A stretch of DNA of 64,000 bases. Source: Hyalangium ruber (GTDB lineage Bacteria; Myxococcota; Myxococcia; Myxococcales; Myxococcaceae). Within the stretch, counting starts at the first letter, position 1. Each line of letters begins with the position of its first letter. The stretch is taken from the NCBI RefSeq assembly GCF_034259325.1, contig NZ_JAXIVS010000012.1:248001-312000 (forward strand). Reading direction: 5' to 3'. Both the position numbers and the translations under genes were made by a program. The notes beneath the pieces were generated by a model that saw only the letters and a list, made by a program, of their open reading frames with translations, was not told where the DNA came from and did no database searches. This document shows positions 1-64,000 of the stretch, in pieces.

Positions 1-832
1 CTGCCTCGGAGAGTTCGTTGCGCGCCAGCTCCAGACGCTCCAGGTTCTGCAAGGGCTCGCTGTTCGCCAGCGCCTTGGCGTCGTCGTCCGTCAGGCCCGC
101 GCGGTTCAGGGCCAGCCACTTCAGCGACTGAAGCCTCTCCGCCTCCACCCAGTCGCCAAGGCCCTCCTCGAACTGCAGGCCCGTCAGGAACAAGCGCTCC
201 AGCGTGAACGCTCCCTGCACCAGCGGCGCGAGGCTCTCGCCATCGAGCGCGTCGCTGCCCGTGAGGCTGAGCATGCGCAACCTCTGGAGGCCCTCGCTCT
301 TCGCCAGCGCGGCGAGCCCCTTGGACGTCGCGCCGGGCACGAGCAGCGATTCGAGCTTCCCGACATGGGGCGCCACCGCCAGCGACCGAACCCCCGCATC
401 CCCTTTCCCCGTCAGCTTCAGCCAGCGAATGCGCTCGAACCAGGGCTGCGCCGCCACCTTCTCCAGCCCCTTGCCGTCCTGAACCTGGACGTGCAGCCGG
501 AACACCGGCTCGCGCGTCAGCAGCTCCTCGCCTTGCTCCGCGAGCCGCGCCTCGGTGAACTCCAGCTCCTCGATGAAGCCTCGGCTGTAGCGCGCCTCCG
601 GGAACTCGGCCTCCCAGGGCTTCAGGTGCTGCTTCAGCAGCGCTTCCACCCGCGCCTTCAGCGCGTTTCGCTTCGCGGGATCCACCCGGGTCCGTAGCGC
701 GAGCTGAGCGCGGATGAGCTCGGCGCGCGACCCCTCGCCGTGCTTCTCGAACCACTCCGCACCGGCCAGGCGCGGCGCCGGGTCCTCCGGGTGGGCGGCG
801 ATCTTCGACAGCAGCTCAGGTTCGGGCCTCAT
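1..832 (-). CDS. TIGR02996-domain / leucine-rich-type protein, partial, coupled to the retron RT
   Basis: The gene runs off the left edge; 277 codons are visible and the frame is open throughout. The first ~45 residues match the TIGR02996 domain, a short N-terminal module of myxobacterial paralogues: an acidic 'HPEDPAPRLAGAEWFEKHG' stretch, then 'AELIRAQLAL'. The rest (from about residue 120) has irregular leucine-rich spacing such as 'LKWLALNRAGLTDDDAKAL', suggesting an LRR-type solenoid. Its ATG overlaps the stop of the reverse transcriptase gene as ATGA, so translation is probably coupled. That makes it a candidate retron accessory protein. No catalytic motif is visible in the part present, and the C-terminus is unknown. 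The family call is confident; the retron link is inferred from the overlap. Confidence 0.75.
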   Translation of the reverse strand, partial: MRPEPELLSKIAAHPEDPAPRLAGAEWFEKHGEGSRAELIRAQLALRTRVDPAKRNALKARVEALLKQHLKPWEAEFPEARYSRGFIEELEFTEARLAEQGEELLTREPVFRLHVQVQDGKGLEKVAAQPWFERIRWLKLTGKGDAGVRSLAVAPHVGKLESLLVPGATSKGLAALAKSEGLQRLRMLSLTGSDALDGESLAPLVQGAFTLERLFLTGLQFEEGLGDWVEAERLQSLKWLALNRAGLTDDDAKALANSEPLQNLERLELARNELSEA

Positions 833-2253
833 CCTCCGAGCAACTCCTTCACCTCGCGCTGCCAGCGCGCGCCCAGCTCCGGGTGAACCATGCGCACGTA
901 GGCCGCGTAGCCCCGCAGCCAGCCCGCGAAGTCCTTGCGGCCCCGCGCCTGCGAGGCCACCCCGTGCTTGCGGCAGTTGGCGAGGATGGCCTTGAACCGG
1001 CGGCGCTCCGAGCGAGGGATGGAGACCTGCTGGTTCACCGTCAGGCCCGTCACCCGCTGGCGCAGGCCCCTGCGCATCACCCGCCGCTTCGGCGCGTTCT
1101 CGGTGAAGCCCTCCTGCTGGAGGATGGCGTTCACCCACCAGAGGAAGCGCCCCATCCGCTCTGGCGGCGTCTTGAATGAGAAGGACAGGTCATCCGCGTA
1201 GCGCGTGTAGGAGGCCCCCAGCTTCTTCGCCAGCGCCGTGAGCCGCGCGTCCATCCGGCGGCACACCAAGTTGGCGAGGGCCGGAGAGGTCGGCGCCCCT
1301 TGCGGCAGCGCGCCCGGCCACACCACCGTGCCATCGGGCAGCTTCGGACGGTGCGTGGTGAGCCCGGCGAGCGTGCTGGCCACCTCGTCTCCGTAGCCGT
1401 GCGCCTGGAACAGGCCCTTCACGCGCCGGAAGTGGACCGTGGGGAAGAAGTCCTCCAGGTCCACCCGCACCACCACGGTGGCGCCCGTGTGGGGCTCGGC
1501 GTTGCTCACCGTGGAGCGCCCCTGCACGAAGCCATGCGCCGCCTCGTGCGGGGGCATGTGCGCGAGCACCTTGTCCAGCAGCGCGCGCTGTACCTCCTTG
1601 AGCCGCGCGCGCGGGGCCGAGATGCGGCGCACGCCGCCCGTGCGCTTGGGGACCTCGAACTCCACGTACCCCGAGCCCGCCTCCGTGCCCGGGCGCATCA
1701 GCGCGTCCAGCTCCGACTCCTTCACGCCGACCAGCTCCGCCACATCCTGGCGCGTGCGAAGCGCGGGCAGCTTGCCCGTGGTGGGCGGCGAGCGCTTGGC
1801 ACGCGAGCCCCACCGCGCCTGGGGAATACCGAAGTTCCAGCCCGTCGGGTTCCACCCGCCCAGCGCCATGGGGCGGGGAGTGCGCGGCGGGCGGAAGCGG
1901 CGATCCGGCGGGGAGACATCCGCGAGCCCCAGCTTGTGCACCGCCGCCCGCGCGGCCCGCGACACCCGCTCGTTCGGGTCCTTCACCAGGCGCCGAAGCT
2001 GCCCCGCCGCGTTCGCGCGCGCGAAGAGCAGCGGCACCTGCTTCACCCCTCGGAGCCGCTCGCGCGGATCCACGCTGCGCAGCATGCGCCCCACGGGGGC
2101 CAGCCACTGGCGGCTCACGTAGAAGCGGGCTACCTCGTACTCGGCCAGCCCCTGGTGGCGCTCGAGCAGCTCGGTGATGCGCTCGAAGTTGGCCTCGGGG
2201 TCCGCCATCAGGGGCTTCAATTCGAGGAGGAGGCCAACGAGGTTCATTCCCAT
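829..2253 (-). CDS. ret: Retron reverse transcriptase (myxobacterial Mx162-like)
   Basis: A 474-residue reverse transcriptase that makes msDNA from the adjacent ncRNA. It carries the catalytic YADD at residues 352-355 and both retron-specific signatures: NAxxH (NAEPH, 251-255) and VTG (401-403). An N-terminal extension of about 170 residues precedes the RT core, as I recall for myxobacterial Mx162/Sa163-type RTs; its 'RERLRGVKQ...DPNERVSRAARAAV' part looks HEAT-like. I chose the ATG at 2253 because GGGAG lies 5 nt upstream; an in-frame ATG at 2247 is the alternative. The longer upstream frame would read through the ncRNA and is unlikely. The stop overlaps the next gene by 4 nt. Family assignment is firm; the biological role (probably phage defence) is inferred from retrons in general. 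Confidence 0.93.
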   Translation of the reverse strand: MGMNLVGLLLELKPLMADPEANFERITELLERHQGLAEYEVARFYVSRQWLAPVGRMLRSVDPRERLRGVKQVPLLFARANAAGQLRRLVKDPNERVSRAARAAVHKLGLADVSPPDRRFRPPRTPRPMALGGWNPTGWNFGIPQARWGSRAKRSPPTTGKLPALRTRQDVAELVGVKESELDALMRPGTEAGSGYVEFEVPKRTGGVRRISAPRARLKEVQRALLDKVLAHMPPHEAAHGFVQGRSTVSNAEPHTGATVVVRVDLEDFFPTVHFRRVKGLFQAHGYGDEVASTLAGLTTHRPKLPDGTVVWPGALPQGAPTSPALANLVCRRMDARLTALAKKLGASYTRYADDLSFSFKTPPERMGRFLWWVNAILQQEGFTENAPKRRVMRRGLRQRVTGLTVNQQVSIPRSERRRFKAILANCRKHGVASQARGRKDFAGWLRGYAAYVRMVHPELGARWQREVKELLGG

Positions 2254-2273
2254 GCGCTCCCGCGGAAGAAACG

Positions 2274-2432
2274 GCGCTCCTGGGGCCACCGCCACCTGCA
2301 CGGCAGAAGCAGACGAGTTCGGGGAAGCCCGCAAGGCGGAACTCGTCCTGCGTCGTTCTTCAATGGGTATCGTTGGCAGCCGCGACGTGACATCGCGGAC
2401 GAAAGGCTGGCTGCACGCGACCCCAGGAGCAC
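2274..2432 (-). ncRNA. Retron msr-msd ncRNA
   Basis: Located immediately 5' of the RT gene, in the usual retron order. The ends are complementary 12-nt arms: on the plus strand GCGCTCCTGGGG at 2274-2285 and CCCCAGGAGCAC at 2421-2432 pair over 10 perfect base pairs, one G-U and a closing G-C. These fit the a2 and a1 repeats that delimit retron ncRNAs. Inside, an msr-like part has a 6-bp stem (2376-2381 with 2409-2414) enclosing a CGCGAT/GTCGCG hairpin. The msd-like part is a long hairpin (see 2305-2359). From a2 the predicted msDNA would be roughly 70-90 nt, nearer Mx65 than Mx162 in size. The branching G cannot be fixed by eye. Only ~42 nt separate a1 from the upstream stop codon, so the promoter probably lies inside the upstream gene or transcription reads through it. 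Confidence 0.82.
2305..2359 (-). other. msd hairpin encoding the msDNA stem
   Basis: A long imperfect inverted repeat: 2309-2320 pairs with 2339-2351 over 12 bp with one bulged base. After a 4-nt asymmetric bulge (2352-2355) it extends by AGAA/TTCT (2305-2308 with 2356-2359). The apical 18 nt can fold a further GCC/GGC mini-stem with a 5-nt loop. Long bulged stems like this are typical of the DNA part of msDNA. The position between the msr-like stems and a2 supports the call. Confidence 0.75.
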
Positions 2433-2473
2433 TGTCAACTCCAGCACATTCCCGCCACGGTGGGAAGACTCGG

Positions 2474-5344
2474 CTAGGTCGGGGGCGGCTCGTCCTCCTC
2501 CAGGAGTGCCAGCAGCGTGTCCCGGGTGCCACCCGGGGCTTGGCGGATGAGCGTGTTGAACCGCTGGTTGCGCGCGCGGACCCGCGCTCCGTGGGCTCGC
2601 ATCGCCTCCAGCGCCTCCGGCACCATCCACGGCCGGGCGAGCACCTCCAGGTTTTGCATGAGCTCGCGGTGGCTGCGGGGCGCGCTGAGGCAGGCGCTGA
2701 CTCCCGGCTGCGAGAGGGAGTAGCGGTAGCAGTCCACCGCGCTGGGGAGCGCCGAGTCCGCGGGCATCCCCGGCGTAGGCTGGAGCAGCCGGCCGTAGCA
2801 GGTGGCGGTGAAGGTCAGCACGCCCGTGCCTCGCGCGAGCGCCTCGGGGAAGAGGGCCGCTTCGGCGCCCGGGTGCGCCGCGCTGTGGCGGGTCATCACC
2901 ACGGGCCAGGGGCGCTCTCGCAGCGCCTCCCGCGCCACGTCGCGCAGGTGGGTGGAGAAGCCAAAGGCGCGCAGCTTTCCTTCGGCGCGCAGCCGCTCGA
3001 GCGCCTCGAAGTCCTCCGGGTTCAACCGGTGGGGTGAGCGCACCCAGTAGAGCAGGAAGACATCCAGCCAGTCGGTGCGCAGTTGGCGCAGCGCCGACTC
3101 CACGTCCCGCCGGATCGCCTCGGGCCCCGAGTGGTACGTGCCGCCCACGAGCACCATCCCCGGCCTGCGGCTGCGGCTCGAGCGCAGGAAGCGCGTGAGT
3201 GGGGCGTAGTCGGGCTCCCAGAAGAACGCGTTCACGCCGGCCTCGTGGGCCTCGGTGAGCGAGGCGGGTGAGAGGCCATTGGCGCCCGAGAGCACGAGCG
3301 GCGAGAGGCTCAGCCCCGTGTTTCCCAGCGGGCGCCAGGAGGGCCGCATCGGAGCCTGGGGCGGTGCTCGCTTCGAGGCCCCTTGCTCCTTTCGGGTCCG
3401 CACCGGACGGCGACGCTCGATGTCGGGGGCGGTGGCGATGACGTCATCCGGGAAGACCAGCGTCATCGCCTCCAGGTGTGCCACCACGCGCTCCGGCTCG
3501 GTGGAGCCTCGTAGCGCGGCGCACAGGTGCTCGAAGGCCTCGGCGTCCGCGCCGCGCAGCAGCCAGGTGTAGGCGGAGGCCCGGACATCGGCGTCCCCTA
3601 CCCTCGCGTCCCCGCGCAGCAGCTCGGTCAGGAGCGCGTCGAGCGTGTCACACGCCTCCAGGACCGTGGCGGTGGCGGCTCGGACCATGGGAGCCGAGTC
3701 CATCGAAAGGCGCAGCAACGCCTCCAGCTCTTCTCGCGTCCCCTCCGCGCGGAGCAGCTCCGCCGCGCGGGCTCGCATCCAAGGATCCGGGGAACGGGAG
3801 ACAGCGAGCGCGACACCTCGGGTCTCTTCCTCGGAGAGCCTCGCGCTCTGGGAGACCAGCAGCTCGAGGGCCGCACGGCGCACGGACGGATCCGGATCGC
3901 TCTCGCACGCGTTGCGCGCGGAGGGCACATCCAGCACCGCAGTGCGGATCCAGGGATCCTCGTGCGCGAGCGCCTCAAGTCGCTCCTCAGGCGACAGGCT
4001 GCCTCGCACCGCCCGCTCCGACAAGGCCACCGCGCGGACCGACACCTCTTCATCCGCCGAGGCCCGTACGAGCAAGGCTTCGTCCCCGACAACCCCCGCG
4101 GCCTCGACCACCGCCCGGCGCTCGCGGACGGAGCGGGCGCGAGGCGCGAAGGCCACCAGGGCACGGGCAAACGCCATGATGGCGGAGGGGGCCGGCGGGC
4201 GACGCTCCCAGGCGGCGAGCACCTCTTCTCGCACCGAAGCGTCCGGATCCCCGAGGGCGGCAAGCACCTGCTCCCGGCTCGCGGGCTCATGAACGAGGCC
4301 CGAGAGCGCGGCACGGCGCACGGCGGGCTCTTCGTGCCGGGCCAGCGCACGCACGCGCTCCAGCAACTCGCCCTGATCCCGGCGCACGGCGACCCACGAC
4401 GCCCAGGCCACCGCGCCGGGTCTCGGAGGCTCTCCCAGGATGCGAGCCGCGAGGGGCAGTTCCTCCAGGTCCATCCGACCGAGCAGGGAGCTGACCTCCG
4501 CCGCGGCATGGGGGACGCGCGGCTCATCCAGCCAGCGCATCGCGAGCCGGATGGCCTCCGGGTCCCTCCGCTCGAGCAGGCGGCGACGCGCCAGACTCCG
4601 GAGCGCCTCGTGCGGGTTGCCCAGCCACTCCACCAGCTTGACTGGAGGAATCTCCGAGGCCGGCATCCGCTCCAGCCTCGCGGTCACCACGGCGGGATCC
4701 TCATCCTCCAGCCCATCCTCTATAGGAGGTTGCGTGGGCTCCGGCAGGGCGACGCTCCCGGGCGATGGAGCGTCCGTCCCCCACACGCCTTCCAGATACG
4801 CCGCAGCCGCCCGGACCGCCCCCGGCGCCTGCCCCGCACCCGCCGCGCGCACCCGCTGCCGCACTTCGGCGTCTCCTTCCCCCAGCCACACCAGCGCCTG
4901 CACCGCCGCGTTCCGCACCCGCCAGAACGGGTCCTCCAGCGTTCGCAGGAGCAGCTCCAGCGCCCCACTGCCCGCCACCGAGGCCGCGGCCCGGACCGCG
5001 GCACGCCGCACCCACCACACCGGCTCTTCCCGGCTGGCCTGGTCCGTATGGGGCACCAGCTCCCGTGCGCCCAATCGGGCCAGCGCGCGCCAGGCGCGAT
5101 CCCGGACCGAGGGCATCGGATCCCCCAAGGCCTCGATCAGGGCAGAGGTGAAGCGTCGGTCCCTAGCCTCTCCCAACCGACGCGCGGCGGAGGCGCGGAC
5201 CTCGGCATCCTCGTCCGCGAGCAACGCCTGACGCAGCGCATAGCGGCCCGGGAGCGCGGACATGTCGACGGCGTCCACGGCGTCACGCCGCACCTCGACG
5301 GCTTCATCGAACAGCCGCACGGTGGCCGGGTCCCAGGGAGTCAT
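2474..5344 (-). CDS. HEAT-repeat / aldo-keto-reductase fusion protein
   Basis: About 956 residues. Residues ~20-640 are an array of HEAT repeats, about 30 residues each (recurring patterns like 'DPMPSVRDRAWRALARLG', 'HEEPAVRRAALSGLV'). From residue ~668 an aldo/keto-reductase-like barrel begins ('WRPLGNTGLSLSPLVLSG') and runs to ~940. The barrel looks degenerate: the usual catalytic Lys after the third strand is in 'MVLVGGTYH', and the His of the fourth strand is replaced in 'DVFLLYWVRSP', so redox activity is doubtful. The start is the ATG at 5344; a TTG at 5353 with GGGAG 8 nt upstream is equally plausible. It is divergent from the next gene by only ~38 bp, and its stop lies ~42 nt before the retron ncRNA, so both may share a transcript. 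The role is probably a protein-interaction scaffold. Confidence 0.8.
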   Translation of the reverse strand: MTPWDPATVRLFDEAVEVRRDAVDAVDMSALPGRYALRQALLADEDAEVRASAARRLGEARDRRFTSALIEALGDPMPSVRDRAWRALARLGARELVPHTDQASREEPVWWVRRAAVRAAASVAGSGALELLLRTLEDPFWRVRNAAVQALVWLGEGDAEVRQRVRAAGAGQAPGAVRAAAAYLEGVWGTDAPSPGSVALPEPTQPPIEDGLEDEDPAVVTARLERMPASEIPPVKLVEWLGNPHEALRSLARRRLLERRDPEAIRLAMRWLDEPRVPHAAAEVSSLLGRMDLEELPLAARILGEPPRPGAVAWASWVAVRRDQGELLERVRALARHEEPAVRRAALSGLVHEPASREQVLAALGDPDASVREEVLAAWERRPPAPSAIMAFARALVAFAPRARSVRERRAVVEAAGVVGDEALLVRASADEEVSVRAVALSERAVRGSLSPEERLEALAHEDPWIRTAVLDVPSARNACESDPDPSVRRAALELLVSQSARLSEEETRGVALAVSRSPDPWMRARAAELLRAEGTREELEALLRLSMDSAPMVRAATATVLEACDTLDALLTELLRGDARVGDADVRASAYTWLLRGADAEAFEHLCAALRGSTEPERVVAHLEAMTLVFPDDVIATAPDIERRRPVRTRKEQGASKRAPPQAPMRPSWRPLGNTGLSLSPLVLSGANGLSPASLTEAHEAGVNAFFWEPDYAPLTRFLRSSRSRRPGMVLVGGTYHSGPEAIRRDVESALRQLRTDWLDVFLLYWVRSPHRLNPEDFEALERLRAEGKLRAFGFSTHLRDVAREALRERPWPVVMTRHSAAHPGAEAALFPEALARGTGVLTFTATCYGRLLQPTPGMPADSALPSAVDCYRYSLSQPGVSACLSAPRSHRELMQNLEVLARPWMVPEALEAMRAHGARVRARNQRFNTLIRQAPGGTRDTLLALLEEDEPPPT

Positions 5345-5382
5345 GCGCCGCAAACTCTACGCTCCCTGATAGAATCGCGGAC

Positions 5383-6027
5383 ATGCCCGACATGCTGGCC
5401 ATCATCAGCAAGGCCGTGTTCGAGAAGGAGGCGCCCGGCAGCAAGCCAGGAGACGTCCTGACGCTCGACCGCTACCGCAGCGCCAGCCGCCACCTCGAGC
5501 CGCTGAAGTCCGGAGGGCGGCTCTTCCTCGTCACCGTGCGTCCCCCAGCGGAGGCGCTCTGGCTGGTGGCCGTGCTCGAAGGGCTGACGTTCAAGGACGA
5601 GGAGTGGCGCTCCCGCCCCAACCGCGTCCCCATCACCGACATCACCGCCCTCATTCCCCGCCTCCGCTTCGAGTCAGGCAAGGGCATCACCGCGGCGAAG
5701 GGAGCCCTGGGCATGTCGCTCCAGACGCCGCGCGCGCTGGCGGCCGAGGACATCGCCCTGCTCCTCCCCTCGGGTGGAGAGGCGTTCGTCCCGCCCGGCC
5801 CCACCAACCTCACGGCCCACGATCCCGAGTCGCCGCTGCCGTGCCTGTGCAAGGGCTGCCTGCCCCAGGCGCCCGAGCGCGCCGAAGCCCGAGGCATGGG
5901 CTTCACCCGCTCGAAGGTCGAGGCGAACGGCCGAGCGCTCCACTACTGGATGCCGGACGAGCTGCTGCCGGACGCCCACGCCGTCTCCCAGTCCGTGCTG
6001 GGCGCGCTGATGATCCGCACCTCCTGA
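5383..6027 (+). CDS. Conserved hypothetical protein, C-terminal CxCxxC
   Basis: A soluble 214-residue protein I do not recognise. The first ~150 residues alternate strand and helix with no known motif; a Gly/Pro-rich hinge near 'GGEAFVPPGPTNL' follows. A 'CLCKGCL' cluster near residue 154 could bind metal. There is no signal peptide or membrane segment. The start ATG lies only 38 bp from the divergent HEAT/aldo-keto-reductase gene, so the two share a compact promoter region. No function is proposed. Confidence 0.7.
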   Translation: MPDMLAIISKAVFEKEAPGSKPGDVLTLDRYRSASRHLEPLKSGGRLFLVTVRPPAEALWLVAVLEGLTFKDEEWRSRPNRVPITDITALIPRLRFESGKGITAAKGALGMSLQTPRALAAEDIALLLPSGGEAFVPPGPTNLTAHDPESPLPCLCKGCLPQAPERAEARGMGFTRSKVEANGRALHYWMPDELLPDAHAVSQSVLGALMIRTS

Positions 6028-6125
6028 TGTGGCCAGCGGGCCACAGGCCCGTGTGAAGTCCCAGTGTTCCCGGAGGGTTACACGGCCGCTCGGGGTTGGT
6101 CCGCGGGCTGCAATGAGCGGGGGGC

Positions 6126-6860
6126 ATGAGCCACTTTCGCATCCCCTTCCTCTCCTGCCTGTTCGCCCTCGTCCTGCTCACGGCCTCCTCGGCCCGAGCG
6201 GATGCCCCCAACGAGACGTTCTACCAATCCCGCGAGGAGATCTCCGACGAGTCCCTCCGCAATATCATCGGCATCGCCTTCATCTCCTCGATGACCGGTC
6301 CGGATCAGCAGCCCACCGGAGACGTGCCCCTCTTCGTCGCCAAGGGCGAGGGCTTCGAGCCCGATGGCGAGAGCGCGCTCAAGGAGCTCGGTCCGGTCAG
6401 CGGCTGGGACTATGACCTCCAGTCGCTCCGGAAGTTCCCCGTGCTCGAGAAGCGCGGCGACTACCTCCATGTCGTCATCGACGTCCGCACGAACGAGCGC
6501 GCCTGGGTCCACCTGGGCGAGGAGTTCGGAGAGGACCCCCGGGTGGAGTTCCGCTCGTTCGACTCGAAGGAGTGGGCCTGGATGGGCGTCGAGCTCTTCT
6601 TCCTGTCGCCGGAAGGGAAGACGCGCCTGTTCGGGGCGCCGAGGCCTGAGTCGCGCGCCCATCCCCTCTCCCCGCTCCAGCCCGCGCGCCGGAACGGCGA
6701 GGTGGTGTACGAGCCGCGCATCCTGAGCACGCACGGGAACTTCCTGCAGCTCGGCGAGCTCATCTCCCTGGATGACCCGCTGGCTCCGATCGGCTGGGTG
6801 CCTATCAGCGACGAGAACGGCCTGCTGCTCATCTGGCCGGTGTTCGCGCCCATGTGCTGA
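6126..6860 (+). CDS. Secreted hypothetical protein
   Basis: 244 residues beginning with a clear Sec signal peptide (basic 'MSHFRIPF', hydrophobic 'LSCLFALVLLTASS', cleavage near 'ARADA'). The mature part is acidic and rich in aromatic and Gly turns, with no catalytic motif and no lipobox. The repeated 'WDY', 'WVHLGEEF', 'GWVPI' pieces suggest small beta modules (SH3-like is possible but unproven). It is probably periplasmic or extracellular. It converges with the next gene across a 27-bp gap. Confidence 0.7.
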   Translation: MSHFRIPFLSCLFALVLLTASSARADAPNETFYQSREEISDESLRNIIGIAFISSMTGPDQQPTGDVPLFVAKGEGFEPDGESALKELGPVSGWDYDLQSLRKFPVLEKRGDYLHVVIDVRTNERAWVHLGEEFGEDPRVEFRSFDSKEWAWMGVELFFLSPEGKTRLFGAPRPESRAHPLSPLQPARRNGEVVYEPRILSTHGNFLQLGELISLDDPLAPIGWVPISDENGLLLIWPVFAPMC

Positions 6861-6887
6861 ACCGGGAGGCCCTCTGGCTCCCTCGGC

Positions 6888-7955
6888 TCACAGCCGGTAT
6901 TCCGCGAAGGACTCCCGGCAGGCGGGCCCGGCCGCCACCCACATCGTCTTTCGGGCGGGCGCCATCACCACCGCGGCCTTCGTGGCCATGGGCATCGCCC
7001 CCGGAGCCGCGGGCTCGTCATGGCGGCACAGGCGACCCTCGGGGTTGCCATGGTCGGCGAGGAACCCCATCAGCCGCTCGGGAGTCAGCCGCCCGTGCTC
7101 GGCGTCGATCAGCGCTCGCATCCGCGTGGCACGCCCGTGGGTACACGGGACGAACTGGTGGGTGAGATCGAGCGCCCGCAGCCGCTCGGCCTGGTAGTGG
7201 TTGGCGTGGACGAGGACATCCCGCTCCGGTTCGAGGACGGCCTCGTCGTCATAGGTGCTCTCGAAGCCGAGAACCCGGCCGTGCGAATCCCCCAGCAGGT
7301 ACGCGCCAAAGCCTCGGGCCACCCCGGCCAGCAGCTCCAGCGCGGCGTGCAATCCCGGCTGGCGCAGGGCGCGGGGAAGGTAGACCCCGAGCGGAACGAT
7401 CGAGCGGCACGGCTGGGGTGCCACGAGGGTCAGGTTGGCGCAGCTCGCCAGCCCCTCGCTGCTCAGGTGGTAGTACGGCGAGCAGGACAGGCAGAGCGAC
7501 AGCAGCGTCCGGCCATCCGGGTATCGCACGCGGATCAGATCGACGGTGGCGTCCGGATGCCAGTCCACGTTCTGGCCCACGAGGGCCTGCCCATCCGAGG
7601 TGGCCTTGCCCGAGACCGCGAAGGACGTACACATGCCGCCGATCTGCAGGTAGTTGACGGACACCTCGAGCATGGACTGGAGCGCGAACGCCTCCTCGTA
7701 CGCGATGCCCGCGCCCTCCGCCTGTCCTCGGATGAGCTCCAGCGCGTCCGGATCGAAGGCGCGCACGTTCCCCTCGAGCTTCATCGCCGTGCGCAGCACG
7801 TCCTCGCGCGAGGCCTGGAAGGGTCCGGAGGCAAGCCCCTGGAAGAGGAAGTCCACAGAGGTCCGGAAGCTTGCCCGGCACCCCTCCCCCCACTGCTGTC
7901 CAATCTGCCGGGGCGTCCCCTGGCACTCCACGACCTGAAGTTTGCGCGTCGTCAT
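6888..7955 (-). CDS. C45-type acyltransferase / peptidase (penicillin acyltransferase-like, Ntn hydrolase)
   Basis: 355 residues resembling acyl-CoA:6-aminopenicillanate acyltransferases (peptidase family C45). These are Ntn hydrolases that self-cleave before a catalytic Cys. The candidate nucleophile is Cys109 in 'GGMCTSFAV', followed by 'GQNVDWHPD', as in the family. The N-terminal 'ECQGTPRQIGQQWGEG' also fits. I chose the ATG at 7955; a GTG at 7982 would add nine residues and neither has a strong ribosome site. It lies downstream of, and in the same direction as, an AraC-type regulator that may control it. The substrate is unknown; C45 relatives also hydrolyse acyl-amides. Confidence 0.8.
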   Translation of the reverse strand: MTTRKLQVVECQGTPRQIGQQWGEGCRASFRTSVDFLFQGLASGPFQASREDVLRTAMKLEGNVRAFDPDALELIRGQAEGAGIAYEEAFALQSMLEVSVNYLQIGGMCTSFAVSGKATSDGQALVGQNVDWHPDATVDLIRVRYPDGRTLLSLCLSCSPYYHLSSEGLASCANLTLVAPQPCRSIVPLGVYLPRALRQPGLHAALELLAGVARGFGAYLLGDSHGRVLGFESTYDDEAVLEPERDVLVHANHYQAERLRALDLTHQFVPCTHGRATRMRALIDAEHGRLTPERLMGFLADHGNPEGRLCRHDEPAAPGAMPMATKAAVVMAPARKTMWVAAGPACRESFAEYRL

Positions 7956-8013
7956 GCCCCAAAGCGTATCGAGGGCTCCCACCCAGCGCTTGAACGGATG
8001 CGACGCGCGAGGC

Positions 8014-8766
8014 TCACCCTCGGAGCTGGCTCGGCGTCTGCCCCACGAGGGAGCGGAACTCCCGGGTCAGGTGCGCGTGGTCGGCATACCCGCTCGCCAG
8101 GGCCACCTCGGCCAGCGAGCGCACGGGCTCCGAGCGCAGCGCCTCGAGCGCGCGTTGCAGTCGGAAGATGCGCTTGAACATCCTCGGCGAGAGTCCCAAC
8201 CGCTCCTGGAAGGCTCGCTCGAGGGTGCGCGGGCTGAGGTGCAGCACGCCCGCCAGCTCGGCCACGGTCGGCATCTCCCCGCGCGCCACCATGTGCCGCC
8301 ATGCCCGATCGAAGGTGTCGAGCAGCGGCCACCGCATGCTCCCCAGCGCCTCCCCGAGGAGCTCCTGGCGCCGCGCCCCCGAGCCCGCCTGGCTCAGCCG
8401 CTCTCCCAGCTCATCGACGGACAGGCGCCCCACGCGCCGCACTTCCACGGAGGCATCCACCAGCTCCGCGGCGCTGGCGTCCACCAGTGCCGGCACCGCT
8501 CCGGGGTGGAAATGCACGACGCAGTAGCCACACTCCGCGCGAGTGCGGAAGTGCGTCAGCCGCGTCACCGGCCCATGGAGCCAGGCACGACAGCTCGAGT
8601 CCGACAGCTCCAGGAGCAGATCCACATTGGCGTCCGGCGCCACGGCATGCTCCCGCGCCTCCGCCGTGCCCCGTGGCTGCCAGAGGAGGAAGTCGATCCG
8701 GTCGGACAGGGCCGAGGGAGGAGCCATCCACTCCACCGCGGCCCCGGGTGTCGTCGTCGCTGGCAT
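8014..8766 (-). CDS. AraC-family transcriptional regulator
   Basis: 250 residues. The C-terminal ~100 form the double helix-turn-helix of the AraC family: 'TVAELAGVLHLSPRTLERAFQERLGLSPRMFKRI' for the first motif and 'LAEVALASGYADHAHLTREFRSLVG' for the second. The N-terminal ~130 residues look like the AraC-associated sensor fold ('YCVVHFHPGAVPALV'). It lies 10 bp downstream of the haem/copper lipoprotein gene and 58 bp upstream of the acyltransferase. All three run on the minus strand, so it may regulate either. No ligand can be read from sequence. Confidence 0.88.
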   Translation of the reverse strand: MPATTTPGAAVEWMAPPSALSDRIDFLLWQPRGTAEAREHAVAPDANVDLLLELSDSSCRAWLHGPVTRLTHFRTRAECGYCVVHFHPGAVPALVDASAAELVDASVEVRRVGRLSVDELGERLSQAGSGARRQELLGEALGSMRWPLLDTFDRAWRHMVARGEMPTVAELAGVLHLSPRTLERAFQERLGLSPRMFKRIFRLQRALEALRSEPVRSLAEVALASGYADHAHLTREFRSLVGQTPSQLRG

Positions 8767-8776
8767 GGGGCGGGAC

Positions 8777-10087
8777 CTATTGCGTCATGTAGAACACCCC
8801 GAGGCACATCTCGTCTTCCGTGCCCTCGCCCCAGTTCACGTCCTTGGCTCCGAGCTGGCTGTTGTCCCAGTGGCACTCCAGGGCCATGCGATCTCCCGGA
8901 TTGACCACCTTGGGCTGGGTGAACGCGTAGTTGCCCTGCCAGTGGAAGTCCCAGCGGGGGATGTCGAGCATGCACTCGGCGGCGCCCGCCTTCCGCTCGA
9001 TCTCCAGCCGCCCCCAGCTCCCCAGGGTGTGCATGTGCATCGCGGCGCCATGCACGGTGAAGGGCTCGCTGTTTCGGAAGACGCCGCCCGTCACGTTCGA
9101 CAGCACGGGCGACATGTCGAACGAGAAGCGGTGCCGCACGTCGCTCTGCCCCGCGGGGATGGGCATGCCGCCCCCTCGCGGATCCAGCCAGAGCGGGTTG
9201 GCCCACGGCTGCATGATGGCGACCTTCTGCACCGAGGACTCCAGGCTCATGGCGATGGTGGTCCGGTCCACGGCCGACACCGCGCTGCTCAGGTTGTAGT
9301 GGATCTGCAGGACGACCTTGGAGCCCGGCTCCACGCGGATGCCCGTGCCCGCCGGGTAGTTCGTCCCGTTGTTGCCCGGCACCCAGGAGCCCAGCCAGGT
9401 GGCGTTGCGTGCGTTCCCTCCGGGGCCTCCGAAGCAGGTGTAGCCGGGCCCCGGCTCCGCGTCGTCCAGCGCCTGGAAGGTGGCGACTTGAGAGGGCTTG
9501 GCCAGGAAGGCGATGACGTGGTGGACGATCGCATCCCGCCCCGGGTTGCCCTTGAACCCGCTGACGTAGCGCACCTCTTGCTCGGGCCAGTCGAGGATGA
9601 AGCAGCGGTACTCGTCCGGGCTCTGCGTCGGCGTGTACTCCACGGGCATCGCCAGCTCCAGGTCCACGCGCGCCAGCCCGCTCTGCCCCGGCCCCGTGAG
9701 GGCAGGAGGCGCATCCGCGGGGTCACCCTCCGCGCCGCCCTCCTCCACCCAGCGTGAGATCAGCGCGATCTGCTCGTCCGACAGGGAGCGATCATGGAGA
9801 TAGTCCGTGCAGCCCTCCGCCGCCATCCACGGCGGCATGCTGCGCGACTTCACCGCCGCCTCGACGGCGCGGCGCATCGGGAAGACCTCCGCGTAGCTCT
9901 GCAGCGAGAACGGCGCGATGCCGTCCTGGACATGGCAGCCGCCGCACTTCTCCTGAACCAGGGGAGCGATGTCGCGGTGGTAGGTGGCGGGCTGCACGGG
10001 CTCGGGAGCAGGCTCCGTGGGCTCACTGCACCCACTCGAGGCGGCCACGAGCAGGCACGCGCCCACCCCCAGGAGAAGTCGTCGCAT
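8777..10087 (-). CDS. c-type haem lipoprotein with copper type II monooxygenase-like C-terminal domain
   Basis: 436 residues. The ATG at 10087 has GAGG 6 nt upstream. A lipoprotein signal ends at 'AASSGC' with the acylated Cys20. A haem-binding CGGCH follows at residues 48-52, with a downstream Met in 'RSMPPWM' as a possible axial ligand. The C-terminal half resembles the copper type II ascorbate-dependent monooxygenase fold: 'IVHHVIAFL' and 'GAAMHMHTLG' supply likely copper-ligand histidines. Fusions of this type occur in myxobacteria and planctomycetes and are annotated as cytochrome c/monooxygenase-like. The protein would sit in the outer or inner membrane facing the periplasm. The substrate is unknown. 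Confidence 0.8.
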   Translation of the reverse strand: MRRLLLGVGACLLVAASSGCSEPTEPAPEPVQPATYHRDIAPLVQEKCGGCHVQDGIAPFSLQSYAEVFPMRRAVEAAVKSRSMPPWMAAEGCTDYLHDRSLSDEQIALISRWVEEGGAEGDPADAPPALTGPGQSGLARVDLELAMPVEYTPTQSPDEYRCFILDWPEQEVRYVSGFKGNPGRDAIVHHVIAFLAKPSQVATFQALDDAEPGPGYTCFGGPGGNARNATWLGSWVPGNNGTNYPAGTGIRVEPGSKVVLQIHYNLSSAVSAVDRTTIAMSLESSVQKVAIMQPWANPLWLDPRGGGMPIPAGQSDVRHRFSFDMSPVLSNVTGGVFRNSEPFTVHGAAMHMHTLGSWGRLEIERKAGAAECMLDIPRWDFHWQGNYAFTQPKVVNPGDRMALECHWDNSQLGAKDVNWGEGTEDEMCLGVFYMTQ

Positions 10088-10193
10088 GTCGCACCTCGGT
10101 GAAGAGGAGACCCAGAAAAAGCGCGGTGAGCTTGGCACACTTCCGCCTCCGACTCCCCCCTCTGACAGGTAGGCTGTTGGCTCGCCTGGAGGA

Positions 10194-11048
10194 ATGATGG
10201 CCGTCCTGTCCGCCGCCGAAGCCGGTCCCCACCTGCATCAGGAGTACAAGGACGGGCGGCTCGTCCCCTTCCTGGGAGCGGGCTTCTCCAAGCCGCTGCG
10301 GCTGCCGGACTGGAGCGAGCTGGTCGGCTGGATGGCCGAGCGCCTCGACTTCGAGACGGACCTGTTCCACCTGCACGGGCGCTACGAGCAGCTCGCCGAG
10401 TACTTCCAGATCTCCGACCACAACAACTTCCAGCACCTGGTCTACGAGATGACGCGGCGCTTCGACTCGGAGGAAGCCGTCCGCGCGCGACGGGCCTCCA
10501 GCACGCACCAGGCCCTGGCGGGCCTCGACTGGCGCACCGTCTACACCACCAACTACGACTCGCACGTGGAGGGGGCCCTGCGCGACGCGAAGAAGAAGGT
10601 CGCCGTGCTGGCCTCCTTCGAGGACTTCCAGGGCCGGCGCGAGCCCGGCACCTGCGAGGTGATCAAGTTCCACGGCACCCTCACCCACCCGGAGACGATC
10701 GTCCTCACCGAGAGCTCCTACTTCCGGCGGATGGCGCTGGAGGCGCCCGTGGATCAGCGCCTGCGCGCCGACCTGCTCAGCAACAGCTTCCTGTTCCTGG
10801 GCTACAGCTTCAGCGACACCAACATCCGCTACATCTGGTACCGGATGCACCAGCTGCGCCTCCAGGGCCAGCCCCTCGGCCGGCGCCCGCACGCGCGGCG
10901 CTGCTACTTCGCCGCCTTCGGCGCGGGCCCCATCCAGCCCGAGTTGCTGGAGCAGTGGAACATCGACATGATCCTGCTCGATCCCGAGGACAAGAACGCC
11001 AGCGTCACCGACCTGCTCCAGCGCATCCAGTCCCCCGGGAGCCCCTGA
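10194..11048 (+). CDS. SIR2-like NADase (KomC-like defence effector)
   Basis: A 284-residue stand-alone SIR2_2-type protein with all NAD-binding and catalytic signatures: GAGFS (28-32), TTNYD (118-122, with Asn120), the catalytic His in 'KFHGTL' (His160) and GYSFSD (203-208). Proteins of this class act in phage defence by destroying NAD+. GGAGGA abuts the ATG at 10194; a second ATG follows at 10197. The stop TGA shares its A with the ATG of the HAM1-like gene (TGATG), so the two are almost certainly co-translated and probably work together. There is no transmembrane or extra sensor domain, so activation must come from a partner. Upstream is a divergent lipoprotein gene. The pairing resembles KomC-KomB of the Kongming system. 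Confidence 0.9.
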   Translation: MMAVLSAAEAGPHLHQEYKDGRLVPFLGAGFSKPLRLPDWSELVGWMAERLDFETDLFHLHGRYEQLAEYFQISDHNNFQHLVYEMTRRFDSEEAVRARRASSTHQALAGLDWRTVYTTNYDSHVEGALRDAKKKVAVLASFEDFQGRREPGTCEVIKFHGTLTHPETIVLTESSYFRRMALEAPVDQRLRADLLSNSFLFLGYSFSDTNIRYIWYRMHQLRLQGQPLGRRPHARRCYFAAFGAGPIQPELLEQWNIDMILLDPEDKNASVTDLLQRIQSPGSP

Positions 11049-11596
11049 TGGCGACCACCTGGTATTACAACTCGACGAACGAGGAGAAGATCCGCGAGGT
11101 CCAGCACCTCTTCTCCGGCAGCCAGCGGCTGCGCATCCTGCGCCATCCGATCATCGAGATCCTTGACACCGATCTGGAGCGGGTGGTGCTGGCCAAGGCC
11201 GCCGATGCCTACCGTTCCACCCGCATGCCCGTCATCGTCGAGCACGGCGCGCTGTGCATCGACTTCCTCAACGGCATCCCCGGCGCGCTCGTCAAGCCGA
11301 CGTGGATGGCGCTGGGCAACCGGCTCTGCACGCTCGTCCCCACCGGGCAGCCGCGCACGAGCCGCGCGCGCAGCGCCCTCTGCTACTGCGACGGTCGCCG
11401 GCGCGTCATCATCCTCAAGGAGGTCGAGGGAGAGCTGGCGCCCGAGCCTCGCGGCACCGGGGGGTTCCACTGGGATCCCGTCTTCATCCCAAAGGGAGAC
11501 ACGCGGACGCTGGCTGAGCTGCCCCTCGACGAGAAGCTGCGCGTCTCCGCCTCGGGGCAGGCCTTCGCGGAGCTGCGCCAGAAGCTGGGGCTGTAG
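11048..11596 (+). CDS. HAM1/RdgB-like nucleotide-binding protein (KomB-like, probably non-catalytic)
   Basis: A 182-residue relative of the non-canonical purine NTP pyrophosphatases (RdgB, HAM1, ITPase). Family landmarks are visible: STNEEK (9-14) for the N-terminal phosphate-binding loop, 'IDFLNGIPG' (71-79) and GGFHWDPVFIP (138-148). Key sites differ. The family's catalytic A-D-D-S-G-L reads V-E-H-G-A-L (64-69), so the general-base Asp is His66. The base-recognising S-H-R-G-Q-A reads S-A-S-G-Q-A (167-172). I infer that it binds but does not hydrolyse a nucleotide, i.e. acts as a sensor for the SIR2 partner whose stop it overlaps by 1 nt. The family call is confident; loss of catalysis is inferred from remembered RdgB residues. 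Confidence 0.85.
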   Translation: MATTWYYNSTNEEKIREVQHLFSGSQRLRILRHPIIEILDTDLERVVLAKAADAYRSTRMPVIVEHGALCIDFLNGIPGALVKPTWMALGNRLCTLVPTGQPRTSRARSALCYCDGRRRVIILKEVEGELAPEPRGTGGFHWDPVFIPKGDTRTLAELPLDEKLRVSASGQAFAELRQKLGL

Positions 11597-11611
11597 CCCT
11601 CGCGGGAGTCC

Positions 11612-12748
11612 TCAACGCCGGCCCACGGGCAGGAGCACGTGCCGGACCACGTACTCCCGCAGCCGCTGGCGGTCCTCATCGGCGAGCGTGAGGGTGTACT
11701 GGGGGTGGACTCGCGCGGCCAGCTCGAAGAGGACCAGCTCGGTGATCATCCCATCGCGGATGACGGCCGTGAGCCGATCCAGCGAGGCGTCCGTGGGCCC
11801 CTCCTCACTCTGATTCTTCTGCCCCTCATGCACCACCGCCGTCGAGGCCAGGCACTCGGTCTCCTCCACCGAGGAGAAGTGCCGCTCGGTGGTACCCGTC
11901 ATCTCCTGGCGGTGCGTCGGCTCCCCGAGCCAGAGCGCCTTGCAATTGGCGAAGGCGAGCCAGGCGGCGCCGTAGTCCGGATCGAACTCGACGATCACCT
12001 CCTCGCCCTCCTTGCGCGCGAAGCCCCGGGGCGCGAGCACGTCGTCCAGCACCACCAGCCCCAGCTCCGGGTGCTGCTGGAAGAACTGCCGCAGCACGGG
12101 GTTGCGAGGGAACAGGACGAGCGACCAGATCCACGCCTCCACGGCCTCGTCCATCCGGCCCAGCCGCGCGAGTGCGCTGCCCTGGAAGTAGTAGAGCCGG
12201 TAGTCGTGAGGGTTGGTCTCCGCCGCCTTCTGGTAGTGGACGAGCGCCCCCGCGGCATCCCCACCGAAGAGCGTGGCGTCTCCCAGGTAGGCCCGGGCCA
12301 GGTAGCAATCCGGGCACTCGGTGAGCGCCTGCTCGTAGAGCCGGGCCGCCTCGGCGTAGCGACGCGCCCGGTAGTGCTCCTCGGCCTGGAGGACGAACGC
12401 CTCCGCCTTCGGATTGCCGGGCCACTCCTGGAGCACCCGCTGCCCGTCGTCCACCGCCACGCGTGGCGCCGCGAGCGGCTCGACCCGCAGGGGCCACAGC
12501 TCCTCGGCCCAGCCTCCGGGCGGTGAGTCCTTCGGGTCCAGGCGGTACTGGACCTTCGAGTCCTCCATCCACTTCATCACCTGCGCGGGCGTGAGGTACG
12601 GGCGGCGCCCGGAGTCCTCCTGTCGCGCGGACACGACGGGGCGCTCGGGACCCGGCGCGGGTTCCGAGGTGGACGTAGGCGCCGGCTTGGGCGCCGAGGC
12701 GCAACCCACTCCGAGCAGACAGGCGGCAACGAGAAGATAGCGAACCAA
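11612..12748 (-). CDS. TPR lipoprotein
   Basis: About 378 residues. The N-terminus is a lipoprotein signal, 'LLVAACLLGVGCAS'. I prefer the TTG at 12748 because AGAGGG lies just upstream; the ATG at 12784 would add twelve residues. A Pro-rich linker leads to tetratricopeptide repeats at ~125-230 ('ALTECPDCYLARAYLGDATLFGGD', 'AAETNPHDYRLYYFQGSALARLGRMDEAV'). The C-terminal ~130 residues have no recognisable domain. It converges with the HAM1-like gene across 15 bp. It is likely an outer-membrane assembly or scaffolding protein; nothing ties it to the defence pair. Confidence 0.75.
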   Translation of the reverse strand: MVRYLLVAACLLGVGCASAPKPAPTSTSEPAPGPERPVVSARQEDSGRRPYLTPAQVMKWMEDSKVQYRLDPKDSPPGGWAEELWPLRVEPLAAPRVAVDDGQRVLQEWPGNPKAEAFVLQAEEHYRARRYAEAARLYEQALTECPDCYLARAYLGDATLFGGDAAGALVHYQKAAETNPHDYRLYYFQGSALARLGRMDEAVEAWIWSLVLFPRNPVLRQFFQQHPELGLVVLDDVLAPRGFARKEGEEVIVEFDPDYGAAWLAFANCKALWLGEPTHRQEMTGTTERHFSSVEETECLASTAVVHEGQKNQSEEGPTDASLDRLTAVIRDGMITELVLFELAARVHPQYTLTLADEDRQRLREYVVRHVLLPVGRR

Positions 12749-12881
12749 GATGAGAGCCCTCTGCGTGGAAGGAACTCCCAGCATAAGGGCAGACGGAGCC
12801 CCTGGGGCCCCCGCGACGGTGCGCGGAGGCCCTGTGGGCACCTCTTTTGCTCCCCCTCCCTTTCAGGAGAGGGTGGGCCGG

Positions 12882-13571
12882 TCAGAGGTCTGCCGGCGGA
12901 CGCACGCCCAGGTGACAGGCGCGCAGCGCTAACTGGGTCCGGTTCTCAGCGCCCAGCTTGCGGTAGAGCTGCGTCACGTGGGACTTCACCGTGCGCTCTG
13001 CGATCTGCAGGTGCGCGGCGATCTTCAGGTTGTCCGCGCCGCCAGCCACGTAGGCCAGCACCTCCCGCTCGCGCTGCGTGAGCGAGTTCAGGACGCTGGA
13101 GGGCTGTACCGCCACGGGCGGGTGCTCCAGATCGTTGCGCAGCAATTGCACCGGGAACAGGCGCTCTCCACGCACCAGCCCTTGGACCGCGGACACCACC
13201 GCGCCGGTGTTCAGCCCCGCTCGGAAGAGGTAGCCCGAGGCACCCTCCTCGAAGCACTGCGAGATGATCTCCGGGGCGCTGACCGCCGACAGCATCAGCA
13301 TTCGGACCTCCAGCCGGCGCTTGCGTGCCTCGCGCAGCAGGTTGAGTCCTTCGTTCACCGAGCACCCGACCGTGGCATCGCTCTCGGCCTCGACATCCAG
13401 AATGGCCACCTGGGGAGGATCTGTCCCCAAGCTGTCGAGAAGCGTGCGCACATCGCGCGACACGGATGAGACTTGAAGCCCCTCACCTCGGAGTCCGTCC
13501 ACGAGTCCCTGGTACGCGGACCAAGGCCCTTCGAGAATAGACACACGTACAGCCACTTGATTCATTGCCAT
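12882..13571 (-). CDS. LuxR/NarL-family regulator with altered receiver domain
   Basis: 229 residues: a receiver-like domain (about 5-130) and a C-terminal LuxR-type helix-turn-helix ('LTQREREVLAYVAGGADNLKIAAHLQIAERTVKSHVTQLYRKL'). The receiver keeps a possible phosphoacceptor Asp ('VAILDVE') and a Ser in 'MLSAVS'. The acidic pair near the N-terminus is 'LEGPW' rather than two Asp/Glu, and the conserved Lys reads Arg in 'GYLFRAG'. Control may therefore not be by ordinary phosphorylation. A GGGG run precedes the ATG at 13571; an ATG at 13565 is an alternative. A 300-bp non-coding region lies upstream. Confidence 0.83.
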   Translation of the reverse strand: MAMNQVAVRVSILEGPWSAYQGLVDGLRGEGLQVSSVSRDVRTLLDSLGTDPPQVAILDVEAESDATVGCSVNEGLNLLREARKRRLEVRMLMLSAVSAPEIISQCFEEGASGYLFRAGLNTGAVVSAVQGLVRGERLFPVQLLRNDLEHPPVAVQPSSVLNSLTQREREVLAYVAGGADNLKIAAHLQIAERTVKSHVTQLYRKLGAENRTQLALRACHLGVRPPADL

Positions 13572-13855
13572 GGAAAGCCCCCCGCTCTGTCATGGCTAGT
13601 GACGGATTATTTTTTTCGACTCACTGGCTCGGCATCGCCAGCTTGAGAGTAAATTACCACTCTTGCTGGGCAACTTGCGACTCATGCCGAGCCGGACTGT
13701 CAAGTGGCCACTCCTCGGCCCTGAGTCCAGGGGTACACGACGTCAAGGCATGGACCTTGTTCGCTGAAGGACAGGCCGATCTTCCCTCGGGGCGATGTCT
13801 GAGTCGGAGGGTCACTCCCTAGCTTGCCGCTCCACTGTGCCTCAAGGAGGCATTG
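13572..13855. other. Non-coding region upstream of the LuxR and glycosyltransferase genes
   Basis: About 280 bp with no supportable gene, between divergent transcription units. It contains the most AT-rich patch nearby ('ggattattttttt' at about 13604-13616). Base composition falls well below the surroundings, as expected for a promoter or regulator-binding region. I could not fix convincing -35/-10 boxes or a sigma-54 site. Confidence 0.5.
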
Positions 13856-13894
13856 ATGTTCACCGAGGCGTCTCGTCATGCGCTGGCCATCTGA
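13856..13894 (+). CDS. Possible 12-codon leader ORF overlapping the glycosyltransferase start
   Basis: A near-perfect ribosome site, AAGGAGG, lies 5 nt before ATG-TTC-ACC, which encodes a 12-residue peptide (MFTEASRHALAI) ending in TGA at 13894. The peptide overlaps the first codons of the glycosyltransferase (ATG 13878) in another frame. It could couple translation or attenuate the downstream gene. Alternatively the strong site might mark a true start followed by a frameshift. Coding evidence is only the ribosome site. Confidence 0.3.
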   Translation: MFTEASRHALAI

Positions 13895-15083
13895 GAACAG
13901 CCCGCGCCCGACCGGGTTCCACCTCCTGACACAGTCTCGGGAGCTGGCCCTCCCCTTGCCGGCGCGGCCGCTGCGCATCACCCACTTCGCGCAAGGGCTG
14001 TGGGCCAGCGGGGTGGGCGATCAAATGGTGGCGCTGCTGCGAGGGCTGCCCCGGCACCACCGACAGCTCCTGGCCGTGCTCGAGAACGAGGGGCCCCTGC
14101 GCGAGACCGTGGAGCGGCTGGGCGTCATGCCCCTGGAGTTCCGGCAGCACCGGGCTCAGCGGGTCAAGGGCGAGCCCGCGGCCGATACCTTCGAGGCGTG
14201 GCTGCGCGCGACGCGGGTGGATGTGTTGCATGTCCATGACACGCCCTCGGCGCTCGTCGCCATGCCGGCGGCGCTCCGGGTGGGCTGCGTGGTGGTGATG
14301 GACCGGATGAGCCCGGTGCCCGGCCCCGACCAGGACCGGACCCGGCGCGCGGCACTCCGGTGGCTCACCCGGCACGCCCGCCACGTCGTGGCGGACACCG
14401 AAGCCACGCGCCACCAGCTCGTCGCCGAAGAGGGAATGCCTGACCATCGGATCAGTGTCATCCCCGCCGGGTTCGACCTCGAACGCTTCGAGCTGGCCGC
14501 TCGGGCCGGGCTCCAGCGGCCCCTGCCCCCCGTCCTCGCGGCCCCCGTGCTCGTTCATGTGGGGGGCATGGTGGATCCGTCGAGCCGCGAGGAGGATCTG
14601 CTCCACGCCCTCGTCCAGGTCCGCCAGCGCTTCCCAGCGGTGCAGGCCTTCTTCGTGGGCGAGGGGCCTCGCCGCCCCATGCTGGAGCAGCAGGCCCGGG
14701 AGCTGGGGCTGTCCTCCGGGGTTCACTTCCTTGGCTACCGGGTGGACGTGCCCGCCGTGCTCGCTCGGGCTCGGGTGGCGGTCCGCTGTGGGACGACGAC
14801 GGGCCGCTCGCTGGCCCTGCTCGAGGCCATGGCGACGGGACTGCCCGTGGTGGCCACGGCGGTTGGTGGCTTCCCCGAACTGCTGGCCCAGGGAGAGCGC
14901 GGGTGGCTCGTGCCTCCGAAGTCCCCGGAGGCGCTGGCGGAGGCGCTGGTGCAGGCGCTGGAGGACCCCAAGCAAGCGGCCCTTCGTGGGGCGCGGGCGC
15001 GCTCCTTCGTGGCCCGGGAGCTCAACGTCACCCGGATGATTTCCGACCACGAGACGCTGTACCAGCGGCTGCTGCCTCACTGA
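13878..15083 (+). CDS. GT4-family glycosyltransferase
   Basis: 401 residues with the two Rossmann halves of a GT-B enzyme. The N-terminal acceptor half has 'RPLRITHFAQGLWASGVGDQM' and 'VDVLHVHDTPSAL'. The C-terminal nucleotide-sugar half has 'LVHVGGMVDPSSREEDLLHAL', the EX7E-type 'ALLEAMATGLPVVATAVGGFPELL' and 'GWLVPPKSPEALAEAL'. This is typical of GT4 enzymes that transfer sugars in polysaccharide or glycolipid synthesis. No membrane segment is present. GAGG lies about 9 nt before the ATG, and a stronger AAGGAGG serves an overlapping short ORF. The sugar and acceptor cannot be read from sequence; no other glycan genes are adjacent. Confidence 0.88.
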   Translation: MRWPSENSPRPTGFHLLTQSRELALPLPARPLRITHFAQGLWASGVGDQMVALLRGLPRHHRQLLAVLENEGPLRETVERLGVMPLEFRQHRAQRVKGEPAADTFEAWLRATRVDVLHVHDTPSALVAMPAALRVGCVVVMDRMSPVPGPDQDRTRRAALRWLTRHARHVVADTEATRHQLVAEEGMPDHRISVIPAGFDLERFELAARAGLQRPLPPVLAAPVLVHVGGMVDPSSREEDLLHALVQVRQRFPAVQAFFVGEGPRRPMLEQQARELGLSSGVHFLGYRVDVPAVLARARVAVRCGTTTGRSLALLEAMATGLPVVATAVGGFPELLAQGERGWLVPPKSPEALAEALVQALEDPKQAALRGARARSFVARELNVTRMISDHETLYQRLLPH

Positions 15084-15128
15084 ACCTCGGTTCCCGACGG
15101 GCGGGGACGGCGTATGCTGGGGGGCGGA

Positions 15129-15896
15129 ATGGTCTCCGCCTCATCTCCCAGCCTCGACGTCGCCACGCCCGAGCGCGTGTCGCTCTCCCTGCCCGTGGCC
15201 GGCATCGGCTACCGGTGCCTCGCCTGGCTCATCGACGCGACGCTCCTGTTCTTCTTCTGGGTGAGCGCCTACTTCGTCCTGTCGCTGCTCGTCTCGGACA
15301 TGGTCGGTCTGTTCCGAGGGCTGTCCGGGCTGATGCGCACGCTGCTGGTGGTGGGCGTCTTCGCCACCCAGTGGATGTACTGGACGCTCGCCGAGGTGTT
15401 CTTCAACGGGCAGACGCTGGGCAAGCGACTGGTGGGCATCCGCGTGGTGCGCGCGGACGGCTCGCCGGTGGGTGTGTACGAGAGCGCGGTGCGCAACCTG
15501 CTGCGCGCGGTGGACTTCCTGCCCCTGCTCTACGCCACCGGCTGCATCAGCATGCTCTTCACCCAGCAGCACCGCCGGCTGGGTGACCTCGTCGCCGGCA
15601 CACTGCTGGTGCGCGAGGAGCGCTTCGACCTGGACAAGTACACCGCGTCCGCGCAGGCCTCGGCCGTTCCCGTGGCGGGTACCCATGGACAGGGGCGCCT
15701 GAGCTCCGAGGACGTGGAGCTGATCCTCGCCTTCCTGGAGCGCGCCCCCTGGCTGCTGCCCGAGGCGCGGCTGCGACTGGGCACGCGCATGGTGGAGCGC
15801 TTCGGTGGTCTGGCGGAGGGAGAGCGCGCCGCGGTGCTCGCCTCCCCCGAGTCCATCGAGGGCTTCCTGCGGGCCCGCGCGCAGGCGGTACACTGA
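15129..15896 (+). CDS. RDD-family membrane protein
   Basis: 255 residues. The RDD domain spans about residues 15-160, with transmembrane segments at 'WLIDATLLFFFWVSAYFVLSLLV', 'TLLVVGVFATQWMYWTLAEVFF' and near 'FLPLLYATGCISMLF'. The family's Arg and Asp residues are seen in 'GYRCLAWLIDA' and 'RRLGDLVAGTLLV'. The ~100-residue C-terminal tail is soluble. An ATG at 15114 would add five residues; I prefer 15129. The next gene (SpoIIM-like) starts 2 bp after the stop, so the two form an operon. RDD-SpoIIM pairs are common in bacteria, often near MoxR/DUF58 genes, which are absent here. Confidence 0.85.
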   Translation: MVSASSPSLDVATPERVSLSLPVAGIGYRCLAWLIDATLLFFFWVSAYFVLSLLVSDMVGLFRGLSGLMRTLLVVGVFATQWMYWTLAEVFFNGQTLGKRLVGIRVVRADGSPVGVYESAVRNLLRAVDFLPLLYATGCISMLFTQQHRRLGDLVAGTLLVREERFDLDKYTASAQASAVPVAGTHGQGRLSSEDVELILAFLERAPWLLPEARLRLGTRMVERFGGLAEGERAAVLASPESIEGFLRARAQAVH

Positions 15897-15897
15897 G

Positions 15898-16911
15898 GTG
15901 GCCGCGCCCCTGCCCGCCTTCGTGGCACGGCGCCGCCCGGACTGGGAGGCCCTCCAGGCGCTGCTCTCCCGCCAGCGCGCCGGCACCCTGCGCCTGGCCG
16001 AGCTGCGCACGCTGGACACGCTGTACCGCCGCGCCTCGGCGGACCTGGCGCACGCGCAGACGTTCTATCCGGGCACGGACGCGCACCGCTTCCTGAACCA
16101 GCTCTGTGGCCAGGCCTACGGCGCCATCTACCAGCCTCCCCGGGAGCGCTGGGTCGCCGTGCGCGACTTCTTCCGGCGCGACTTCCCCGCCACCCTGCGC
16201 GCCGAGGGGCGCTTCGTCGCGGTGAGCGCGGCCTTCTTCATCCTCGGCCTGCTGCTGGGCTCGCTGGTGGTGCTCCTGGAGCCGCGCGGCGCGGAGCTGC
16301 TGGTGCCCGAGGGCGTGCGCAACTACGTGGCCGAGGGGCGGATGTGGACCGATGACCTGCTCTCGGTGGCTCCGCCCAACGCGGTGGCCTCGGGCATCGC
16401 CACCAACAACCTCACCGTCATCATCTTCGCCTTCGCCTCGGGCATCGTCTTCGGCCTGGGCACGGTGTTCACCCTGGTCAACAACGGGGTGATGATCGGC
16501 GCCACCGCCGCGCACTGTGTCCACCAGGGCATGGGCCTGGGGCTGCTGGACTTCGTCTCCGCGCACGGGCCGGTGGAGCTGTCCATCATCGTCATCGCCG
16601 GCGGCGCGGGGCTCATCCTCGGGCAGGCGCTGATCGACCCGGGCGAGCTGCCTCGCGCACAAGCGCTCACGGTGCGCGGCAAGGCGGCGGTGAAGCTGGT
16701 GCTCGGCTGCGCACCGTTCCTGGCCTGCATCGGCGTGGTGGAGGGCTACATCTCCCCCGGCAACCTCTTCCCCACCTGGCTCAAGGTGTCGCTGGGGCTG
16801 ACGCTCGGGGGGCTGTTCTGGCTCTACCTGCTGCGCGCCGGGAGGGCCGACGACATGACCGAGTCCTCGGTGAGCCTGCGCTGGGCGGCGGCCTCCTCGC
16901 GCTTGCGCTGA
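15898..16911 (+). CDS. SpoIIM-like (stage II sporulation protein M) membrane protein
   Basis: 337 residues starting at GTG 15898, 2 bp after the RDD gene. A soluble N-terminal helical part (about 1-110, 'LRTLDTLYRRASADLAHAQTF') precedes several membrane segments: 'FVAVSAAFFILGLLLGSLVVLL', 'NNLTVIIFAFASGIVFGLGTVF', 'LSIIVIAGGAGLILGQALI', 'LVLGCAPFLACIGVVEGYI' and 'VSLGLTLGGLFWLYLL'. The 'GPVELSIIVIAGGAGL' segment is the family hallmark. Despite the name, such proteins occur in non-sporulating bacteria and their role is unclear. Its last 88 bp overlap the convergent J-domain gene. Confidence 0.85.
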   Translation: MAAPLPAFVARRRPDWEALQALLSRQRAGTLRLAELRTLDTLYRRASADLAHAQTFYPGTDAHRFLNQLCGQAYGAIYQPPRERWVAVRDFFRRDFPATLRAEGRFVAVSAAFFILGLLLGSLVVLLEPRGAELLVPEGVRNYVAEGRMWTDDLLSVAPPNAVASGIATNNLTVIIFAFASGIVFGLGTVFTLVNNGVMIGATAAHCVHQGMGLGLLDFVSAHGPVELSIIVIAGGAGLILGQALIDPGELPRAQALTVRGKAAVKLVLGCAPFLACIGVVEGYISPGNLFPTWLKVSLGLTLGGLFWLYLLRAGRADDMTESSVSLRWAAASSRLR

Positions 16912-17348
16912 CGGTGGCGGAGGATGCGCTCGTACGCGTCATTCAGCTCGCGCATCTTCTCGGCCGAGCCGCCGCGGTCCGGGTGGCGCTCCATGGCCAG
17001 CTCGCGGTAGCGGGTGCGCACTGCGTCCGGCGAGTCCAGCGGGGAGACGCCCAGCACGTGGTACGGGTCCTGCTCCTCCAGGGCGGACAGCCAGCGCTCC
17101 AGCCGGTCCTTCACCTGGATGAAGTTGGCGTCCTCGGCGGAGGTGTCCTTGGCGGGGTGGGTGCGCACCTTGGCGTCGGTGCGGAAGATGTCCGTATAGG
17201 TGCTGGACACCCACCGGTGGCAGGAACCACAGCGGAAGTACTTCACCCGCCGCCCGGTGCCCTCGTGCAGGGTCATCCGGACATGGCAGTGGGTACACTC
17301 CACCTCGACGTTCTCCAGGGTCTGCCAGTTCACCGCTGCCGCGCTCAT
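16824..17348 (-). CDS. J-domain protein with N-terminal zinc ribbon
   Basis: 174 residues. A four-Cys zinc-ribbon-like module at the N-terminus ('CTHCHVRM' and 'FRCGSCHRW') is followed by a spacer. A DnaJ J-domain lies at about 98-160 ('DPYHVLGVSPLDSPDAVRTRYRELAMERHPDRGG') with the essential HPD intact, so it should stimulate an Hsp70. The C-terminal tail is basic. The start is the ATG at 17348. Its 3' end overlaps the convergent SpoIIM-like gene by 88 bp, so the last ~29 codons are also coding on the other strand. It is not a full DnaJ, since the Gly/Phe and substrate domains are missing. Confidence 0.87.
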   Translation of the reverse strand: MSAAAVNWQTLENVEVECTHCHVRMTLHEGTGRRVKYFRCGSCHRWVSSTYTDIFRTDAKVRTHPAKDTSAEDANFIQVKDRLERWLSALEEQDPYHVLGVSPLDSPDAVRTRYRELAMERHPDRGGSAEKMRELNDAYERILRHRQRKREEAAAQRRLTEDSVMSSALPARSR

Positions 17349-17453
17349 GGCCGCTTCGCTCTCCTGTAGGCGCAACACGCCTGTAGCACCGACACCCTCT
17401 CACGATCGGCGATCCCGTCAAGAAAATGTCAGTCGAGCGGTAGCGGCGGCGCC

Positions 17454-18017
17454 TTAGACCTCAATGAACCGGGTGCCGGTGAGGCCCTCCTGCTCCATGG
17501 CCTGCTTCAGGTTCTCGGAGACGATGAGGGCCACCGTCCAGCCCCAGGGGCGAAAGATGCGGGCCCCTTCCACCTTCGTGGGGTCGATGCGCAGGCCGGC
17601 GACGACCCGGTACTGGCCCACCTTCTCCGGCTGACCATCTTCGGGTGTGAAGCGCTGCACCTCCTCGCAGCGCGCCTCATCGATGCAGCGGATGACGCGC
17701 AGGGGATTGAGGATGAAGTAGGGCTCCGGGTGAACTTCCACCTTGGCGGGCAGGAACTGCGCCTCGCCAATCCCCTCGCGCTCGAAGAGCCGAGCGACGC
17801 GGCCATGCACGACGATGACGCCCAGGCCCGTGAGGCTGAAGTCGAGGGGGCGCCCAGGAAGCGACACCTCAAGCCGAGGCACTTCTTTCAGCTCGACAGC
17901 ACGGCCCTCAACGAACTGCCAGGGATCCACCTCGCGCCCATGCGCGTCGAAGGGGCTCTTCAAGACCCACCGCCCAGGAATGAGCATGTTGCTGCGCAGC
18001 TCGAAATATCGCGCCAT
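17454..18017 (-). CDS. Probable immunity protein (Imm11/DUF1629-like) for the adjacent AHH toxin
   Basis: 187 residues, soluble, without signal peptide. It resembles the Imm11/DUF1629 immunity-type family common in myxobacteria ('MARYFELRSNMLIPGRWVLKSP', 'GLGVIVVHGRVARLFEREG', 'PYFILNPLRVIRCIDEAR'). The gene starts 11 bp after the toxin gene stop on the same strand, as expected for a toxin-immunity pair. The family name rests on my recall of these short patterns; the immunity role is inferred from the family and from position. Confidence 0.7.
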   Translation of the reverse strand: MARYFELRSNMLIPGRWVLKSPFDAHGREVDPWQFVEGRAVELKEVPRLEVSLPGRPLDFSLTGLGVIVVHGRVARLFEREGIGEAQFLPAKVEVHPEPYFILNPLRVIRCIDEARCEEVQRFTPEDGQPEKVGQYRVVAGLRIDPTKVEGARIFRPWGWTVALIVSENLKQAMEQEGLTGTRFIEV

Positions 18018-18028
18018 TCCCGTGCCCC

Positions 18029-19387
18029 CTAAGGTTCAGCCCGAGCCTGGGTCAGCAGTCGATGGAGCCGAGTTCCAGGTGTACAGACATCTCGCGCGAT
18101 CATCCTGAGCTCTCGAACCAGGTGGGTGCGGCATTGTTCCGTGGTGCGGCACAGCGCGAGCGCTTGCTGAAGTCTTTGGAAGACTTCCTCGTGGTACGCC
18201 TGGGGATGAGGCCCTTGATGCGCTCGGAGATAGACACGGTTCTCTGCCGCACCCAGCCCCATCCCCGCTCTGGCGAAGAGTTCCTCGAATAGCGGCGTCC
18301 AGGGGCCTCCTCGCGCCGTCGAGGTGTCGTTCTTATCCGTGGCCAGGTGGTGCCAGCGATAGCCGTCCTTCTTCTGAGTGCCATCGGTGCAGGCCGCTCC
18401 CGCATCTCCCTGTGCCGAGCTGGCCGCCGTGCCCATCGCCGCACCCGCCACAACCAGCGTGCCGTCGGCGACCGCATGCGCCGTCATCGAGGCACCCATT
18501 GTCAGCCCTCCAGCCACCGCGTACCGAGGGGGACCCATCATTCCCAAGAGTCCTCCCGGCGGTACTCGAGGCAGCGCCCTACCGACACCGAAGCTGGCCA
18601 CCATCACCAACACCCGCAGCCCCGTGCCCCCTACCGCCCTCCCGAAGCGCTCCGCCACCGCTTCCAGCTCTTCCACCGTCGTGGCGGCCTCGGCCTCCTC
18701 ATACAGTCGCAGGCAGGCCAGCGCCACGTGCCGCAACTCCAACGCCCCCACCAATAGGGCCAGTCTCACCGTCAGCGCAGCGGCAAAGGACTTCGAGAAG
18801 AATGGCTCGGGCACCGTCCACGCCGCGAAGTACACCAGGATCGACAGCGCCACGCTGGCCCGGAACACTGGCGACTGGAACAACTCCTGCGCCGCTCCTC
18901 GGAAGCCTGCGCCCATGTAGCGCGGTGACACCTTGAGCGCCATGTAGAGCCGACTCTTCTCCAGCACCTCTGGTAGGGGGAGCAGCGGCGGGCCGTATCG
19001 GGCGATGAACTCCGCGCGCAGTCGCTCCTCCCACGCGGAGCGTGTACCAGCAGCCGAGCCCCAGCGCTTCGCAGCGAGCACGATGGTCCTTGGTGGAGAC
19101 GCCGCGGCCTGCTGGAGCGCCTCATCCAGCACCGCAAGCACCGCTTGGGCGTCTTCCACCCGCAGTGCCCCATGTGCCAGATCGGGAGGCAGTGGCTCGA
19201 AGGAGAGCCGCAGCTCGCCACCAGGCAGCTCACTCACCTCCACCGCTCCCTGCGCTGCCGAATGAGTTCTGCTCGAAGAAGCGCCCCCTTCCAGGGACGC
19301 TGCGCACGAAGACAGAACGAGAGACAGAGCCCCAGCCATGCACAGCGATACGCGGGCCATGAGCAGGGCTGAGCGCGTTCTCTCCAT
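18029..19387 (-). CDS. AHH-nuclease lipoprotein toxin (SitA5-like)
   Basis: 452 residues. The ATG at 19387 follows CGGAG. A lipoprotein signal ends at 'LSLVLSSC'. A putative membrane-spanning or hydrophobic stretch near the middle ('ASVALSILVYFAAWTV') and an Ala/Gly-rich segment follow. The C-terminal ~110 residues are an AHH-type nuclease domain: 'WHHLATDKN' (His346-His347) and downstream 'ENRVYLRAHQGPHPQAYHEEVFQRL'. This layout matches SitA toxins of Myxococcus, lipoproteins passed between kin by TraA/TraB outer-membrane exchange. A probable immunity gene follows after 11 bp. The AHH call is good; assignment to the SitA5 family is from recall. Confidence 0.78.
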   Translation of the reverse strand: MERTRSALLMARVSLCMAGALSLVLSSCAASLEGGASSSRTHSAAQGAVEVSELPGGELRLSFEPLPPDLAHGALRVEDAQAVLAVLDEALQQAAASPPRTIVLAAKRWGSAAGTRSAWEERLRAEFIARYGPPLLPLPEVLEKSRLYMALKVSPRYMGAGFRGAAQELFQSPVFRASVALSILVYFAAWTVPEPFFSKSFAAALTVRLALLVGALELRHVALACLRLYEEAEAATTVEELEAVAERFGRAVGGTGLRVLVMVASFGVGRALPRVPPGGLLGMMGPPRYAVAGGLTMGASMTAHAVADGTLVVAGAAMGTAASSAQGDAGAACTDGTQKKDGYRWHHLATDKNDTSTARGGPWTPLFEELFARAGMGLGAAENRVYLRAHQGPHPQAYHEEVFQRLQQALALCRTTEQCRTHLVRELRMIARDVCTPGTRLHRLLTQARAEP

Positions 19388-19490
19388 GCTCCGAAGTATC
19401 CGCGATAACCCGTAGAAATGACGGCGAATGCCGATCCCGTCTCGTCCGAGGGCTGGTAAAACCCCTCCATCCCCTCTTCCGAGGCACGCC

Positions 19491-19988
19491 ATGCGTTACC
19501 TCCTGTTCGCCGGCCTCTTGCTGGCCGCCTCCCCCACGCTCGCCCAGAGCGCCCCCGAGTCCGCCGCCACTGGCGCTCCCGTGGGCCCGGATGCCGCGCT
19601 CCTGCGAGGCCTGCTGTGGGCCTCCGAGCCCACTCCCGAGGAAATCCGCGCCATGGCCATCGAGGACCTGGCGCTCCTGGGTGACCCGCGCGCCCTCAAC
19701 CCGCTCGCCACGCTGCTGTGGGACCCGAACCCGCGCGTCCAGGCCGCCGCCCTGCGCGCCGTGGCCCTCTTCCAGCACCCCCGCGCCGAGGAGATCCTCT
19801 CCGCCGTGGTGCGCCACCCCAAGCTGCCCGATACCCTGAAGATCCAGGCCCTGGATGGGTTGCTCTACCAGCGCACCGCCAGCGCCCGCGCCACCGTCGA
19901 GGCCGCGTCCAAGGATCCCCGTCTACCCCTGGCCATCCAGTCCGCCGCGCTCAATGTGGCGGCCCGCTGGGGCGGCCCCCGCCAGTAA
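19491..19988 (+). CDS. Secreted HEAT-repeat protein
   Basis: 165 residues. A Sec signal peptide ('MRYLLFAGLLLAASPTLAQ') is followed by about three HEAT-like repeats ('MAIEDLALLGDPRALNPLATLLWDPNPRVQAAALRAVALF', 'HPKLPDTLKIQALDGLL'). No enzyme motif is seen. It is likely a periplasmic interaction protein. It precedes proC by 18 bp on the same strand, so it may head the proC-divIVA operon. It faces the toxin gene divergently across ~100 bp. Confidence 0.75.
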   Translation: MRYLLFAGLLLAASPTLAQSAPESAATGAPVGPDAALLRGLLWASEPTPEEIRAMAIEDLALLGDPRALNPLATLLWDPNPRVQAAALRAVALFQHPRAEEILSAVVRHPKLPDTLKIQALDGLLYQRTASARATVEAASKDPRLPLAIQSAALNVAARWGGPRQ

Positions 19989-20006
19989 CCCCCGGAGTCT
20001 CATTCC

Positions 20007-20840
20007 ATGCTCGATCGCACCATCGCCTTCCTCGGCACCGGCAACATGGCCGAGGCCCTCATCAAGGGCCTGCTGCGCGCCGGAACCGCGCGCCCCGAGT
20101 CCATCATCGCCACCGGCCGGCGCGCCGATCGCCTCGAGGAGATGCAGCGCATCTATGGCGTGCGCACCACCCTGGACAACGTGGCCGCCGCGCGCCAGGC
20201 CGACATCGTCGTGCTCTCCGTCAAGCCGCAGGCCATGGACAAGCTGCTCGTCCAGGTGGCCCCCGCGCTCGACCACAGCAAGCTGCTCATCTCCGTGGCC
20301 GCCGGCGTCCCCATCGCCGCCCTGGAGCGCCGGCTCGGGGCCGGGGCCCGCATCATCCGCACCATGCCCAACACCCCCTCCCTGGTGGGCGCGGGCGCTT
20401 GCGCCCTGTCCCGGGGCGAGCACGCCAGCGAAGAGGATCTCGCCGTCGCCAGCCGCATCTTCCAGTCCGTGGGCATCACCACCGTGGTGGACGAGAACCT
20501 GCTGGACGCCGTCACCGGCCTGTCGGGCAGCGGCCCCGCCTACATCTTCCTCGTCATCGAGGCGCTCTCGGACGCGGGGGTGAAGGTGGGACTGCCCCGC
20601 TACACCGCCCTGAAGCTCGCCGCCCAGACGGTGCTCGGCAGCGCCCAGCTCCTCATTGAGACCAACGCCCACCCCGGCCACCTCAAGGACCAGGTGACCA
20701 GCCCCGGCGGCACCGCGATCGCTGGCTTGCATACCCTGGAGGCAGGCGGGCTGCGCACCACGTTGATCAACGCCGTGGAGGCCGCCACCCGCCGCGCCAA
20801 GGAGCTGGGAGAGCAGTTCCTGGAGAAGTCCGAGCGCTGA
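20007..20840 (+). CDS. proC: Pyrroline-5-carboxylate reductase
   Basis: 277 residues, normal length. It catalyses the last step of proline synthesis, NAD(P)H-dependent reduction of pyrroline-5-carboxylate, in the cytoplasm. The N-terminal Rossmann loop is 'FLGTGNMAEALIKGLL'. The P5CR signature is seen at 'RTMPNTPSLVGAG' and in the C-terminal dimerisation part 'DQVTSPGGTAIAGLHTLEAGGLRTTLINAVEAATRRAKELG'. It lies in a tight plus-strand run with the DivIVA gene, which begins 16 bp later. The linkage of proC with divIVA-like and DUF167 genes is seen widely in bacteria. Confidence 0.97.
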   Translation: MLDRTIAFLGTGNMAEALIKGLLRAGTARPESIIATGRRADRLEEMQRIYGVRTTLDNVAAARQADIVVLSVKPQAMDKLLVQVAPALDHSKLLISVAAGVPIAALERRLGAGARIIRTMPNTPSLVGAGACALSRGEHASEEDLAVASRIFQSVGITTVVDENLLDAVTGLSGSGPAYIFLVIEALSDAGVKVGLPRYTALKLAAQTVLGSAQLLIETNAHPGHLKDQVTSPGGTAIAGLHTLEAGGLRTTLINAVEAATRRAKELGEQFLEKSER

Positions 20841-20856
20841 CCTATACTCGGCCTCC

Positions 20857-21384
20857 ATGAAGATCACCCCGCTCGACATCCGCCAGAAGCGGTTCGAAAC
20901 CGCCCTCCGAGGCTTCTCCCGCCGCGAGGTGGAGGCCTACCTGGAGCTGCTCGCCGGGGAGTTCGAGGAAGTCGTCAAGGAGAACATCGCCCTCAAGGAA
21001 GAGCTCAAGCGCGCCCAGCTGCGCATCGAGCAGTACCAGGAGCGCGAGCGCACCCTCCAGGAGACGATGGTCACCGCGCAGAAGATCAGCGAGGACCTCA
21101 AGGACGCCGCCAAGAAGGAGGCGGAGATCATCATCGCCGACGCCGAGCACCAGGCGGAGAAGATCGTCCACGGCGCCCACCAGAAGCTCGTGCAAGTCGT
21201 CGAGGACATCAACGAGCTCAAGCGCCAGCGCACCCAGTTCGAGTCCCAGGTGCGCTCGGTCGTAGACGCCCACCGCAAGCTGCTGGAGACCTTCAGCACC
21301 CCCAGCTTCGCCGACCGCGACTACGCCCGCATCGAAGACAACGTGTCCTTCCTCTCCCAGAAGAAGGCCACCAACGGCGAGTAG
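20857..21384 (+). CDS. divIVA: DivIVA-domain coiled-coil protein
   Basis: 175 residues. The N-terminal DivIVA membrane-targeting motif is clear ('MKITPLDIRQKRFETALRGFSRREVEAYLELLAGEFEEV'). A long, highly charged coiled coil follows from about 40 to 150. In other bacteria DivIVA binds curved membranes and places division or growth factors. It lies between proC (16 bp upstream) and a DUF167 gene that starts 3 bp after its stop, so translation is probably coupled. Confidence 0.9.
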   Translation: MKITPLDIRQKRFETALRGFSRREVEAYLELLAGEFEEVVKENIALKEELKRAQLRIEQYQERERTLQETMVTAQKISEDLKDAAKKEAEIIIADAEHQAEKIVHGAHQKLVQVVEDINELKRQRTQFESQVRSVVDAHRKLLETFSTPSFADRDYARIEDNVSFLSQKKATNGE

Positions 21385-21387
21385 TCC

Positions 21388-21687
21388 GTGGCGCCGCCCT
21401 GGCTCAAGCCCGTGCCGGGCGGTGTGGAGGTGGCGGTGCTCGTGCAGCCCCGCGCCTCACACACCCGCGTGGTGGGCGAGCACGATGGGCTCTTGAAGAT
21501 CCAGCTCGCCGCGCCCCCGGTGGACGGAGAGGCCAACGCGGCCCTGGTGGAGTTCCTGAGCAAGCTCCTGGGAGTCCCCCGACGACAGGTGACCCTGGTC
21601 GCCGGTGACGCGTCGCGTCGCAAGCGTGTGGTCATCCAAGGAGTTGATGCCGCACAGGTCGAGGCTGTTATGTCTACGGGACCGTGA
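21388..21687 (+). CDS. DUF167/YggU-family protein
   Basis: 99 residues starting at GTG, 3 bp after the DivIVA stop. It matches the UPF0235/YggU family: 'GGVEVAVLVQPRASHTRVVGEHDGLLKIQLAAPPVDGEANAALVEFLSKLLGVPRRQVTLVAGDASRRKRV'. Structures of the family show a small alpha/beta fold; the function is not known. Its last codons overlap the following gene (GTGA). Confidence 0.92.
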   Translation: MAPPWLKPVPGGVEVAVLVQPRASHTRVVGEHDGLLKIQLAAPPVDGEANAALVEFLSKLLGVPRRQVTLVAGDASRRKRVVIQGVDAAQVEAVMSTGP

Positions 21688-22832
21688 GTCTCGTCATGCG
21701 CCTGCTTTTGCTCCTGTCCGTGCTCCTGGCCGCGCCCCTGGCTCTTGCCCAGGAGGGGGGCGCGAGCACCCATGGTCAGGAGGAGCCGGCCCTGGTGCCC
21801 CGGGCGCTGCCGGACACCGTGGCGGGGGAAGTCACCACCCCGCGCTTCCGCATCCTTTATACGAAGCGCGCCGAGGGCTCGGCCCGGGCCCTGGCCCAGG
21901 AGATCGAGACGGTGCGCGAGTCCTTCGTGAAGGTGCTCGGGCGCGACTGGCCCGGCATCACGGAGATCCGCATTGGCGTGGGGCGCGAGGAGTACGAGGC
22001 ACTGGCCCTGCCCGGAGGCCGCCCGCCGCGCTGGGCCGTGGCGCTGGCCTACCCCACGCACGGCATCGTCCTGCTGGACGCGCTGAGCCTCAAGGGGCCA
22101 GAGGGCCCCATCACCCTGCGGCACGAGCTGGCCCACGTGGCGCTCGGGCAACTGGGCCGCACCTGGCCCCGCTGGTTCCAGGAGGGCATGGCCCAGCACC
22201 TGACCGGCGAGCGCATCGCCGTCACCCACTACGCGGCCCTCTTCCGCGCGGTGGCGCAGGATCACGTCTTCCACTTCGAGGATCTGGCCGACGGCTGGCC
22301 GGACATGCGCGCGGACGTGGAGATCGCCTACGCCCAGAGCGCCGACTTCGTGGCGTACCTGGCCGGGCGCCACGGCCCGGGAGCCATGGGGGAGCTGCTG
22401 GACGGGGTGTCCGCGGGCGAGCGCTTCGAGACGGCGTTCGGCAAGGCTTTCCACTCCTCTCTCTCGGTGGAGGAGACGGCCTGGAGCGAGGGCCTGTCCA
22501 CGCGCTTCGGCTGGCTGCCGCTCACCACGAGCATGCAGTTGGTGTGGCTGCTGGCCCCCGCCCTGTGCGTGGTGGCCTACATCCGCCGCCGTCACCAGCA
22601 CTCCGCCCGCCTGGAGGCCATGGCCGCCGAAGAGGCCGCCGAGGATGCCGCTGAGGCCGCCGCGCTCCGGGTGCTGGCCGCCGAGGCCGCGCAGCAGGGC
22701 CTGCCACCGCCGCCGCCGCAGGACACCTCCCCGCCCGAGTGGGCCGAGGTGCCCCGCCGGGAAGAGCCTCGCGAGTTCCCCGAGGACTTCGCGGCGGACG
22801 GGACGCGGCCTCCCAAGCCCACCCTCCACTGA
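21684..22832 (+). CDS. Membrane-bound peptidase MA-family metallohydrolase
   Basis: 382 residues. Signal peptide ('MRLLLLLSVLLAAPLALAQ'), then a thermolysin-like fold with the zinc motif HELAH at about residue 150 ('TLRHELAHVALGQL'). A downstream 'WFQEGMAQHL' supplies the glutamate of an HExxH-...-E gluzincin. One membrane segment follows ('LVWLLAPALCVVAYIRRR'). The tail is Ala/Glu/Pro-rich. The start GTG at 21684 overlaps the previous stop; an ATG at 21696 is equally possible. It is likely periplasmic, anchored in the inner membrane. The substrate is unknown. Confidence 0.82.
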   Translation: MSLVMRLLLLLSVLLAAPLALAQEGGASTHGQEEPALVPRALPDTVAGEVTTPRFRILYTKRAEGSARALAQEIETVRESFVKVLGRDWPGITEIRIGVGREEYEALALPGGRPPRWAVALAYPTHGIVLLDALSLKGPEGPITLRHELAHVALGQLGRTWPRWFQEGMAQHLTGERIAVTHYAALFRAVAQDHVFHFEDLADGWPDMRADVEIAYAQSADFVAYLAGRHGPGAMGELLDGVSAGERFETAFGKAFHSSLSVEETAWSEGLSTRFGWLPLTTSMQLVWLLAPALCVVAYIRRRHQHSARLEAMAAEEAAEDAAEAAALRVLAAEAAQQGLPPPPPQDTSPPEWAEVPRREEPREFPEDFAADGTRPPKPTLH

Positions 22833-22846
22833 CCCACCGTCAGGGG

Positions 22847-22878
22847 CGTGGACGGTAGGAAAAGCCCTTCCCACGTCC
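22847..22878 (+). terminator. Possible hairpin terminator
   Basis: CGTGG at 22847-22851 can pair with CCACG at 22871-22875, with GGAA/TTCC inside. It sits 15 bp after the metallohydrolase stop. The following sequence (ATCCTTTCGG) has only a weak T-run, so termination is uncertain. Confidence 0.35.
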
Positions 22879-23035
22879 ATCCTTTCGGAACCTCTACCGG
22901 AGAAATTACGGCTCCACGCCCCCCCTCCTGGGCAGTGGATCTGTCCAAGGGTCTGTATTTCTTGAGTTTTACGACTCCGAGCGCGTTGGCCAGCGACTTG
23001 CTTTGTCTGGGCTCGCGATGCGGAGGACGGCGGAA

Positions 23036-23551
23036 ATGACGGAACGAAGCAGGCGGGCAGTAGGAGTGGCGCGGGTCTTCACCCAGCAGCCGGACCGGTT
23101 GGCCGCCGCGTGGAGGCGGGTGCGGTGCATGGGCAGCTCGCAGATGCACCCGCCGCCGAGCCTGCTGGATGGGTTGGTGGAGCCGTTCATCCGCGAGCTG
23201 GGGCTGAGCATCGGCGGGGACGAGACGAGCCCCTGGAGCCGCACGCGGGCGGTGCTGCGCCTGTCTCCGGAGCGCGGGGCGCGGGCCCTCTATGACGAGT
23301 TCGCGGTGCTGCGGCGCTGCCTGGTGGATGCGGTGGAGGTGCTGGGGGGTGGGGATCCGGAGCGCGCGGTGGTGAACCGCGCCCTGGACGAGGCGGTGGA
23401 TTCGGCGGTGGCGCTGTTGCAGCGCATGGTGGATGCGTCGGCCGAGGGGCCGCGCGTTCCCTTCGGAGGATTGGTGGTGGAGTGCTTCGAGCGGCCGACG
23501 GAGGCCCGGGCTCGCCCGGGCGCCGAGGCTGCACGAGCCGCGCTCCACTAA
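23036..23551 (+). CDS. Hypothetical helical protein
   Basis: 171 residues; I do not recognise the family with confidence. The ATG at 23036 is preceded by GGAGG at good spacing, better than the earlier ATG at 23018. It is mostly helical: 'LLDGLVEPFIRELGLSIGGDETSPWSRTRAVLRLSPERG' followed by 'LYDEFAVLRRCLVDAVEVLG' and 'LDEAVDSAVALLQRMV'. The layout recalls the RsbRD/histidine-kinase N-terminal helical bundle, but this is only a resemblance. A strong terminator lies about 255 bp downstream. Confidence 0.65.
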   Translation: MTERSRRAVGVARVFTQQPDRLAAAWRRVRCMGSSQMHPPPSLLDGLVEPFIRELGLSIGGDETSPWSRTRAVLRLSPERGARALYDEFAVLRRCLVDAVEVLGGGDPERAVVNRALDEAVDSAVALLQRMVDASAEGPRVPFGGLVVECFERPTEARARPGAEAARAALH

Positions 23552-23805
23552 CGGGAGTGCCGACCCGTCCGGCTTGATGCTGCCGCAAGGGAGCGTCCGA
23601 GGGCCGGCGGAGGATGGGGGCGTGCTGCCGGGCTATGGGGAGCCCAGGCGGCGCGAAACGGGGTGTGCTCCCTACGGGGGTGGGTGAGCGCACGAAGGGG
23701 CCGCACGGGAAACGCGTGGATGGGGGTCCGCGCGCCTCTTGTCGGCCGGACGGGTCGGCCGTGTTGTCGCAGTCTGGGGATGCAGTTGCAGGGAGGGGGA
23801 ACTCG
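23552..23805. other. Non-coding region between the helical hypothetical gene and polA
   Basis: About 250 bp, G-rich on the plus strand, with repeated 'GGGG' tracts. No frame has a ribosome site or recognisable protein. It is probably 3' untranslated sequence of the plus-strand gene leading to the terminator. I see no RNA gene in it. Confidence 0.5.
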
Positions 23806-23850
23806 GGAGGGAGCGTCTTCGGGGGTAGACGCTCCCTCCTGTGACTTTTT
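23806..23850 (+). terminator. Strong intrinsic terminator
   Basis: A perfect 13-bp stem: GGAGGGAGCGTCT at 23806-23818 pairs with 23827-23839 around an 8-nt loop. TTTTT follows at 23846-23850. It ends plus-strand transcription just before the convergent polA gene. On the minus strand no T-run follows. Confidence 0.85.
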
Positions 23851-23863
23851 GGGGGTCCGTCGT

Positions 23864-26563
23864 TCAGTGGGCGTCCGCCCACGTCTTGCCCGCGCCCACG
23901 TCCACCTTGAGCGGCACCTTGAGGGTGGCCACCGAGGACATGCAGCGGCGCGCCAGCTCCTTCACGGTCTCCACTTCTTCGTCCGGAGCCTCGAAGAGCA
24001 ATTCGTCGTGGACCTGCAGCAGCATCACCGTGCGCAGCTTCTGCCGCGTGAGCGCCTCGTCCACCTCGAGCATGGCCTTCTTGATGAGGTCCGCGGCGGT
24101 GCCCTGAATGGGCATGTTGATGGCGGCGCGCTCGGCGGCCTGGGCAATCTGCCGGTTCTTCGCGTGCAGGTCCGCCATGAGCCGGCGCCGGCCGAACATC
24201 GTCTCCACGTAGCCCGTCTTCCGGGCGCGCTCGACGGTCTCCTCCAGGTAGCGGCGGATGCCGGCGTAGCGGGTGAAGTAGCGCTCGATGATGTCGCGCG
24301 CCTCCTCCACGGGGATGCTCAGGCGCGTGGACAGGCCGTGCGGTGACAGGCCGTAGGCGATACCGAAGTTCACCGTCTTGGCCACCCGGCGCTGGTCCCG
24401 GTCCACCTTGTCCGGAGTTACGCCGAAGATCTCCGCCGCCGTGCGGCTGTGGATGTCCTCGTCCCGCTCGAAGGCGTCGATGAGGACCGGGTCCTCGGCG
24501 ATGTGCGCCAGCAGCCGCAGCTCCACCTGGCTGTAGTCGGCGGAGACGAGCTGGTGGCCCGGCTCGGCGACGAAGGCGCGGCGGATCTCCCGGCCCAGCT
24601 CAGTGCGCACGGGGATGTTCTGCAGGTTGGGATCCGAGGAGGACAGGCGCCCGGTGGCGGTAGCCGCCTGGTGGTAGGTGGTGTGGATGCGGCCGTCCCG
24701 GGCCACCAGGGTGGGCAGGGTGTCCAGGTAGGTGCTCTTGAGCTTGGACAGCGAGCGGTACTCGAGGATGGCGCCCGGCAGCGGGTGCTGCTCGGCGAGC
24801 TTCTCCAGCACCTCCTGGTCCGTGGAGGGCCCCGTCTTGCCGCGCTTGAGCACGGGCAGCCCCAGGTCCGTGTAGAGCACCTGGGTGAGCTGAGGGTTGG
24901 AGCCCACGTTGAACTCGCGCCCCGCGAGCTTGTGGATGTTCTGGATCTTCCCCTCGCACTCGGCGTCCACCTTGGTGGAGATGGTCTGGAGCACGGCGGT
25001 GTCCAGCTTCACGCCCCGCCGCTCCATCTGCGCCAGCACTGGCAGCAGGGGCAGCTCCAGCTCGCGGGCCAGCTTCGCCAGCGCCACGCCCTCCAGGTCC
25101 TCCCAGAGCTTGGGGGCGAGCTTGCGCGCCGCGTCCGCGCGAGAGGCGTACGCCGTGGAGATCTCCTCGGGGTTGTGGTCCGCCAGCGCCCTGCCCTTCT
25201 TGCCCTCGGTGACGGCGGGCAACGCGGCCAGCTCGGTGTTGAGCCGCTCGCGGGACAGGTCGGTCAGCGCGTGCTCCCGGCGCGAGGGGTTGAGCAGGTA
25301 GCTGAGCAGCTCCACGTCGTCATGGGCGCCCTTGAGCGTCATCCCCGCGTTGGAGAGCACCAGGGAGAGCGCCTTGAGATCGTGCCCGCCCTTCTTCACC
25401 TGGGGGTCCGCGAGCAGCTCGCCCATCACGGCGGAGAAGCGCGCCGGAGCCACCTGCGTCGAGCCGAGCACCTGGTGGCGCAGGGGCACGTAGGCGGTAC
25501 GGCCATCCGCCAGCGCGAGCCCCAGACCCACCAGCGGCGCGGTGAAGGGCATGCCCTCGTAGGCCGGCACCAGGAAGAGCGCCCCATCCTTCCGGGCCGC
25601 GTCCGCCAGCGCCTGGAGCTCCTGCTCGGTGGTGACGAGCTGGGCGGGGGCCATGGGCACCGCGGGCTCCACGGGCTTGGGAGCGGCGGTGTCCTCGGGC
25701 AGCTCGTTCACCAGCCGGTAGAACTCCAGCTCGGTGAAGAGCTGCTTGGCGCGCGCGGTGTCGATGGGGCGGCGAGCCAGCTCGGGGATGGTGACCTTCA
25801 GCTCCAGGTCCGTCTTGAAGGCGACGAGTTGCCAGGCCTTGAGCAACCCCTCACGGTGGGTGGACAGGGCCTCGCGGATCTTCGGCTTCTTCACCTCGTC
25901 CAGGCGGGCGAGCAGCCCGTTCACGTCGCCGAACTGCTGGAGCAACTCCACCGCCGTCTTGGGGCCGATGCCGGGCACCTTGGGGATGTTGTCCACCGCG
26001 TCGCCGATGAGCGCCAGGTAGTCGCGCATCTGCTTGGGCTCGATGCCCAGCCGCGCCTTCACCTCGTCCGGGCCGGTGTGTACGTCCTTCATCGGATCGA
26101 ACAGGCGCACGTCCTGGTCGACGATCTGGATGAAGTCCTTGTCCCCGGTGACGACCTGGACGCAGAAGCCCTCGGCCTTGGCGCGCGTGGCCAGCGTGCC
26201 GATGACGTCATCGGCCTCCCAGCCGGGCATCTCGAGGATGGGCAGGTTGAGCACGTCCGCCACACGGCGGATGAGCTCGAACTGGGGCACGAGGTCCTCG
26301 GGCGGACCCTCGCGGTGGGCCTTGTAGTTGGGATCGATCTTCTGCCGCTCGGCGCGGCTGTCCTTGTCGAAGGCCAGCGCGATGTGCGTGGGCTTCAGAT
26401 CCTTGAGCGTCTTGAGCACCATGCGCGCGAAGCCGAGCGCGGCGTTGGTGGGCACCCCCTTGCTCGTGGAGAGCGGAGGAATCGCGTGGTAGGCGCGGAA
26501 GATGAAGCCGGAGGCGTCGATCAGGGTCAGGACCGGCGCGGAAGCCGAGGAGCTCGGGACCAT
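23864..26563 (-). CDS. polA: DNA polymerase I
   Basis: 899 residues. The 5'-nuclease domain (about 1-290) is intact: 'FIFRAYHAIPPLSTSKGVPTNA', 'LALAFDKDSRAERQ', 'GDAVDNIPKVPGIGPKTA'. The polymerase domain (about 500-899) has motif A 'SADYSQVELRLLAHI', the finger helix 'RRVAKTVNFGIAYGL' and motif C 'QVHDELLFE'. The middle 3'-5' exonuclease domain looks degenerate: the usual D-x-E of motif I is replaced around 'FLVPAYEGMPFTAP', while part of motif II ('GHDLKALSLVL') remains. Proofreading may be lost, as in several bacterial Pol I enzymes. It replaces RNA primers and fills repair gaps. Confidence 0.97.
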   Translation of the reverse strand: MVPSSSASAPVLTLIDASGFIFRAYHAIPPLSTSKGVPTNAALGFARMVLKTLKDLKPTHIALAFDKDSRAERQKIDPNYKAHREGPPEDLVPQFELIRRVADVLNLPILEMPGWEADDVIGTLATRAKAEGFCVQVVTGDKDFIQIVDQDVRLFDPMKDVHTGPDEVKARLGIEPKQMRDYLALIGDAVDNIPKVPGIGPKTAVELLQQFGDVNGLLARLDEVKKPKIREALSTHREGLLKAWQLVAFKTDLELKVTIPELARRPIDTARAKQLFTELEFYRLVNELPEDTAAPKPVEPAVPMAPAQLVTTEQELQALADAARKDGALFLVPAYEGMPFTAPLVGLGLALADGRTAYVPLRHQVLGSTQVAPARFSAVMGELLADPQVKKGGHDLKALSLVLSNAGMTLKGAHDDVELLSYLLNPSRREHALTDLSRERLNTELAALPAVTEGKKGRALADHNPEEISTAYASRADAARKLAPKLWEDLEGVALAKLARELELPLLPVLAQMERRGVKLDTAVLQTISTKVDAECEGKIQNIHKLAGREFNVGSNPQLTQVLYTDLGLPVLKRGKTGPSTDQEVLEKLAEQHPLPGAILEYRSLSKLKSTYLDTLPTLVARDGRIHTTYHQAATATGRLSSSDPNLQNIPVRTELGREIRRAFVAEPGHQLVSADYSQVELRLLAHIAEDPVLIDAFERDEDIHSRTAAEIFGVTPDKVDRDQRRVAKTVNFGIAYGLSPHGLSTRLSIPVEEARDIIERYFTRYAGIRRYLEETVERARKTGYVETMFGRRRLMADLHAKNRQIAQAAERAAINMPIQGTAADLIKKAMLEVDEALTRQKLRTVMLLQVHDELLFEAPDEEVETVKELARRCMSSVATLKVPLKVDVGAGKTWADAH

Positions 26564-26610
26564 GCCCCGGCCTTAGCGCGCCTGCCCTCCCCTGTCCACG
26601 GTACGCACCG

Positions 26611-26628
26611 GGCGCCCCGAAGGGCGCC
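26611..26628 (-). terminator. Hairpin downstream of the double-FHA gene
   Basis: GGCGCCC at 26611-26617 pairs with GGGCGCC at 26622-26628; on the minus strand the loop is the stable tetraloop TTCG. It lies 6 bp after the FHA protein stop and upstream of polA. No T-run follows, so it may stabilise the 3' end rather than terminate by itself. Confidence 0.45.
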
Positions 26629-26634
26629 TCGGGC

Positions 26635-28884
26635 TCACTTACACTTCATCTGCTCCTTGGCGGCGACGATCTTCTCGGCCAGCCCGTCGCCCGGCACGGC
26701 GAAGTCCTCGGCCGCCTGGAGATCGCTGCAGCCGCCCGCGGTCTGCAGCGCCCGCAGGCCCTGGGTGGAGCAGAAGCCCACCACGCGGTTGAGGTCCGTG
26801 TTGCCCTTGTAGAACTGGAAGCCGAGCTTCCACACCTTGCAGCCTCGGCGCCGGTCCTCGCGATCCGCCCAGTGCTTGCCGCGGATGAAGGCGTTGGAGG
26901 CGATGTCCTGCTGGATGTTGCGCCGATAGAAGGACGGCGTGCGCTCCCACAGGTCACCCATGAGCTGCTTGTCCACCTCCAGGGCCTCGGCCATGGGCTC
27001 GGCGGCGCGCTCCACGTCCTCGAGCTGGAGGGCGGCCTCACCGTTCTTGAAGAGCTGATCCACGGTACCGACCTTCTTGATCAGATCGTCGGCCTGGCCG
27101 TGGAACTGGGCCAGCTCGTAGTTGGAGCGCAGCTTCTGGAGCGTGGCGAGCGCCTCGTTGCCGCGGCCACCCCAGTAGTCCAGCATCGCGGCGTACACGA
27201 GGTTGTTGGGGTAGCGCTCGCGGAAGATGCGCTTCACGTCATCCTCGGGCTTGGGAATCGCCGTCGGGTCCGGACCGAACTCCGACTCCGGGCACTTCCA
27301 GGCCTCGGAGGTGGGATCCAGCTTCTTGCGGGCCTGGAGGAACTGGACGAAGAGCTTGTCCTTCGGGCGCCACTCGCGGCGGCCGAGGCGGCCCTCCAGC
27401 GAGAGGGTGAAGCCGATGGGCGGCTCGATGTCCTCGCGCTGCACCGTCTGGCACCAGAAGCCCATGTACCGGTCGCACCGGGGCACGGCGGCGGTCCACT
27501 GCTGGTCGCGCATGTAGCGCTTGCAGTCATCCAGCGCCTTGCTCTTCACCAGCTCCAGCGCGTCGCGCACCTTGATCTTCGCGCGGCGGAAGTACTGGCT
27601 CTCCTTGGGGATCTTCTGAAGCATGTCGAGCGCCTCTTCCTCCTTGAGGCGCGCCAGGGCCTTCTCGGCCTGGAAGAAGTAGGTGGAGGCCTCCTTCTCG
27701 ACCTTGATGCGCTTGATGAGGCTGTTGGCCTCGACGTTGATGGGGTCGATGTTGAGCGCCTTGTCGCACGCCGCGTCGGCCTTCTCCCAGTTGGGCTCGT
27801 TGCCCATCTCCATCGAGGCGAACGAGCGGCACTCGCTCAACAGCTCCTGGAGCGCCTCGGAGGTATCGACCTTCGGAGGCGGAGAGCCCACGCCCCCTGC
27901 CCCACCCGCCGGCGTGCCTCCACTCGAGCCGGTGGCGGCCTTGACGATGCCCGCCACCAGCAGCAGCCCGACCAGGCCACCGACGCCCACCAGCAGCTTC
28001 TTGCGCTGGGCGAGCAAGCCTCCCGCCGGCGCCGGCGCCGAGGCCGCCGCGGCCCCGCTCCGCTTGGGCGTCGAGGCCGAGCCGCGACGCTTGGGGCCCT
28101 CGGACTGCTCTTCGCCCGACTCGAACACCACCTCCACCATGCCGAACTGGATGATGTCGCCCGCGGCGAGCTCCACGGGCTCCTGGCCAATGCGCTCGCC
28201 GTTGAGGAGCGTGCCGTTGGAGCTGCCCAGATCGCGCAGGAAGATGTTGCCGCGAGGGTTGCGCTCCAGCTCCGCGTGCTTGCGGCTGAGCGAGTCGTCC
28301 TCGAGGAGCACCGCGGCGGGCGGCGCACGCCCCACCAGCAGCTTGCCCCGGATCGGGTAGAGCTTGTTGGCCCACGGGCCCGTGAGCCCGCGCAGCACCG
28401 GCCCCAGATTGGGCGCGGGAGCCCCACCCGGAGCGGGGCGCTCTTTCTTGGCCAGCGCCGAGCCCGGAGGACGGGCGGGCCGCACGGTGGGCAGGGCCTT
28501 GGTGGAGCGAGGGGCGCCCTCCTCCGAGCCCAGTTCGGGCGCGCCGGAGGGCGGCACGGAGCGCGTGGCGGCCTTGCGCGGGCCGCTGGCGGCGCGGGCC
28601 CCGGCCTTGAGCTTCAGCTCGTAGTCGCCGAGCACCACCTGCGCCTGCGGCGTCACCACCGTGGCCTCGGTGACGCGCTCACCGTCTACATAGGTGCCAT
28701 TGGCGCTGCCGAGATCCTCGACCAGCACCTTGCCGCCCTCGACGTAGAAGCGGGCGTGCTTGCGCGACACCCCTCCCGCGGTGAGGACCAGATCATTGCC
28801 CTCCTGGCGGCCGATCTTCAGCTCGCCAGAGAGGTCGTGCTCGCTCTCATTTCCGTCTGGGTGACGGACGACCAGTGTGGGCAT
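26635..28884 (-). CDS. Double-FHA-domain, TPR membrane protein
   Basis: 749 residues. The first FHA domain is at about 1-95 ('LKIGRQEGNDLVLTAGGVSRKHARFYVE', 'SANGTYVDGERV') and the second at about 160-250 ('LLVGRAPPAAVLLEDDSLSRKHAEL', 'SSNGTLLNGERI'). Both keep the R, S-x-x-H and N-G residues that bind phosphothreonine. A single membrane helix ('LLVGVGGLVGLLLVAGIV') near 310 precedes a TPR-like C-terminal region with many K/E helices. It starts 8 bp after the FHA-CpaF gene stop, so it belongs to that operon. It likely links Ser/Thr kinase signalling to the secretion machine. Confidence 0.87.
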   Translation of the reverse strand: MPTLVVRHPDGNESEHDLSGELKIGRQEGNDLVLTAGGVSRKHARFYVEGGKVLVEDLGSANGTYVDGERVTEATVVTPQAQVVLGDYELKLKAGARAASGPRKAATRSVPPSGAPELGSEEGAPRSTKALPTVRPARPPGSALAKKERPAPGGAPAPNLGPVLRGLTGPWANKLYPIRGKLLVGRAPPAAVLLEDDSLSRKHAELERNPRGNIFLRDLGSSNGTLLNGERIGQEPVELAAGDIIQFGMVEVVFESGEEQSEGPKRRGSASTPKRSGAAAASAPAPAGGLLAQRKKLLVGVGGLVGLLLVAGIVKAATGSSGGTPAGGAGGVGSPPPKVDTSEALQELLSECRSFASMEMGNEPNWEKADAACDKALNIDPINVEANSLIKRIKVEKEASTYFFQAEKALARLKEEEALDMLQKIPKESQYFRRAKIKVRDALELVKSKALDDCKRYMRDQQWTAAVPRCDRYMGFWCQTVQREDIEPPIGFTLSLEGRLGRREWRPKDKLFVQFLQARKKLDPTSEAWKCPESEFGPDPTAIPKPEDDVKRIFRERYPNNLVYAAMLDYWGGRGNEALATLQKLRSNYELAQFHGQADDLIKKVGTVDQLFKNGEAALQLEDVERAAEPMAEALEVDKQLMGDLWERTPSFYRRNIQQDIASNAFIRGKHWADREDRRRGCKVWKLGFQFYKGNTDLNRVVGFCSTQGLRALQTAGGCSDLQAAEDFAVPGDGLAEKIVAAKEQMKCK

Positions 28885-28892
28885 GGCGGGCT

Positions 28893-30713
28893 CTAGTCCT
28901 CGCGGAAGATGCTCATGTTCACCGGGATGCCCTTGCGCTGCAGGTCGTCATAGAACTTGGGCACGAACCCGGAGGCCAGGAAGCGACCACGCACCTTGTG
29001 GTCCTCCGTGAAGCCGTCCTGCTTGTAATAGAAGATGTCCTGGAGGGTGACGATGTCGACCTCCATGCCGGACACCTCGGTGATGAAGCAGATCTTCCGC
29101 GTGCCGTCCGCGAAGCGCGTCTGCTGCACGATCATGTGAACGGCGCTGGCGATCTGCTCGCGGATGGCCTTCACCGGCAGCTCCATGCCGGACATGAGCA
29201 CCATCGTCTCCAGCCGGGCGATCGCGTCACGCGGCGTGTTGGCGTGCAGCGTGGTGAGCGAGCCGTCGTGGCCGGTGTTCATGGCCTGGAGCATGTCCAG
29301 CGTCTCACCCGAGCGGCACTCGCCCACGACGATGCGGTCGGGCCGCATGCGCAGGCAGTTCTTCACCAGGTCGCGGATGGTGATGGCGCCCTTGCCTTCG
29401 AGGTTGGGCGGGCGGCTCTCGAGCTGCACCCAGTGCTCCTGAGGCAGCTGCAGCTCGGCGGCGTCCTCCACGGTGATGATGCGCTCACCCTCGGGGATGA
29501 ACGAGCTGATGATGTTCAGCGTCGTCGTCTTCCCCGAGCCCGTGCCGCCGGAGATGACGATGTTCTTGCGCGCCTTGACGCACATCTCCAGGAACTCGGC
29601 CATCTGCGCGGTGACGGTCTTGTACTTGATCAGATCCTGGATCTTCAGCGCGTCCTTCTTGAACTTGCGGATGGTGATGCACGGGCCCTTGAGCGCCAGC
29701 GGCGGGATGATGGCGTTCACACGGCTGCCGTCCTTGAGGCGCGCGTCCACCAGCGGGCTGGACTCGTCGATGCGGCGGCCAATCGGAGCCACGATGCGCT
29801 CGATGACGCCCAGCACCGCCTGGTTGGAGGAGAACGTCTTCTCCGACAGGGTCAGCTGGCCACGCTGCTCGATGTAGATCTGGTTGGCGTGGTTCACCAT
29901 GATCTCGCTGATCTCTTCCGACGCGAGGAACGCCTCGAGGGGCCCCAGGCCCAGCGCCTCGTTGATGACGTCGGTGAGCAGCTCTTCCCGGTCCACGTCC
30001 TCCGGGAGCTCCTGGTCCGCGTCCATCTGGTCGATGATGTCGCGGATGGCCTTCTCGGTGCGGCGCCACAACTCCTCGTCGCCGAGCCGGTCCATGTCCA
30101 TGCGGCGCAGGTCGAGGTACTCGATGAGCCGGTCGTGGATCTCCTTCTGCAAGCGCGTGTAGCGCTCGATGCGCGGATCCACCTTGCGCTTGTTCTTCTG
30201 CAGCGCCGCCGCGAGCGAGGCGGGCATGTGCTTCTTCTGCTCGGGCGCGGCCGGAGGCGGCGCGGCGCGCGCGGGCACGGGAGCAGGCGCGGGCTCATCC
30301 TCGTAGGGCTCCTCGTCCTCGAAGCCCTCCTCGCCACCCTCGTCATACCCTTCGTCGTACTGCTCTTCCTCGGGAGGCGCCTCCTCCTCGCCGTCCGCCT
30401 CATCCCCGCGTGCTTCCCCCTCCGGCAGGGGCTCCACGTTGATGATGTAGTCACCGATGTAGATCTTATCGGTGGGCTTGAGCACCTGCGGAGCGGCGAT
30501 CTTCTTGCCGTTCACGAAGGTGCCGTTCGTGGACTTCATGTCCACGATGATGACCTTGCCGTCCTTGGAGACGATGCGGGAGTGGTACTTGGAGACATTG
30601 CCCTTGCCCAGAACGATGTCGTTCCCGGCGAGACGGCCAATGGTGATCTCGTTCTTCTCGAACTCGATCTGCTCCGTGCCGCCACCCTTCTCGGCGAGCG
30701 TGACTAGAAACAT
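28893..30713 (-). CDS. cpaF: FHA-CpaF/TadA-type secretion ATPase fusion
   Basis: 606 residues. An N-terminal FHA domain ('ITIGRLAGNDIVLGKGNVSKYHSRIV', 'STNGTFVNGKKI') is followed by an acidic, Pro-rich linker (~100-190). The type II/IV secretion ATPase core comes next: Walker A 'SGGTGSGKTTTLN', the Asp box 'RIITVEDAAELQLPQ' and the His/Walker B region 'NCLRMRPDRIVVGECRSGETLDML'. This is a CpaF/TadA hexameric motor with a built-in phosphothreonine sensor. It lies upstream of the double-FHA protein in the same operon and next to secretin and prepilin peptidase genes. The fusion suggests regulation by the many myxobacterial Ser/Thr kinases. Confidence 0.93.
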   Translation of the reverse strand: MFLVTLAEKGGGTEQIEFEKNEITIGRLAGNDIVLGKGNVSKYHSRIVSKDGKVIIVDMKSTNGTFVNGKKIAAPQVLKPTDKIYIGDYIINVEPLPEGEARGDEADGEEEAPPEEEQYDEGYDEGGEEGFEDEEPYEDEPAPAPVPARAAPPPAAPEQKKHMPASLAAALQKNKRKVDPRIERYTRLQKEIHDRLIEYLDLRRMDMDRLGDEELWRRTEKAIRDIIDQMDADQELPEDVDREELLTDVINEALGLGPLEAFLASEEISEIMVNHANQIYIEQRGQLTLSEKTFSSNQAVLGVIERIVAPIGRRIDESSPLVDARLKDGSRVNAIIPPLALKGPCITIRKFKKDALKIQDLIKYKTVTAQMAEFLEMCVKARKNIVISGGTGSGKTTTLNIISSFIPEGERIITVEDAAELQLPQEHWVQLESRPPNLEGKGAITIRDLVKNCLRMRPDRIVVGECRSGETLDMLQAMNTGHDGSLTTLHANTPRDAIARLETMVLMSGMELPVKAIREQIASAVHMIVQQTRFADGTRKICFITEVSGMEVDIVTLQDIFYYKQDGFTEDHKVRGRFLASGFVPKFYDDLQRKGIPVNMSIFRED

Positions 30714-30782
30714 GCCGCGGATGCTACCAAGCGCCTCCGCTCCCTCAAAGAGGGTGGCGTGGTTTTGGCAGAGCTAAAAGTG

Positions 30783-30826
30783 AAGGGCCGGCCCCCACCT
30801 CCCATCGGGAGACGAGGCCGGCCCTT
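30783..30826 (-). terminator. Terminator between the secretin and FHA-CpaF genes
   Basis: AAGGGCCGGCC (30783-30793) pairs with GGCCGGCCCTT (30816-30826), 11 bp, with an inner CTCCC/GGGAG hairpin. On the minus strand CACTTTT follows the stem. It separates the secretin transcript from the downstream FHA-CpaF operon. Confidence 0.7.
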
Positions 30827-30850
30827 TAGACAGCAGGCGAGCGTGCGCGC

Positions 30851-32302
30851 TCAGTCGAAGATGTTGAAGTTGACCTCGCTGCGGGCCTGCTTGTAGCGGC
30901 TCTTCACGTCCTCGATGATCGTACGGATCTTGTCCGAGTCCGGGTTGACGATGCGCGGGGTGACGAAGATGACCAGCTCGCGCTTGGTCGAGTCGAACGC
31001 GCGGCTCTTGAAGAGCTCGCCCACGACGGGGATGTGACCCAGGCCGGGGATCTTCGACACGGCCTTCTGCTCATCGTGGCTGAACACGCCCGACAGGACG
31101 ATCGTCTCGCCGTGGCGCACGGTCACGTTCGTCTTCACCTTGCGGGTACGGAAGCCCGGCACCGAGGCCGAACCACCGAAGGACACCGCCACAGAGGTGT
31201 CGATTTCCGAGGCCTCCGCCTCGATCTCCGTCTGGATGTTGCCGTTGCGGTCCGCGGTGGGGCGCAGGTTGAGGATGACGCCGTAGGGCTTGAACTCCAC
31301 CGAGAACTGGTTGTTGGTGATGAGCGGGATCGGCACCTGGCCGCCGGCGAGGAACTCGGCCTTCTCACCGCTGGCGCACACCAGCTTGGGCTGCGCGAGC
31401 AGTCGGCCGTAACCGTCGTTGATCTGGAAGCCGATCGAGGTGTCCGCGCTGGCGTTGATGCTCATGCCCGAGGTGCCCGAGCCGAACGTGCCCGGGAACA
31501 GCTCCTGGGAGATGTTGGCGATGGCCGACACGCTGCCGGTGATGTCCGTGGGGTAGCGGATGCCGTAGCGGTCCCGCGCGTTGCGGCGGATTTCGACGAA
31601 CTGCACCTCGGAGAGGATCATCCGCTTGATGCCGACCACCAGCAGGTTCTCCACCTTCTCGCCGATGGCCTTGGTGATCAGCTCCGCCTTCTGCAGGTCC
31701 TGCTGGCTCTCCACCGAGCCCTCCAGGAAGATGGTGGAGCCCACCACGTTGGCCTGCACGTTGCGCAGGCCCGCCTTCTGGAAGGCCGCGTTCAGGTTCT
31801 GCGCCACCAGCTTCTTGGCGTTGGGCGCGATCTTCACGAAGCTCTTCACGTTGGGGTACAGCGACACCACCTGTTCGATCCGGTCGGCGTCCTGCGTGGT
31901 GTACGCCTGACCGTCCAGGTAGATGCGGTCACCCACCATGCGGACGGACACGCCTTCGATCTCGCCGAGCAGCTTCTTGATCTCGGCGATGATCTCGTTG
32001 GGGTCCTGCCGGCGCACGGCGATGAGGTAGCTGACGCGCTGGCCCGAACTCTTCCAGATGAGCAGCGTCGTCTTACCCTCGGCCTGGCCGATGATGAGGA
32101 CCTGGTTGTTGCCGATGGTCTTCACCTCGGCGATGCCGGGATCACCCAGAGCGATGCGGGTGATGCCGGGAATGGTGACGACCTTCTGCGTGCCTACGCC
32201 GAGGGCGATGGTGCTTCCGTCCTGAGCAACCGCGGAGCTGCCCACGAGTAGGGCCAGGACAAAGCCCAGCGCTACGGCGTGGTGCGTGATGCGTGTGAAC
32301 AT
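30851..32302 (-). CDS. cpaC: CpaC/RcpA-like secretin
   Basis: 483 residues. The ATG at 32302 has GAGGGG upstream; a longer frame reads through the prepilin peptidase gene and is spurious. Signal peptide 'LGFVLALLVGSSAVAQ'. The N-terminal pilus/secretin domain ('GVGTQKVVTIPGITRIALGDPGIAEV') comes first, a BON-like region with 'EGVSVRMVGDRIYLDGQAYTTQDADRIEQVV' follows, and the secretin domain begins at about residue 245 ('RMILSEVQFVEIRRNARDRYGI', 'NGYGRLLAQPKLVCASGEKAEFLAGG', 'VTVRHGETIVLSGVFS'). It forms the outer-membrane ring of a Tad/Flp-type or type II-like system. The 'TPRIVNPDSDK' end is normal. Confidence 0.92.
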   Translation of the reverse strand: MFTRITHHAVALGFVLALLVGSSAVAQDGSTIALGVGTQKVVTIPGITRIALGDPGIAEVKTIGNNQVLIIGQAEGKTTLLIWKSSGQRVSYLIAVRRQDPNEIIAEIKKLLGEIEGVSVRMVGDRIYLDGQAYTTQDADRIEQVVSLYPNVKSFVKIAPNAKKLVAQNLNAAFQKAGLRNVQANVVGSTIFLEGSVESQQDLQKAELITKAIGEKVENLLVVGIKRMILSEVQFVEIRRNARDRYGIRYPTDITGSVSAIANISQELFPGTFGSGTSGMSINASADTSIGFQINDGYGRLLAQPKLVCASGEKAEFLAGGQVPIPLITNNQFSVEFKPYGVILNLRPTADRNGNIQTEIEAEASEIDTSVAVSFGGSASVPGFRTRKVKTNVTVRHGETIVLSGVFSHDEQKAVSKIPGLGHIPVVGELFKSRAFDSTKRELVIFVTPRIVNPDSDKIRTIIEDVKSRYKQARSEVNFNIFD

Positions 32303-32334
32303 CGTGCAAGTCCCCTCTGCGCGTCGAATCCGAG

Positions 32335-32871
32335 CTAACCCGAGTTTGTCTGCTGCCACCACATGGCCCAGAAAGTTCCCAGGGCGATGGCCACCCCGTA
32401 GGGGATGTGCCGCTGCGCGGCGGGTGTTGAGTCCTCGCGCAGCAAGCGGGCCTTGATCGCCCAGCGCCGTCCCGCGGCGGCAAGCGTGTCCCAGACCTCG
32501 CCCTTCCAGATCAGCGTCACCACCGCCTGGAAGGCCCCCGCCAGCGAGATGAAGGCACCTGCCGCCATCACCGCTGGAAAGCCAAGCACCGCCCCCACCC
32601 CGCCCATCAACTTCACGTCGCCCCAGCCCATCTTCCCGCGCAGCGCTCCGGGCAACAGCAGCGCCGCCAACCCCAACCCCGACACCAGCCCGCTGATCAA
32701 CCCTGTCTCGATGCCACCCACGCCCTCCACCGCCAGGCGCGTTCCGAGCCCGACCACCATCAGGGGATAGGTGACGACATCGAGGATCCGGTGGCGCAAC
32801 ACATCCGTCACCACCGAGATCACCAGGGCCACTCCCAGAACTGTCCACAGCGCGATCTGAACAGGCGTCAT
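32335..32871 (-). CDS. cpaA: A24-family prepilin peptidase (CpaA/TadV-like)
   Basis: 178 residues with several membrane helices and both catalytic aspartates: one in 'ISVVTDVLRHRI', the other in 'GWGDVKLMGG', which matches the GxGDxK signature with Trp as x. It cleaves prepilin leader peptides at the inner membrane. It lies 32 bp upstream of the secretin on the same strand. It has only the peptidase domain, without the N-methylase domain of PilD, as in Tad systems. Confidence 0.92.
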   Translation of the reverse strand: MTPVQIALWTVLGVALVISVVTDVLRHRILDVVTYPLMVVGLGTRLAVEGVGGIETGLISGLVSGLGLAALLLPGALRGKMGWGDVKLMGGVGAVLGFPAVMAAGAFISLAGAFQAVVTLIWKGEVWDTLAAAGRRWAIKARLLREDSTPAAQRHIPYGVAIALGTFWAMWWQQTNSG

Positions 32872-32974
32872 CCGTCGCCTGTCCGACCGGCGGACAGGCT
32901 CCCAGACTAAATCAGGGAGCCCTGCATTCCGTCAATTGGCGAACATCCGGAGGCCCAGGAAGGCACCGGAATCT

Positions 32975-33880
32975 TCAGCGAACGGCGAGGCGGATCTTCT
33001 CGCTGCAGATGAAGTACTCGTCCCCGTCCTCGACCTTGCGGCGCTTGATGCGCTGCTTGTTGAACCAGGTGCCGTTGGACGAGCCCAGGTCCTCGATGAA
33101 GTAGTCGGAGCCCTCGCGGAGGATCACCGCGTGCTCGCGGGACACCTTGCCGGAGTTGATGACGAAGTCGCAGTGCTTGCCGCGGCCGATGACGAAGCGA
33201 TCGTTGGCGATCTTCTGCTGATCACCCGCCTCGCTGATGAGGTAGAGCGCGGCGCCCTCCTCCTCGTCGGCGGGCTCCTCGTCCTCCATGGGCTCTTCGT
33301 CCTGGTCCTGCGGCTCGTCGCCCATGTCCTCCAGGCCGGAGTCCTCGGGCGGCTCGGGCGGAGCCTCCTCCTCGTCCACGGCGTCGTCGTCCACCGGCTG
33401 AGGCGGCTCGTTCTTGCCCTTGATGAGGCGCTCGAGCTCGGCGGCCGTCTCCAGCACGCGCTCGGCGACCTCGCGGCGCACCGGATCATTGTCCAGCGCA
33501 TTGGCCGAGGGGCGATCGTCCACCGGGCGCGGCGGCTGGCGCGACGGCGGCTCGTCGCGCATGGGCGCGGGCTTGACGGGCGCCGGGGCAGCGGCGAGCA
33601 CCGGCGGTCCGTTCTTGCCCACCGCGGGCGAGGCGGCCGAGGGGCGCGACGAGGCCGGCGGCGGCGTGTTGGACGGCACCACGTTGAGCGGTGCCGAGGC
33701 TTCGGCCCGGGCGGACTTGCCCACCTCGAGGAAGCCATTGAGGCGGGCGAACATGAACAGCGCCTGGTTGATCAGCGCGTCACGGTCCGAGCCCATCTGC
33801 TGGGCCATCTCTTCGAACGTCTCCCACAGGTGGTCGGCAATGCCGACCTTGCGAGCGGGGCGGGAGTTCTGGTCAATCAT
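32975..33880 (-). CDS. FHA-domain protein with N-terminal helical (RHH-like) domain
   Basis: 301 residues. The N-terminal ~55 residues ('VGIADHLWETFEEMAQQMGSDRDALINQALFMFARLNGFLEVG') resemble a ribbon-helix-helix or dimerisation helix pair. A long Pro/Ala- then Asp/Glu-rich linker occupies about 60-215. A C-terminal FHA domain follows ('RFVIGRGKHCDFVINSGKVSREHAVI', 'SSNGTWFNKQRIKRRKV'). The gene begins the minus-strand run leading into the prepilin peptidase and secretin. The RHH-plus-FHA layout suggests a phospho-dependent adaptor or DNA-binding switch; this is inference. Confidence 0.83.
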   Translation of the reverse strand: MIDQNSRPARKVGIADHLWETFEEMAQQMGSDRDALINQALFMFARLNGFLEVGKSARAEASAPLNVVPSNTPPPASSRPSAASPAVGKNGPPVLAAAPAPVKPAPMRDEPPSRQPPRPVDDRPSANALDNDPVRREVAERVLETAAELERLIKGKNEPPQPVDDDAVDEEEAPPEPPEDSGLEDMGDEPQDQDEEPMEDEEPADEEEGAALYLISEAGDQQKIANDRFVIGRGKHCDFVINSGKVSREHAVILREGSDYFIEDLGSSNGTWFNKQRIKRRKVEDGDEYFICSEKIRLAVR

Positions 33881-33956
33881 CGGTCTCGACTCGCGGAAGC
33901 TTGAGGTAGGAAACGATAGCAGAGGACTCCCGCCGCGCCCAGTTACCTATACGGGT

Positions 33957-36026
33957 TTACCTATAGGGGATGAGTCCCTGGAGGTTGGGGGTGTTGTCCT
34001 CCATGGAGGGCAGGTTCATTTGCAGGATGGCATCTGCCGAGGGGTAGGCAATATAAGCGAAATCCGTTCCTCCTACCCGGGTGTGTGCCACGGGGCCAGG
34101 TAGCCGGAAGTCCGACAGGCCGCCCGCCAGGCTGCTGATCTCGACCTCGAAGATGTGGGGCTCGAAGCTGGAGGTGGTGGAGACGCTGTACTGGTCCCCC
34201 CGCAGCAGGGGGGCCGCGGCGGTGTCCTCCACGTTGGCCAGCTTGATCTGGGCCCGGAAGGGCGGCAGCGCGGGGTTGAAGTCCGGCGGGTGGAACAGGT
34301 AGTCGCCCGCCAGCGTGACGGTCTCCCCCAGCGCCATGCGCGTCTCGAAGCCCGTGGTGTCGCTGTACACGGCGAACGGCGTCGGGGTGGTGGGGCCCGC
34401 CCGGAGCGAGAAGCGCTGGAAGTCGGCGCAGTTCTCCGGCACCGGCCCGGTGCCCAGCACCACCTGGGGCGGAGTCTCCGCGTTGAGCGTCTTGGAGACC
34501 ACCGGCAGCTCGCACGTCGCCGTGCCGCCCTCCAGGGTGATGAGGTCATCGATGAGCAGGAAGCGGGCCTCGGTCTCGGAGCCGACCTTGAAGGCGCACC
34601 CGGTGTCGGAGCAGCTCTCCGCCCGGTTGGTGATGCGATCCCGGGGGGGCGGCAGCGGGCCCTGGTACACGATGCGGAAGGTGTCGTTGCGGGAAGCCCC
34701 GTTCGCCAGGGCCACCTCGACATAGGCGTCCACGCTGCGGGTCAGCGTCTTCGCCGTCCCCGCGGCATCCACCACCGCGGAGCCCGAGCGCAGGGGGCCC
34801 TCGGTGTTGAAGTCGAAGGGGCGCAGCTTCGTCGCGTCGAAGATGGTGATCTGCCCGCTGGAGGTGGGGACGATCGCCACCAGGGGCCGCTGCTGGACCT
34901 GGCGCACCTCCTTGCAGCGGATCTGCACCTGGGACTGGGCAACGAGCGCCATCCCCGTGGGCAGCCCTCCTCCCGCCCGGATGGGGAGCATGGGGTTGTT
35001 GGTGGAGTCGATGGCCACGGCGCCCGTGGAGGACTCCACCGCGAGCACGCCCGTACACCCCGTCCCGCCGCCGCAGGCGCTCTCATCGAGCACGCCGAAG
35101 ACATACTCCCCTGCCCTCAGCGTCCGCTTCACGGGCAGCGTGGTGTCGACGCCGCAGGCGGCCTCCACCTCTCGCGCGTCCGTGGCGTCATCGACGGTGT
35201 TGTCCGGGTTGGCCCCGAAGTACGTGTCCGCCACCTGGGAGTGCGTGGCCAGCAGGCGCACCGGCGCGCTGAAGGCCAGGCTCACCGCGGGCTGGGCCGG
35301 GTTGGCCGCATCCATCCGGAACGTCCGGCCCGCCGTGCCCTGGATGCCCCGCGTGGCGAGGACCAGCGGCTCCGGGCCAAACTCCGCCGAGGGCGGCAGC
35401 ACGAGCAACGCGGCCACCGTCTCTCCCGGAAGCGACAGCACCTCCTGGGCGGCATCCGGCAGCGGGGAGCCCTTGGTGATGGCATCCGGGCCGCGCACCA
35501 GCTGCCGGTAGAGGGTGACCTCGGTGGCGCTCTGGGTGGCGTAATAGAGGATGCTCTCCGCGCGCCCATCCTGGGGCCCTCGGGCCGCGAAGGCGGTGAC
35601 GAAGCCCCTGCCCGTCTGCGCCTTCACCTGGGCCGACACCCGGTTGGCCTCCCTGAGGTACTCGGGGGCGGCGGCCACGATGGAGATCTCCCGCGCCCCA
35701 TCGCTGCGCGCATAGATGTAGGGGCCGTAGACCTCCTTGCCTTCCGCGTCGTAGGCCACGTCCCGCGCCAGATAGGTGGGCCGGTCCAGCACGGGGATGG
35801 CCAGCGGCTCGAGCGGGTTGGGCGCGCGGACGAAGTCCCGGGGATCGGCGCCGAGATCCAGCACCCGCAGCTCGTCTCGGTCCGTCGAGGTGACGAAGAC
35901 GTACGAGCCCACGATGGTCAGATCATAGGTGCCCGACAGCCCCGCGGCCGTCTGGAACGTCTGCGAGTCCGAGCAGGCGCCCAGCAGTGCCACACCCAGG
36001 GCGAGACTCAGGATGATTCGCTTCAA
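33957..36026 (-). CDS. Surface lipoprotein, hypothetical
   Basis: 689 residues. The start is TTG 36026: AGGAGG lies 7 nt upstream and the lipoprotein signal begins at once ('KRIILSLALGVALLGAC'). The TTG overlaps the previous stop (TTGA). The mature protein is beta-rich, with possible propeller-like repeats ('LTIVGSYVFVTSTDRDELRVLDLGADP') and several paired Cys. No catalytic motif is seen. It probably functions with the overlapping upstream lipoprotein. The reading frame ends in a 9-bp direct repeat (TTACCTATA at 33943 and 33957). Confidence 0.75.
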   Translation of the reverse strand: MKRIILSLALGVALLGACSDSQTFQTAAGLSGTYDLTIVGSYVFVTSTDRDELRVLDLGADPRDFVRAPNPLEPLAIPVLDRPTYLARDVAYDAEGKEVYGPYIYARSDGAREISIVAAAPEYLREANRVSAQVKAQTGRGFVTAFAARGPQDGRAESILYYATQSATEVTLYRQLVRGPDAITKGSPLPDAAQEVLSLPGETVAALLVLPPSAEFGPEPLVLATRGIQGTAGRTFRMDAANPAQPAVSLAFSAPVRLLATHSQVADTYFGANPDNTVDDATDAREVEAACGVDTTLPVKRTLRAGEYVFGVLDESACGGGTGCTGVLAVESSTGAVAIDSTNNPMLPIRAGGGLPTGMALVAQSQVQIRCKEVRQVQQRPLVAIVPTSSGQITIFDATKLRPFDFNTEGPLRSGSAVVDAAGTAKTLTRSVDAYVEVALANGASRNDTFRIVYQGPLPPPRDRITNRAESCSDTGCAFKVGSETEARFLLIDDLITLEGGTATCELPVVSKTLNAETPPQVVLGTGPVPENCADFQRFSLRAGPTTPTPFAVYSDTTGFETRMALGETVTLAGDYLFHPPDFNPALPPFRAQIKLANVEDTAAAPLLRGDQYSVSTTSSFEPHIFEVEISSLAGGLSDFRLPGPVAHTRVGGTDFAYIAYPSADAILQMNLPSMEDNTPNLQGLIPYR

Positions 36027-37417
36027 GGCTCGCCCTCCTGGGAGCAAGTAGAGGTCCCTCGGCGCTCGTCGCGCCCCTGGCGTGCCCCCAGGTGGGCAAC
36101 CAGCCGCGCGTCCTGCGCGGTGCCCAGGTCGGGAATGTCGATCACGGCGACGCGACCGTCGCCAAAGTTGCTGACGTAGAGGCGGGCGGCGTTGGCGCGC
36201 GTGTCGACGGTGATGCCGAAGGGCTGCAGGCCCACGTCGTCCACCTGGGAGATGATCTGCCCCAGGGCCGCGTCGTAGAGGGCCACCACCCCGGCGGTCG
36301 TACACGTCACCGCCACCAGGTCCGCCAGGCCCGGTCGGGGGATGACCTGCACGGAGGTGGCGCCATCCGGCAGCGGCACCGAGTCCACCACGGAGACGCG
36401 CGGCCGCAGGCCCTGGGCGCTCTCGATGTCCACCACCAGCAGCGTGTCGGGCGCGCGCGCCGCGATGTAGAGGCGCTCCTTGCCCTCTCCCGGGCTGGTG
36501 CCGAGCGCCAGGTCCCGGGCCTCCAGGGTGAAGTAGATGGAGCGCAGGTCGGTCTCCAGCACGCGCGAGGTGTCGTCGCGGTCGATCAACCGCAGCAGGA
36601 AGCTGGCCGACTGCGTCACCTCATTGGCCACGTAGCTGCGGCCCGAGACGTAGGCGTAGCGCGAGCCGATGGCCGTCGCGTGCGCGCCGCCGATCGCCAG
36701 CCCCGCGCCCGTCAGCGGCAAGAAGTCCTCGGAGCTGACGTCCAGCTCGTCTCCCGGCACGCGCACCACGTAGGTGCGGAAGGAGCCGGCGCTGCCCAGC
36801 GGCGAATCCGCGGCTTCCACGTGCGTCACCCACACCTCGGGCTTGTTCTCGGCGTCCACCGCCACGCTCACCCCCAGGGGGGACGGCGCGCGCGGCACGC
36901 CTTCCGTGGAGCCCGCCACGTTCTGGGTGAGGGACAGCGCGCCCAGGATGCAGTTGCGCGCCTCGCCGCCCTGCGCGCACTTGAGCCCCGTGGCGCCCTC
37001 GATGTCGATGGCGTGCAGGTAGTTGTTCTCGGCGCGGGTGGGCACGAAGAGCCGAGGGGCGCTGCCATCCGCCGGCGTCCACAGGTCCATCTCGCCCGCG
37101 AAGCTCTCGATCTGCACGTAGGCGTCCGAGCTCACCTTGAGATCGGTGATGTGGAGGGGCTCCTCCGACGCCTGGCCGAGCGCGGGCAAGCCCAGCGCAT
37201 CGAGGTCGAGCGCCGTGACCGCGCCCGTATCGAAGCACTTGTCGAAGTTGGCGCTGGCCACGTACAGCGCGCCGTTCGAGCCTTCGGGCGCACCGGGCAC
37301 GTCCCGGTGGACGATCCCGGTGGGGTAGACGAAACGGTTGGACGGGGGTGGCTGCGGCTCAGTGTCCGCGGCACACCCCGCCCAGACCAGCGCGGCGATA
37401 AGGATAAGGGGGCGCAT
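36023..37417 (-). CDS. Lipoprotein with beta-propeller-like repeats
   Basis: 464 residues. ATG 37417, lipobox 'AALVWAGC'. The mature part has beta-strand repeats resembling YVTN/NHL-type propellers ('GITVDTRANAARLYVSNFGDGRVAVIDIPDLG', 'GKERLYIAARAPDTLLVVDIESAQGLR'). Such folds mediate surface contacts. Its stop overlaps the start of the next lipoprotein gene by 4 nt, so the two are coupled and likely form a complex. No enzyme site is visible. Confidence 0.78.
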   Translation of the reverse strand: MRPLILIAALVWAGCAADTEPQPPPSNRFVYPTGIVHRDVPGAPEGSNGALYVASANFDKCFDTGAVTALDLDALGLPALGQASEEPLHITDLKVSSDAYVQIESFAGEMDLWTPADGSAPRLFVPTRAENNYLHAIDIEGATGLKCAQGGEARNCILGALSLTQNVAGSTEGVPRAPSPLGVSVAVDAENKPEVWVTHVEAADSPLGSAGSFRTYVVRVPGDELDVSSEDFLPLTGAGLAIGGAHATAIGSRYAYVSGRSYVANEVTQSASFLLRLIDRDDTSRVLETDLRSIYFTLEARDLALGTSPGEGKERLYIAARAPDTLLVVDIESAQGLRPRVSVVDSVPLPDGATSVQVIPRPGLADLVAVTCTTAGVVALYDAALGQIISQVDDVGLQPFGITVDTRANAARLYVSNFGDGRVAVIDIPDLGTAQDARLVAHLGARQGRDERRGTSTCSQEGEP

Positions 37418-37508
37418 CAGAGGGGGGCGGAGTGTAGGAACCACCCCTGCCCCGGGCAACTACAAAGGGCTACGGATATTTCCCACCCGCCAGCCCGCCC
37501 GCTCTCCC

Positions 37509-39614
37509 CTAGCTGGCCGCTTCTGCCTGAATCTTCGAGAAGTCGGCCACCTGATTGAACAGGGCGCCAATCTCCACGAGGAACCGGACGCGGTTCTCGC
37601 GCAGTTCCTTGTCGTCGGCCATCACCGTCACCTTGTCGAAGAAGGTGTCCACGGCCGGCTTCAACCCGGTGATCTCCTTGAGGGCACCGGAGAAGTCGTC
37701 CGCCTTGAGGTACTCGGTCACCTTGCCGCGGGCCTGGGTGAAGGCGGTGTGGAGGTTGCGCTCGGGGTCGTCCCGGAACTTCTCCGGGTTGGTCTGCCCC
37801 TTGGCCACGTCCTTGCCCTGCTTCTCGACGATGTTCACCACGCGCTTGAAGGCCACCGCCAGCGGGGTGAAGTCCGCGCGGCCGACGATGGTGCTCAGCG
37901 CCTCCAGCCGCTTGCGCGCCGCCACCAGGTCATCGAAGCCCACCGAGAGCACCGCTTCGACGACGTCCGTCCGGTAGCCCTCCGACCAGAGCGCCTTGAG
38001 CCGGCCCCGGAAGAACTCCAGCACCTGCTCGCGCGGCGAAGCCTCGCCGGGCTTGCGCTTGAGGTTGGCGATCTTCGGCTCCAGCAGCTTGAGCGCCTCG
38101 TCCACCGCCGCCGACAGCGAGAAGCGGTAGCCGCGCTCGAAGACGATGTTGATGACGGCCAGGCACGCGCGGCGCAAGCCGAACGGGTCCGCCGCGCCCG
38201 TGGGGCCCTTGCCGATGGCGAAGATGCCGCACAGGGTGTCCAGGCGGTCCGCCAGGCCGATGAAGGCGCCCGGATCCTGGGTAGGCAGCGCGTCGCTGGC
38301 GTTGCGCGGCAGGTAGTGCTCGAAGATGGCCACGGCCACCGCCTCCGGCTCTCCGGCGGCGCGGGCGTACTCGCGTCCCATCACGCCCTGCAGCTCGGGG
38401 AACTCGCCCACCATGCCGGTGACGAGGTCCGCCTTGGCCAGCGTGGCCGCCTGCTCGATGGTGGAGCGGTGCTCCGCCTTGCCCGTGCGCTCGGCCAGGA
38501 ACACGGCCAGGGCGCGGAAGCGGTCCACCTTCTCCGCGTAGCTGCCGAGCTGGCCCTGCCACACCACGCGGGCGAGCTTCGGCACCCGCTCCACCAGCGG
38601 CGTCTTGCGGTCCTCGTCGAAGAAGAAGCGCCCGTCGGCCAGGCGCGAGCGCAGCACGCGCTCATAGCCGCGCAGGGACAGCGTCTCGTCGCGCACCGGC
38701 GTGTTGGACACGGCGATGAACTTCGGCAGCAGCTTGCCCTTGGCGTCCGTGAGCGAGAAGTAGCGCTGGTGGCTCTTCATCTCCTGCACCAGCACCTCGG
38801 GCGGCAGGTCCAGGTGCTTCTCATCGAAGGAGCCCACCACGGGGCTGGGCAGCTCCACCAGGTTGGTCACCTGATCCACCAGCGACTCGTCCTGCAGCAG
38901 CTGGCCGCCCGTGCTCTTGGCCGCCGCGCCCACCTTCTCCAGCAGCATCGCGCGCCGCTTGGCGATGTCCGGCACCACGTGCGCCTTCTCCAGCGCCGCC
39001 TCGTAGTCCGCCGGGCGGGCCAGCTCGATGGCGCCGGGCGCCAGGAAGCGGTGGCCGTGCGTGATACGGCCGCTCTTCACGTCGCCGAACACCACCGGCA
39101 GCACGTCCGAGCCCAGCAGCGCCACCAGCCACTGCACCGGCCGCGCGAAGGCCATGTCCACGTCGCCCCAGCGCATGGACTTGCGGAAGTTGATGCCGTG
39201 TACCGCCGCGTGCATCGCCTCGGCGAGGATCTCCGCGGCTGGGCGGCCCTTCTCCTGCACCTTGGCGGACAGGTACTCGCCCTTGGCCGTCTGGGTGCGC
39301 CCCAGCTCGCTCACGGGCAGCTTGAGCGATTCGGCGAACTTGGTGGCCGCCACCGTGGGCTTGCCCTCCTTGTCGAAGGCCGCCTTCACGCTCGGGCCGA
39401 GCTTGTCGCTCGTCACGTCCTCGCCTGCGTCCGCCACGTCCTTCACCCACACCGCCAGGCGCCGAGGCGTGCCGAACGTACGCACCTCGCCGTGCTTCAG
39501 GCGCGCCTCCCCCATCTTGTCGGTGAGCACGCGCTTGAGGTCGTCCAGCGCGGGGACGATGAACGAAGCCGGGATCTCCTCGGCGCCCACCTCCAGCAGC
39601 AGATCACGCGCCAC
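37509..39614 (-). CDS. glyS: Glycyl-tRNA synthetase beta subunit
   Basis: 701 residues, the normal length. It pairs with GlyQ to charge tRNA-Gly in the alpha2-beta2 enzyme. The N-terminus '[19 protein letters not shown]' is the family signature, and the C-terminal anticodon-binding part ends with '[25 protein letters not shown]'-like helices. The GTG start at 39614 has GGGGGAGG upstream and overlaps the glyQ stop by 11 nt, so the two subunits are translated from one mRNA. Confidence 0.97.
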
Positions 39615-40596
39615 GGGCCACCTCCCCCTTCTCCGCCTTCTCCACCGGCTTGTTGAGCTTCACGTGGTTCCAGTAGTCGCTGGCCGGCTTGCCCTCGAGC
39701 ACCGGGGGCTGCTCCCCCACCGTCCAGGGCGTCTTCAGCAGCGGATAGCCCAGCCGCTCGCGCATCTGCAGGTAGCCTTCCGCGCACAAGCGCGCGTTGT
39801 CACGCACGCGCTTGATGAAGTTGGCGCGCTCCGTCACCGAGATGGCGCCCCGGGCGTCCAGCAGGTTGAAGGCGTGAGAGCACTTGAGCGCGTAGTCATA
39901 CGCGGGCAGCGGCAGCTGGCGCTCGATGAGCCGCTTGCACTCCTTCTCGTACGCGTCGAACAGCGCGAAGAGCATCTGCGGATCCGACTCGTGGAGGGCG
40001 TACTTGCTCATCTCCACCTCGTTGGGGTGGAAGACCTCGCGGTACTTCACGCCCTTGACCCACTCGAGGTCGAAGACGCTCTCCACGTTCTGCAGGTACG
40101 TGCAGAGACGCTCGAGCCCGTAGGTGAGCTCCGCGGCCACGGGGCGGCACTCGAAGCCGCCGCACTGCTGGAAGTAGGTGAACTGGGTGACTTCCTGCCC
40201 GTCACACCACACCTCCCAGCCCAGGCCCCAGGCGCCCAGGGTGGGCGACTCCCAATCGTCCTCCACGAAGCGCAGATCGTGGGCATTCGGATCGATGCCG
40301 ACCAGGCGCATGGACTCCAGGTAGAGCTCCTGCACGTTCTTCGGCGCGGGCTTGAGGATGACCTGGAACTGGTGGTGCTGGAACAGGCGGTTGGGGTTCT
40401 CGCCGAAGCGGCCGTCGGCCGGGCGCCGCGAGGGCTGCACGTAGGCCACGTTCCAGGGCTCGGGCCCCAGGGCGCGCAGGAAGGTGGTGGGGGCCATGGT
40501 GCCCGCACCGACTTCGAGATCGTACGGCTGGGCGATGATGCAGCCTTGGCGGGCCCAGTGATTCTGGAGCGTGAGGATCAGGTCCTGGAAGTACAT
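39604..40596 (-). CDS. glyQ: Glycyl-tRNA synthetase alpha subunit
   Basis: 330 residues of the class II catalytic subunit that activates glycine. Motifs are clear: '[21 protein letters not shown]', '[41 protein letters not shown]' and '[26 protein letters not shown]'. The gene overlaps glyS downstream. About 77 bp separate it from the kinase gene that ends upstream in the same direction. Confidence 0.97.
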
Positions 40597-40673
40597 GTCG
40601 GAGCGTCCTTCGGAAGGGCGAAGGAAAACGCGCGGACCCTAGTGAGGGGGTCCCGGACCGTCAAGGACGACGG

Positions 40674-42905
40674 TCACTCCGGGTACATCGGCAAGTCCGA
40701 AACTCGAATCGTGTACTTGTTGTCCTTCGCCACCCCGACAGGCGCCGAGAAGAGCCGGCTGGCGCCCTCCGAATCGATGATGCGCAGCTTGTAGGTGCCC
40801 GCCGTGAGGGGGACCTTCTCCAGGGGGGTGGTGCCCAGCTTGACCTGGCCGTCGAACACCGCCGCCGAGGGCACCGTGCGCAGGGTCAGCAGGCCGATGT
40901 TGGCCTTCTTCATGGCCCGGGGGCTGCTGGTGTCGAGCACCTCCGCCTCCCCCGAGGGGTCCACCTGCAGGGTGGTCTCCGGCGCGGCCGCCAGCGCGGC
41001 CTCCAGGGTCTTGCCCGACGCGGGCGCCTGGGTCCCCGTGCCCGGCTTTCCAGGCTCGGCCTTCGCTACCGGCGGAGGCTTCGTCTTGGAGGAGCCCGTC
41101 TTCGGCGTCGAAGCGCCGGTCTTGGAGCCGCCCGTGCCGCTGAGCTTCTCCGGCGTCTTGAGATCGACCGGCTCCGAGGGCTCCGCCACCGCCTCCGGCG
41201 TCTCCGTTGCGGTGGGTTCGGGCTGCTCGGGCTCCGGGGTGGGCTCGGGCGGCTTGGCCGCCAGCGGATTGGGCGGAGGCTCCTGGGGAGGCCAGGGCTT
41301 CTGCTCGGGCGGCGGCGGTGGCTCCAGATCCAGCTCCGTCTTCACCCACTTCACCGCGGAGTCGTATCCGGGCTTGAACATGGCCCGTACCGGCTCGAGG
41401 TAGAGCAACCCGCCAACCCCCGCCACGACGGCGAGCAGGATCAGCTTCCCGGCCCAGCCCGACTTCTCCTCGGACGGCTTGGCCACGGCGGCCGGCGTCT
41501 CCGCGGGCGTGCGCGGGCGGCTCACGGCGGCCGGCGTCTCCACGGGCGTGCGCGAGCGGTCCGTTGAGGGGCGCACCACTGGCACGGACTCGCTGGGGCG
41601 CCTCGGCGCGGAGCGAGGGGCCCGCGACTGGTACGGCCGCGTGGTCTGGACGTTCTCGGCTTCCTCCGGCTCGGCGGCCCGAGCGGGCATGCGCGGCCGT
41701 CCTCCCTGAGGCGTGGTGGGCGTGGCCGCCTGGGCCGGATCGCTTCCGGGCTTGCGCGGGCGGGGGCCCGATGCGGGCGGACGAGAGTGGCCCGCCGAGC
41801 CCGGTGCGGAGCGCGGAGGCTTGGACGGCGTCGAAGGCGTCCTCAGCTGCGCCGTCTGAACGGAATCAACGGGCTCGTCCTGGAGGGCGCCGGCGGCCTC
41901 GCTGATGCGCGCGTCGTCGCGGTTGGCGTACTCGAGCAGCGCGCGGGTCTTCTGGCGCTTGTCCGCGAAGAGCTCCGCCATGAGCGCGCCCATCCGCTCT
42001 TCGTCGAAGAGCTCCTCGCCCATGGCCTGCTCGATGGCCTTGGCCATCTCGCGCCCGGTGGCGAAGCGCTTGGCGCGGTCGCGCGTCAGGGCGCGCATCA
42101 CCACGGCCTCGAGCGCCTCGGGCACCTGGGCGTTGAGGGTACGCGGGGGGGGGATCGCCCCTTCCACGATCTGCATCATCATCGCGGCGTCACCGGCGGC
42201 GCTGAACAGCCGCTGGTTGCAGAGCATCTCGTGCAGCAGCACGCCCGCGGAGAACAGGTCGGTGCGCCCGTCGAGCTCGTGGCCCCGGACCTGCTCGGGG
42301 GACATGTACCCGCCCGTCCCCTTCACCATGCCCACCGCCGTGCGGCCCAGGCGCCCCTTGGCCTTGGCGATGCCGAAGTCGATCACCTTCACGCCGCCGT
42401 CGTAGGTGACCATGACATTGCGCGGCGACATGTCGCGATGCACCACCGCGACGGCGCGGCCCGTCGGATCAACGAAGTGGTGGGCGTAGTTCAGGCCCAG
42501 GCACACGTCGCGAATCACTCGGGCGGAGAAGCCCGGGGGCAGCGGGTCCTGCCGCTTGATGCCGGCCTTCATGAGCTGCTCGATGTTCTGGCCGGCGAGG
42601 AACTCCATGGCGAGGTACAGCTCGCCGTCCTCCTCGCCGAGATCGAACACCTGGCCGATGTTCGCGTGCGAGAAGGCGGCGGTGATGCGCGCCTCATCGA
42701 GGAACATCTTCACGAACTCGTCGGTCTTGACGTCCGGCAGGATCTGCTTGAGCGCGACGTACTTACGGAAGCCTCCCGGCCCCGAGGTGAAGGCCAGGAA
42801 CAGCTCCGCCATGCCCCCGACGGAGAGCCGTGTGAGGATCTGGTACTTCCCGATACGACGCCCACGATCGGGATCGTCGACCGGAGCTCCTGCCTGAATC
42901 GCCAT
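40674..42905 (-). CDS. Membrane Ser/Thr protein kinase with C-terminal PEGA domain
   Basis: 743 residues. The kinase domain (about 20-290) has an atypical glycine loop ('LSVGGMAELFLA'), VALK, 'HRDMSPRNVM', 'DFGIAK' and 'GYMSPEQ', so it should be active. A long Pro/Ala/Arg linker is followed by one membrane helix ('LILLAVVAGVGGLLYL') near 490. An outer Pro/Glu-rich stalk and a C-terminal PEGA-type domain ('FDGQVKLGTTPLEKVPLTAGTYKLRI') complete it. The PEGA domain would face the periplasm and may sense the envelope. The start ATG 42905 is preferred over a GTG at 42938. It is a close paralogue of the next gene. Confidence 0.92.
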   Translation of the reverse strand: MAIQAGAPVDDPDRGRRIGKYQILTRLSVGGMAELFLAFTSGPGGFRKYVALKQILPDVKTDEFVKMFLDEARITAAFSHANIGQVFDLGEEDGELYLAMEFLAGQNIEQLMKAGIKRQDPLPPGFSARVIRDVCLGLNYAHHFVDPTGRAVAVVHRDMSPRNVMVTYDGGVKVIDFGIAKAKGRLGRTAVGMVKGTGGYMSPEQVRGHELDGRTDLFSAGVLLHEMLCNQRLFSAAGDAAMMMQIVEGAIPPPRTLNAQVPEALEAVVMRALTRDRAKRFATGREMAKAIEQAMGEELFDEERMGALMAELFADKRQKTRALLEYANRDDARISEAAGALQDEPVDSVQTAQLRTPSTPSKPPRSAPGSAGHSRPPASGPRPRKPGSDPAQAATPTTPQGGRPRMPARAAEPEEAENVQTTRPYQSRAPRSAPRRPSESVPVVRPSTDRSRTPVETPAAVSRPRTPAETPAAVAKPSEEKSGWAGKLILLAVVAGVGGLLYLEPVRAMFKPGYDSAVKWVKTELDLEPPPPPEQKPWPPQEPPPNPLAAKPPEPTPEPEQPEPTATETPEAVAEPSEPVDLKTPEKLSGTGGSKTGASTPKTGSSKTKPPPVAKAEPGKPGTGTQAPASGKTLEAALAAAPETTLQVDPSGEAEVLDTSSPRAMKKANIGLLTLRTVPSAAVFDGQVKLGTTPLEKVPLTAGTYKLRIIDSEGASRLFSAPVGVAKDNKYTIRVSDLPMYPE

Positions 42906-42977
42906 GCGCGGCGCCCATGCTACCCGCGCTTCTCCCACCCGTCACGGGGGTGATCGCATCCGGGGCTGGCCGGCAGG

Positions 42978-45137
42978 CTACGGCTCGCCTTCGGGAGAAG
43001 TCGGAGGAGAGAGCTCCAGCGGCTGGATGGAAGGATCCACCTCCGCTGGACCGACGGAGGGCTCCGCGGGCTCCAGCACCTCCTCCTCGACGGGCTTCTT
43101 GGCGGGAACCTCGGGTTTCCCTTGAATCGCCGGGGCCTTGGAGGGCTTCGGGGCAGGCGGCGGCGGGGCGGCGGCCTCCTCGGGGGCCTCGGCGCTCTCC
43201 TCGAGCTCCCCGGTCTCCTCCGTTGCCTCCGTCTCCTCTGGCTTCTTGACGGCAGCGGGGGGCGCCGGCTTCTTCGCGGCGGCGGGCGGGGGTTTCGTCG
43301 CGGCCGGCGCGGTGGTGGGAGGCGTGGACGGCTCGGCCTTCCGGGGCTTGGGAGGCTTCTCCTCGGAAGGCGCCGGCGTCGCGGCATTCACCGGTGCCTG
43401 CTCGGGCGCGGGCTCCTCCGGGGCGGCGCTGCCCTCCCCCGGCGGCGGCGGCTCGTAGGCATCCTGAGAGGGCGCGGCGACTCCCGTGGCGGGCATGGGG
43501 CTGGGCGCGGAGGGCTCCGCCTGGGACTCGGAGGTCGCGGAGAGCCGATCGGACATCCAGGAACCGGCGGAGCTGAACAGCGCGCCCAGCCGGCTCTTCA
43601 GTGCCTCGGGCAGGAAGAGAATGACGATGCCCGCGAGGACGACGACGAGGATGAGCCACATCCCCCGGCGCGTGGGGCGATCCATGGACTGCAGGGCCTG
43701 AGAGACCCTCGAGACGCGGGAGACCTCGGACACCTCCGAGTCCTCTCGCTCCTCGGACTTCGAGGGCGTGGGAGGCTCCGAGGGGCCGAGGGTGAACACG
43801 CCCATTCTCGCGGGTCGTCGGCCCTCGGGCTCAGGGCGTGCCGCCTTCACCGCGGCGGGGGGAGATACCTGGGTGGCCTCGGCCTCCTCGTCGGGTGTGG
43901 GAGGCCTTCGAGAGGGAGCCTCGGGCATCTGTCGACCCGAGGGAGGCCGTGCCCTCACGGGGCTGGACGGCTCGCCCGCCGCGCCCTGCTTTCGTGGGAA
44001 GGGACGAGCGCCCGGAACCGCCTGGCGCGGAGCGGCGGAGCGAGGAGGCAGCGTCTCCTGGAAGGGCAGCGCGGGCATCGGGTTCGTGGGCTCGATGTCG
44101 CTGGGATCCTCCAGGGTGTGCCTGGCGGGGATGGGGTTCTCCCGCGAGATGCTCTCCTCCTCGTAGTCCAGGAGCGCCAGCGTCTTCTGTCGCTTCTCCG
44201 CGAAGAGCGACTGCATCAGCGCGGCGACCGCCTCCTCATCGAAGAGCTCCGAGCCCATGGCCTGCTCGATGGCCTTGGCCATCTCGCGTCCCGTGGAGAA
44301 GCGCCGCGCCGGGTCCCTGGCCAGGGCGCGCATCACCACAGACTCCAGGGCCTCGGAAACCTCGGGGTTGAAGGTACGCGGCGAGGGAGCGTCGGAGTGG
44401 GCGATCTGACGCATCATCGCGTCCTCGTCCATGGTGTTGTACAGCCGCTGGCCGCTCAGCAGCTCGTGCAGCAGCACGCCCGCGCAGAACAAATCGCTGC
44501 GTCCGTCGAGCTCCTGGTTGCGCACCTGCTCGGGGGACATGTACCCGCTGGTCCCCTTCACCATTCCCACCGCGGTGCGGTTGAGCCGGCCCCTGGCCTT
44601 GGCGATGCCGAAGTCGATCACCTTCACGACACCGTCGTAGGTGACCATCACATTGCGGGGCGCCAGGTCTCGATGCACCACCGCCACCTTGCGGCCGGAG
44701 GGCGCGGTGAAGTGGTGGGCGTAGTGCAGGCCCAGACAGACGTCGCGGACCACTCTAGCGGCGAACCCGACGGGTACTGGGTTCCCGTAGCTGGAGGCGA
44801 CCATGACCTGCTCGAGGTTCTGGCCCGGGAGGAACTCCATGGCGAGGTACAGCTCGCCGTCCTCCTCGCCCAGCTCGAACACCTGGCCGATGTTCGCGTG
44901 CGAGAAGGCGGCGGTGATGCGCGCCTCATCGAGGAACATCCGGACGAACTCGTCGGTCTTGACGTCCGGCAGGATCTGCTTGAGGGCAACGAACTTGCGG
45001 AAGCCTCCGGGGCCCGAGGTGAAGGCCAGGAACAGCTCCGCCATGCCCCCGACGGAGTGTCGCGTGAGGATCTCGTACTTGCCGATTTTCCGGCCACGGT
45101 AGGGATCAACCCCGCTGGCCTCTGCCTGTCTGGGCAT
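42978..45137 (-). CDS. Membrane Ser/Thr protein kinase (paralogue)
   Basis: 719 residues. The kinase domain (about 15-285) is nearly the same as in the next gene: 'HSVGGMAELFLA', 'HRDLAPRNVM', 'DFGIAKARG', 'GYMSPEQ'. A linker rich in Pro, Ala and Arg leads to one membrane helix ('LILVVVLAGIVILFL') near 485. The C-terminal periplasmic part is low-complexity Pro/Glu/Ala without a PEGA domain, unlike its neighbour. The two genes are 72 bp apart on the same strand and look like a tandem duplication whose sensor halves diverged. Confidence 0.92.
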   Translation of the reverse strand: MPRQAEASGVDPYRGRKIGKYEILTRHSVGGMAELFLAFTSGPGGFRKFVALKQILPDVKTDEFVRMFLDEARITAAFSHANIGQVFELGEEDGELYLAMEFLPGQNLEQVMVASSYGNPVPVGFAARVVRDVCLGLHYAHHFTAPSGRKVAVVHRDLAPRNVMVTYDGVVKVIDFGIAKARGRLNRTAVGMVKGTSGYMSPEQVRNQELDGRSDLFCAGVLLHELLSGQRLYNTMDEDAMMRQIAHSDAPSPRTFNPEVSEALESVVMRALARDPARRFSTGREMAKAIEQAMGSELFDEEAVAALMQSLFAEKRQKTLALLDYEEESISRENPIPARHTLEDPSDIEPTNPMPALPFQETLPPRSAAPRQAVPGARPFPRKQGAAGEPSSPVRARPPSGRQMPEAPSRRPPTPDEEAEATQVSPPAAVKAARPEPEGRRPARMGVFTLGPSEPPTPSKSEEREDSEVSEVSRVSRVSQALQSMDRPTRRGMWLILVVVLAGIVILFLPEALKSRLGALFSSAGSWMSDRLSATSESQAEPSAPSPMPATGVAAPSQDAYEPPPPGEGSAAPEEPAPEQAPVNAATPAPSEEKPPKPRKAEPSTPPTTAPAATKPPPAAAKKPAPPAAVKKPEETEATEETGELEESAEAPEEAAAPPPPAPKPSKAPAIQGKPEVPAKKPVEEEVLEPAEPSVGPAEVDPSIQPLELSPPTSPEGEP

Positions 45138-45156
45138 GGGTGGGGCCGCATGCTAG

Positions 45157-45173
45157 CGGCGCCTCTGGCGCCG
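45157..45173 (-). terminator. Hairpin after the Cys-containing lipoprotein gene
   Basis: CGGCGCC (45157-45163) pairs with GGCGCCG (45167-45173) around a 3-nt loop, 27 bp beyond the lipoprotein stop and before the kinase start. No T-run follows, so it is only a possible terminator. Confidence 0.35.
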
Positions 45174-45199
45174 GTCACGCCCCCAGGCGCAAAAGCGTC

Positions 45200-46525
45200 T
45201 CAGGGGCCCTGGGCCACGCGCTGGTTGAAGACCACGTAGGGCATCAGGCTCTTGAGCGAGCAGGAGGTCGAGCGGTAGGCGCTGTTGGAGAGGCTGATGA
45301 GGGACCAGGTAGCGCTGGCCGCCACCACCTCCTCGGACTCTCCGGGATCGAGCGCCACCACGGCGGCGCCAGCGCGGAACTCGGTCCGCAGGAAGGAACG
45401 CTTGCCGCATTGGGTGTCCTCGCAGCCGACCGTGCGCGGCAGCGAAACCACCGTGAAGGGTTGGGTGTCCTCGGCGGCCAGCACCGCACCGAGCTGCCCC
45501 GGGTCCGCCGCCAGCAGCAGCATGCCGGTTGAGGCGCGCAGTGTGAGCGCGCGGTTCTCTGGCAGGGAGGAGGTCGAGGCATCCACCACCCGCACGGCCA
45601 GCTGCTCGCCCACCCGGAGGGTGACCGCTGCCTCCGAGGGGAGCGCGATGGAGACGATGGCCTTGTGCTCCCCGGCGGGTGCGGCCGCGCGGGCGAGTTG
45701 GAGCGTCATGGTGCCGTTGGAGTAGCGCACGGACGTCAGGGTGCCGGTACCGGTGAAGATGCGCCGCCCACCGGTGCCCGTGCTGGTGGCGAAGAAGCCC
45801 GGAACGCCCTGCTCCTCGGGCTCCAGGACGCGCACCTGCCAGGAGCCTCCCACGGCAGGGAACCCATGCGCGGGGCACGTATTGGTACACACGCCGGCCA
45901 GGCACACCGTACCGGCCGAGGCACACTCCGAGTCTCGCGAGCAGGGCGGAGGAGGCGTCGGCCCAACCTCCACCACGCCATCCGCCACCGCGAACTGTTG
46001 CAGCACGCAGACCGTCCCATCCTCGGGGAGCGTTCCGGGCACGGGCGTCAGGCCCTCATTGGGGCCGAGGCCCGGCACCGACGTCGCGTAGCAGAGCTGC
46101 AGCCGGAACGTCTCATCGAGGGGAGGGACTTCCTGCTCCAGGCAGCCCTGCAGCTCTCCGGCGGGGTCGCGGCACGAGGCCGTCTGATCCACCTGCACGA
46201 ACCCGCTCCAGGTGCGCTCGACGGTCGCGCCCGCGGGGATCTTCTGCACCCGGCGGATCGGCTCGGCATCCTGGCAGTTGCACGCGTCGTCACAGATGAC
46301 GTCGCACGCCAGACACGGGCACGGCGGAGCCTCCACGAAGCTGAACCACGCATCGCCCACGTGGCGCTGGACGCGCAGCCCCAGCGTGTCGTCGGTGGCA
46401 TCCACGAAGACAGCCTGGGAGGTCGTGTTGCGGATGCGGAGCGTGACGGGCGTGGGCAACGCGTCGGGGCCGCACTGGCATCCGGCGGCGACGAGACACA
46501 ACAGAAGTGCGTGGAGGGGTCTCAT
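45200..46525 (-). CDS. Cys-containing lipoprotein, hypothetical
   Basis: 441 residues. ATG 46525, lipobox 'LLLCLVAAGC'. The mature N-terminal part has a Cys-rich patch ('CPCLACDVICDDACNCQDAEP') and a second one ('CSRDSECASAGTVCLAGVCTNTC') typical of myxobacterial surface proteins. The rest looks beta-rich with no enzyme motif. It is divergent from the von Willebrand A lipoprotein gene across 175 bp, so the two may share control. Confidence 0.75.
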   Translation of the reverse strand: MRPLHALLLCLVAAGCQCGPDALPTPVTLRIRNTTSQAVFVDATDDTLGLRVQRHVGDAWFSFVEAPPCPCLACDVICDDACNCQDAEPIRRVQKIPAGATVERTWSGFVQVDQTASCRDPAGELQGCLEQEVPPLDETFRLQLCYATSVPGLGPNEGLTPVPGTLPEDGTVCVLQQFAVADGVVEVGPTPPPPCSRDSECASAGTVCLAGVCTNTCPAHGFPAVGGSWQVRVLEPEEQGVPGFFATSTGTGGRRIFTGTGTLTSVRYSNGTMTLQLARAAAPAGEHKAIVSIALPSEAAVTLRVGEQLAVRVVDASTSSLPENRALTLRASTGMLLLAADPGQLGAVLAAEDTQPFTVVSLPRTVGCEDTQCGKRSFLRTEFRAGAAVVALDPGESEEVVAASATWSLISLSNSAYRSTSCSLKSLMPYVVFNQRVAQGP

Positions 46526-46700
46526 GAACCGGCTCTGCGGCGCCGCCGTGAACCGGCCTTGTCGCGGCACCGTGGGCGCGGATGATGCCCGGCATGGGTG
46601 GAACCCGCAAACCGAACCGCGACTTTTGTGTCACACCGCCCTCGGATCCGAGTGTCCATGAACTTGCGGCGCCGGAGGGGCTTACGACATTCTCGGCGCC

Positions 46701-47774
46701 ATGAAGCTTCGTGTCGGCCTGCTGATGGCGCTGGTGGTGGCGCTCGGCTGTGACAGCGTGAGCGGAGAGTCCGGGCGTGGCGAGGCCGTGCCCGTGGTGG
46801 CCCCGCCGCGGGTGTCGCCGGTGGAGCTGTTGCCGCCCACGGTGGACCGCTCTGTCACCCAGCGCGTCGAGGTGCGCGATCCGCCGGCGATCCCCGCGGT
46901 GCAGGTGGACGTGCAGCGCCAGTCGGACGGCATCGTCGACATCCTCTGGGTGGTGGACGACTCCGGCTCGATGGCCAACCAGCGGCAGACGCTCACTGAC
47001 AACTTCGCGCGCTTCCTGGAGGAGCTGCTGGCGCTCCAGGTCCGCTTCCAGATCGGCGTCATCTCCACGAACTTCAATGATCGGGGAGTGCTGCGCGGCA
47101 CCACGAAGATCATCACCAACGCGACGCCGAACCCGCGCGGCGTCTTCATCCAGAACACCACCTTCCCCACCGGCTCGCGCGCGCGGCTGGAGCTGGGGCT
47201 GCGGATGATGGAGCTGGCGCTGAGCGAGCCCAACCGCGGCGGTCCCAACGCGGGCTTCCTGCGACCCAACGCGGCGCTGGCGGTCATCGTCGTCACCGAC
47301 GAGGACGACAACTCCTACGGCGAGCCGACCTACTACACGCGCTTCCTGCGCAGCCTGAAGGGGCCGGGCAACGAGAACCTGTCCTCGCTGTCGATCATCG
47401 GCGGCACCACGCCGGATGGCTGCTTCCCGCCGGGTGAGGAGAACTACTTCGGCGGCCGGGCCGATCCCGCCTTCCGCTACAGCGCCGTGGCCACGCGGAC
47501 GGGCGGAATCATCGGCTCCATCTGCGATATCTCCTTCGAGAACACGCTGGTGAAGATCGCCGCGGCCCTCAACACCCTGCGCCGGGTGTTCCCGCTGTCA
47601 CTGAAGCCGGATCCCGCCACCCTCACCGTGCGCGTCAACGGCACCCTGGTGCCCCGGGACGTGGTGAACGGGTGGCAGTACCGGGAGGAGACACAGAGCG
47701 TCACCTTCCTGGGCAACTACGTTCCTCCTCCGGGCGCGGTCCTGCGCTTCGAGTACGCCATCGCCCTTCCCTGA
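46701..47774 (+). CDS. von Willebrand factor A-domain lipoprotein
   Basis: 357 residues. Lipobox 'LLMALVVALGC'. A VWA domain from about residue 75 carries the metal site DDSGS ('LWVVDDSGSMANQRQTL') and a later 'VIVVTDEDDNSYGEP', so it should bind a divalent metal and a partner protein. The C-terminal ~70 residues form a small beta domain ('LTVRVNGTLVPRDVVNGWQY'). The next gene starts 6 bp later, so the two lipoproteins form an operon. Confidence 0.88.
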   Translation: MKLRVGLLMALVVALGCDSVSGESGRGEAVPVVAPPRVSPVELLPPTVDRSVTQRVEVRDPPAIPAVQVDVQRQSDGIVDILWVVDDSGSMANQRQTLTDNFARFLEELLALQVRFQIGVISTNFNDRGVLRGTTKIITNATPNPRGVFIQNTTFPTGSRARLELGLRMMELALSEPNRGGPNAGFLRPNAALAVIVVTDEDDNSYGEPTYYTRFLRSLKGPGNENLSSLSIIGGTTPDGCFPPGEENYFGGRADPAFRYSAVATRTGGIIGSICDISFENTLVKIAAALNTLRRVFPLSLKPDPATLTVRVNGTLVPRDVVNGWQYREETQSVTFLGNYVPPPGAVLRFEYAIALP

Positions 47775-47780
47775 GGTCCC

Positions 47781-49181
47781 GTGAACCGCTCCCCTGCCCT
47801 CCTCCTGCTGACGCTCCTGGCCGTGCTGGGACTGTCGGCGTGCGCGCGGACGGCCCTCTCGCCCGAGTGCCCCGTGGGCTACACGGCCAACGGCGACACG
47901 TGCGAGTGCCTCACCGACCAGGCCTGTCCGGAAGGCATGGCCTGCGAGGTGGGCGTGTGCGTCTGCCGCGACAGCGCCTGCTGTCCCGAAGGCCACGAAT
48001 ACTCCGAGGGCAGCGAGTCCTGCGTCTGCCGGGATGACTCCTGCTGTCCGGTGGGCCACGTGTGGAACGGCCCGGAGAACCGCTGCGAGTGCGGCGAGCA
48101 GGACTGCTGCCCCGCGGGCTACACGTTCGACACCCAGGCGGGAGCGTGCCGCTGCAGCGCGGACAACTGCTGCCCGCAGGGCTTCAAGTTCGATCCGGAA
48201 GCCGAGCAGTGCGTGTGCGACTCGGACGAGTGCTGCCCGGTGGACCACCGGTTCGATCCCGAGCGCGGCGACTGTGTCTGCGCGAAGACCTCCTGCTGCC
48301 CGCCGGACCACACCTACAGCGCCAACGTGAAGGCGTGCGTGTGCAACGGAGATTCGTGCTGCCCGACGGGTTACCGCAAGGACGACGCCCGGGAGCGCTG
48401 CGTCTGCATCAGCGATGCGGCATGTGGGGCGGGCAGCTTCTGTGACGCCGTTTCGGGCGCCTGTCTGTGCCGGGACGACTCGGGCTGCAGGTCGGGCCAG
48501 TACTGCAACAGCTTTGGCTTCTGCCAGGCGCTCGGCAACTGCACGACGAACGCCGACTGCCCCGGCAACACCTTCTGCGACATCACCACGGACCGCTGCA
48601 TTCCCAGCGGGCCCTGCACGATCGACGAGCACTGCGCCTTCGGGCAGTTCTGCGATCCGCTGATGGCGCGCTGCCGCCCGGGCTGCCGCCGCGATGGGGA
48701 CTGCTCGGACAAGCAGGCCTGTGAAGGAGGCCAGTGCATCGACTTCTGCCGCGTCAACGCGAGCTGCGAGGTGAACCTGTTCTGCGCTCCGTCCTCCGGC
48801 GTGTGTGCCCCGCGCACGGGGCGCGCGGACTGCCTGGACTGCACGGCGAACTCCAGCGTCTGCGGCGGCAACGCCTCGTGCCTCACCTTCATCAGCGAGG
48901 GCCAGACCCGGAACTTCTGTGGAGTGCATTGCGCCGGCGACGCGGACTGTCCCTCGGGCTTCAGCTGTGGCGACGTCATCTACTCCTGCACCACGGGAGA
49001 AGGCGGCTCCTGCCCCCCGGACACCCAAGCGCCAGGGGAGACCTTCTCGTGCCGAGGCTTCCAGGTGGAGAACGAGACGGGCACCCGCTTCTACTGCTCG
49101 GATGCGCAGCGCCAGCCGCACGTCTACCTCCGAGCCTGTGCGCCGCAGTCGGGCTTCTGCCCTGCCACCGAGCTGCCCTGA
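47781..49181 (+). CDS. Cys-rich repeat lipoprotein
   Basis: 466 residues starting at GTG 47781, with lipobox 'AVLGLSAC'. About six tandem repeats of ~28 residues occupy ~50-215, each ending in a C-x-C...CC pattern ('CRCSADNCCPQGFKFDPEAEQ', 'CVCDSDECCPVDHRFDPERGD'). Dickkopf/EGF-like Cys modules follow to ~340 ('NADCPGNTFCDITTDRC'). The many disulfides imply a rigid rod exposed on the cell surface. It is probably co-transcribed with the VWA lipoprotein 6 bp upstream and may be its partner; the role (adhesion or contact) is inference. Confidence 0.85.
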   Translation: MNRSPALLLLTLLAVLGLSACARTALSPECPVGYTANGDTCECLTDQACPEGMACEVGVCVCRDSACCPEGHEYSEGSESCVCRDDSCCPVGHVWNGPENRCECGEQDCCPAGYTFDTQAGACRCSADNCCPQGFKFDPEAEQCVCDSDECCPVDHRFDPERGDCVCAKTSCCPPDHTYSANVKACVCNGDSCCPTGYRKDDARERCVCISDAACGAGSFCDAVSGACLCRDDSGCRSGQYCNSFGFCQALGNCTTNADCPGNTFCDITTDRCIPSGPCTIDEHCAFGQFCDPLMARCRPGCRRDGDCSDKQACEGGQCIDFCRVNASCEVNLFCAPSSGVCAPRTGRADCLDCTANSSVCGGNASCLTFISEGQTRNFCGVHCAGDADCPSGFSCGDVIYSCTTGEGGSCPPDTQAPGETFSCRGFQVENETGTRFYCSDAQRQPHVYLRACAPQSGFCPATELP

Positions 49182-49232
49182 GCCCCGAAGCTGGGAGCGG
49201 CACGCACCATCCCGCCGCTCCTGCCCTCCGAC

Positions 49233-50234
49233 TCAGCGAGGCCGCAGATCCGCGGGCATGTGCTCGAGCACCTCATCGGCGCGAGGCAGTCCCGCCACCG
49301 CGCCGAGCCGCTCCACGACACGCGAGCCCACCACGCACGAGAAGGTGGCCAGCTCCTCCAGGGACTCCCGCGTCGCCGCGCGCAGCGCCTGAGCGTCCGC
49401 GTAGCGCCGCGTGAGCCCGTACAGGAAGCTCGCGACGAAACCGTCCCCAGCGCCCGTGGTGTCCAACACGCGAACCTGAGGTGCCGGCACGCGCACCTCC
49501 TCGCCGTGCCAGAGCAAGGCCGCGCCCTTCTCTCCGAGCGTCACCACCGGCAGCAACACACCGAGATCGCGCAGGTACTCCAGGGCCCCACGCACATCCG
49601 TCGTGCCGGTGACGAAGGGCATCTCCTCCTCGGACAGCTTCACCACAGAGCACAGCGGCAGCAGCCGCTCGAGGATGCCCTTGGGCTCGCTCCGGTCCGC
49701 CCAGGCGTGGAGTCGCAGATTGGGATCGCAGCTGACGATGCCGCCCGCCTCACGCACCTGCTCCGCCGCCCGCTGCACCGCCACGCGCGCCTCGGGCAGG
49801 TGCAGCGAATTGGAGCCCCAGTGCAGCACTCGCGTCCGCGCGAGGAAGGCCGCGTCCACATCCCGCTCACCGAGCAGGAACTCCGCCGAGCGCGTCCGAA
49901 AGTAGGTGAAGCTCCGCTCCCCACGCGCATCCAGCGAGATGAAGACCAGGCCGGTGCGCGCCTCGCTCACCTGTCGCAGGTGGCTTACGTCCACGCCCTC
50001 GGCGGCCAGGCGCTCGCGGAGGAAGTGGCCGAACTCATCCTCGCCCACCACCGTCACCAGCCCTGAGCGCGCACCAAGCCGGGCCACCCCCACGGACACA
50101 TTGGCCAGCGAACCGCCGATGGCGGGAGCCCACGCGGACACCTCACGCACGCGCCGGCCGGCCTCGGTGGGGAGGAAGTCCACCAGCGTCTCGCCCATGC
50201 ACACCATGTCGAGCACCGGTGCCGCGTCCGCCAT
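49233..50234 (-). CDS. PfkB-family carbohydrate kinase (fructokinase-like)
   Basis: 333 residues. PfkB motif 1 is 'WAPAIGGSLANVSVGVARLG' and motif 2 'VLDTTGAGDGFVASFLYGL' contains the catalytic Asp of 'GAGD'. The N-terminal 'MVCMGETLVDFLP' is typical of fructokinases. It phosphorylates a sugar with ATP in the cytoplasm; the exact sugar is not certain. ATG 50234. It lies at the end of the recO operon, 23 bp after recO. Confidence 0.88.
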   Translation of the reverse strand: MADAAPVLDMVCMGETLVDFLPTEAGRRVREVSAWAPAIGGSLANVSVGVARLGARSGLVTVVGEDEFGHFLRERLAAEGVDVSHLRQVSEARTGLVFISLDARGERSFTYFRTRSAEFLLGERDVDAAFLARTRVLHWGSNSLHLPEARVAVQRAAEQVREAGGIVSCDPNLRLHAWADRSEPKGILERLLPLCSVVKLSEEEMPFVTGTTDVRGALEYLRDLGVLLPVVTLGEKGAALLWHGEEVRVPAPQVRVLDTTGAGDGFVASFLYGLTRRYADAQALRAATRESLEELATFSCVVGSRVVERLGAVAGLPRADEVLEHMPADLRPR

Positions 50235-50257
50235 GGAGTCCTCCTCCGCCGCGCTGC

Positions 50258-50992
50258 TCAGTCCAGCCCCACCTGGGCCATGAAGTCCACGCTCTTGAGG
50301 CGCCGGCCAAGGTGGTGCGAGATGAAGACATTGAGGATGCCGCGCGCGCGGGCCCGCAGCTCGGGCGGCAGCGGAGTGCGCTGGCCCTCCTGCAACGCGC
50401 GCAGGCCCGACAGCAGCTCCGGAGGCACCGCCACCGAGTCCCGGGCCCGACCGCTGCACGGCTCACACACAGCGCCGCCGTGGGCCTGATCGAAGCGCGG
50501 CCGTTCTCCCGGCGCCCCGCCACACAGCGCGCACGCATCGAAGCGAGGCATGAGGCCCGCGAGGGCCAGCGCGTTCAGCTCGAAAGCGAGCAGCGAGGTA
50601 GGGCCTGCCTCCTTGGCATCCAGGCGGGCAAGGTACTGCTCCAGCAGGACGAACAGCTCCGGGTGGGGCTCATGCTCGCGAGTCAGCTCGCGGCACAACT
50701 CCACGGCGTACAGGGCCCGAGCGATGAGGGAGAGGTCCTGCCGGGCCGTGTAGTAGCCAGCCTGGATGTCGGTGGAGTCCAGCCGCACGGTGCTGCCGCG
50801 CGTCTCGACGAGCTGCACCCGCAGGCGCATGAACGGCTCCAGCGCGCCGGCGAAGCGCCGCTTGCTCTTGCGTGCCCCCGCGGCGAACGCGGTGAGCTTG
50901 CCGTGCTCGCGCGTGAGGAGCGTCACCAGCCGGTCCGCCTCCCCATAGTCCAGGGTGGAGAGCACCAGCGCGTCGTCGTCGAACCGCTCCAT
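50258..50992 (-). CDS. recO: DNA repair protein RecO
   Basis: 244 residues. RecO anneals single strands and loads RecA with RecR in RecF-pathway repair. The N-terminal OB fold ('DDALVLSTLDYGEADRLVTLLTREHGKLTAFAAGARKSK') and the C-terminal zinc-ribbon-like Cys set ('CALCGG...CEPCSG') are both seen. I chose ATG 50992, which follows AAAGAG. It is 8 bp after the RodZ-like gene in a tight operon. Confidence 0.94.
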   Translation of the reverse strand: MERFDDDALVLSTLDYGEADRLVTLLTREHGKLTAFAAGARKSKRRFAGALEPFMRLRVQLVETRGSTVRLDSTDIQAGYYTARQDLSLIARALYAVELCRELTREHEPHPELFVLLEQYLARLDAKEAGPTSLLAFELNALALAGLMPRFDACALCGGAPGERPRFDQAHGGAVCEPCSGRARDSVAVPPELLSGLRALQEGQRTPLPPELRARARGILNVFISHHLGRRLKSVDFMAQVGLD

Positions 50993-51000
50993 GGTCTCTT

Positions 51001-51387
51001 TCAACCCGCGAAGGGGCGCGGAAGCTTCCCGGTCACGACCAGAAACGCGTACACCCCCAGCGCGGTGACGAGCAGCATCACCGTCAGGCCCACCCACGCG
51101 CGCTTGCGCCGCTCCTTCTCGAGTGCGGCGGGGCTCGGAGACGGGGTGGCCCGGTCCACCTCCTCGTAGCGCAGCACGGCCTCCTCGGGAGCCAGCCCGA
51201 TGACGTGCGCGTACGCGCGGACATAGTTCACCACGAAGATCCGGGCCGGCAGCCGCTCCACCTGCCCCTCCTCCAGCGCCACGATGAGGCTGGGGGGGAT
51301 CTTCGTCGCGCGGGAGATGTCGTCGCGCGACATGCCCCGGAGCTCACGCTGCTGGACGAGGTACTTGCCGAAATCGACGTAGTCCAC
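51001..51387 (-). CDS. RodZ-like HTH membrane protein
   Basis: 128 residues. An N-terminal Xre-type helix-turn-helix ('FGKYLVQQRELRGMSRDDISRATKIPPSLIVALEEGQVERLPARIFVVNYVRAYAHVIGL') of the RodZ/HTH_25 type is followed by one membrane helix ('WVGLTVMLLVTALGVYAFLVVTG'). Full RodZ has a longer periplasmic part, absent here. It may tie envelope or pilus functions to the cell-shape machinery. It lies between the Tgl-like gene and recO. Confidence 0.85.
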   Translation of the reverse strand: MDYVDFGKYLVQQRELRGMSRDDISRATKIPPSLIVALEEGQVERLPARIFVVNYVRAYAHVIGLAPEEAVLRYEEVDRATPSPSPAALEKERRKRAWVGLTVMLLVTALGVYAFLVVTGKLPRPFAG

Positions 51388-51400
51388 GGCCGCTCCGGAA

Positions 51401-52153
51401 CTACAGGTGCTCGCGCAGGCGGCGGCACTCGTCCTTCAGTACGGGCTGGGTCGCCTTGGTCTCGCACGTGGTGAAGTGCTCGCGCGCGGCGTCCACCTGG
51501 CCCGTCTTGGCCAGGCACACGGCCTCGTGCATGTGGGCATCCGCCACGTCCGGGCACGCCTCGCGGTAGCGGGTGAACTGGCGGCACGCCTCCTCGGTGT
51601 TGCCCGTCTGGTCGTGGATGAGGCCCAGGTTCTTGTACCCGAGGCAGAAGCCGGGATTGAGCGTCACCGCGGCGCGGATGTTCTCCAGCGCCTTCGCCGT
51701 GTCGCCCTTCTTGTAGTAGGCCCACCCCATGTTGCCCTGCGCGATGAACGGCGTGGGGTAGAGCATGTCGTTGAGCGCCTGCTCGTAGAGCTTGATGGCC
51801 TCGTCATACCGCCCCTGGGCCAGGTGGACGTTGGCCAGGTTCGTCCGAGCCTCGGAGAAGTTCGGCCGCAGCTCGAGCGCCTTCTCGTAGTGCTCGATGG
51901 CCTCCACCGGCCGCCGGAAGGACTCGTGCAGCACGAGCCCCAGCGCGTTGCGCGCATCGGCGTTCTCGGGGTCCAGCGTGACCGCCTTCTGGTACTCGCT
52001 CAGGGCCTCCTGGATGTTTCCGGCCTGCTGCGCCTGGATGCCCAGGTTGTAGTGGATATCGGCGCTCTGCCGCTCCTTCTCCGTGGGGATGTGCTTGCAG
52101 CCGGAGAGGAGGAGCGCGAGCGCGAGGGGCCAGGCGAAGGAGACGCGGAGCAT
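51401..52153 (-). CDS. tgl: TPR lipoprotein, Tgl/PilF-like type IV pilus pilotin
   Basis: 250 residues. Lipobox 'LALALLLSGC'. About six tetratricopeptide repeats fill the mature protein ('IHYNLGIQAQQAGNIQEALSEYQKAVTLDPENADARNALGLVL', 'EARTNLANVHLAQGRYDEAIKLYEQAL'). Size, lipobox and TPR number match Tgl of Myxococcus, the outer-membrane lipoprotein needed to assemble the PilQ secretin. I infer the name from layout, not from a database match. It is in an operon with an upstream unknown gene and the RodZ-like gene. Confidence 0.75.
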   Translation of the reverse strand: MLRVSFAWPLALALLLSGCKHIPTEKERQSADIHYNLGIQAQQAGNIQEALSEYQKAVTLDPENADARNALGLVLHESFRRPVEAIEHYEKALELRPNFSEARTNLANVHLAQGRYDEAIKLYEQALNDMLYPTPFIAQGNMGWAYYKKGDTAKALENIRAAVTLNPGFCLGYKNLGLIHDQTGNTEEACRQFTRYREACPDVADAHMHEAVCLAKTGQVDAAREHFTTCETKATQPVLKDECRRLREHL

Positions 52154-52176
52154 GGAGGAACTCGGTGGGAGAAGAT

Positions 52177-52641
52177 TCAGAAGGCGGCGAGGAAGCGGCC
52201 CAGGGTGGTGGCCGCGTTGCGCTTCTCCTCGACGCGCTTCTGCACGGCGGGCACCTGCCGGGGGTCACGGAAGAAGACGGGCAGGGTCTTCAGCAGCTCT
52301 TCCTGCGTGGGCTGCGCCAGCGCGCGCCAGTTCGAGTTGTCCATCATGAAGCCCATGGACTCGACGAAGGCGAGCGCCTCGCCCTCCTCCGCCAGATACT
52401 CCTCGAAGCTCGTGTTGCGCTTGCCGGACACGTACACCGCACAGTCGGCGGCCTCGGACAGGTACAGGTAGATGAAGGTCGCGAAGCCCGTCGAGCCCCG
52501 AAGCCCGAGGATGAAGGCCTGCGCGGGCCCGGCCGGCTTGCCGGGGATGAACAGGTGCGGCGAGTTCAGCGACGTGTGGAGCGCGATGACCTGTTCGCGG
52601 CTCGCGGGCAACCCGCGATATCTTTCATCGATATTGAACAA
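52177..52641 (-). CDS. Conserved hypothetical protein in the tgl operon
   Basis: 154 residues, soluble and without signal. 'MFNIDERYRGLPASREQVIALHTSLNSPHLFIPG' and 'RGSTGFATFIYLYLSEAADCAVYVSGKRNTSFEEYLAEEGEALAFVESMGF' look like a compact alpha/beta domain. I do not recognise the family. It sits 23 bp after the secreted-protein gene and 23 bp before the Tgl-like gene, so a link with pili is possible but only positional. Confidence 0.72.
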   Translation of the reverse strand: MFNIDERYRGLPASREQVIALHTSLNSPHLFIPGKPAGPAQAFILGLRGSTGFATFIYLYLSEAADCAVYVSGKRNTSFEEYLAEEGEALAFVESMGFMMDNSNWRALAQPTQEELLKTLPVFFRDPRQVPAVQKRVEEKRNAATTLGRFLAAF

Positions 52642-52664
52642 GGTGCCGACCGCCTCCTCGGGCG

Positions 52665-53381
52665 CTACCGCGTGGTGAGCGTGAACTCCTCGGACACATC
52701 CTGCGTGTCCGCGGCCGTGCGCTGGAAGCGGATGATCGGGTTGTCGATCATCACGTTGTTCCCACCCACGTTGCCCTCACCGATGATGACCTTGAAGTAG
52801 TGCTGAGGCGAATAACTCTTCTGCTCTCCGGCCACCACCTTTCGGGCGCTCATCAGCACGGCGTTCTTGCCCGGCTGCAGGTAGCGGGTGACCTCGGTGA
52901 CGACCTGCCCCTCGCTATTCTTGAGTTTCCGGACCCACTGGGAATTGATGTAGACGTCGATGTCATACCCGGCCATGCCCGGGGACGGCTGCTCGGTCAC
53001 CAGCCAGTAGCGCCGGGTCAGGCGCGCGGGCTCATCGGGAGCGGGCGCAGGCGCCGGAGCCACCGGAGCCGGCGCGGCGGCCGGAGCTTGGGCCGGCGCG
53101 GCGGGAGCAGCGGCGGGCGGAGGCGGTGCCGGAGCAACGGGCACGGGGGTGGCCGGAGCCGCGGGCGTGGGCGGCGCGGTCATCACGCGAACCGCGTAGC
53201 CAGGAGCATCGATGTAGACATCGCCCTTGTCGTCGATGCGGACGGTGGCCTTCTCGAACTTCTGGTTGGTGACCCCGTCGATGCGGACGCCGTTGAGGTA
53301 CACGGATCCTGCGAAGGCCGAGGCGGGCGCCATCAAGGCCGCGAGGGAGACGAGAGCGGCGGTCAAGATCGAGCGGTGCAT
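52665..53381 (-). CDS. Secreted protein with Pro/Ala linker
   Basis: 238 residues. ATG 53381 follows AGGAG; signal peptide 'LTAALVSLAALMAPASAFAG'. A short N-terminal domain ('VYLNGVRIDGVTNQKFEKATVRIDDKGDVYIDAPGYAV') and a C-terminal beta domain ('YWLVTEQPSPGMAGYDIDVYINSQWVRKL') flank a 70-residue Pro/Ala-rich linker. It heads the tgl-recO operon. It may be periplasmic; no catalytic site is seen. Confidence 0.75.
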   Translation of the reverse strand: MHRSILTAALVSLAALMAPASAFAGSVYLNGVRIDGVTNQKFEKATVRIDDKGDVYIDAPGYAVRVMTAPPTPAAPATPVPVAPAPPPPAAAPAAPAQAPAAAPAPVAPAPAPAPDEPARLTRRYWLVTEQPSPGMAGYDIDVYINSQWVRKLKNSEGQVVTEVTRYLQPGKNAVLMSARKVVAGEQKSYSPQHYFKVIIGEGNVGGNNVMIDNPIIRFQRTAADTQDVSEEFTLTTR

Positions 53382-53510
53382 GCGCTTCACTCCTGGGAAA
53401 TCCTCAACGGTCCCAGGAACTTGCAGCCCCATTAGCGCACCCTGCGGGACCGGACAAGGCGCGCGTACACGAATGTGAACGCGCACGCGGCAGGGACATT
53501 CACGTTTTGT

Positions 53511-54245
53511 TCAGGGCTGGGAGGGCTCTCCGTTGCCTTCCCTTTGGGCGAGGGCCCAGTCTCCGCCCAGCCCCTCCCCTTCGCGGAACCGCCGGAAGTC
53601 CCTCCGGACGAGCCTCGGGTAGCGCCGGAAGGCCTCCAACTCGCCCTCCTTGATGGCCTTGCGGATGCGGGTGGGGCCGGCGTTGTAGGCCATGAGGGCG
53701 AACTCCAGGTCGCCTCCAAAACGCTCCTGGAGCGTGCGCAGGTACCGGATGCCCAGCCGGACGCAGAGGGCGGGATCCGCCGCCACCTCCTCCCGGGACA
53801 GGCGCAGGCCCTGCTTCTCGGCCAGGAAGTGGAGCGTACTGGGCTTGATCTGCATCAGCCCCCGGGCGCCCTTCACGGAGACCGCCTCCTCCGCGAAGTC
53901 CGACTCCACATCGATGATGGCCAGGATCAGCAGCGGGTCATACCCGGTGCTGCGGGCCTCCTCGGCGATGGCCTGGCCGAGCTGGCGACGCAGGGTGAGA
54001 CCGAGATCGGGCGCCCGCTTGGCGAGCACCGCGTCGATGAGGGCCGCGTCGTGCGAGGTAGGCTCCGCGAGGGCGACCTGCGGCACTACGGGGGTGGGCG
54101 CCGGTGCGCTCACCACGGGGACGATGCGTGCCGACAACACGAGCGCCATGCCCGCGATCAGCGGCAGCTTCGCGCACCCGGAACTCACGCTGTGGAGCCG
54201 GGCCAGCCACTTGCTGCCCGAGGCTCCCACAGGGGGGACCGTCAC
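53511..54245 (-). CDS. SLT-type lytic transglycosylase
   Basis: 244 residues. A hydrophobic N-terminal segment ('LPLIAGMALVLSARIVPVVSAP') exports it. The SLT domain (about 100-225) has the catalytic Glu in 'IIDVESDF', then 'GARGLMQIKPST' and 'MAYNAGPTRI'. It cuts peptidoglycan between MurNAc and GlcNAc. The GTG start at 54245 overlaps the stop of the upstream phasin-like gene (GTGA), so the two are coupled. Confidence 0.93.
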   Translation of the reverse strand: MTVPPVGASGSKWLARLHSVSSGCAKLPLIAGMALVLSARIVPVVSAPAPTPVVPQVALAEPTSHDAALIDAVLAKRAPDLGLTLRRQLGQAIAEEARSTGYDPLLILAIIDVESDFAEEAVSVKGARGLMQIKPSTLHFLAEKQGLRLSREEVAADPALCVRLGIRYLRTLQERFGGDLEFALMAYNAGPTRIRKAIKEGELEAFRRYPRLVRRDFRRFREGEGLGGDWALAQREGNGEPSQP

Positions 54246-54589
54246 TTCTTCTGCCCCAGCGCTTCGATGCGCTCGGCCAACCGCCCCAAGCGCGCCTCGA
54301 AGTCCTGGAGTTCCTCCCGCTTGGGGACCTTCAGCCGGGCCACGGCGCCGCGAACCGCCTCCTCCACGCCGCGCTCCAGTTCCTTACGGTGCCCCACCAG
54401 CCGCTCGGTGAACTCCCGCGCCTGGCGCTTCACTTCTTCCTGGCTCCAACCGGCGGCGGAGGCCACGCGCTGGAGGGTGCGCTGTACCTCTTCCTCCGCG
54501 GTGGTCACGGCCCCCAGGGCCTGACTCCATACCCGCTCGAAAGTTTCAGCGACGGGGTGCTTCTCTCGGGGGGCCTCTGGCTTGTCCAT
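54242..54589 (-). CDS. Phasin-like helical protein
   Basis: 115 residues, almost all helix with heptad-like charge spacing ('FERVWSQALGAVTTAEEEVQRTLQRVASAAGWSQEEVKRQAREFTERLVGHRKELERGVEEAVRGAVARLKVPKREELQDFEARLGRLAERIEAL'). This resembles phasins and poly-hydroxyalkanoate granule-associated (PhaI/PhaF) proteins. It overlaps the lytic transglycosylase gene downstream. No synthase gene is visible nearby, so the granule link is uncertain. Confidence 0.72.
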   Translation of the reverse strand: MDKPEAPREKHPVAETFERVWSQALGAVTTAEEEVQRTLQRVASAAGWSQEEVKRQAREFTERLVGHRKELERGVEEAVRGAVARLKVPKREELQDFEARLGRLAERIEALGQKK

Positions 54590-54733
54590 TCGGTCACTCC
54601 GGGAGTGTGCCCAGGCCTGAAAAGCCCGGGACTAGGGAAAAGATGGGCTGGAAGTAAGCACACCCCGGGGTCGAAGGGAACGGCAGTGTCCTCCCTACCC
54701 TTCCCTCCGTTGACCCACGCAAGACTCAGTGCG

Positions 54734-55156
54734 TCACGAAGCCGACACTCGGGAGCCCCGGGAGGTGACCTTCTTCACCGAGGCAGGCAGGAGCTGGTCG
54801 AGCTTCTTGGACAGGCGGGACAGCTCGCGGTTGAGCTCCTTCACCTGCGCCTGGCTGGCCACGCCCACCGCCTCGACGGCCTTCGTCTGCAGCCCATCCA
54901 GGCGCTTGCGCAGGTCGGTGCTCACCTGCGTCGCCTTGCGGCCGAACTCCTTCACCTTCGGGTTCTCCAGCAGCGCGTCGGAGTTGATCTGGCCCAGGAG
55001 CTTCTCCACCTCCCGTGCCTGGCCCTTGCTCCGGGCCTTCAGCGTCCGGAACACCTTGCCGGCCTCCTGCTCCAGGTCCCCGAAGCGCTTCTGCGCGCCC
55101 TCGAGCTGCTGCTTCACGAAAGACTCCAGGTTCCGCGACTTGCCGTTGGCTGCCAT
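54734..55156 (-). CDS. Phasin-like helical protein, second copy
   Basis: 140 residues, charged and helical ('LESFVKQQLEGAQKRFGDLEQEAGKVFRTLKARSKGQAREVEKLLGQI', 'LRKRLDGLQTKAVEAVGVASQAQVKELNRELSRLSKKLDQLL'). The layout matches phasin-family proteins with a basic tail. It has its own promoter region with a good sigma-70-type match and a possible operator. It is the first gene downstream of the rpoC terminator on the minus strand. Confidence 0.72.
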   Translation of the reverse strand: MAANGKSRNLESFVKQQLEGAQKRFGDLEQEAGKVFRTLKARSKGQAREVEKLLGQINSDALLENPKVKEFGRKATQVSTDLRKRLDGLQTKAVEAVGVASQAQVKELNRELSRLSKKLDQLLPASVKKVTSRGSRVSAS

Positions 55157-55183
55157 ATGCGTCCTCCCCGTTTGCGCTGCGTT

Positions 55184-55227
55184 TGACGTAACGCGTCACA
55201 GATAACGCGGCGCATCATCAACGTCAA
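55184..55227 (-). promoter_or_regulatory. Promoter and possible operator of the phasin-like gene
   Basis: On the minus strand TTGACG (55227-55222) and TTATCT (55205-55200) are 16 bp apart, a good sigma-70-type match. At the expected start of transcription lies an inverted repeat TGACG-N5-CGTCA (55184-55198), which could be an operator. The ATG follows at 55156. Confidence 0.55.
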
Positions 55228-55251
55228 CCGGGGGACACCCCCGAAGTGTCC

Positions 55252-55291
55252 AAAAGACAACCGCCGCCCCAGCGAGGTGCCAGGGCGGCGG
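55252..55291 (-). terminator. Terminator of rpoC
   Basis: CCGCCGCCC (55261-55269) pairs with GGGCGGCGG (55283-55291), 9 bp. On the minus strand the stem is followed by TTGTCTTTT. It lies 33 bp after the rpoC stop. Confidence 0.8.
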
Positions 55292-55323
55292 CGGAACTTC
55301 AGGCGCTCAGGCCGAGCGGACGC

Positions 55324-59538
<4,215 letters not shown>

Positions 59539-59672
59539 GTTGCCTCCGAAATCTCTCTGAGCGCCGAAGCGCCCTTCCGTTGCGGGACTGCGCCGCCGCT
59601 CGGCTCAGGCTGCCCGCCCCTCTTGGGAGCGAGCAGCCGGCTGGGCGGCGCCTGAGTTACTCCGCGTATCGC

Positions 59673-63896
<4,224 letters not shown>

Positions 63897-64000
63897 TCGT
63901 TCTCCGGAGACGGGGCTGCTCGGGCGGGGCAAACTTCAGTAACGCGCGGCGGCGTCGAGAAATTTGGAATCGTCAAATGGGCAAAGCCGGCGTCCCCTCT

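What the first reader, a model, noticed from the sequence alone, without database searches (positions are those of the whole stretch)
2274..5344. HEAT/aldo-keto-reductase fusion possibly part of the retron transcript
The fusion gene ends only ~42 nt before the retron a1 repeat, leaving little room for a separate promoter; a TTGACA in that gap (2433-2438) would start transcription inside the msr. So the ncRNA is probably transcribed from within, or together with, the fusion gene. The reductase barrel has lost the usual catalytic Lys and His, so the protein may be a scaffold for the retron complex.
Basis: inference. Interest (0 to 1): 0.55.

Follow-up and report, generated by a model that had tools for sequence, protein, structure and literature searches.

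The report
HEAT-reductase partner gene of a retron
A large protein made of HEAT repeats joined to an unusual aldo-keto-reductase barrel accompanies one particular bacterial retron in every genome where we found it, so it is probably a working part of that retron, but the retron's RNA seems to have its own start signal rather than being made from this gene's message.

Summary
In detail: window 2474-5344(-) encodes 956 aa, two HEAT arrays plus a C-terminal aldo-keto-reductase (AKR) barrel, ending 43 nt before a1 of a retron ncRNA. The TTGACA is where stated. The barrel lacks the catalytic Lys (Gly735) and His (Tyr766).

The link to the retron is strong: among 195 Myxococcota genomes the fusion occurs in 30 and the orthologous RT in the same 30. 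Four relatives keep the flanking genes but lack the whole block. But "no room for a promoter" is not supported: 28 of 28 readable loci keep TGTGNTNNNNT just before a1, and in five Archangium-type genomes, where 3-13 kb separate fusion gene and ncRNA, this block stays with the ncRNA. That it is a promoter is inferred; read-through is not excluded. Loss of Lys/His is not retron-specific: 15 of 15 standalone AKR relatives lack them. The barrel is the best-conserved part of the protein, so not a decayed shell.

The RT is nearest the type XIII model, but no SWIM gene was found in the locus. This is an unclassified retron module, a new variant of a known kind. What the protein does remains inferred.

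The parts
2474..5344 (-). HEAT-AKR fusion gene, 956 aa: HEAT array 1 (res. 1-190), variable linker (191-212), HEAT array 2 (213-640), linker, divergent aldo-keto-reductase barrel (669-925), tail
   Evidence: Pfam; AlphaFold, 11 sequences: mean pLDDT 68.1, HEAT arrays mostly 75-94, most of the AKR region below 50; HEAT array 1 matches alphaRep/HEAT chains, Z up to 20.2; per-domain conservation
2438..2467 (-). promoter-like block: CTTCC (2467-2463), 14 nt, TGTGCTGGAGT (2448-2438; read as extended -10 TG-C-TGGAGT), then 7 nt to a1; inferred promoter of ncRNA and RT
   Evidence: TGTGNTNNNNT in 28 of 28 loci read, CTTCC/CTTTC at fixed spacing in 24 of 28; kept with the ncRNA in 5 genomes with 2.9-13 kb inserts. 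Not found by the sigma-70 scan
2276..2430 (-). retron ncRNA (msr-msd) with a1/a2 ends, 155 nt
   Evidence: contains CAGC, the priming sequence reported for Mx162 and Sa163 (passage of PMC6868368)
829..2253 (-). retron reverse transcriptase, 474 aa, YADD and VTG present (motif names recalled), about 160-aa N-terminal extension
   Evidence: Pfam RVT_1 3.6e-21; PADLOC RT_XIII 385 bits, RT_other 329 bits
1..832 (-). TIGR02996 + leucine-rich-repeat gene, start overlaps the RT stop by 4 nt (ATGA); 319 aa, continues outside the window (L007:11873-12832)
   Evidence: LRR matches below Pfam's cut-off; beside the RT in 25 of 30 genomes
5383..6027 (+). divergent gene, 214 aa, no Pfam, NCBIfam or PADLOC match, C-x-C-x-x-C motif, start 38 nt from the HEAT-AKR start
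   Evidence: found beside HEAT-AKR in the same 30 genomes
5345..5382 (.). bidirectional start region with two opposed -10-like hexamers, TAGA[GC]T towards HEAT-AKR and TA[GC]A[ACG]T towards the divergent gene
   Evidence: window and 11 named loci (for L110 the HEAT start was assumed, not measured)

Best explanation
HEAT-AKR is the partner protein of a distinct myxobacterial retron module: divergent 214-aa gene, HEAT-AKR, ncRNA, RT, usually a TIGR02996-LRR gene. Shown: the parts occur together, diverge in step and are present or absent as a block; the barrel is strongly conserved without the standard AKR catalytic Lys and His; a conserved element precedes a1 independently of HEAT-AKR. Inferred: (1) HEAT-AKR starts from its own promoter in the 38-nt divergent region, and ncRNA plus RT start from the CTTCC...TG-N-T....T promoter at the 5' end of a1, with read-through from HEAT-AKR possible as a second source; (2) as in known retrons, the RT-msDNA complex binds and restrains the partner until a phage disturbs it; (3) the HEAT solenoid makes that contact and the AKR barrel carries the output or a small-molecule (possibly NAD(P)H) signal. 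Steps 2 and 3 rest on analogy only.
For: HEAT-AKR and the RT ortholog in the same 30 of 195 genomes (same 30 of 96 in the family). Presence is mixed within four genera: g3 5 of 6, g8 3 of 7, g19 18 of 27, g26 1 of 7. Of 29 loci with both genes on one contig, 23 have a 197-243 nt gap to the first aligned RT codon, 1 has 437 nt, 5 have 2.9-13 kb; in G056 they lie on different contigs. Protein distances correlate, Spearman 0.92, 0 of 2000 permutations as high, 27 of 30 loci. Flanking genes kept but all of HEAT-AKR, RT, divergent gene and LRR gene absent between them in 4 of 4 g8 genomes lacking the system. Promoter block; opposed -10s. AKR mean pairwise identity 77%, HEAT arrays 69% and 62%. A type XIII locus of the same genome also encodes a HEAT-repeat protein upstream of SWIM gene and RT.
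Against: Co-occurrence and correlated distances also follow from shared descent as a block; there is no experiment. G090 has a 49% RT, the ncRNA core and a downstream gene but no HEAT-AKR. The block does not pass the sigma-70 scan and its hexamer is a poor TATAAT; in two Citreicoccus-type genomes the CTTCC half is absent and the HEAT ORF ends about 20 nt from a1. In many Myxococcus-type genomes the CTTCC part is also the end of the HEAT-AKR coding sequence. No terminator-like site before a1, so co-transcription stays possible. In G014/G015 the gene is split after residue 195 by about 3 kb, yet the retron persists. The AKR region of the model is of low confidence.
Confidence: 0.68

Rival explanations
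1. One reading: HEAT-AKR mRNA and ncRNA are one transcript, the ncRNA being cut from the 3' end of the fusion message; the protein is a catalytically dead scaffold for the retron complex.
For: Same strand, 43-nt gap, no terminator-like site between them; gap of 197-243 nt to the RT in 23 of 29 loci; in G092 the ORF ends just before the first of two ncRNA copies.
Against: Five genomes with 2.9-13 kb between the two keep the CTT(T)CC...TGTGGT[GC]AGCT block directly before a1. Lys/His loss is shared by 15 of 15 standalone relatives. AKR is the best-conserved domain.
Confidence: 0.17
2. HEAT-AKR and its divergent neighbour are an independent two-gene unit that merely sits beside the retron and has travelled with it by linkage.
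For: Start codons 36-38 nt apart in the window and 10 named loci measured; the two stay together where the RT is 3-13 kb away; G090 has an RT without HEAT-AKR.
Against: None of the 30 genomes with HEAT-AKR, of 195 searched, lacks the RT; both are kept even after the 3-13 kb insertions.
Confidence: 0.15
3. It is an ordinary member of retron type XIII.
For: Best PADLOC RT model is RT_XIII, 1.1e-115; HEAT-AKR hits HEAT-ARM_XIII, 9.5e-13.
Against: No SWIM_XIII match among the locus proteins scanned; the HEAT match covers 233 of 1972 model positions; the full HEAT-ARM_XIII protein is at another locus of the same genome next to another RT. A 17-row RT tree puts the window RT apart from the type XIII RTs, with long branches.
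Confidence: 0.07

Closest known systems
Retron type XIII as modelled in PADLOC (RT_XIII, SWIM_XIII, HEAT-ARM_XIII or WGR_XIII); two such loci lie in the same genome, G000 C2 and C4
   Same: RT with N-terminal extension, structured region before the RT, HEAT-containing protein encoded upstream on the same strand (in C4 only a weak HEAT match); window RT best matched by RT_XIII
   Different: No SWIM protein found; HEAT protein 956 aa with an AKR barrel instead of 2183 aa with WD40/beta-propeller and HEAT; RT_XIII matches only the RT core; separate place in a small RT tree; divergent 214-aa gene
RT of G077 and G064 (L157, L160) with no obvious partner gene; possibly the classical Mx65 type (name recalled, not tested)
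   Same: Groups with the window RT clade in a small tree (10 rows, SH-aLRT 99; long branches warned of)
   Different: No HEAT-AKR or TIGR02996-LRR gene noticed by eye in the gene lists of the fetched 15-kb stretches
Standalone AKR subfamily (FW-P, LYW, RYNAAHPGAE motifs)
   Same: 33-43% identity to the AKR domain; Lys and His missing in 15 of 15
   Different: No HEAT arrays in the aligned frames; found also in genomes without this retron

Membership tests
retron (general) | retron-type RT with YADD and VTG motifs | tested here: met
   P0001 contains YADD and VTG; RVT_1 3.6e-21; retron models up to 385 bits
retron (general) | structured ncRNA upstream of RT, framed by inverted repeats a1/a2 | tested here: met
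   no Rfam family at gathering score
retron (general) | NAXXH motif in region X | tested here: inconclusive
   By eye the place may read LAGLTTH; the passage of PMC6868368 says 14 of 16 validated RTs have the motif and two differ at the Asn
retron (general) | msDNA made, with a branched 2'-5' link | not testable with these tools
   needs nucleic acid from cells
retron type XIII | RT of the type XIII clade | tested here: inconclusive
   RT_XIII is the best model but only over the core (model 107-423 of 469), 56 bits above RT_other; apart from type XIII RTs in a 17-row tree
retron type XIII | SWIM-domain gene | tested here: not met
   no match for HEAT-AKR, RT, divergent gene or whole LRR gene; matched at the C2 and C4 loci
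retron type XIII | HEAT-ARM or WGR protein | tested here: not met
   only a partial HEAT match, 44.5 bits; full-length gene is at another locus
canonical aldo-keto reductase | catalytic Lys and His | tested here: not met
   G735 and Y766; 29 of 29 fusion proteins lack both
canonical aldo-keto reductase | AKR fold and NAD(P) binding | tested here: inconclusive
   Pfam match above gathering score; model too weak; binding not testable

The most novel reading that the evidence does not exclude
A retron whose effector or sensor is a NAD(P)-binding, non-canonical AKR barrel on a HEAT solenoid: RT-msDNA holds it off, and phage attack releases a redox- or NAD(P)-linked output, with the divergent Cys-motif protein and the LRR protein as further parts. 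No paper joining retrons with an aldo-keto reductase was found: 0 papers; one search listed 10 of 105, none on bacterial retrons. The library lacks the 2020 classification paper and most subscription journals.
Probability: 0.2. Interest if true: 0.7.

Novelty: new variant of a known kind. Interest (0 to 1): 0.47.

Why it matters
Retrons were first found in myxobacteria. This adds a retron module with a partner of a kind (HEAT plus AKR barrel) for which the searches made here found no retron precedent, gives a list of genomes with and without it, and a testable prediction of where the ncRNA starts.

Tried and rejected
TTGACA as -35 of the ncRNA: it lies between the conserved block and a1, occurs only in the window among the 28 loci listed, and the sigma-70 scan found no site in 2100-2700. 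Rfam: no family at gathering score in the window. 'Barrel inactivated on recruitment to the retron': rejected, standalone relatives share the loss. One ancestral gene split by the retron (the divergent-gene domain and TIGR02996 are fused in other genomes): rejected, the two genes read outward on opposite strands. A second ncRNA copy at the far end of the inserts in the Archangium-type genomes: not found. Structure of the divergent protein: mean pLDDT 59.7, not searched further. The fold comparison of the HEAT-AKR model was filled by HEAT/armadillo chains for residues 1-420 and says nothing on the barrel. Papers: passages of PMC6868368, PMC12548924 and PMC7159879 were seen; others only as search listings; Mestre et al. 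2020 is not held, so type XIII is defined here from PADLOC models only, and its place in that paper is recalled. Rows dropped: one search used 27 of 30 loci (split L083/L084 and the G056 contig break left out); searches used 22 loci (near-duplicates L073, L080, L084, L087, L091, L096, both G092 copies, G056 and G090 left out); one search used 28 of 30 (G056 and G092 left out); one search used 29 of 30 (G056 fragment left out). An earlier count gave 24 tight loci; one search shows 23. Another calls the G090 downstream gene LRR; searches do not bear that out.

Full report
What is there. The minus strand reads, in order of transcription: HEAT-AKR gene (5344-2474, 956 aa), a 43-nt gap, a retron ncRNA (2430-2276), RT (2253-829, 474 aa), and a TIGR02996-LRR gene starting at 832 that overlaps the RT stop by 4 nt and runs out of the window. 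Divergently, a 214-aa gene starts at 5383, 38 nt from the HEAT-AKR start. Pfam gives HEAT repeats and Aldo_ket_red for the fusion and RVT_1 for the RT.

The ncRNA. a1/a2 pair over 15 nt at 87%. An alignment of 22 loci has 92% mean column identity and 53 predicted pairs, 6 with two-sided changes, all six in the msd hairpin; most msr and a1/a2 pairs never vary or change on one side only, and so say little. The distant relative G092 carries two complete ncRNA copies in tandem, each preceded by TGTGGT.

Is the fusion gene part of the retron? In 96 genomes of the family the fusion gene was found in 30 and the RT ortholog (64% identity or more) in the same 30; in two of them the gene is split and in one it runs off a contig. 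In 195 genomes of the phylum the sets stay the same: the 39 genomes hit by the fusion profile are these 30 plus 9 that match the AKR part only, and the 32 RT hits are these 30 plus G090 (49%) and G194 (50%, RT core only). G090 has no HEAT-AKR. The 214-aa gene is at 59% identity or more in the same 30. The LRR gene is beside the RT in 25 of 30. Presence and absence both occur in four genera (g3, g8, g19, g26). In g8 all four genomes lacking the system keep relatives of the flanking genes on both sides (73-82% identity) with no match to HEAT-AKR, RT, the 214-aa gene or the LRR gene between them. Protein distances of RT and HEAT-AKR correlate at 0.92 (27 loci, 0 of 2000 permutations); descent as a block would do the same, so this shows joint inheritance, not function.

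Is it one transcript? Of 29 loci with both genes on one contig, 23 have 197-243 nt between HEAT-AKR stop and first aligned RT codon, one (G092) has 437, and five genomes of genus g3 have 2.9 to 13 kb. In all five the ncRNA keeps the same upstream block: CTTCC or CTTTCC, about 14 nt, then TGTGGT[GC]AGCT, ending 10 nt before a1 (7 nt in nearly all others). Over the 28 loci read, TGTGNTNNNNT is present in 28 and CTTCC/CTTTC in 24; two have CTTCA and two (Citreicoccus type) lack it. In many Myxococcus-type genomes the CTTCC part is also coding sequence of HEAT-AKR, but in the window, in the g8 loci and in g3 it is not. I read this as a promoter with an extended -10 whose start would fall at or near the first base of a1. 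Against: the sigma-70 scan does not score it and the hexamer is weak, so it may be another kind of element. No terminator-like site was seen before a1, so read-through from HEAT-AKR is open. HEAT-AKR itself has TAGA[GC]T 8-9 nt before its start codon in the window and named loci, facing a second -10-like hexamer for the divergent gene.

The barrel. Catalytic Lys and His are replaced by G735 and Y766; over 29 orthologs these are G in 29, and F in 28 or Y in 1. Fifteen standalone relatives fetched for comparison (33-43% identity) also lack both. So the subfamily, not the retron, lost them. The AKR domain is the best conserved part (77% mean pairwise identity; HEAT arrays 69% and 62%); W709, E710, G795, S797, T798, H799, A822, A823, H824, R874, R890 and N898 are invariant in 29. 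A structure model with 11 sequences gave good HEAT arrays and a poor barrel (mean pLDDT 68.1); the helix-strand order of the barrel region agrees with an AKR fold, no more.

What it belongs to. The same genome has two further retron-like loci: C2 with a 2183-aa WD40/HEAT protein, a SWIM protein and RT, and C4 with a WGR protein, a SWIM protein and RT; these match the PADLOC type XIII models over nearly their full length. The window RT scores RT_XIII best (385 bits) but only over its core, and its partners do not match; in a 17-row tree it falls apart from the type XIII RTs, with long branches noted. I therefore call it an unclassified retron near type XIII.

Limits. No transcript, interaction or phenotype data exist here. 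The mechanism (RT-msDNA restraining HEAT-AKR) is by analogy with other retrons. The paper that defines the types could not be read. The searches looked at held genomes only, with capped candidate lists.

Noticed in passing
L152 (G000 C2:880001-898000) and L153 (G000 C4:307001-325000): The window's genome carries two more retron-like loci, both matching PADLOC type XIII models (HEAT-ARM or WGR plus SWIM plus RT).
   Followed up: partly
L092:5948-6104(-) and L092:6147-6303(-): G092 has two complete retron ncRNA copies in tandem between HEAT-AKR and RT, each with its own TGTGGT upstream.
   Followed up: partly
L083 4293-10286 (oriented as) and L084: In two Citreicoccus-type genomes the HEAT-AKR gene is split after residue 195 by about 3 kb; in L083 the insert holds two unrelated genes by the gene list. 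Both halves are open frames.
   Followed up: partly
L162-L168: The N-terminal domain of the divergent 214-aa gene also occurs at the start of 700-940-aa proteins of other genomes; TIGR02996 was found in 3 of 3 such proteins scanned. This suggests that the two outer genes of the retron block are linked in function.
   Followed up: partly
window 1780-2253 (RT N-terminus): The RT N-terminal extension has a weak match to a HEAT-type protein (NblB, E 0.0027, residues 54-113), perhaps a HEAT-like contact region.
   Followed up: no
L072 16382-17416: The roughly 13-kb stretch between HEAT-AKR and RT in G004 contains a separate, ordinary-looking aldo-keto-reductase gene (by eye).
   Followed up: no
L098: G090 has a 49% RT with ncRNA core, a downstream gene overlapping the RT stop by 4 nt and a short stretch like the divergent gene, but no HEAT-AKR: either the ancestral state or a loss.
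   Followed up: partly
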